Origin: a virus
Virus record (IMG/VR): IMGVR_UViG_3300010158_000294
Span: 1-25,213 of that record
Length of the DNA stretch: 25,213 nucleotides
Direction: 5' to 3' (one strand)
Below are positions 1 to 25,213 of this stretch, piece after piece. The first letter of the stretch is position 1, and every line of letters starts with the position of its first letter. The position numbers and the translations under genes were made by a program. The notes under the pieces were generated by a model, which saw only the letters and a list, made by a program, of their open reading frames with translations, was not told the DNA's origin and ran no database searches.

Positions 1-183
1 AACGCACAGCAACCGGTGTATCAACAACCACAAGTGATCATCCAACAGCAACCGGTGTATCAACAACCCCAGGTGATCTATCAGCAACGCCGCGAAATGC
101 CTGTGTATACAGAGCGCTATTTGCCTCCTGCTTGCAACGCCATCTATGATCAGTTTGGTCGTTGGGCTGGTTGCATGCGTTAA
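1..183 (+). CDS. C-terminal end of a Gln/Pro/Tyr-repeat protein (5' truncated)
   Basis: The reading frame is open from base 1 to a TAA at 181-183, so only the last 60 residues are present. The visible N-terminal half has two copies of a 13-residue, 39-base repeat built on QQPVYQQPQVI. After the repeats comes a charged stretch (QQRREMPVY) and a C-terminal tail with two cysteines (PPACNAIYDQFGRWAGCMR). The low-complexity repeat suggests an extended or surface-exposed segment, but I do not recognise the family. It is followed after 8 bases by the promoter of the next gene, so it ends its own transcription unit or is read through. Coding is supported by the conserved repeat with third-position changes between copies. 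Function unknown. Confidence 0.6.
   Translation, partial: NAQQPVYQQPQVIIQQQPVYQQPQVIYQQRREMPVYTERYLPPACNAIYDQFGRWAGCMR
7..84 (+). repeat. Two tandem 39-base coding repeats
   Basis: The segment beginning CAGCAACCGGTGTATCAACA at base 7 recurs at base 46, a period of 39 bases (13 codons). Differences are mostly synonymous (for example CCA/CCC and CAA/CAG), which fits an in-frame peptide repeat under protein-level selection. The repeat may have further copies beyond the left edge of the window. Confidence 0.7.
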
Positions 184-191
184 AAAAACAG

Positions 192-220
192 TTGACAGGC
201 GGGCAAGGTCCTGCTATAAT
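192..220 (+). promoter_or_regulatory. Consensus sigma70 promoter P1
   Basis: A perfect -35 box TTGACA lies at 192-197 and a perfect -10 box TATAAT at 215-220, separated by exactly 17 bases. Transcription would start near 227 and read the gene at 253-582 with a leader of about 25 bases containing AGGAG at 242-246. A perfect host-type promoter inside a phage suggests early expression by unmodified host polymerase. The 14 bases TATAATACACACTT from the -10 box onward recur exactly at the second promoter (609-622). Confidence 0.85.
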
Positions 221-252
221 ACACACTTCAACAACGCACTTAGGAGCACATG

Positions 253-582
253 ATGATCGCACTAGACAAAATTGAAAGCATCCATAACACTGCCGCACAA
301 GCCGCTGCCGAAGCTGCCAGCCGCTACATCAAAGAGCACGGTGAAGACTGGTACTGCGGCTTTGCTTGGGTCACAGTGTACGAGAAGGGTTCAACCAAAC
401 TGGGCCGCGCATTGAAGAAAGTAGGCTTCCGTCCCGCATACGGCGGCGGTCTCCAACTGTGGAACCCAAGTGGACACGGTACCCAGAGCATGAGCGTTAA
501 AGAGGCAGGCGCCAGTGCCTACGCTGAAGTCTTACGTAAATCGGGCATTGAGCGAGCCTACGCAGGTAGCCGGGCAGATTAA
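253..582 (+). CDS. Small conserved-looking phage protein, function unknown
   Basis: This is a 109-residue soluble protein. The start is ATGATG at 250-255. I choose the second ATG because the Shine-Dalgarno AGGAG (242-246) then has a 6-base spacer, against 3 for the first. The N-terminal third is alanine-rich and predicted helical (NTAAQAAAEAASRYIKEHG). A central aromatic segment (DWYCGFAWVTVY) follows, then a basic, glycine-rich segment (KLGRALKKVGFRPAYGGG) and a helical C-terminus. No signal peptide, membrane segment or known catalytic motif is visible. It has its own perfect promoter and ends just before the second promoter, so it is a monocistronic, probably early-expressed unit. I do not recognise the family. 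Confidence 0.8.
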   Translation: MIALDKIESIHNTAAQAAAEAASRYIKEHGEDWYCGFAWVTVYEKGSTKLGRALKKVGFRPAYGGGLQLWNPSGHGTQSMSVKEAGASAYAEVLRKSGIERAYAGSRAD

Positions 583-585
583 ATA

Positions 586-614
586 TAGACAGGGACTACG
601 GTCCCTGTTATAAT
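586..614 (+). promoter_or_regulatory. Sigma70 promoter P2 with a palindrome in its spacer
   Basis: The -35 box TAGACA (586-591, five of six matches) and -10 box TATAAT (609-614) are 17 bases apart. The spacer is almost filled by a perfect inverted repeat: CAGGGAC (590-596), a TACG loop, then GTCCCTG (601-607). It drives the ATPase operon at 647-2057. The palindrome could be an operator for a dimeric repressor, or a short hairpin ending transcription from the upstream unit. The 14 bases TATAATACACACTT (609-622) are identical to those at the first promoter. Confidence 0.75.
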
Positions 615-646
615 ACACACTTATTAATAGACAAGGAACACCACAC

Positions 647-1534
647 ATGGCAACCAAGGCAGCAACTCGACCCAGCAAGGTATCCAACATCGTGGAATTT
701 GACGAGGCAGCGATCAAACGCACTCACGAAAGTGTGGCCAAAGAGACCGACCAAGAGATCTATGCGCGACTACAGGCCCGCTTTGATATCCTGGACATGA
801 TGACTGAGGCAGTGCGCACCGGCGATGTGCGAGCCATGATCGTATCGGGCCCACCCGGTGTGGGCAAGACCTTTGGTGTAGAAGCAGTACTACAAAAGGC
901 CAATCTGTTCAACATCCTGGCAGAAAAGAAGCCCAAGTTTGAGATCGTGAAAGGCGCCATGAGCTCGATCGGACTTTACCGCAAACTGTACGAGTTTAGT
1001 GCAGAAGGCAATGTGGTGGTGTTTGATGACTGTGATGACATCTTGATGGAAGAGCAAAGCCTGAACACGCTCAAGGGCGCCCTGGACTCCAGCTCACGCC
1101 GTTACATTTCGTGGAACACAGACAGCCGCATACTGAGAGCTGAAGGCATTCCCGACAGGTTTGAGTTCAAAGGCGCTGCCATCTTTATCACCAACATCAA
1201 GTTTGAACATGTACGAAGCAAGAAGCTGCGCGGCCACTTGGACGCACTAGAAAGCCGTTGCCACTACATCGATCTCCAAATGGATACCGCACGTGAAAAG
1301 ATCCTGCGCATTCGGCAAGTGATCAAGCACCCACAGCAGGGCAAGGAACCCATGCTGTCACGCTATGACTTCCCTGAGTGTGTGGAAGACGAGCTGATTG
1401 AGTACGTGGAACAGAACCAAAAGAACCTGCGCGAGCTGAGCTTGCGTATGGTGTTGAAATTGGCAGACCTGCGCAAGAAGTTCCCTGCCAACTGGATGAT
1501 CATGGCTGCAGGTACCTGTATGCGGAGAGCATGA
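647..1534 (+). CDS. AAA+ family ATPase
   Basis: This 295-residue P-loop ATPase is preceded by AAGGA with a good spacer. Walker A is GPPGVGKT at residues 68-75. Walker B is VVVFDDCDD at 123-131. A sensor-1-like asparagine lies in IFITNIKF (179-186), and a candidate arginine finger is in LESRCHYIDL (201-210). The C-terminal 70 residues form the small helical lid. The arrangement matches single-domain AAA+ ATPases that act as oligomeric remodelling or loading motors. The partner is unknown; the two small downstream genes overlap it by 4-base junctions and are plausible partners. It is not the clamp loader gp44 on sequence grounds: no RFC-type SRC box is present, though SRC occurs as part of ESRCHY. 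The precise role remains unassigned. Confidence 0.85.
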   Translation: MATKAATRPSKVSNIVEFDEAAIKRTHESVAKETDQEIYARLQARFDILDMMTEAVRTGDVRAMIVSGPPGVGKTFGVEAVLQKANLFNILAEKKPKFEIVKGAMSSIGLYRKLYEFSAEGNVVVFDDCDDILMEEQSLNTLKGALDSSSRRYISWNTDSRILRAEGIPDRFEFKGAAIFITNIKFEHVRSKKLRGHLDALESRCHYIDLQMDTAREKILRIRQVIKHPQQGKEPMLSRYDFPECVEDELIEYVEQNQKNLRELSLRMVLKLADLRKKFPANWMIMAAGTCMRRA

Positions 1535-1788
1535 TGCACGACACACTACAGCGCGTGGCCATAAGCCTGAGCCTGGGACTAGTGCTCATGGTAACAGGAA
1601 TGGGTGTGGACTCGTGGCAGTTCTGGTGTGTGCTGGCCTTGCTGTTGACCAGCAACCACATACACTACCAGGACGGCTTTGAGACCGGTGTGGTACACGG
1701 CATGGAAGTGATCGCGGACATGACTGAAGAGCAGCGCGTGGACCTGATCCGTACAGTTCGGGCAGCGCAACAGGAGCAGGACCAATGA
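1531..1788 (+). CDS. Small two-helix membrane protein
   Basis: This 85-residue protein starts at ATGATG overlapping the ATPase stop codon by 4 bases, so it is probably translationally coupled. Residues about 8-25 (AISLSLGLVLMVTGMG) and 28-43 (SWQFWCVLALLLTSNH) are hydrophobic and read as two membrane segments separated by a very short turn. The C-terminal 40 residues are acidic and helical (MEVIADMTEEQRVDLIRTVR) and would face the cytoplasm. The layout resembles small phage inner-membrane proteins. Its coupling to the upstream ATPase suggests membrane recruitment, but that is inference. No family recognised. Confidence 0.75.
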   Translation: MMHDTLQRVAISLSLGLVLMVTGMGVDSWQFWCVLALLLTSNHIHYQDGFETGVVHGMEVIADMTEEQRVDLIRTVRAAQQEQDQ

Positions 1789-2057
1789 GCACTTGCGCAT
1801 ACATTGGTACAGGCACAGGCTGCGCACACCCAGCCGTGGAAGGCAAGCACTACTGTGAGGCACACTACGCTGTAGTCTACAAGGTAGGATCGGGTCGGCA
1901 GCGTCGCAAGGACACCGCCCAAGCCCACCGTGTGCGGCAGGTAGAACAGCTCATGAGTGAAGCTGTGGAGGAGCTGATCGCAGAAGGATTTGATGTGTAC
2001 GGCGACACGGCATTGGCTATAGAGATCCGAGAGGATGTGGAGTTCGAGGAAGGATAG
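1785..2057 (+). CDS. Small protein with a Cys/His zinc-site pattern
   Basis: This 90-residue protein overlaps the preceding stop by 4 bases (ATGA). The N-terminal 30 residues contain Cys4, Cys13, His15, Cys24 and His27, a spacing typical of a small zinc-binding knuckle. A basic linker (GRQRRKDTAQAHRVRQ) follows and could contact nucleic acid. The C-terminal half is a helical, strongly acidic tail ending EDVEFEEG. It is the last gene of the ATPase operon, directly followed by a strong stem-loop. A regulatory or adaptor role is possible. I do not recognise the family. Confidence 0.75.
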   Translation: MSTCAYIGTGTGCAHPAVEGKHYCEAHYAVVYKVGSGRQRRKDTAQAHRVRQVEQLMSEAVEELIAEGFDVYGDTALAIEIREDVEFEEG

Positions 2058-2067
2058 GTCAGGTGGG

Positions 2068-2100
2068 GCGCACAGTAGGGTGGGGGGATCTACTGTGCGC
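2068..2100 (+). terminator. Strong stem-loop at the end of the ATPase operon
   Basis: GCGCACAGTAG (2068-2078) and CTACTGTGCGC (2090-2100) form a perfect 11-bp stem with an 11-base G-rich loop, 11 bases after the operon's last stop codon. A T-run follows only 14 bases later inside a second hairpin, so it is not a textbook intrinsic terminator. Transcript-end protection or termination are both plausible. Confidence 0.6.
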
Positions 2101-2245
2101 AAATACATGCTGCTTTTTTAAGCAAGCATGCCAAAAGTTCTCTCTAAAAAACCTGGTGTTAGAGTAAAACCTCGGTCAAAACTAAACAAAAACCGCTTCT
2201 TTTTTGCGCAGCAATTTTTTCATGCATGCATAGGTCTCGGGCAGT
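2101..2245. other. Non-coding stretch between convergent units, structured
   Basis: No credible gene is visible. It contains a second hairpin: CATGCT (2106-2111) pairs with AGCATG (2125-2130), with an inner GCTT/AAGC stem around a TTTT loop. A weak 6-bp pair CTCTAA (2142-2147)/TTAGAG (2159-2164) follows. Several T- and A-runs occur (2193-2198, 2214-2219), plausible terminators for the - strand genes ending at 2246. Bidirectional termination is the simplest reading. Confidence 0.4.
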
Positions 2246-2506
2246 TCAAATAAGTGGTCGACCGGTCAGCAGGTGTTGTCCCACTATCCAGTAGTCTGCC
2301 GGTCCTGACCACTGTAACACAAACTGTGTGTAGTCGCGTGGTCGGCTCAAACTCACACGATATTCGCCGTTCACATAGTGTTCTTGTGCACGCACACCAG
2401 CTTGTAATGCCCACCTAACAACTGCGTGTCTGGTTGCTAGCAGATCTGTACCCGATTGCAGAGCCGCAGGAAACACCACATAGTGCTCCAGTTCAGTCAC
2501 CACCAT
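2246..2506 (-). CDS. Hypothetical protein, 86 residues
   Basis: The frame encodes a soluble mixed alpha/beta protein with a charged, well-distributed composition: an N-terminal strand-like MVVTELEHYVVF, a helical ATRHAVVRWALQAG and a C-terminal beta-like part (RVSLSRPRDYTQFVLQW). It lies 11 bases downstream of another - strand gene and probably shares its mRNA. Only a weak AGG precedes the start, so reinitiation is likely. No motif or family is recognised. I favour this frame over the antisense frame, which reads as a Cys/Leu/His-rich low-quality protein. Confidence 0.55.
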   Translation of the reverse strand: MVVTELEHYVVFPAALQSGTDLLATRHAVVRWALQAGVRAQEHYVNGEYRVSLSRPRDYTQFVLQWSGPADYWIVGQHLLTGRPLI

Positions 2507-2517
2507 GTGTGTTAGGC

Positions 2518-2787
2518 CTATGCCTGTGGTCTTGGTTGATACTGTGGCAACAAGCGTTCGGGATTTTCAGTGTTTTTCATCTGCTTCATCACCTGTTCAA
2601 ATGTTTCCCGAACTTCCCAAGTGCCCAAATTGGCGCAGAACACACAAGTGATCAGCTCAGGGGCCAGTTCTTCGTTGCGTATCACTTCCTGTGTAAACAC
2701 CGTGGTCACAAGATCTCTGCGCAGAGCCACACGCTGTCCTGCGTTCACAGCACCTGCATTGGTCAAGAGTAAAAAGTCATTGGTCAT
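2518..2787 (-). CDS. Conserved-looking small phage protein
   Basis: This 89-residue protein begins MTNDFLLLTNAG. The start at 2787 has AAGGA upstream with a 10-base spacer, and an AT-rich TATAAT-containing segment lies further upstream (2805-2818 read on the - strand). The body alternates hydrophobic and charged residues and contains CVFC near the middle, a possible half metal site, followed by TWEVRETFEQVMKQMK (helix). The Pro/Gln-rich C-terminus looks unstructured. No known domain is recognised. It is transcribed away from the 2OG-oxygenase region, so 2788-2958 acts as a divergent regulatory region. Confidence 0.7.
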   Translation of the reverse strand: MTNDFLLLTNAGAVNAGQRVALRRDLVTTVFTQEVIRNEELAPELITCVFCANLGTWEVRETFEQVMKQMKNTENPERLLPQYQPRPQA

Positions 2788-2900
2788 ATCATGGTCATCC
2801 TTATGTTTATATTATATATGTTCGACAGCATCGGGGGTCACTAGTTCTTGATTTTGAAATTTTTACGCGTGCAATTTTTAGGTATATGTAGCCATTTTGG

Positions 2901-2935
2901 TAGACAGTTCAAGAAATACCGTGTTAAACTGTCTA
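2901..2935. promoter_or_regulatory. 9-bp inverted repeat in divergent control region
   Basis: TAGACAGTT (2901-2909) and AACTGTCTA (2927-2935) are perfect 9-bp arms separated by 17 bases. They lie just upstream of a -10-like TATAAT at 2948-2953. The arm centres are about 26 bases apart, which also suits two half-sites of an operator rather than a hairpin. The rest of 2788-2958 is AT-rich and shows no gene. Confidence 0.5.
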
Positions 2936-2958
2936 GCAAATAAGTATTATAATATACC

Positions 2959-3072
2959 ATGTTAATGTCACTTAAAAAAAGTTTTTTTACCGATCTTTCT
3001 GCTGCTTCGCAGCTCAAGATACAGGCTGGATGTGCCGCCGTCACTACTAGGAGTCAATCAAATGGATATTAG
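2959..3072 (+). CDS. Candidate small ORF overlapping the oxygenase start
   Basis: An ATG at 2959 (with a second at 2965) opens a 37-codon frame ending in TAG at 3070-3072, which overlaps the first codons of the oxygenase gene by 11 bases. The peptide is basic and amphipathic at its start (LKKSFFTDLSAASQLKIQAG). TATAAT at 2948-2953 is only 5 bases from the ATG, so an mRNA from it would be leaderless. The coding run contains A7 then T7. It could be a leader peptide coupling translation into the next gene, or chance; there is no Shine-Dalgarno. Confidence 0.3.
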   Translation: MLMSLKKSFFTDLSAASQLKIQAGCAAVTTRSQSNGY

Positions 3073-3856
3073 AGGAGCAGTCATACCCACATCTGCCACG
3101 CTGGGCATAGGCCTAGTATCAAGTGGTCATCGAGCACCACAACTGCCAGATCGAGTAGTGGATTCTCAGCCACTCACGGCCATAGGTTCCGGAGCCTTGC
3201 CGGCTGTGGATCACTCAGGAGGACTGCGTGTACAGCCCTTGTTCCCCACTGCGTTAGGCATGGCACAAATAGGTCGCTTGATCACCAAAGATGAAATGGA
3301 CTACTTCTACAGTCTGGAAATGGGACGCAACTCGGGCAATCTGGTCAGTGTTGAACGTCGTGTGTTGGATTCAGCCGCCATGACTGACATACGTGCTTTC
3401 ATTGAACAAAATATCGAAACCTATTTGCGGGAAATCATGTGTGGCAGCCCGGAAGTACGCCTGGTGATCACACAGAGCTGGGTCAATGTCACACAGCCCG
3501 GGCAGTTCCATCATCATCACAAGCATCCCAACAGTGTCGTCAGTGGTGTGTTCTATCCACAGGCCACGGCCGAGCGTGATCGCATACACTTCAGTCGAGA
3601 AGTGGGGCCCGAAACCATCCGGATCGATCCTACCGAATTCAACACCTTCAACAGCAGCATCTGGTGGATTCCGGTACGCACCGGCACTTTAGTCCTGTTC
3701 CCTAGCGGTCTGCATCACAAGGTAGAAGAAGTCACTGCTGGCGATGAGCGCATCAGCCTCAGTTTCAACACATTCCCTGTGGGCAATGTGGGCAACAGAA
3801 ATGATCTCACTGGCCTGTACGTAGGATCAGTTTCTGACCATAGCAGTACAGAATAG
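3062..3856 (+). CDS. 2OG-Fe(II) oxygenase (phage prolyl-hydroxylase-like), first copy
   Basis: I start at ATG 3062 because AGGAG (3049-3053) has an 8-base spacer; a GTG at 3032 lacks one. The 264-residue protein has an N-terminal low-complexity region of about 60 residues, then a catalytic double-stranded beta helix. The His cluster FHHHHKHPNS (149-158) is followed by SGVFYPQ, a beta-strand-rich segment with LVLFPSGLHHKVEE (210-223), and Arg230 in the ERISLSFNTF strand. This matches the 2OG-FeII_Oxy_5 type seen in T4-like phages: histidines at both sites bind iron and the arginine binds 2-oxoglutarate. Members hydroxylate proteins or other small substrates; the substrate here is unknown. It lies directly upstream of fibre-assembly and fibre genes, so a virion substrate is a reasonable inference. 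Confidence 0.85.
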   Translation: MDIRGAVIPTSATLGIGLVSSGHRAPQLPDRVVDSQPLTAIGSGALPAVDHSGGLRVQPLFPTALGMAQIGRLITKDEMDYFYSLEMGRNSGNLVSVERRVLDSAAMTDIRAFIEQNIETYLREIMCGSPEVRLVITQSWVNVTQPGQFHHHHKHPNSVVSGVFYPQATAERDRIHFSREVGPETIRIDPTEFNTFNSSIWWIPVRTGTLVLFPSGLHHKVEEVTAGDERISLSFNTFPVGNVGNRNDLTGLYVGSVSDHSSTE

Positions 3857-3858
3857 CC

Positions 3859-3887
3859 TATAAATACACCAGCACACAGTTTGTGTG
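3859..3887 (+). promoter_or_regulatory. T4-type late promoter with short hairpin leader
   Basis: TATAAATA at 3859-3866 is a perfect match to the T4 late promoter box, directly after the oxygenase stop codon. Transcription would start near 3873, exactly where CACACA (3873-3878) pairs with TGTGTG (3882-3887) around a GTT loop, giving a 5'-terminal hairpin. The leader then holds AAAGGAG before the ATG at 3914. Confidence 0.75.
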
Positions 3888-3913
3888 TACAGAATAAAGG
3901 AGTTAACAATATT

Positions 3914-4402
3914 ATGAATTTACTAATTAAAATGGAAAATGGACAGCCCATCGATCATCCCATCATGGAAGACAATGCTCGTATGGCCTGGCCGGAACTG
4001 GATTTCAATAACCTACCCAATTGGCTTACACGTTTCCGCCGGGTGGCACAACCCAGTGCCGACGACATGCCAGTGGGCATATTCCAACGTGCTGTATGCT
4101 CGTATGTGATAGCCGGCGACGGAGTGGTAGAAGATTCTTGGTCAGTGGAAAACATGACCGCAGAAGAACAGCAGGTGTTCACTCGTCAACGTCGCACTCA
4201 GATCAAAAGTGATATCGCAGCTTCGATCGAAATAGCCCAGACACGTGCAGCCGAAGCAGGGATTCCGGCCGAAACAGTGGCTGCTTGGAACACCTATGTG
4301 ACTGCTCTACAGGCAGTGACCGATGCTGATCTTGAAGATCCATTTGCGTTCAATTGGCCCGAGCCACCGCGCATCGCCAGTGATGGATATCCAGTAGTTT
4401 AA
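3914..4402 (+). CDS. Tail-fibre assembly chaperone-like protein
   Basis: The start is ATG 3914, with AAAGGAG about 11 bases upstream and a late promoter 48 bases upstream; the frame extends further but those codons lie in the leader. The 162-residue protein opens with NLLIKMENGQPIDHPIMEDN, followed by aromatic WPELDF and a Tyr/Phe-rich segment, then a long charged helix (about 85-120) and a Pro/Trp-rich end (FAFNWPEPPR). This layout resembles phage proteins encoded next to fibre genes and thought to help fibre folding. The location between two oxygenases and ahead of three fibre genes supports this. Assignment is by resemblance and context, not by a definite motif. Confidence 0.55.
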   Translation: MNLLIKMENGQPIDHPIMEDNARMAWPELDFNNLPNWLTRFRRVAQPSADDMPVGIFQRAVCSYVIAGDGVVEDSWSVENMTAEEQQVFTRQRRTQIKSDIAASIEIAQTRAAEAGIPAETVAAWNTYVTALQAVTDADLEDPFAFNWPEPPRIASDGYPVV

Positions 4403-4425
4403 TAGCATAAAAGGAAAATAGGCAT

Positions 4426-5196
4426 ATGAGTTTAGACCAAGCCACAGTGGTAGGTGAATCAACTGGTATAGAAATACCCACATCTTTCATGTCGGAGATC
4501 TCGGGCGCATCGCAGACGCAGCCTGCGCCAGACACAGGTCAATTGAACGTGATGACCTATTTTCCCACAGCAGTTTACAGTATTGTACGCCCGGAGTTTT
4601 TGGCCACTGCTAGGAAAGTGTGCAGTGAGTTTTTGAAAACAGCTCAGAAGAACAGACCAAAATTGGATACGCTGTACCCCTTATATCAAACTGACAATCT
4701 GTTCACGGATGCTCGCATGCAGCCCTTGGTGGAATACATAGGTGCCACTGTGTGGAATGTGTTGGAAAGCCAGGGTTATGCCATGGCCAATAATGACATC
4801 ATCTTCCACGAAATGTGGTGTCAAGAGCATCACAAGCACAGCGGCATGGACGAGCATGTGCACAATCGTGGTGCTCAAATGGTGGGTTTTTACTTTTTAG
4901 ATGTTCCGGACAACAGCAGCCGGATCGTCATACATGATCCTCGCCCGGGCAAGAAGCAGATCAATCTACCGGAAACCAACATGAGTCAGGTCACTTATGG
5001 CAGCGATGCTATCAATTTCACACCTGAGCCGGGCATGTTGTTCCTGGCCAATGCTTGGTTGCCGCACAGTTTTGGACGGCACGGCGGTAGCAAGCCCATA
5101 CGTTTCATACACTTTACAGCAGGCGTAAATCCCAAACCCTTGACATCTGCTCCTGTAATGCCATCCACAGAAGTATTACCGGCCACTATTGTATAA
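4426..5196 (+). CDS. 2OG-Fe(II) oxygenase, second divergent copy
   Basis: This is a 256-residue protein with AAGGA upstream of ATG 4426. Residues 1-40 are Ser/Thr/Gln-rich and probably disordered. The catalytic core carries the H-x-H motif DEHVHNRG (His144, His146) followed by strand MVGFYFLDVP. Then come IVIHDPRPG (167-175), the distal histidine in LPHSFGRHG (His214) and the 2OG-binding arginine in KPIRFIHF (Arg226). The architecture matches short phage 2OG oxygenases, yet it shares little local sequence with the copy at 3062-3856, so they are anciently diverged or independently acquired. The stop codon overlaps the next start (TAATG). The likely substrate is a virion protein, by neighbourhood only. 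Confidence 0.85.
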   Translation: MSLDQATVVGESTGIEIPTSFMSEISGASQTQPAPDTGQLNVMTYFPTAVYSIVRPEFLATARKVCSEFLKTAQKNRPKLDTLYPLYQTDNLFTDARMQPLVEYIGATVWNVLESQGYAMANNDIIFHEMWCQEHHKHSGMDEHVHNRGAQMVGFYFLDVPDNSSRIVIHDPRPGKKQINLPETNMSQVTYGSDAINFTPEPGMLFLANAWLPHSFGRHGGSKPIRFIHFTAGVNPKPLTSAPVMPSTEVLPATIV

Positions 5197-5441
5197 TGTC
5201 CAACACTTATCATATCAGATTCAATAAAAGTCGTGGTCAGCCTGGCCGCGGCACACGGGATCATGTTTGGCGTGTGTTTGAAAATGGACGTGAATACATA
5301 TTCAAACATGTCAACATCACTGTACCTGTACACGATGCAGTAACAGGTGACGGATATGGTAACGACGACTGGAATTTCTGTTGCACAGGCGTGTTGACCA
5401 TAGATAAAGAAACCAGTACCGCACACATCGCAGCTGAATAA
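5196..5441 (+). CDS. Small conserved-looking phage protein
   Basis: This 81-residue protein starts at ATG 5196, overlapping the oxygenase TAA by one base, with no Shine-Dalgarno of its own, so translation is probably coupled. The N-terminus is basic and Gly-rich (RFNKSRGQPGRGTRDHVWRV), followed by beta-strand-like segments (YIFKHVNITVPVHDA; FCCTGVLTIDKETSTAHI) with a Cys pair. It looks like a compact beta protein. Known function: none recognised. Its coupling to the oxygenase suggests they act together or are co-packaged. Confidence 0.75.
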   Translation: MSNTYHIRFNKSRGQPGRGTRDHVWRVFENGREYIFKHVNITVPVHDAVTGDGYGNDDWNFCCTGVLTIDKETSTAHIAAE

Positions 5442-5470
5442 AAAATAGGATCTGCCCAATATATTACGAG

Positions 5471-5503
5471 ATAAATAGTTTGATGAATTTCAAACTATAG
5501 GGA
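5471..5503 (+). promoter_or_regulatory. Late-promoter-like box plus 9-bp hairpin before fibre gene 1
   Basis: ATAAATA at 5471-5477 (preceded by G instead of T) resembles the late box. A perfect inverted repeat, ATAGTTTGA (5475-5483) and TCAAACTAT (5490-5498) around TGAATT, overlaps its 3' end. AGGGA at 5499-5503 follows immediately, 13 bases before ATG 5517. If transcription starts upstream, the hairpin would sit against the ribosome site; if it starts at the late box, the left arm is mostly lost. Confidence 0.5.
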
Positions 5504-5516
5504 TCTAGATTAATAT

Positions 5517-8500
5517 ATGGGATTAAGTATTACAGGTTCGGCGTCGATCAGTGGTAACATGACGATCGTGGCCACGACGGTGCCGTCAACACCACAAACT
5601 ATCGTGGTATCCTCGACCAGCTCTAGTGCTGGAGCCTCAGTTCCTGGCACATCCTATTACGGAACATTTAACGGTACTACCCAAAATCTCAGCATCAGCG
5701 GCAACACTGCTCTGGGTACCTGTAACTTCACAGCCGAAGCTTGGGTATATGTCAACAACACTGGCACATATACCATATTTGGTTCCGGTGGCGGCACCAC
5801 GGGCGCTATCTCTATGGGCATACACGGAGACGGACGTCCTTTTGCTTCGGTTGGATATACATTTGGTACCGCAGGCGAAAGCAGTTCGTTAACACTGACA
5901 CCCCCGGCTGGATACGTGATGACCAGCATCATATATGGCAGTTACGGTCGTACCACCTGTACAGGCCCTGCCGGCTGCTGGACCAGAAGTCCTAGCCAAT
6001 CAACTGGACCAGAAAAACGGGCACTGATTGAAAACTATTTCATAGGCAAAGGTACCGCTACTGTTCCTGCTAATAACTGTACCTTTGGAGATCCAGCCCC
6101 GGGCTCACCTAAATCTCTTTCAGTAGTAGCCACACATGGATTATTTGGTACAACCAGTTCTTTGGCTGTTAGAACATGGAATCATCTGGCATTGGTGCGT
6201 TCTGGTACAGGGGCCAGTCAAACTAAGTTTTATGTAAATGGCAATGCTGTTGGAACTGCCACATTGGCAACAAACTATACTGCAGGAACAAACTTCACTG
6301 TTGGAACTACCTATTACCCTGATACCCCAACAGGAGTTCTGTTTCACTCGGGCTATATTTCCAACGCCAGGCTGGTTAAAGGAGTTGATGTCTACACAGG
6401 TAACTTTACTCCACCATCATTACCGTTGACATCTACTCAGTCTACTGCTACCAATATCAACTCTATCGCAACAGCAACATATGTTCAATTTTTGACACTA
6501 CAAGGTTCTACCATAGTGGACAATGGCGGAAATGCCAGAACCGTTGTCAATGCCGGAACTGTTGCGATGACAGGTCCCACAGCAGTCACTATTGGCAGCA
6601 GCAATATATCGGTTATTCCGGGCACTGTCAATGCTGTCGTGAGCTGGACCGCTCCTTCCAGTTCGGGTACATTTCCTGTAGATAGTTACACACTGAGTTC
6701 TATACCTTCAACAACTGCGACTTTTTCCACTGCGACTGTGCTGCCATATACAGTAGGATCCGGAGTTACATCGGTAACTGTGACTGGATTGACTACCGCC
6801 ACCTATTACACGTTTGGAGTGTCTGCCACAAGTCTCAGCGGTACCAGTCCAACTACATATTCTAGCACTATATTTTATAACAATAACGGTACTCCTGTAA
6901 GTTTATCTACCGGCACATATCCTAATCTGCCGACTGCTCCTAATATCTCACTTCAATCAGTAGCAGGAACCACTGTGGTTATCGCAGTAAGTAGTGCAAC
7001 TATCGCAGTATCAACTGCAACTTTGCCCACTTACGGAGTCATAGTCACAGCCAGTCCTGGCGGAGCCAGCCAAACACTATATAGTTCTTTTGGCGGTGTA
7101 TATCCTGTTTCTACATCTTCATATAATTCAACAGGTACATTGACATTCAGCGGATTAACAGCAAATACCGCTTATACATTCTCTGCTCAAGCAGTCAATG
7201 CCATAGGATATTCTACTAATGCAGTTAGTACATCTACCACCACTGGAGCAGCACCTAGCAGTAGTTTGTATGCATATCCAGGAAGTTATACATGGGTAGC
7301 ACCGGTAGGGGTTACCGCAGTTAGTGTGGTAGCAGTTGGTGGTGGGTCTTCTGGACGAGGCAATGACGGTAATAACAACAGCGGTGCCGCCAGCAGTTTT
7401 ACACTGGCAGCAGCACCGAATGCTGTATATGCTTCAGCAGGCGGGGGAGGTGGCATCGGAGGAGGCACCGTTGCCACAGGCACCGGATTTGCCGGTGGTG
7501 CCGGTGGTGCTTCACCTTCCGGAGTATATGGAGGCGGGGGAGGCGGAGCAGGCGGCTATACTGCCGCCGGTGGCGTAGGAGGTGCTCCTGGAAGCGGCGG
7601 AGTCGCCAGTACCGGAGGTGGCGGTGGTGGTGGGGGTGGTACCAATGGCGCAAGTAGCGCAGGTGGCGGCGGTGGAGTTAGTGTATTTGGAGCAGGAGTC
7701 AACGGCTCAGCCGGCGCAGTAGGTGTATCCGGAACCGGCGGAAGTAGCGGACTCAATGGAGGTCCAGTTGGTGTCGGAGGATCGGGTGGGTTATTTGGAG
7801 GTGGTGGTGGTGGAACTTATAGAGGCTGCGGCGGTTTTGTGGGCAATGGCGGTGGTGCAGGCGCGCTTGCTTACGCAAATAATATATCAGTCTCCCCGGG
7901 TGTGTCTTATACAGTGACTGTTGGAGCAGGTGGTACCAATACTGGCATGTCTGGTGGTAGCGGTGCTGTGCGTATCGTTTGGCCAGGAACTGTTAGACAG
8001 TTTCCAAGCACACAGGTTTGCGGTAGCTATTGTACTGTTGCTACCACAACATCAAGTGCATATGTTCCTCAAGCACCTACTATCACGTCTGTTTCGGTTA
8101 CCAGTGCTACACAGGCAACAGTAATATATACCGTTGGTACCTATTCAGGTGGTGCGTCTGTAACCAGTGCTACAGCCATAATTTCTACAGGATCTACCAC
8201 TGTCGCCACTGCCAGCGTCAATACTGCCGGAAGTTACCAAATTGTAGTCAACGGATTAGTTGCGGGTCCATATCTAGCAACTGTGTATACCTCAAATGCC
8301 TATGGAAATAGCAACACTAGTTCTTATGTTGCCTTTACTGCTGCCGATCGAGAGCAAATATTTACATACAGTGCTCCAGGGGCATTTACCTTTGTTGTTC
8401 CATCCGGCATTACATCAGTCAGTGTGGTTGCTGTAGGTGGTGGTGGTAGCGGTGGTGTCAATGGTACGAATGGTAGTCCTGGCGGTACAAGTTATTTTAG

Positions 8501-9197
8501 TGCTCCTACTATACTCAGCGCCAGCGGCGGCGGCGGTGGTAATAGCGGTGCTGGTGGTGGTGGTGGTGCTAGCGGTACTCCGGGATTTGTAGGATTTAGT
8601 GGCGGCACAGGGGGTATCTCTTGTAACGGTGCTAATGCCGGTGGTGGTGGTGGTGCTGCCGGATATAGCGGTATTGGTGGTGGTTATTGTAGCACCGGGC
8701 CAACTGGTCGCGGATCATGGAATGGCCCGCCTGGTGGTGGCAGTCCAGGTGGTGGCGGTGGTCAAGGATCGTATGGACTGCCGTGGGGTGCTGCCGGAGG
8801 TGGTGGAGTAGGATTATTTGGCGCCGGCAGCAATGGAACAGGAGGAACATATACCCCGGGCACTATTAGTACCGGCGGTGGAGGCGGATCAGGCGGTGCG
8901 CAAGGGACTTCCAGAGGTGCTGCTCCAAACAGTCCAACTACCAGCGGAGGTGCCGGTGGATTATATGGCGGTGGTGGCGGAGGTGGTAACGCGCCTGGAG
9001 GCGGCGGAGGAGCAGGTGGCGGAGGAGGCGGAGCACTCGCATACCTTAACAACTATACAGTCTCACCTGGTGGTTCTATACCAGTCCAAGTAGGTGCCGG
9101 CGCAGTATCGCCTAATGCAGGAGGCAGTGGAGCAAATGGTGCTATTCGTGTCATCTGGCCAGGAAATACCAGATCTTTCCCTAGTAATGCCGCATAG
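5517..9197 (+). CDS. Giant tail-fibre/adhesin: LamG with lectin insert, FN3 and Gly-rich modules
   Basis: This 1226-residue protein is one of three paralogous fibres. The N-terminal tag is MGLSITGSASISGNMTI. A LamG/concanavalin-like jelly roll spans about 48-350, with AEAWVYV, WNHLALVRSG and the typical YISNARLVKGVDVYTGNFTPP. It is interrupted at about 120-207 by a domain matching SUEL/rhamnose-binding lectins (YGR at 143-145; GDPAPGSPKSLSV at 191-203). Fibronectin-III domains follow at about 362-455, 470-575 and 850-945. Glycine-rich domains lie at about 585-830 and 948-1222, each opening with VSVVAVGGG and closing with R-I/V-W-P-G and FPS. Poly-glycine sandwich adhesins are known from T4-like gp38 proteins. 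The role is almost certainly receptor binding outside the virion. No cleavage motif or signal is present. Confidence 0.88.
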   Translation: MGLSITGSASISGNMTIVATTVPSTPQTIVVSSTSSSAGASVPGTSYYGTFNGTTQNLSISGNTALGTCNFTAEAWVYVNNTGTYTIFGSGGGTTGAISMGIHGDGRPFASVGYTFGTAGESSSLTLTPPAGYVMTSIIYGSYGRTTCTGPAGCWTRSPSQSTGPEKRALIENYFIGKGTATVPANNCTFGDPAPGSPKSLSVVATHGLFGTTSSLAVRTWNHLALVRSGTGASQTKFYVNGNAVGTATLATNYTAGTNFTVGTTYYPDTPTGVLFHSGYISNARLVKGVDVYTGNFTPPSLPLTSTQSTATNINSIATATYVQFLTLQGSTIVDNGGNARTVVNAGTVAMTGPTAVTIGSSNISVIPGTVNAVVSWTAPSSSGTFPVDSYTLSSIPSTTATFSTATVLPYTVGSGVTSVTVTGLTTATYYTFGVSATSLSGTSPTTYSSTIFYNNNGTPVSLSTGTYPNLPTAPNISLQSVAGTTVVIAVSSATIAVSTATLPTYGVIVTASPGGASQTLYSSFGGVYPVSTSSYNSTGTLTFSGLTANTAYTFSAQAVNAIGYSTNAVSTSTTTGAAPSSSLYAYPGSYTWVAPVGVTAVSVVAVGGGSSGRGNDGNNNSGAASSFTLAAAPNAVYASAGGGGGIGGGTVATGTGFAGGAGGASPSGVYGGGGGGAGGYTAAGGVGGAPGSGGVASTGGGGGGGGGTNGASSAGGGGGVSVFGAGVNGSAGAVGVSGTGGSSGLNGGPVGVGGSGGLFGGGGGGTYRGCGGFVGNGGGAGALAYANNISVSPGVSYTVTVGAGGTNTGMSGGSGAVRIVWPGTVRQFPSTQVCGSYCTVATTTSSAYVPQAPTITSVSVTSATQATVIYTVGTYSGGASVTSATAIISTGSTTVATASVNTAGSYQIVVNGLVAGPYLATVYTSNAYGNSNTSSYVAFTAADREQIFTYSAPGAFTFVVPSGITSVSVVAVGGGGSGGVNGTNGSPGGTSYFSAPTILSASGGGGGNSGAGGGGGASGTPGFVGFSGGTGGISCNGANAGGGGGAAGYSGIGGGYCSTGPTGRGSWNGPPGGGSPGGGGGQGSYGLPWGAAGGGGVGLFGAGSNGTGGTYTPGTISTGGGGGSGGAQGTSRGAAPNSPTTSGGAGGLYGGGGGGGNAPGGGGGAGGGGGGALAYLNNYTVSPGGSIPVQVGAGAVSPNAGGSGANGAIRVIWPGNTRSFPSNAA
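5874..6137 (+). other. SUEL/rhamnose-binding-lectin-like domain inserted in LamG
   Basis: Residues about 120-207 of the first fibre carry the hallmark order of SUEL lectins: GESSSLTL strand, a YGR motif (SYGRTTC), a short Cys-containing loop, GKGTATVPANN, and a GDPAPGSPKSLSV motif equivalent to DPCxGTxKYLxV. The Cys of DPC is Ala here, so that disulfide is lost. LamG strands continue on both sides (GRPFASVGY before, LAVRTWNHLALV after). Known members bind L-rhamnose or D-galactose; sugar binding here is inferred. Confidence 0.6.
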
Positions 9198-9220
9198 GTT
9201 TTAAATCGTTAATATTGATC

Positions 9221-11122
9221 ATGGTAGCCATAACAGGACAAGTAGCAATAACAGGGAGTATCAGTGTAACTCCCAGTTATCTGCCTGTACCTACATTTGT
9301 TACCACAGCAACCGGATCCGGAAATAATTTGGTTACAGTTAACTTGGCACCACAGGACGGGGGAACATGGGGAATATGTGGTTATCAAATAACCAATTTT
9401 CCTTCTACTACTTCTACTATCGTATTAAACACAACATCAGCAGTGGTAGTGGTTCCAAATACCACTACATATTTCAAATTCATTGTGACTCCTTATAACT
9501 ATGTTGGCCTAGGTTCGACCGCAACTACCAGTACCATAGCAGCCGGTTTTCTCGGTGCTGCCGTAAATTCAAATTCGTATAACCTACCTGTGTCGCCAAC
9601 TCTTTCAGCTGTGCCTGTTGTGGTCAGTAGTTCTACACAGACTATTGTTATCACTGTAAACAGCGTGACAAATACTGCTCCTGCTATTTCTACATACGCC
9701 ACTGACATTTTTATAATTCCCGGAGGAACCACAGCCACAGTTCTTAACACCAACGTGGGAATAGGATCAGGAGTATATAATAGCACAGGTACCACATCAT
9801 TTACAGGGCTAACCCGTGCTACCAGTTATATTTTCAGCTCGCAGGCTTATAATGCTATAGGCTATGCTACCAGTGCTACTTTGACCACATCAACATACGG
9901 TTTGCCAACTACTCCTGGTATTTCAGCAGCAACAGCATCGGCACCAGCAGGCTCTTCACAGATCAATGTCACAGTCGGTGCCACGCAAAATCTCTGGTCA
10001 TTACCTACCATTGGTGTTATTGTTACAGCCAGTCCTGGTGGACAACAGAAAACTTTAGTTAGTACCAATTCCAATACCAATGTTGTTCCAAGTAGCAACT
10101 CAACCGGTGTTTTATCTTTTACAGGATTGACCGCTAGCACTGCTTATACTTTTACAGCCCAGGCATTTAATAATGTAGGATTTGATACAAATAGTACCAC
10201 AGCAAATGCCTCAACAACTGTAGCGCCAGGAAGTCAACTATATTCTACCACAGGACCGTATACATTCACTGTACCAACAGGTGTTACATCAGTTAGCGTG
10301 GTAGCAGTTGGCGGTGGTGGTAGAGGTTCTCAGAGATATATTCCGGGTATTGCTGGAGGGTGTTCTTCATTCAACGCACCCACAGGAGTAGTTGCCGGTG
10401 GTGGCGGAGCGTATATATTATCCCCGGCATCACCTTATAGTGGTCCATTAGGTACTCCACCGGGCGGTACCGTTACTGTTGGTACTGGCGGCACAGGCGG
10501 CACAGGTGGTGGTGGCCCACTAGCTAACACTAGTCCACAAGGACGAGGTGGTGGTGGTGGTGGTGGAGCCGGTGGATATGCCGGTGCCGGTGGCGGCGGT
10601 GGTAATGGCGGCGCTGGTACCGGATTTGCCAGCCCTGGAGGCGGTGGGGGCGGTGGTTCAGGTGCTGTCTGTATTGGGCCGGCCTTATATGGTGGTGCCG
10701 GTGGAGGAGGAGTTGGCGTTTGCGGACAGGGTACTAATGGATCCGGTGGTGTTGCAAATACCGGAGCCTCAAGTCCGCTAGGCGTACCGGCCGGTGGTGG
10801 TGGTAGCGGTGGTGGCAGCGGTACCAATGGATCCGTTGGTTCTTCTGGCGGAGCAGGCGGCTGTTACGGTGGTGGTGGTGGTGGTGCTTCTATCTCTCTT
10901 GCTAGTGCTCCAACAGCACCATTCAGCGGAGTTGGAGGCAGTGGTGGTGCGTTAGCATATAAAAATAATATCAGTGTCAGTCCCGGCCAATCGATACCGG
11001 TAGTGGTCGGCGTAGGTGGTGGATCACCTGCCTCGACTAACCGAGGAGCACCCGGTGCTGTGCGTATTATTTGGCCAGGAAGCTCCAGGTCCTTCCCAAG
11101 TACTTGTGCCGGTGCTCCATAA
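9221..11122 (+). CDS. Tail-fibre/adhesin paralogue 2: FN3 and one Gly-rich module
   Basis: I start at ATG 9221 (MVAITGQVAITGSISV); a TTG two codons upstream is possible, and neither has a Shine-Dalgarno. The 633-residue protein is the shortest of the three paralogues. After the shared ITG-type N-terminal tag come three beta-sandwich segments of fibronectin-III type (about 22-118, 123-220 and 228-335), recognisable by the FTGLT..TSY.F..QAYNAIGY pattern. One glycine-rich domain (about 340-628) opens YTFTVPTGVTSVSVVAVGGGG and ends GAVRIIWPGSSRSFPS. The repeat ASPGG..KTLVS is shared with the first fibre. Only 23 bases separate it from the previous stop, so both genes probably share one late mRNA. 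Expected role: fibre or adhesin. Confidence 0.85.
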   Translation: MVAITGQVAITGSISVTPSYLPVPTFVTTATGSGNNLVTVNLAPQDGGTWGICGYQITNFPSTTSTIVLNTTSAVVVVPNTTTYFKFIVTPYNYVGLGSTATTSTIAAGFLGAAVNSNSYNLPVSPTLSAVPVVVSSSTQTIVITVNSVTNTAPAISTYATDIFIIPGGTTATVLNTNVGIGSGVYNSTGTTSFTGLTRATSYIFSSQAYNAIGYATSATLTTSTYGLPTTPGISAATASAPAGSSQINVTVGATQNLWSLPTIGVIVTASPGGQQKTLVSTNSNTNVVPSSNSTGVLSFTGLTASTAYTFTAQAFNNVGFDTNSTTANASTTVAPGSQLYSTTGPYTFTVPTGVTSVSVVAVGGGGRGSQRYIPGIAGGCSSFNAPTGVVAGGGGAYILSPASPYSGPLGTPPGGTVTVGTGGTGGTGGGGPLANTSPQGRGGGGGGGAGGYAGAGGGGGNGGAGTGFASPGGGGGGGSGAVCIGPALYGGAGGGGVGVCGQGTNGSGGVANTGASSPLGVPAGGGGSGGGSGTNGSVGSSGGAGGCYGGGGGGASISLASAPTAPFSGVGGSGGALAYKNNISVSPGQSIPVVVGVGGGSPASTNRGAPGAVRIIWPGSSRSFPSTCAGAP

Positions 11123-11137
11123 CATAAATCTTGTAGA

Positions 11138-11162
11138 GCAGATGGTTATCTGCGCATAAATA
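11138..11162 (+). promoter_or_regulatory. Hairpin followed by late-promoter-like box before fibre gene 3
   Basis: GCAGAT (11138-11143) and ATCTGC (11148-11153) form a perfect 6-bp hairpin with a GGTT loop, 16 bases after the second fibre stop. CATAAATA (11155-11162, seven of eight late-box matches) follows at once. The hairpin could protect the upstream 3' end, and the box could restart transcription about 23 bases before ATG 11192. No T-run follows the hairpin. Confidence 0.5.
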
Positions 11163-11191
11163 TATCAAATAGTGGAATAGATATTTAAATT

Positions 11192-14100
11192 ATGGCTTTA
11201 ATAATCAGTTGCGGAGTACAATTTTCTGGTGATATTTCGATAGCTTCTTACGGAGTTGCTACGGCTCCCACCATAGGAACAGCCTACATGTCCAGTGCTA
11301 CCACAGCAGTGGTCGCATTTACTGCTCCTATCAGTGTTCTACCTATCACCAGTTACACCGCGGTCAGCACACCCGGTGGAATCACAGGTACATTAAATAG
11401 CGCAGGCAGTGGTAATATTGTTGTCAACGGATTGAGTTCTACAACAGTGTATACATTTGTTGTATATGCTACCAGCGGTGCTGGCAACGGTCCTACCAGC
11501 GCTCGTAGCAATATAGTTTGGCCGTATGGATCCGGTCAGGCCACATATGTGAATACCGGTTCATACGTATGGGCGGTACCAGCGGGTGTTAACAGCATTA
11601 GCGTGGTCGCAGTAGGTGGAGGCGGTGGTGGTGCAGCGCCCGGGTGTCCATATAACGGCAGTGGTCAAGGACCATCTTCATTTAGCAGCGGACCAGTTGT
11701 AGTAATACAAGCAACAGCCGGTGGCTCACAGACAAGATTTTCTGCTGGTGCGCCTGCTAGCGTAGGTGGTGCTGGTTCTGGTAGCCCGGGCGCTGTTGGA
11801 TATTCCGGTGGTGGTAGTCCAAAGCCTGGTTGCGGCGGCCCAAAAAGCGGCGGTGGCGGTGCTGCCGGTTACGCCGGTAACGGTGGTACTGGTGGACAAT
11901 CCACCCCCGGCAATGCCGGCGCCGGAGGTGGCGGGGGTGGTGGTTATTTTGGTACTACCAACGGTGCCGGAGGCGGCGGTGGTGTTGGAATATATGGTCA
12001 AGGTGCCAGCGGAGCAGCTGGCACAGCAGGACCCAATTATGGTGGTGGTGGTGGCGGTGGATCCGGTGGCGTTTCCGGCGCGTGTGGATCCACCGGTGGA
12101 AGCATTGCCGGAGCATACGGTGGCGGTGGCGGAAGTTTAAGTCCATTCTTCAGTGGCGGTAGTGGTGGTGGACTGGCTTATATCAATAACTATAGTGTTA
12201 GTCCCGCAATTACGTATACGGTTGTAGTGGGCGGTGCCGGTGCTGCTACAGTTAATGGTGCCACTGGTGGAGTAGGAGCGGTACGCCTTGTTTGGCCGGG
12301 AAATGCCAGGTCTTTTCCAACCACCTACGTAGTTGATTGTACAGTAAGCACCGCCAGTTCATTTTTAGTACCGCCTGCTCCTACACTAAATTCAGTTGTT
12401 GTCAACAGTAGTACGCAGGCCACAGTGACATTCACTGCTGCTGCTCCTACCGCGGTAACCTTGCCCACATATCAATTCACAGCAGTGGCCAGTGCTACCT
12501 CTAGAGCAACGGTCACTGCTTCTATCAGCACCTCAGGAAGTTACAGTTTTCCAGTGACCGGTTTGACTCCATTGACAACCTACACATTCTATCTGTATGC
12601 TACTAATTTAGCAGGTGATAGCAGCAATAGCAACAGTATTAACAGTGCCACATATGTAGCAAGTGGTAGCTCACTGTACACTTTTCCGGGCACTTACTGT
12701 TGGGTAGCACCTTCGGGAGTTACTGCGGTTAGCGCAGTTGTTGTAGGTGGTGGTGGTGGCGGAGCATACCCAGGCTCCACTGCCCCTGCACTTACCGATG
12801 GTGGTGCTAGTTATTTTAGATCCACCTGTGTAGTAAGAGCCACTGGTGGTGGTGCCGGTTGTACGGCGACTCCATACCCTGTAGGAGCAGGAGGATCAGT
12901 TACAGCCGGAACTGGTGGTGCCGGTGGATCTGGCAGCGCACAACCGGCACCAGGAAGAAATCGAGGTGGAGCAGGTGGTGGAGCCGGTGGATACAGCGGC
13001 GCAGGTGGAGCAGGCGCACCGGGAACTACTGGCAACTCTGGCTCCGGTGGCGGTGGTGGTGGTGGCACAACTATTGTATCCGGAGTCAATGGCGGTTCTG
13101 GCGGCGGTGGGGTTGGATTATTTGGCCAAGGATGTAGTGGCGCAGGCGGCACCCCAGTATGTTCTGGTACCATCACCGGAGGAAGAGGCGGCTCTGGAGG
13201 TCTTAACGGCGCAAGTTCTCCTGGAAACGGCGGAGGAGCAGGCGGCCTATTTGGCGGTGGAGGTGGCGGTGGTAGTCCTGGCGCAGGTGCCGGTGGTGCT
13301 GGTGGAGGCGGGGCGCTGGCATACATCAATAATTATTCAGTAACTCCTGGATCAAGTTATCCGGTTGTAGTAGGTGCCGGTGGAGCAGCACCATTAACTG
13401 GTGATGGTGGAAAAGGAGCTGTACGTATCGTTTGGCCTGGACAGGTTCGACAATTTCCAAGTACCAATGTAGGTGCTTTTGAAACAGATACTGTAACCTT
13501 GAACCAATCATATGTACCAAGTGTGCCTACTGTAACATCAGTATCACCAAGTAGTTCCACAGCAATTACAGTTAATTTCACAGCACCTACATATGCAGGA
13601 GGATCGGCCGTTACCAGTTATACTGCTGTGGCTACTTCGGGCACGACAGTTGTAAGTACCGGTAATATATCCACAGCAGGTAGTTACTTTGTTCTAGTAC
13701 GTGGATTAGCACCACTTACCTCATATTCATTATCTGTGTACGCCACCAATGCTTATGGAAACAGTACCAGCAGTAATAGTCTTAGTACTTCAACACTTGT
13801 GGCAAGTAGTAGTACCGTGTTTATTTTTCCAGGAACTTATTCCTGGGTAGCCCCAATAAATGTCACATCAGTTAGTGTAGTTGCTGTAGGTGGCGGTGGT
13901 GGTGGTAAAGGTTATCCTGTCGCTCCATCTGCTGGTGGGCTTAGTTCGTTTTATTCCTCTCCGCCTGCACCACAAGCATCTACTAATATTGTTACTGCCG
14001 GCAGCGGCAGTAGTGGTTGCACGTCACGCACGCCGGGCACGTCCAGCTCCGGCGCACCTGGCTATGTTTCTTATGCCGGCGGCGCCGGTGGAACATCCAG

Positions 14101-15769
14101 CACAGCGTGTGGTATGTCAGGAGGCGGCGGTGCCGGTGGTTACTCAGGAGCAGGTGGCGCCGGCGCGAGTGGCAATTCAAGCGCAAATGGAACTGCCGGA
14201 ACCGGAGGAAGCGGTGGTGGTGGAGCATCTGGCACCACTACTAATCCGGGCAAGGGCGGCGGAGGTGGCGGAGGAGTTGGATTATTTGGCCAAGGCGGTT
14301 GCGGCACCGGCGGAATTGCTGCCGGCTGTCGCGGCGGCGGTGGCGGAAGTAGTGGTCTTGCTGGACAAAACTTTACTCCTAATATTGGCGGAGTTGGCGG
14401 ATTGTTTGGTGGCGGCGGTGGCGCAAATAACGCAACACCTAACGGCGCATCATGCGGTGGTTTTGGTGGTCATTTAGCATACATCAACAACTACGCAGTT
14501 TCTCCGAGCATTACTTATACTGTAACAGTTGGTGGCGGAGGCGCTTCACCTGGCGGTACTGGTGCTAGCGGTGCAGTTCGCATCATTTGGCCAGGTCAGG
14601 CTAGATCTTTCCCAAGTACCAATGTAGCTCAGAGTTACGAAACTGATACAGCAACTATAAATCAAACATATGTGCCTAGCGCACCCACTTTATCATCTGT
14701 AACACCAAATAGTTCTACAGCGATTACAGCCAGTTTCACAGCACCAACATATTCGGGAGGATCAGCTGTTACCAGTTATACCGCAGTGGCCACTACAGGT
14801 ACTACAACATTTATAAGTACCTCTGTTAGTACTACCGTGGTAATATCCGGGCTGACTCAACTTACCACATATTCAATATCTGGATATGCCACTAACTCGT
14901 ATGGTAATAGTACTAGTAGTAATAGTCTTACTGCTGCTACATATATACAAAACGGTAGCCAGTTGTATACTTCAGCAGGCAGTTATACATGGACAGTACC
15001 TTCTGGAGTTACATCAGTTAGTGTGGTTGCAGTAGGCGGCGGCGGAGCAGCAAGGACGGTCGCGCCAAATACACCTACTTCCGGAACTCTTAGTTCTTTC
15101 TATACTGCGCCACAGGCACCGGTGGCTACCACTAATCTTCTTACCGCCGGCGGCGGCACCACCTCACCGAGCGGTGGTTCTGGTGGTACTGTTAGCGTTG
15201 GCAGCGGTGGTTCTGGTGGTGCTGGTGGTGCTGCCGGCGCTTGTAATCAAGGCAGCGGCGGAGGTGCTGGTGGATACTCAGGAGCAGGTGGTGCAGGTGC
15301 AAGTGCCGGGTTAGATGGATCAGCAGGCGCCGGTGGCGGAGGTGGTGGTGGTGCCGGTGGCAGGAGTCCAAATAACGCTGCCGGTGGCGGTGGTGGTGTT
15401 GGATTATATGGCGAAGGTGCTAGCGGTGCCGCTGGTATCGCTGCCGGCTGTAAAGGTGGTGGTGGCGGTAGCGGCGGCGCGACCGGACAAAATCGTTGCG
15501 TTACAAACAACCGCGGCGGAAATGGCGGATTGTATGGTGGTGGTGGTGGCTCAGGTGGCAGTGGCGCCTTGGCCGGCGGAGGCGGTGGTGCTTTAGGATA
15601 CATCAATAATTATACTGTTACATCGGGCAGCAATTTTACAGTGACAGTCGGATCGGGCGGAACTACATCCTGCGGAACCTATGGCCAAGGTGCTAGCGGC
15701 GCAGTTCGTATCATCTGGCCAGGACAGGTTAGACAGTTCCCAAGTACCAATGTGGGCACATCGCCTTAA
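11192..15769 (+). CDS. Giant tail-fibre/adhesin paralogue 3: four FN3-Gly-rich modules
   Basis: At 1525 residues this is the largest protein in the window. The N-terminal tag MALIISCGVQFSGDISI resembles those of the other two fibres. Four tandem modules follow, each about 95 residues of fibronectin-III plus about 260 of glycine-rich sequence. Glycine-rich parts lie at about 118-376, 489-755, 871-1138 and 1254-1516. Each starts with T/SxxSYxWxVPxGVxSxSVVAVGGGG, contains a conserved GLYG/GLFGQG core and AYINNYxVSPG, and ends GAVRIxWPGxxRxFPSTNV. FN3 units show AVTSYTAVATSG and Y.L.VYATNAYGNSTSSNSL. No chaperone domain or C-terminal protease is visible. Probably an outer fibre or adhesin carrying variable loops. 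Late box 30 bases upstream; no clear Shine-Dalgarno. Confidence 0.87.
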   Translation: MALIISCGVQFSGDISIASYGVATAPTIGTAYMSSATTAVVAFTAPISVLPITSYTAVSTPGGITGTLNSAGSGNIVVNGLSSTTVYTFVVYATSGAGNGPTSARSNIVWPYGSGQATYVNTGSYVWAVPAGVNSISVVAVGGGGGGAAPGCPYNGSGQGPSSFSSGPVVVIQATAGGSQTRFSAGAPASVGGAGSGSPGAVGYSGGGSPKPGCGGPKSGGGGAAGYAGNGGTGGQSTPGNAGAGGGGGGGYFGTTNGAGGGGGVGIYGQGASGAAGTAGPNYGGGGGGGSGGVSGACGSTGGSIAGAYGGGGGSLSPFFSGGSGGGLAYINNYSVSPAITYTVVVGGAGAATVNGATGGVGAVRLVWPGNARSFPTTYVVDCTVSTASSFLVPPAPTLNSVVVNSSTQATVTFTAAAPTAVTLPTYQFTAVASATSRATVTASISTSGSYSFPVTGLTPLTTYTFYLYATNLAGDSSNSNSINSATYVASGSSLYTFPGTYCWVAPSGVTAVSAVVVGGGGGGAYPGSTAPALTDGGASYFRSTCVVRATGGGAGCTATPYPVGAGGSVTAGTGGAGGSGSAQPAPGRNRGGAGGGAGGYSGAGGAGAPGTTGNSGSGGGGGGGTTIVSGVNGGSGGGGVGLFGQGCSGAGGTPVCSGTITGGRGGSGGLNGASSPGNGGGAGGLFGGGGGGGSPGAGAGGAGGGGALAYINNYSVTPGSSYPVVVGAGGAAPLTGDGGKGAVRIVWPGQVRQFPSTNVGAFETDTVTLNQSYVPSVPTVTSVSPSSSTAITVNFTAPTYAGGSAVTSYTAVATSGTTVVSTGNISTAGSYFVLVRGLAPLTSYSLSVYATNAYGNSTSSNSLSTSTLVASSSTVFIFPGTYSWVAPINVTSVSVVAVGGGGGGKGYPVAPSAGGLSSFYSSPPAPQASTNIVTAGSGSSGCTSRTPGTSSSGAPGYVSYAGGAGGTSSTACGMSGGGGAGGYSGAGGAGASGNSSANGTAGTGGSGGGGASGTTTNPGKGGGGGGGVGLFGQGGCGTGGIAAGCRGGGGGSSGLAGQNFTPNIGGVGGLFGGGGGANNATPNGASCGGFGGHLAYINNYAVSPSITYTVTVGGGGASPGGTGASGAVRIIWPGQARSFPSTNVAQSYETDTATINQTYVPSAPTLSSVTPNSSTAITASFTAPTYSGGSAVTSYTAVATTGTTTFISTSVSTTVVISGLTQLTTYSISGYATNSYGNSTSSNSLTAATYIQNGSQLYTSAGSYTWTVPSGVTSVSVVAVGGGGAARTVAPNTPTSGTLSSFYTAPQAPVATTNLLTAGGGTTSPSGGSGGTVSVGSGGSGGAGGAAGACNQGSGGGAGGYSGAGGAGASAGLDGSAGAGGGGGGGAGGRSPNNAAGGGGGVGLYGEGASGAAGIAAGCKGGGGGSGGATGQNRCVTNNRGGNGGLYGGGGGSGGSGALAGGGGGALGYINNYTVTSGSNFTVTVGSGGTTSCGTYGQGASGAVRIIWPGQVRQFPSTNVGTSP

Positions 15770-15809
15770 TAAATTCTCATTAACTGGGTATATTTTGATA
15801 AAAGTCATA

Positions 15810-15834
15810 AGTAAGGTTATTATCAAGCCTTACT
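15810..15834 (+). promoter_or_regulatory. Stem-loop abutting the start codon of the GNAT-like gene
   Basis: AGTAAGG (15810-15816) and CCTTACT (15828-15834) are perfect 7-bp arms, extendable by TT/AA with one bulged G. The right arm ends on the base before ATG 15835. The only Shine-Dalgarno-like bases, AAGG, lie inside the left arm, 18 bases from the start. Folding would hide them, suggesting translational control. Confidence 0.5.
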
Positions 15835-16278
15835 ATGCCTTTACACATAATACAAGCATTAACCGATCCTTTGCTAAATCTATTAGCAGACGATCCTGTT
15901 CGCCCAGAAATTCCAGCAGAATTTAGAGTTTCGGACACAACCGAAATATTTGTATTACAACATGAACAAACACTGGAACCCGAGGCAGTTGTATGTGTGG
16001 CTTACAGATCCAAGATACCCGGTGATGTTTTGGAACTAGCAGCCAAACCCGATGAAGATACCCATGTGGCAGTATTCTACACTATCTGGAGTTATCGCCC
16101 TGGAGCCGGTAGGAAATTGATACTACAGGCACGCACCTGGATTAATCGTAACAGAAAGAATATCACGGAATTTGTAACTTTGAGTCCACCAACTGACATG
16201 GCCAGGATATTCCATCTAAGGAATGGTGCTGAGGTTTTTAGGATAAATCCCGAAACTGTTAACTATCTTTATCCCTAA
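15835..16278 (+). CDS. GNAT-like acyltransferase-fold protein
   Basis: This 147-residue protein follows the third fibre gene. The middle reads AVVCVAYRSKIPGDVLEL, then AVFYTIWSYRPGAGRKLI (about 79-96), where RPGAGR resembles the R/Q-x-x-G-x-G/A acetyl-CoA pyrophosphate loop of GNAT enzymes, followed by a helix (LQARTWI). The C-terminal TLSPPTDMARIFHLRNGAEVFR fits the last GNAT strand and helix, where many members have a phrase ending in K/R-x-G-F. The N-terminal 30 residues (DDPVRPEIPAEFRV) are not typical. It could be an active N-acyltransferase acting on a virion or host protein, or a catalytically dead relative. The stop overlaps the convergent gene's stop. Phage homologues are plausible, but I cannot name one. 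Confidence 0.55.
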   Translation: MPLHIIQALTDPLLNLLADDPVRPEIPAEFRVSDTTEIFVLQHEQTLEPEAVVCVAYRSKIPGDVLELAAKPDEDTHVAVFYTIWSYRPGAGRKLILQARTWINRNRKNITEFVTLSPPTDMARIFHLRNGAEVFRINPETVNYLYP

Positions 16279-16964
16279 CCTATACTCAGTTCACGATCGT
16301 GTAATCGATCCAGCAGTTTGGTCAAGCCTTTAAGAGTATCGTCGTTGCGTAGGCTTTTATAAACAAGATTGGCAACACTGAATTCTCCCTGTTTGGCCAG
16401 TCCTAATTTTCTATATTGTCTCAACATTTTCAAAACTCGTTGTAGACTGGGCATATCAGCAGTTTGAATAGCATGTTGGATGACAGTGTGCCAAATATCA
16501 ACCATGCGCTCTAATTCTGCTCGGTCTATTTCTGCTACCGTTTTCTCTGGTTTTCTAATCCACTGGTTTTTCAATATGCTGTAACTGCTGCTAACTGCTG
16601 GATGATCTAGATTTTCTACATATAATTCTACAGGAATTCCATTTATCTTGACATCATAACGTTCTTTATACAGCAATCTCTTGCTGTCAAATAACTCTGC
16701 TACTTCTCTGTCGCAGGCGATACTGGAAAAATCTGCTATCAAATGTAAATCAAGATCGCTGTGTTCTGTATAGGTATAATTGGCATTTCCTCCAGCAACC
16801 TGTACATCTACCACCTGGAAAGGTACATCGATATAATCTTTAAAATCCTGGGCTATTCTTAACAGTCCTTGACGTACTTCTGGTTTCAGATCATCTCCTG
16901 TCCATAGTTTAGGATTTAAATCACTGTGTAACTCTATCGGATCTGCGAATTCATTTGCTATCAT
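16275..16964 (-). CDS. Nucleotidyltransferase-fold protein (Pol beta-like)
   Basis: This 229-residue protein carries the signature of the nucleotidyltransferase superfamily: GG/N at 58-60 followed by the metal-binding SDLDLHLI (69-76), with aspartates 70 and 72. A third acidic residue probably lies in IPVELYVEN (about 109-117). The N-terminus (LHSDLNPKLWTGDDLKPEVRQGLL) is a helical cap, and the C-terminal 80 residues are helical and charged. This type is common and poorly characterised in T4-like phages; the substrate could be a nucleic acid end, a nucleotide or a protein. A perfect late box lies 7 bases upstream of the ATG and there is no Shine-Dalgarno. Its stop shares bases with the stop of the convergent GNAT-like gene. 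Confidence 0.75.
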   Translation of the reverse strand: MIANEFADPIELHSDLNPKLWTGDDLKPEVRQGLLRIAQDFKDYIDVPFQVVDVQVAGGNANYTYTEHSDLDLHLIADFSSIACDREVAELFDSKRLLYKERYDVKINGIPVELYVENLDHPAVSSSYSILKNQWIRKPEKTVAEIDRAELERMVDIWHTVIQHAIQTADMPSLQRVLKMLRQYRKLGLAKQGEFSVANLVYKSLRNDDTLKGLTKLLDRLHDRELSIG

Positions 16965-16971
16965 AATAGAG

Positions 16972-16979
16972 TATTTATA
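16972..16979 (-). promoter_or_regulatory. T4-type late promoter, 7 bases from a start codon
   Basis: Read on the - strand this is TATAAATA, a perfect late box, followed by CTCTATT and the ATG at 16964. A start point 6-7 bases past the box falls at or next to the ATG, so the mRNA would be leaderless or nearly so. On the opposite strand a weaker GGTAAATA (16981-16988) stands 9 bases before the + strand ATG at 16998. Confidence 0.65.
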
Positions 16980-16997
16980 CGGTAAATATTTCTACGT

Positions 16998-17552
16998 ATG
17001 ACAAAGAAAAGATACCTTGGACATTTGCTAGTAGCCAATCCTAACAATCCCAGAGACGAATTGGCCAAAAGTGTTTTACTACTGGTGACGCATACTCCGC
17101 AAAATGCCATAGCATTACAAGTTAATAATGCTGTGGATCAACTGAATCTAAGAACCATTGCTGAACGTATCAATCTACAATATCTAGCAGATGATCCACT
17201 ATATTATGGTGGCAATGTCAGTCAAAACAAAATACATGTTGTACATTCGTCCGATTGGAAAGGACTCAGCACAGTATCATTAACAGATGAAATATCTGTT
17301 ACCAATGACATTGGTGTGATAGCAGCCCTGGTACAAGGAGAGGGTCCCAAATACTTTAGGGCATGTGCTGGATTTTGTGCCTGGAGTGATGGTAAATTAG
17401 ATCAGCAATTGGATCCAAAATACCAAGAAGATTCTTACAAATGGGAAATAGTTCCTGCCACACTGGAGAATGTTTTTGGATCAGATGGCACAGATCAATG
17501 GCGCGGCGCCATAGATGAAGCAGCACAATTTCGCGTAGAAAATTGGTTTTAA
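16998..17552 (+). CDS. YqgE/AlgH family protein (DUF179)
   Basis: The 184-residue length matches bacterial YqgE (about 187). The N-terminal block GHLLVANPNNPRDELAKSVL, the HTPQNAIALQVNNAVDQLNL segment and the YYGGNVSQNKIHVVHSSDW segment follow the family order (G-x-L-L-I-A-x-P; S-V; GG-P-V; hvlH). In bacteria the first block is usually followed by H-x-x-x-G-A-x-G; here HTPQNAIAL replaces it and the glycines are lost. AlgH/YqgE function in hosts is unclear, with links to redox and transcription phenotypes. A copy inside a phage, as an isolated + strand gene next to replication genes, looks like an acquired and diverged host gene. No Shine-Dalgarno; the start is 33 bases from the divergent gene. 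Its stop shares TTAA with the helicase stop. Confidence 0.75.
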   Translation: MTKKRYLGHLLVANPNNPRDELAKSVLLLVTHTPQNAIALQVNNAVDQLNLRTIAERINLQYLADDPLYYGGNVSQNKIHVVHSSDWKGLSTVSLTDEISVTNDIGVIAALVQGEGPKYFRACAGFCAWSDGKLDQQLDPKYQEDSYKWEIVPATLENVFGSDGTDQWRGAIDEAAQFRVENWF

Positions 17553-19027
17553 TCCTTTTCTGGATTGAGATTATTCAACATATTCCGGATCAATGGAGCA
17601 CCAGTTTTCACTGGATTAGGTTTCTCCAAACTCCATCCTTCTTTGGGTGTGGCTCTTTCCCATTTATTGCCACGCAATCCTTCGTCGTCTGTACTGGTGC
17701 TGACTACACTGGTTCTCTTAAATGCTTGCATAACTGAACTAGTACCACTGCTGGACTTGTTCTGTGTGATATTTTCAACTTCACCTTCGTTGCCTAAATC
17801 AGTGATTCTCAATGTATCAAGATTGAATTCCAGCTCGACCTTTTGTCCTACTCCGCTGCTGCTACGAGTTTTCATAAACTGTATTTGATAGCGTCCGTGA
17901 TCTTTCATAGCCCTGCTGGTAAAGATACCTATGACATTATCTGCCGTCATGATTTTACTCAAACCGCCCGAAATATGACTGTGATCAAACTCAATTTCTT
18001 CAACAGCACTACGATTCAATTGACTAGCAGTTACAGTAACACATTGTGTCTCCATTGCTAGATTTCTGATCTCTTCTGACACATATTTGTCTTTTACGAA
18101 CAGATCACTAGGACTGACCTTCACAGATAAAGGCATCATCAAATCCAGGTAATCTATTAACAAAACGTCAGGTTTCACACCTTTTTTGACCTGATATTCC
18201 TTCAAATAGGCTCTAATATCGTTGCAATTTTTGCCGCTGGGCATATACTTGACTTGTATGTTTCCTGCCTTCTTTCCGATCATTTTGACTTTTAATTCTA
18301 CATCGTCGATATTTTTAAAAATCTCTCTTGTGGCAATACCAGTGGTCATACTATCAAGCCTCATACTGACCAAACGCTCACTCAATTCAAAAGTCAGATA
18401 CAATACGTTGAGTCCGGCCAGTGTCCAGTTCACACCTAGATTGGCCAAGAACAAACTCTTACCACCGCCCGATCCAGCACAGAAAATGTTGAGTTCACCA
18501 CGGTTAAATCCACCATACAATTTCTTATCAACTGTGGGCCAGCCTGTACTAACTTGTCCATTTCCGTCTTTGAGTGCTTCGAGTCTGCCACGCGGATCTT
18601 CAAAATAGTCAGTGCCCATGTCCTTGTTCAAACTGATCTGGATAGCATCCTTGATTAGTTTTTCTACTGGACCGTAATCCCCTGCTTCCAACAAATCACT
18701 GGATTCGATAATGGCTCTTTCCAATCCTTTGTGTCTGCTAAAGTTTTCAAATTCGTCCATGAGCCATTCGTAGTTTTCTTTTGGCAATGCTGCTGGCTGG
18801 AAGTCGCTCTTTGTAGAAACATTTACGATATTGGCTTCGGGCATGACTTTGTATTCGTCAACATATTTGTTGATAAATTCTGCTGCTGTTTGTAGTCGTT
18901 GATCAAAGTTCAATGGATCAAATATATTTTGACATCTAATAAATGTTTCGGAATCAGAGAGAAACATCTCTAGATACAATTTCTGCATCGAGTAATCGTA
19001 ATTGGGTTTGGGTGCTTTTTTATTCAT
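17549..19027 (-). CDS. 41: Replicative DNA helicase, gp41/DnaB type
   Basis: This 492-residue protein has a helical N-terminal domain (1-130) and a RecA-like C-terminal domain. Walker A is GSGGGKS (185-191), the catalytic glutamate lies in LTFELSERL (211-219), Walker B is DVLLIDYLDLM (287-297), and the QLNRS motif at 336-340 corresponds to DnaB motif 4. An acidic and Ser-rich C-terminal tail begins at about 405. It is the hexameric 5'-3' fork helicase, working with the primase whose gene overlaps its start by 8 bases. That overlap and order (primase first) imply one polycistronic mRNA. Length is close to T4 gp41 (475). It ends by sharing TTAA with the convergent YqgE-like gene. Confidence 0.93.
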   Translation of the reverse strand: MNKKAPKPNYDYSMQKLYLEMFLSDSETFIRCQNIFDPLNFDQRLQTAAEFINKYVDEYKVMPEANIVNVSTKSDFQPAALPKENYEWLMDEFENFSRHKGLERAIIESSDLLEAGDYGPVEKLIKDAIQISLNKDMGTDYFEDPRGRLEALKDGNGQVSTGWPTVDKKLYGGFNRGELNIFCAGSGGGKSLFLANLGVNWTLAGLNVLYLTFELSERLVSMRLDSMTTGIATREIFKNIDDVELKVKMIGKKAGNIQVKYMPSGKNCNDIRAYLKEYQVKKGVKPDVLLIDYLDLMMPLSVKVSPSDLFVKDKYVSEEIRNLAMETQCVTVTASQLNRSAVEEIEFDHSHISGGLSKIMTADNVIGIFTSRAMKDHGRYQIQFMKTRSSSGVGQKVELEFNLDTLRITDLGNEGEVENITQNKSSSGTSSVMQAFKRTSVVSTSTDDEGLRGNKWERATPKEGWSLEKPNPVKTGAPLIRNMLNNLNPEKD

Positions 19028-20027
19028 CAGTTATACTTTCAAGTTTTTTCTTCATTAGATGTAAATTTATCTCGCCTGACACACGATAGTGTAATATCGT
19101 GGATAGCGTATACAATCGTCCATATCTTTTCACAGCGTCTGCCACATCCTTGACATCATCTTCCCACGGAGGTAAGCTCACTGACCAATTATGATCGGTT
19201 GCTGCTTTGAGCATTTTGGCACCAGCACGATCTCTATCTGGTACAACGATAACTTCACGACCCAATGAGTTTATACGCATGATCTGTGTTTCGTTAGGTT
19301 CGTTATGCATTATGGCACAGCCATCAACTGCTATAGCATCAAACTGGCCTTCTACAACTATTACATATTTTCTATCAGCAGTCTGCCGATCTATATTGAA
19401 CACATAACCCGGTTGAGCATCTGTTAGATATTTTGGTTTGCCATCTGTTATCTTACGACCGGTATAGCCGACTATCCGACCATCGTGATAGAAAGGTATA
19501 AGTAATCGATCCTTGTATCCAGCAGCAGGTGTCCACATCCAATCATACCAATCTAAATCCATGCCTCTGCTGACAAGGTATTCAAACACTTGAACCATGT
19601 CTGCATCTTGGCCAGGACGCCAAACCGCCAATGCCCACTCTTTGAGCAGCATGGCGCCTTCTGGTAAAGGTCGTTCTTCTAACGTAAAGTTTAATGGCTT
19701 TTTGAATACTGGTTGATCGTCTTTGAGTTTTAGACTTACTAGATTCAGTTTGCCTATGTCAGTATCGCTCATGCCCAACCAACGGAATAGATCTTTGGTA
19801 TTTTTACTGAGCAGTTTACCAGGACTCCAGCCGGCTTTGAATCCGCAATTGAAACAATGATAACTCCACCCACCTTCAGGTGTGGTCATTATTCCTCCAC
19901 GTTTTCTAGTATCTCTTTTTTCGCCTCGATTATGACAACAGGCCGAATTAAACGAAATCCAGCCGCTAGGAGTCTGCTTCCTAGATGGTGGTAGGAGAGC
20001 TAAAACAGCAGACTGTATTTCGTTCAT
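19020..20027 (-). CDS. 61: DNA primase, gp61/DnaG type
   Basis: The 335-residue length matches T4 gp61 (342). An N-terminal zinc-binding domain has Cys30/Cys31/His32 and Cys58/Cys61 (YHCFNCG). The catalytic TOPRIM domain has VVEGQFDAIAVDG (224-236, Glu226) and IVVPDRDRAGAKM (260-272, with Asp264 and Asp266). The YHDGRIVGYTGRKI segment (180-193) matches the phage primase fold before TOPRIM. It makes the RNA primers for lagging-strand synthesis together with the gp41-type helicase encoded just downstream. Its start lies 9 bases after the stop of a virion-type gene and lacks a clear Shine-Dalgarno, so it may also be read on that gene's late mRNA. Confidence 0.92.
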   Translation of the reverse strand: MNEIQSAVLALLPPSRKQTPSGWISFNSACCHNRGEKRDTRKRGGIMTTPEGGWSYHCFNCGFKAGWSPGKLLSKNTKDLFRWLGMSDTDIGKLNLVSLKLKDDQPVFKKPLNFTLEERPLPEGAMLLKEWALAVWRPGQDADMVQVFEYLVSRGMDLDWYDWMWTPAAGYKDRLLIPFYHDGRIVGYTGRKITDGKPKYLTDAQPGYVFNIDRQTADRKYVIVVEGQFDAIAVDGCAIMHNEPNETQIMRINSLGREVIVVPDRDRAGAKMLKAATDHNWSVSLPPWEDDVKDVADAVKRYGRLYTLSTILHYRVSGEINLHLMKKKLESITDE

Positions 20028-20043
20028 CTGCTAATTTTAACAT
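20027..20043. repeat. 17-base exact repeat shared with 22460-22476
   Basis: TCTGCTAATTTTAACAT occurs here, in the 9-base gap between the virion gene and primase, and again inside the C-terminal codons of the gene at 22444-22830. On the - strand both read ATGTTAAAATTAGCAGA. One copy is mainly non-coding, so protein constraint does not explain both. Confidence 0.6.
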
Positions 20044-20873
20044 CTATATAGTGCCTTGTCAAATGATCCGAAGAAATTAGGATTGTCATTTTGGCTTTCG
20101 GCTGGCGCCCTAGCCGGAATATAAGTTATTTTGATATAACTGAAAATACCATTAAAATTCACATAATCAATACCACTAAATCCTGAATATGTTCTGGTTT
20201 CTATCGTGGCGTATCTATTAAAAGTTGCCGGTGTATTATATAGTGTACCTTCTATAATCACCTCACCTCGAAATTGAGTCATATACAGGGCCACTGTGTG
20301 TAATGCTGAATTACTGTTATATTCTGGATAAGCATAGATATTGCCGCCAGGATGTATATATCTTGTACCATCAAATGTCTTTAAAAAAGACACTATTTCT
20401 TGGCTAGGTTGTAGTGTAGGATATATATCTTCGTTCAATATAACAGTTCCTGCCATACCGTAATATGTATTAACATAAGCAGGTAAACTAGTACCATCGG
20501 CAGGATCTTGATATGTTACAGCGTATTGATAACTGGATTTGTCCAGGTCAATAGTGTCGCTTTCGGCCAGTGTTAATTCTGCCACTCCGCGAAGATTCAA
20601 TGTCGATCCATCATCGATTACGTCAAGATTTTTTTGTAACAGTAATCTTTGATTTATAGCATCAAACATGCTAAAAACATAGGTTGCGGTATTGCTGATA
20701 TTGATTCTTTTCTGATCGCTATTCTTGAATTGTATTCTTACTTTATTCTTGATACCTTTTTGTATTTTTAGATCGCGTTGGTACATAACTTGATTAACTC
20801 CCCGTGTAGTAACGTCCAAATCTAGTATGACATCGAGTGTGTTGGAGTATAAATAGATTGGTAAATTTTGCAT
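20037..20873 (-). CDS. Virion structural-type protein among replication genes
   Basis: I use the ATG at 20873 (MQNLPIYLYSNTLDVILD), which follows the late box AATAAATA by 5 bases; a longer frame opens at 20918 but would begin upstream of that promoter. The 278-residue protein is beta-rich and hydrophilic. The YQRDLKIQKGIKNKVRIQFKN segment (about 32-52) resembles the N-terminal interface of phage baseplate/upper-tail proteins (BppU-like), and a 'TATYVFSMFDA' strand follows. The C-terminus is rich in Tyr, Asn and Pro. Neck, baseplate or tail-accessory function is inferred from composition and promoter type; no catalytic motif is seen. It sits between dCMP deaminase-side genes and primase, an unusual place for a structural gene. 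Confidence 0.6.
   Translation of the reverse strand: MQNLPIYLYSNTLDVILDLDVTTRGVNQVMYQRDLKIQKGIKNKVRIQFKNSDQKRINISNTATYVFSMFDAINQRLLLQKNLDVIDDGSTLNLRGVAELTLAESDTIDLDKSSYQYAVTYQDPADGTSLPAYVNTYYGMAGTVILNEDIYPTLQPSQEIVSFLKTFDGTRYIHPGGNIYAYPEYNSNSALHTVALYMTQFRGEVIIEGTLYNTPATFNRYATIETRTYSGFSGIDYVNFNGIFSYIKITYIPARAPAESQNDNPNFFGSFDKALYRC
20848..20855 (+). promoter_or_regulatory. T4-type late promoter inside the opposite-strand gene
   Basis: TATAAATA, a perfect late box, lies on the + strand within the first codons of the - strand virion gene (the codons for IYLY). A transcript starting near 20862 would have a leader of about 33 bases before ATG 20895. The box may partly reflect coding constraint, but its distance to the + strand gene is ideal. 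Confidence 0.6.
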
Positions 20874-20878
20874 ATTTG

Positions 20879-20886
20879 TATTTATT
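20879..20886 (-). promoter_or_regulatory. Late-promoter-like box facing the + strand box
   Basis: Read on the - strand the box is AATAAATA, seven of eight late consensus bases, followed by CAAAT and then ATG 20873. A start 6-7 bases downstream falls at the ATG, so the mRNA would be leaderless. It points toward, and is only 23 bases from, the + strand late box at 20848-20855. Confidence 0.55.
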
Positions 20887-20894
20887 GAATAAAG

Positions 20895-21278
20895 ATGACC
20901 ACTAGCAGTACCTTTCAAACTAACTATCCTTTTGTATCCTGTATCAAATCCAACGATATAGAATATGTAGGAATTGTAATAAACTTTGATTCATATGTGA
21001 GCAGTATGTACGATATATCAACAATAAAAACCGAAGAAGAAAAGAAATTATTGTTAGAACTTGGGGAAATTTGGTGGTGGGAAAGCAATCGAAAAATTCC
21101 AATTAATATATTTTTAAAAAGAGAAATACAGATATTTAGATATGCTATCAAAACATTCAATAGCAAAGATGCCGAATTAATATTCGGACCAACAGTGAAT
21201 CTAAGCGAGATTGCCGAGAAAAGAATCAAACGGAAATCTATACAATTGGTGAGAATTCCTAAGAGTTCTCGTAACTAA
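20895..21278 (+). CDS. Conserved-looking T4-like phage protein, function unknown
   Basis: This 127-residue protein is alone on the + strand among - strand genes. It starts at ATG 20895, preceded by AATAAAG and a late box 40 bases upstream. It opens with FVSCIKSNDIEYVGIVINFD, has a charged middle with the striking EIWWWESNRKIPINIFLKREI (about 56-76), and ends with FGPTVNLSEIAEKRIKRKSI, a basic tail suited to nucleic-acid or virion contacts. I do not recall a characterised relative, though the style is that of T4-like phage core hypotheticals. Its 3' end overlaps the end of the mini-DnaE gene by 20 bases. Confidence 0.75.
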   Translation: MTTSSTFQTNYPFVSCIKSNDIEYVGIVINFDSYVSSMYDISTIKTEEEKKLLLELGEIWWWESNRKIPINIFLKREIQIFRYAIKTFNSKDAELIFGPTVNLSEIAEKRIKRKSIQLVRIPKSSRN

Positions 21279-21834
21279 TTCGTTCACATAGGAGGTTAAG
21301 TTGAACTACAATAACCGACGCATAAGATACGGCATGGGCCTTCTTGAAGAAATAGGCATCCTCAGTCTTGGTCCATATTTCATTATCAATGGCATTGAAT
21401 CCTTTTTCCTTGCATACTGGGATGAGATGTTTTTTGCCGGGTCTAATCATGGCCAGTACCGTGGCTAATTCCACAATACTTGTAGGTCGTAATTCAGCCA
21501 ACAAATTGTGATATCCATTGACATGGAACAATTGATCACACACATCTTTCTCATATAACAGATCCCACAGTGGTTCAGTATTGAGCAGTTGAACAAGATG
21601 AGCTTCGTCTTTGACACCGTTATAAGCACTGACGTTCAAGAAATCAATCTTAAAATATCCGCGCGTCTCGGCAGATTTATAATCAATGCTAGCAGTATCA
21701 GTTATGGGATTGTAAGGAATACTATGACAATAGACACCTGTGTTATGTTTCTTTCCATCTTCAAGACGTGCCGGAATATGCCGGATTATATCCAGCACTT
21801 GTCGTCTATCAGGAAAGTCAATATCGATGTCCAT
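21259..21834 (-). CDS. Palm-only DnaE (DNA polymerase III alpha)-like mini-protein
   Basis: This 191-residue protein aligns by eye in linear order with the polymerase core of bacterial DnaE (about 1160). Residues 1-7, MDIDIDF, match the palm PDFDVDF (D401/D403 in E. coli). Residues 32-48 (TGVYCHSIPYNPITDTA) match the AGGVVIAP region. FKIDFLNVSAY (61-71) matches VKFDFLGL with the third catalytic aspartate (D64). LLAELRPTSIVELATVLAMIRPG matches [24 protein letters not shown], and FFKKAHAVSYASVIVVQLNLL (162-182) matches YGFNKSHSAAYALVSYQ. The PHP, much of the fingers, the OB domain and the clamp-binding tail are absent. The start is certain: TAATG overlap with the deaminase gene. Whether it polymerises DNA is unknown. 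Confidence 0.7.
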   Translation of the reverse strand: MDIDIDFPDRRQVLDIIRHIPARLEDGKKHNTGVYCHSIPYNPITDTASIDYKSAETRGYFKIDFLNVSAYNGVKDEAHLVQLLNTEPLWDLLYEKDVCDQLFHVNGYHNLLAELRPTSIVELATVLAMIRPGKKHLIPVCKEKGFNAIDNEIWTKTEDAYFFKKAHAVSYASVIVVQLNLLCERISYENS

Positions 21835-22262
21835 TATACTTGATCGACCTTTACACCCGATTTTTCGAGAAACGCAACGCCACCAGAATCCCGATAAGCA
21901 CTACGATATAGAACGTGGCTAATACCACTTTGGTGTATAAGTTTGGCACACTCCAAACATGGAGCATGGGTAACAAACATAGTAGCGCCCAAACCACTGT
22001 TCGTAGATCGAGCCAATTTGGCAATCGAATTAGATTCCGCATGTAATACCTCCGGCTTAGTTTTAAGTACAGGACCCTTCGTGTCATAGCCTACAATATT
22101 TTCGCAGTCATTTTCCCAACCAGCGGGCATACCATTGTAGCCATAACTGATCACGCTGTCATCTTTGACAATGACAGCACCTACTTGTAATCTACGTGCG
22201 TGACTTAATTGTGCTGTACGCTCAGCCCACGCCATATAAAGATCTTTGAATTTTTGTTTCAA
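21834..22262 (-). CDS. Deoxycytidylate (dCMP) deaminase
   Basis: This 142-residue zinc deaminase converts dCMP to dUMP, feeding dTMP synthesis during phage replication. The catalytic H-A-E motif is HAES (74-77) and the zinc cysteines are in PCLECAK (101-107). The LQVGAVIV strand and YNGMPAGWEND (42-52), typical of dCMP deaminases, confirm this rather than cytidine deaminase. The start codon is TTG at 22262, overlapping the previous TGA by 4 bases, with AGAGAGA upstream; no ATG lies nearby until residue 10. T4 dCMP deaminase is longer (193) because of an insert. The stop overlaps the mini-DnaE start by one base. Confidence 0.92.
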   Translation of the reverse strand: MKQKFKDLYMAWAERTAQLSHARRLQVGAVIVKDDSVISYGYNGMPAGWENDCENIVGYDTKGPVLKTKPEVLHAESNSIAKLARSTNSGLGATMFVTHAPCLECAKLIHQSGISHVLYRSAYRDSGGVAFLEKSGVKVDQV

Positions 22263-22447
22263 TTAAGGATCTCTCTAAATCGTTCTAAGAAACTTTCTAC
22301 ATAACAACTATACGATTGATCGCCATCACTGTCAAGGCAATAATGTATCCAAGTATGTCCATCATTCATGTTGATAGTATTCAATACTCGAAATACTTCA
22401 TGAGTTCCGTGTCCTGTCCATTTGCTTCCTATTTTTGGTATATTCAT
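22259..22447 (-). CDS. Small SH3-like phage protein
   Basis: This 62-residue protein overlaps both neighbours by 4 bases (ATGA at 22447; TTGA at 22259-22262). MNIPKIGSKWTGHGTHEVFRVLNTINM followed by a DGHTWIHY strand and SCYVESFLERFREI suggests a small beta-barrel with a C-terminal helix, similar in style to short SH3/KOW-like phage proteins that bind nucleic acid or other proteins. No family is certain. Confidence 0.75.
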   Translation of the reverse strand: MNIPKIGSKWTGHGTHEVFRVLNTINMNDGHTWIHYCLDSDGDQSYSCYVESFLERFREILN

Positions 22448-22830
22448 AGTTCACCGCTTTCTGCTAATTTTAACATGAGACTATAGTGTTCGTAAGCCTT
22501 CTTTACTGCCGGATATTTGTTCCGTAGATATTTTTCTTCTTCCTTCTGTTCCATCAAGGTTTCAAACATTCTATAATGACCTTGATCTCGCATGTTGTTG
22601 AAAACTTCAGCTTCAAAGTCTGCTATTCTTTCTAATGTATCTTCAGTAATTTCTACTGTTAATAGTTTTACAGTTTCGTATTGTATCGTTTGTTTTGCAG
22701 TCACTGTATTATAGTCATCGGGAAACTGAAAAAATTTGGTATTCATAGGTATACATTTATGAGCACGTTTGTTATCATCAATGATATTGATTCGATGATG
22801 CTCTACAAATTTTTTAACATTGTCATTCAT
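22444..22830 (-). CDS. Hypothetical helical protein
   Basis: This 128-residue protein is joined to both neighbours by 4-base ATGA overlaps. It has a basic N-terminal half (VKKFVEHHRINIIDDNKRAHKC) and a strand region (TIQYETVKLLTVEITEDTLERI). The C-terminal 60 residues are strongly helical and charged (MEQKEEEKYLRNKYPAVKKAYEHYSLMLKLAE), probably a coiled coil. It has no catalytic motif and no family I recognise. Membership of the replication operon suggests a DNA-metabolism role. Confidence 0.75.
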   Translation of the reverse strand: MNDNVKKFVEHHRINIIDDNKRAHKCIPMNTKFFQFPDDYNTVTAKQTIQYETVKLLTVEITEDTLERIADFEAEVFNNMRDQGHYRMFETLMEQKEEEKYLRNKYPAVKKAYEHYSLMLKLAESGEL

Positions 22831-23522
22831 TCGATTCCTGCCTCATCACATATTTCTTTTACTAATATAACATCTGCCGGCAATTCTCGAAATCTACGCA
22901 ACCAATAGGGTATATCAAATGCAGGTGCAATCATGTCCAATTGATCGTCGCTCATTCCCTTTACCATAGTCTGCCCTGTATTACTGTTTAGTATAACCCA
23001 GGGTGATATATTTCCGTTACTTATATCATGTACTGCTCTATTCAAACTAACATATTTGAAGTAGTGGGCAAAATTGGCATTCTGAACATCTCCCCATTCC
23101 ATCATAGTTTTTAATGTTCTTTGTACAGCACTTTCAACTGGCTCTACTTTGATTATTTCATAAAGATATCTTTCGTATAAATCATCTCTACACCAATGAT
23201 CTAACTTAATACCGCTTTTAATCACAAAGTCGATAAACTTATCTGGATATAATGGATTGATGTTATTGACAAAACCGCCAAATTTGACAAAAGCATTATA
23301 GTAACTACTATCGGCAAATTCGTCGTATGTCTTAGATTTCTTGGCACCTTGTGTCAGTTTCCAAAATCTATTAAATGCCATGAGACCTGCTTGCACACGC
23401 TTCTCGTCTTTTTGTAGAGCACGTCTCTTACGCTCGCACATGTGCGCTACTAGAGTTTTATCTTTCATAAAACTCTTGCCGCAATGTATGCAATTATAAG
23501 GCTGTTCTACTAATGCGATCAT
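22827..23522 (-). CDS. Zinc-finger protein of the replication operon
   Basis: This 231-residue protein opens with a single zinc finger: Cys11, Cys14, His27 and Cys29 in YNCIHCGKSFMKDKT followed by LVAHMCERKRR. A strongly basic helix (KRRALQKDEKRVQ) suggests nucleic-acid contact. The remaining 180 residues are helical with many aromatic residues (NRFWKLTQGAKKSKTYDEF, YYNAFVKFGGFV, DHWCRDDLYERYLYEII) and end in PADVILVKEICDEAGIE. It has the look of a conserved T4-like core protein of unknown function. A role in recombination, replication loading or late transcription is possible but not shown. The 4-base ATGA overlaps at both ends indicate co-translation with its neighbours. Confidence 0.75.
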   Translation of the reverse strand: MIALVEQPYNCIHCGKSFMKDKTLVAHMCERKRRALQKDEKRVQAGLMAFNRFWKLTQGAKKSKTYDEFADSSYYNAFVKFGGFVNNINPLYPDKFIDFVIKSGIKLDHWCRDDLYERYLYEIIKVEPVESAVQRTLKTMMEWGDVQNANFAHYFKYVSLNRAVHDISNGNISPWVILNSNTGQTMVKGMSDDQLDMIAPAFDIPYWLRRFRELPADVILVKEICDEAGIE

Positions 23523-23725
23523 ATTCTCTTACTTTTGGTGTACGGAAGTTCTTGCCGTGGCATACCACAGTCTGCACAATGACAGTGGGCATATGTGTTT
23601 CCAAAATTAGGGTTTGTAATTACTTCCCAACTGGTCCATCGATGCCAATTCATACGGCAACGCAGTTTCTGAATAGGAAACTGACCTTTCAAAACCCGCA
23701 TAGTATTTTCTTTAGAATATTCCAT
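23519..23725 (-). CDS. Small protein with a CxC-xx-C zinc-site pattern
   Basis: The start is ATG at 23725, overlapping the previous TGA by one base (TGATG); a GTG at 23728 is an alternative. The 68-residue protein has a basic N-terminus and Trp-rich middle (CRMNWHRWTSWEVI), then HCHCADCG near the C-terminus, which together with Cys23 or His27 could form a zinc site. The layout resembles short phage zinc-knuckle proteins. Function unknown. Confidence 0.7.
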   Translation of the reverse strand: MEYSKENTMRVLKGQFPIQKLRCRMNWHRWTSWEVITNPNFGNTYAHCHCADCGMPRQELPYTKSKRI

Positions 23726-24195
23726 CACTCGTATTCTTTCCGTTGTTTCTTATCAAATCCCATCTTGTCAAACAGTTCTTCCTTGTCTTTCTTATCCATC
23801 ATAGAGGCCATGAGTTTGATATCTGCCATCTTCATTGCTGGATTAAGTTCGGCTAATAGTTTTTCAATCTTGTTGGCTTTTTCCTTCTTACCTGCTGCCA
23901 AATACGGATGATAACAATTAACACCTGTGCCTGTGGCAGCAAACAATTTCCACAATAATGCCTTGTGATCTTTACTTAAATCCCAATGATTCTTATTGAC
24001 CATTTCGTTAGTCATTTCTAGATACCATTCTTGTATGTCTCTATCGGGCATCTGTACACTAGCGGTATATCGCATTAGTATGTAAGGACTGAATGCTTTC
24101 TTTTCCTCATCTGTGAGGTTGTCGTAGAAGTTGTAGTCTTTTTGATCTACACCACGTAGTTCGCGTTTGATATCAAGTTTTGCGGCGGTTGCCAT
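23725..24195 (-). CDS. 62: Clamp-loader small subunit gp62-like protein
   Basis: This 156-residue helical protein has the order seen in phage gp62 proteins: an early segment FSPYILMRYTAS (compare NPFxVNRxLS), EMTNEMVNKNHWDLSKDHKALLWKLF (compare NEMNxxHxLxxxxQYDFL), a basic HPYLAAGKKEKANKI, and a C-terminal string of short helices ending KKQRKEYE. gp62 is the small clamp-loader subunit, working with ATPase gp44 to load the gp45 sliding clamp. gp44 and gp45 are not in the window, so the link rests on sequence pattern and position near UvsW. It overlaps the upstream gene by 23 bases. If wrong, it is another helical replication accessory protein. Confidence 0.5.
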   Translation of the reverse strand: MATAAKLDIKRELRGVDQKDYNFYDNLTDEEKKAFSPYILMRYTASVQMPDRDIQEWYLEMTNEMVNKNHWDLSKDHKALLWKLFAATGTGVNCYHPYLAAGKKEKANKIEKLLAELNPAMKMADIKLMASMMDKKDKEELFDKMGFDKKQRKEYE

Positions 24196-24433
24196 ATCTT
24201 TTCTCGTAGTCTGCTGTTAGGTAGTATGTTACTTTAACACGATCTAATGCTTCTTGTAAAGCAGGATTGGTCTTTGCCGCACGATGAATATTTCCCCAGA
24301 GCTGAGATTCTTTTATATCATCGTGAAGACTTTTTCTTTTTTCACTCTCTGAGTGTAGAGCTTGGTCAGTTGAACCCGCTTCCCTGACATACACAGTTTC
24401 ACCACCATCGGGGCTTTCAAATATCTTGGCCAT
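24173..24433 (-). CDS. Small conserved-looking protein
   Basis: This 86-residue protein starts at the base immediately after the previous TAA (TAAATG) and overlaps the next gene by 23 bases. It opens AKIFESPDGGETVYVREAG, then has a charged helical part (ESEKRKSLHDDIKESQLWGNIHRAAKTNPALQEALDRVKVTYYL) and a basic tail. Its style is that of T4-like phage core hypotheticals. No function can be assigned. Confidence 0.75.
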   Translation of the reverse strand: MAKIFESPDGGETVYVREAGSTDQALHSESEKRKSLHDDIKESQLWGNIHRAAKTNPALQEALDRVKVTYYLTADYEKRYGNRRKT

Positions 24434-24937
24434 TTACCAACACTTTGTATAATCAACTAATTCACTTTGACGGCTAACTTCTTTGACAAAATAAGCACAG
24501 GTTGGCTTGGGTCCAGTGTGTAATGGAGTACACAATAGTTGACCCGGTTTCATCTTGGGAAAATACCATTTGACATCTTGATAAACATCAACAATGTCTA
24601 TTTCTAAAAATTCAGGACGGAATCCACTCAATGGATTGAAGCAAAATGTTTTGAATCCACGATCATTCAGACTAGTCAATGGCAATATTTCCATATCGGG
24701 CCCTTCTGGATCGCCTACTATGGTACACCAATCTAGTGGCATACTGAGTTCATATTGACCTATTCTTAATACAGCAGCAGGTCCGGTAAAACTTTCCAAG
24801 AAAATTAATGGAATAAAAAAGTGATCAGGGTTAGAATTGTCTGAATTATCCAAGACAGCAAATCTCAAATCCTCCTCAATTTCGTCGGGCAATTCGTTCA
24901 AATGGAATATTTGATCTTCTAATGTTAGGATCTGCAT
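24434..24937 (-). CDS. Conserved-looking acidic protein next to uvsW
   Basis: This 167-residue acidic protein overlaps the UvsW stop by one base (TAATG). It contains FFIPLIFLESFTGPAAVLRIGQYELSMPLDW, PLTSLNDRGFKTFCFNPLSGFRPEFLEIDI and KWYFPKMKPGQLLCTPL, suggesting a beta-rich globular fold with Pro/aromatic loops. There is no membrane segment or catalytic motif. Its place between UvsW and the gp62-like gene suggests a replication or recombination accessory. I do not recognise a characterised family. Confidence 0.75.
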   Translation of the reverse strand: MQILTLEDQIFHLNELPDEIEEDLRFAVLDNSDNSNPDHFFIPLIFLESFTGPAAVLRIGQYELSMPLDWCTIVGDPEGPDMEILPLTSLNDRGFKTFCFNPLSGFRPEFLEIDIVDVYQDVKWYFPKMKPGQLLCTPLHTGPKPTCAYFVKEVSRQSELVDYTKCW

Positions 24938-25213
24938 TATATATATTTTACTTTCTCAATGTTAAATGGGTAATGGGCTTCTTTATAAAACCTCTTTCTT
25001 TCTGTCAGGTGTCTTTTAGCGTATTTACTGGCTGCGGTTATGTCCCAGATCTGGACGAAGTCCTTGTCGTCTGCTTTTCGAATACCTCGCCCAATCGACT
25101 GTATAACTCGGACAAAGCTCTTTCCGGGCTCCAGAAGAACCAGATTAAAAATCCTAGGAATATTAATACCCACAGCGGCCACACCAAAAGTCGCCACAAT
25201 AATCTTGTTATCA
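24937..25213 (-). CDS. uvsW: UvsW-type DNA/RNA helicase, C-terminal part (cut by window edge)
   Basis: The - strand frame is open to the right edge of the window. The visible 91 residues carry the last helicase motifs of SF2 enzymes: IIVATFGVAAVGINIPRI (motif V) and VIQSIGRGIRKADDKD with the QSIGRGIR arginine finger (motif VI). A basic C-terminus with a T4-type YAKRHLTERKRFYKEAHY tail follows. UvsW unwinds branched DNA and R-loops and promotes the switch to recombination-dependent replication. The apparent GTG start at 25197 lies inside the gene. The stop TAA overlaps the next ATG by one base. Confidence 0.87.
   Translation of the reverse strand, partial: DNKIIVATFGVAAVGINIPRIFNLVLLEPGKSFVRVIQSIGRGIRKADDKDFVQIWDITAASKYAKRHLTERKRFYKEAHYPFNIEKVKYI

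Follow-up and report, generated by a model that had tools for sequence, protein, structure and literature searches.

A probable phage fibre protein with a SUEL-type lectin domain nested in its LamG jelly roll

SUEL or rhamnose-binding lectin domains are already known from animals, from bacteria and, through UniProt names, from uncultured Caudovirales. The bacterial example is RemA of Flavobacterium, a gliding adhesin. In animals, the canonical carbohydrate-recognition domain of the rhamnose-binding lectins is marked by a DPC motif and by eight cysteines that form four disulfides (PMC3269628). Latrophilin-1 holds L-rhamnose by Glu42, Tyr63, Gly117 and Lys120; rhamnose is bound about 80-fold more weakly after the substitution E42D or E42Q, and no longer at all after E42A, K120R or K120A (PMC2430599). 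The affinity of the single site is weak, with a Kd of 1.8 mM; Tyr63 contacts the rhamnose whereas Arg65 is buried and structural, and a disulfide, Cys83-Cys115, joins the DPC cysteine to one in loop1 (PMC2430599). In SUL-I, the sugar contacts are Glu7, Asn71 and Asp76 (PMC10377782). The other partner in the architecture described below is the LamG/concanavalin-type jelly roll, which is found in cyanophage baseplate proteins and jumbo-phage fibres (PMC7824862). Among the papers searched for SUEL or rhamnose-binding lectin domains in phage, none was about SUEL domains of phages; discoidin, LamG and SPRY domains are named in a survey of jumbo phages, which mentions neither SUEL nor rhamnose.

The window analysed here is a stretch of 25,213 nucleotides of DNA from an IMG/VR virus record (IMGVR_UViG_3300010158_000294, positions 1 to 25,213). 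In one of its proteins, a SUEL domain interrupts a LamG jelly roll of the same type as those of cyanophages and jumbo phages (Table 1). The domain has the length, the fold and the Glu/Asn/Asp (Lys/Gly) site of SUL-I from Toxopneustes pileolus (5h4s) and CSL3 from salmon (2zx0), and it shares YGR with SUL-I. However, the two animal lectins are secreted tandem proteins with four disulfides and DPC, whereas the window domain is a single copy inside LamG, with DPA and other cysteines. The novelty lies in the nesting within LamG, together with an intact site in an altered cysteine pattern. We propose, at a probability of roughly 0.7, that this protein serves an uncultured tailed phage as a virion adhesin, and that a loop of its LamG holds a whole SUEL domain that most likely binds sugar. 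Homology, the predicted fold, the nesting and the conservation of the site carry this proposal; the virion location, the binding of sugar, the kind of sugar and a role in adsorption are what it would add to them.

Table 1. Positions of the features in the window
Feature	Position	Strand	Basis
Tail fibre assembly-like protein, upstream of the fibre-like gene	3881..4402	+	phrog_188 E 1.8e-5
Fibre-like gene, 1226 aa	5517..9197	+	ORF; Pfam LamG + fn3; phrog_4474
LamG jelly roll, N-terminal part, residues 46-114	5652..5858	+	Laminin_G_3 positions 1-61; phage LamG profile positions 2-67
Inserted SUEL-type lectin domain, residues 115-209	5859..6143	+	phmmer, profile, predicted model
Glu121, sugar-contact position (Glu42 latrophilin-1, Glu7 SUL-I)	5877..5879	+	201/206; PMC2430599, PMC10377782
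Tyr143-Gly144-Arg145, YGR motif	5943..5951	+	Y 204/206; PMC2430599
Cys148 and Cys154, loop1, off the usual loop1 cysteine column	5958..5978	+	sequence, alignment
Asn187, sugar-contact position (Asn71 SUL-I)	6075..6077	+	201/206; PMC10377782
Cys188 (NNC), just before FGDP	6078..6080	+	sequence
Loop2: Asp192, Ala194, Gly196, Lys199	6090..6113	+	D 206/206, G 205/206, K 206/206
LamG jelly roll, C-terminal part, residues 210-306	6144..6434	+	Laminin_G_3 72-134; phage LamG profile 74-167
Second fibre-like gene, FN3 + Gly-rich modules	9215..11122	+	ORF, Pfam, phrog
Third fibre-like gene, FN3 + Gly-rich repeats	11192..15769	+	ORF, Pfam, phrog

The motifs from which a sequence-only reading had recognised the domain (SYGRT with its YGR, GKGTATVPANN and GDPAPGSPKSLSV) do stand in SUEL order and in one frame, at residues 142-204 of the ORF. 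The limits it gave, 5874-6137, fall within the domain, which is slightly wider than that, at about 5859-6143. When the insert alone is compared with sea urchin SUL-I, phmmer gives E = 4e-17 over query residues 3-90 of 94. A profile made from the insert and 25 relatives (SUEL-like domains of viral contigs) and run against the PDB finds SUL-I at 8e-53, CSL3 at 5e-26 and, at 3e-22, the bacterial surface adhesin RemA of Flavobacterium (PDB 8gl6), which has a SUEL-type domain too; the latrophilins follow at about 1e-8 to 1e-5, and rice beta-galactosidase is also matched. The Pfam model PF02140 (SUEL_Lectin) matches the insert alone weakly, at E 0.01 and 16.6 bits against a gathering cut-off of 31.4 bits, and is not listed in a Pfam scan of the whole protein. 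The cut-off is passed by eight of the ten viral-contig relatives tested; identity to the insert among the relatives is roughly 32-45%. Because these relatives pass PF02140 and the profile reaches SUL-I at the value given, residues ~115-209 are, as judged by sequence comparison, a homologue of SUEL/rhamnose-binding lectin domains. The insert is thus a SUEL homologue that lies below the Pfam cut-off and is not a canonical animal rhamnose-binding lectin: YGR is present at residues 143-145, DPA replaces DPC, and there are three cysteines, at non-standard places, instead of eight. No PHROGs model and no NCBIfam model matches it. Direct searches of the viral contigs with the insert, or with the whole LamG and SUEL region, gave no close relative, and tblastn with the insert against 50,697 isolate phage records found none. 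A signal of recent transfer was sought in G+C, which does not differ between the insert (50%), the N-terminal LamG part (50%) and the gene (51%).

The insert is predicted to form a fold of its own, of the SUEL type. In a model made from a joint alignment of SUEL and LamG relatives, to which the window row was added as many trimmed copies with a lower effective depth, the pLDDT values of the insert are mostly 70-91, falling to 56-58 in loop1, and those of the LamG strands are mostly 50-88 (mean 67, pTM 0.67). Residues 80-175 of this model superpose on SUL-I with Z 12.1 (rmsd 2.5 over 86), and the model superposes on latrophilin-3 (5afb) with Z 12.3 (rmsd 2.2 over 87). SUEL domains are matched over model residues 75-176, by superposition and by Foldseek too, and jelly rolls over residues 12-279, where some 160 residues align and the insert is skipped; the best jelly-roll matches are the pentraxin domain of PTX3 (Z 14.5) and sialidase CBM40 domains (Z 14). 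The SUEL rows in its alignment account in part for the SUEL fold of this model; the sequence homology is the independent leg. In the control alignment, which holds LamG relatives only and no SUEL rows, the jelly roll folds again (Z 12.5) and the insert is unstructured, with pLDDT about 28-47. Since LamG folds there while the insert does not, the insert does not belong to the LamG sheet, and continuity of this segment with the sheet is rejected; the models separate the insert from the jelly roll. The weak PF02140 score could still suggest that the insert is an elongated LamG loop with a likeness to SUEL arising by chance. Given the two SUL-I values, the conserved site residues in order and the separate fold, we reject this explanation as barely credible.

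The interruption of LamG is seen in the profile matches. Laminin_G_3 (PF13385) matches the whole protein in two stretches, at E 2.7e-11 and 44.3 bits with a cut-off of 27.6 bits, and the halves scanned alone cover positions 1-61 before the insert and 72-134 after it. When the insert is removed, they become one continuous match over positions 1-133, with 60 bits. From FTxExW to WxHxA the distance is 144 residues in the window protein; in 149 LamG copies taken from related viral proteins it is 45-72, and nine of nine related viral LamG domains are without an insert at the corresponding place. The C-terminal part is closed by the signature GYISNxRxVKGxxVYTxNFTPP, of which related copies are known; LamG copies of cyanophages share it, but those examined are without the insert. 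The SUL-I homology, the split Laminin_G_3 match and the long spacing together bear out the earlier suggestion of a SUEL domain nested in the LamG of a probable fibre. A LamG match is found in 19 of 262 SUEL ORFs, and SUEL lies between LamG halves only in the window protein, where "only" is limited to this sample and to a LamG profile that derives from the window's relatives and fails to detect some LamG domains, such as that of locus L043, which Pfam finds. The other 18 ORFs are all from bacterial genome contigs and have SUEL and LamG side by side; in the Bacteroidota proteins examined, the two domains likewise occur together but are not nested. In L043 (5682-6755, 358 aa), SUEL stands between a DGLIQYLDPA strand, a typical start of phage LamG proteins, and the remainder of the Laminin_G_3 domain, and this is possibly a second, different nesting site.

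LamG copies without an insert are very common in phage virion proteins (at least 565 in one scan), and LamG may itself be the working receptor-binding domain, with the SUEL insert as an accessory that serves, for example, in loose binding of exopolysaccharide. We consider such a division less likely, as the insert and its pocket show sequence conservation and no decay; it would, in any case, be compatible with sugar binding by the insert. The six published sugar-contact positions are all kept in the window domain (E121, Y143, N187, D192, G196 and K199). At each of these columns, at least 200 of the 206 full-length phage and bacterial SUEL domains over which conservation was counted have the conserved residue. 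The fold and the Glu/Tyr/Gly/Lys rhamnose contacts are shared with the RBL domain of mouse latrophilin-1 (2jx9). At the third position of YGR, Arg is rare and Thr is found in 132 of 206; Arg145 is as in animals, and the animal-like YGR is unusual among phage relatives, most of which have SYGT.

Ala194 stands at the column of the DPC cysteine, which is Cys in 198 of 206 domains. The loop1 and loop2 cysteines are both present in 197 of these domains, both absent in eight and mixed in one; this joint presence or absence clearly points, at the level of the alignment, to a disulfide in the phage and bacterial domains. The window domain belongs to the group with both absent, and the usual loop1-loop2 disulfide is missing from it; the exchange of Cys for Ala is therefore part of a coordinated loss. 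DPA or DPV is also found in other relatives without the loop1 cysteine, and the exchange, which had been called unusual, is not peculiar to this domain. Cys188 possibly pairs with Cys148 or Cys154 in a putative substitute bridge.

Loss of the disulfide also speaks for a rival reading of the function. The RBL domain of latrophilin-1, an animal receptor domain of weak sugar affinity, has the loop1-loop2 disulfide, unlike the window domain. Latrophilin SUEL domains bind protein partners, and sugar weakly (PMC2430599). The PDB matches of the profile and the model include teneurin, FLRT and TOL-1 complexes, and it is conceivable that the window protein has kept the SUEL fold for protein-protein contact (with a receptor protein, in fibre trimerisation or in docking) and not for sugar. 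This seems unlikely to us, since rhamnose and galactose are abundant on bacterial surfaces and the window domain has lost none of the six contact residues. Substitution of the Glu or the Lys is frequent in domains believed not to bind sugar (PMC2430599).

The protein as a whole is a probable phage fibre. This reading is based on the assembly-like gene upstream, the two fibre-like genes downstream and the virion annotation of the LamG relatives, which are annotated as baseplate or structural proteins of cyanophages. LamG, with SUEL inside, is followed by FN3 modules and two Gly-rich modules, and the sole PHROGs match of the protein is phrog_4474, of unknown function. The sequence-only reading had placed the insert at a receptor-binding tip; this label is not justified, as residues 115-209 of 1226 are close to the N-terminus and the FN3 and Gly-rich modules come after them. 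Pfam finds no SUEL or LamG match in the second or the third fibre-like gene. Similar short ITG..ITG/SGxxxI stretches start the three consecutive fibre-like genes (at 5517, 9215 and 11192) and may be a shared attachment motif. On either side of the assembly-like gene is a 2OG-Fe(II) oxygenase gene (3032-3856 and 4426-5196, each phrog_81), and this group (3032-5196) directly precedes the fibre gene. The replicative helicase of the window is nearest to those of large phages of Agrobacterium and Pseudomonas. In other viral contigs, neighbours of SUEL genes match tail families.

For the virion adhesin that we favour, we propose the following. One inter-strand loop of the N-terminal LamG jelly roll would have taken up a SUEL domain of about 95 residues. 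The inserted domain keeps the pocket in which animal SUEL/rhamnose-binding lectins hold L-rhamnose or D-galactose without calcium; its most likely ligands are therefore sugars of the host surface (O-antigen, capsule) such as rhamnose, galactose or similar ones. This contact would be reversible or of a co-receptor kind, and because the affinity of a single site is weak, several copies per virion would be needed, so that multivalence of the virion would offset the weak site. The nested SUEL domain with its intact pocket residues suggests a way for a phage to grip the sugars of its bacterial host. Counted against this explanation are the sub-cut-off Pfam score, the lack of a relative of the exact insert, the missing loop1-loop2 disulfide, a fold partly dependent on SUEL rows, the protein-binding SUEL domains of latrophilins and the weakness of a single site.

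The window domain has company in viral sequence. Two UniProt entries of uncultured Caudovirales, A0A6J5PD65 and A0A6J5NGG5, bear the automatic name "D-galactoside/L-rhamnose binding SUEL lectin domain containing protein", and the latter superposes on the window domain over 95 columns at 1.8 A with 35% identity. Viral contigs were scanned for N-x2-FGDP-x2-G-x2-K, and more than 80 of the loci found encode SUEL-like domains. SUEL is widespread in uncultured viral contigs (loci L001-L119 and L129-L208), where a single scan yielded at least 104 matching stretches, and these domains often stand between Pro/Ser/Thr-rich linkers or adjoin PA14 or FN3. A shortened SUEL-like motif, about 60 residues long, C-x2-E-[GN/A]..YG[ATG]..C-x-N-x2-FGDPA-x-G-x2-K-x-C, occurs at L028:796-834, L032:3662-3700, L369:267-305, L373:12005-12043, L374:5686-5724, L375:2556-2594 and L376:6746-6784; it is sometimes found twice per protein, keeps the sugar-site residues and is without loop1. 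No significant Pfam match was obtained for five of five such proteins tested, and from its sequence the motif is a candidate unnamed mini-lectin.

Tentatively, and at somewhat less than even odds, SUEL domains may form a large, little-noticed receptor-binding class in uncultured phages. They would be exchanged as cassettes, set beside other adhesion domains or into LamG loops (here, and perhaps in L043), adding a second sugar specificity to a common scaffold while its ends are unchanged. As SUEL is common in environmental contigs and tblastn with the insert found none in isolates, cultured phages may under-represent host recognition of the SUEL type. If our reading is true, a lectin family best known from animal eggs would be a loop-grafted binding module in phage fibres. 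If the sugar is bound as predicted, this would provide a testable receptor, a glycan of the rhamnose or galactose type, for an uncultured phage directly from its sequence.
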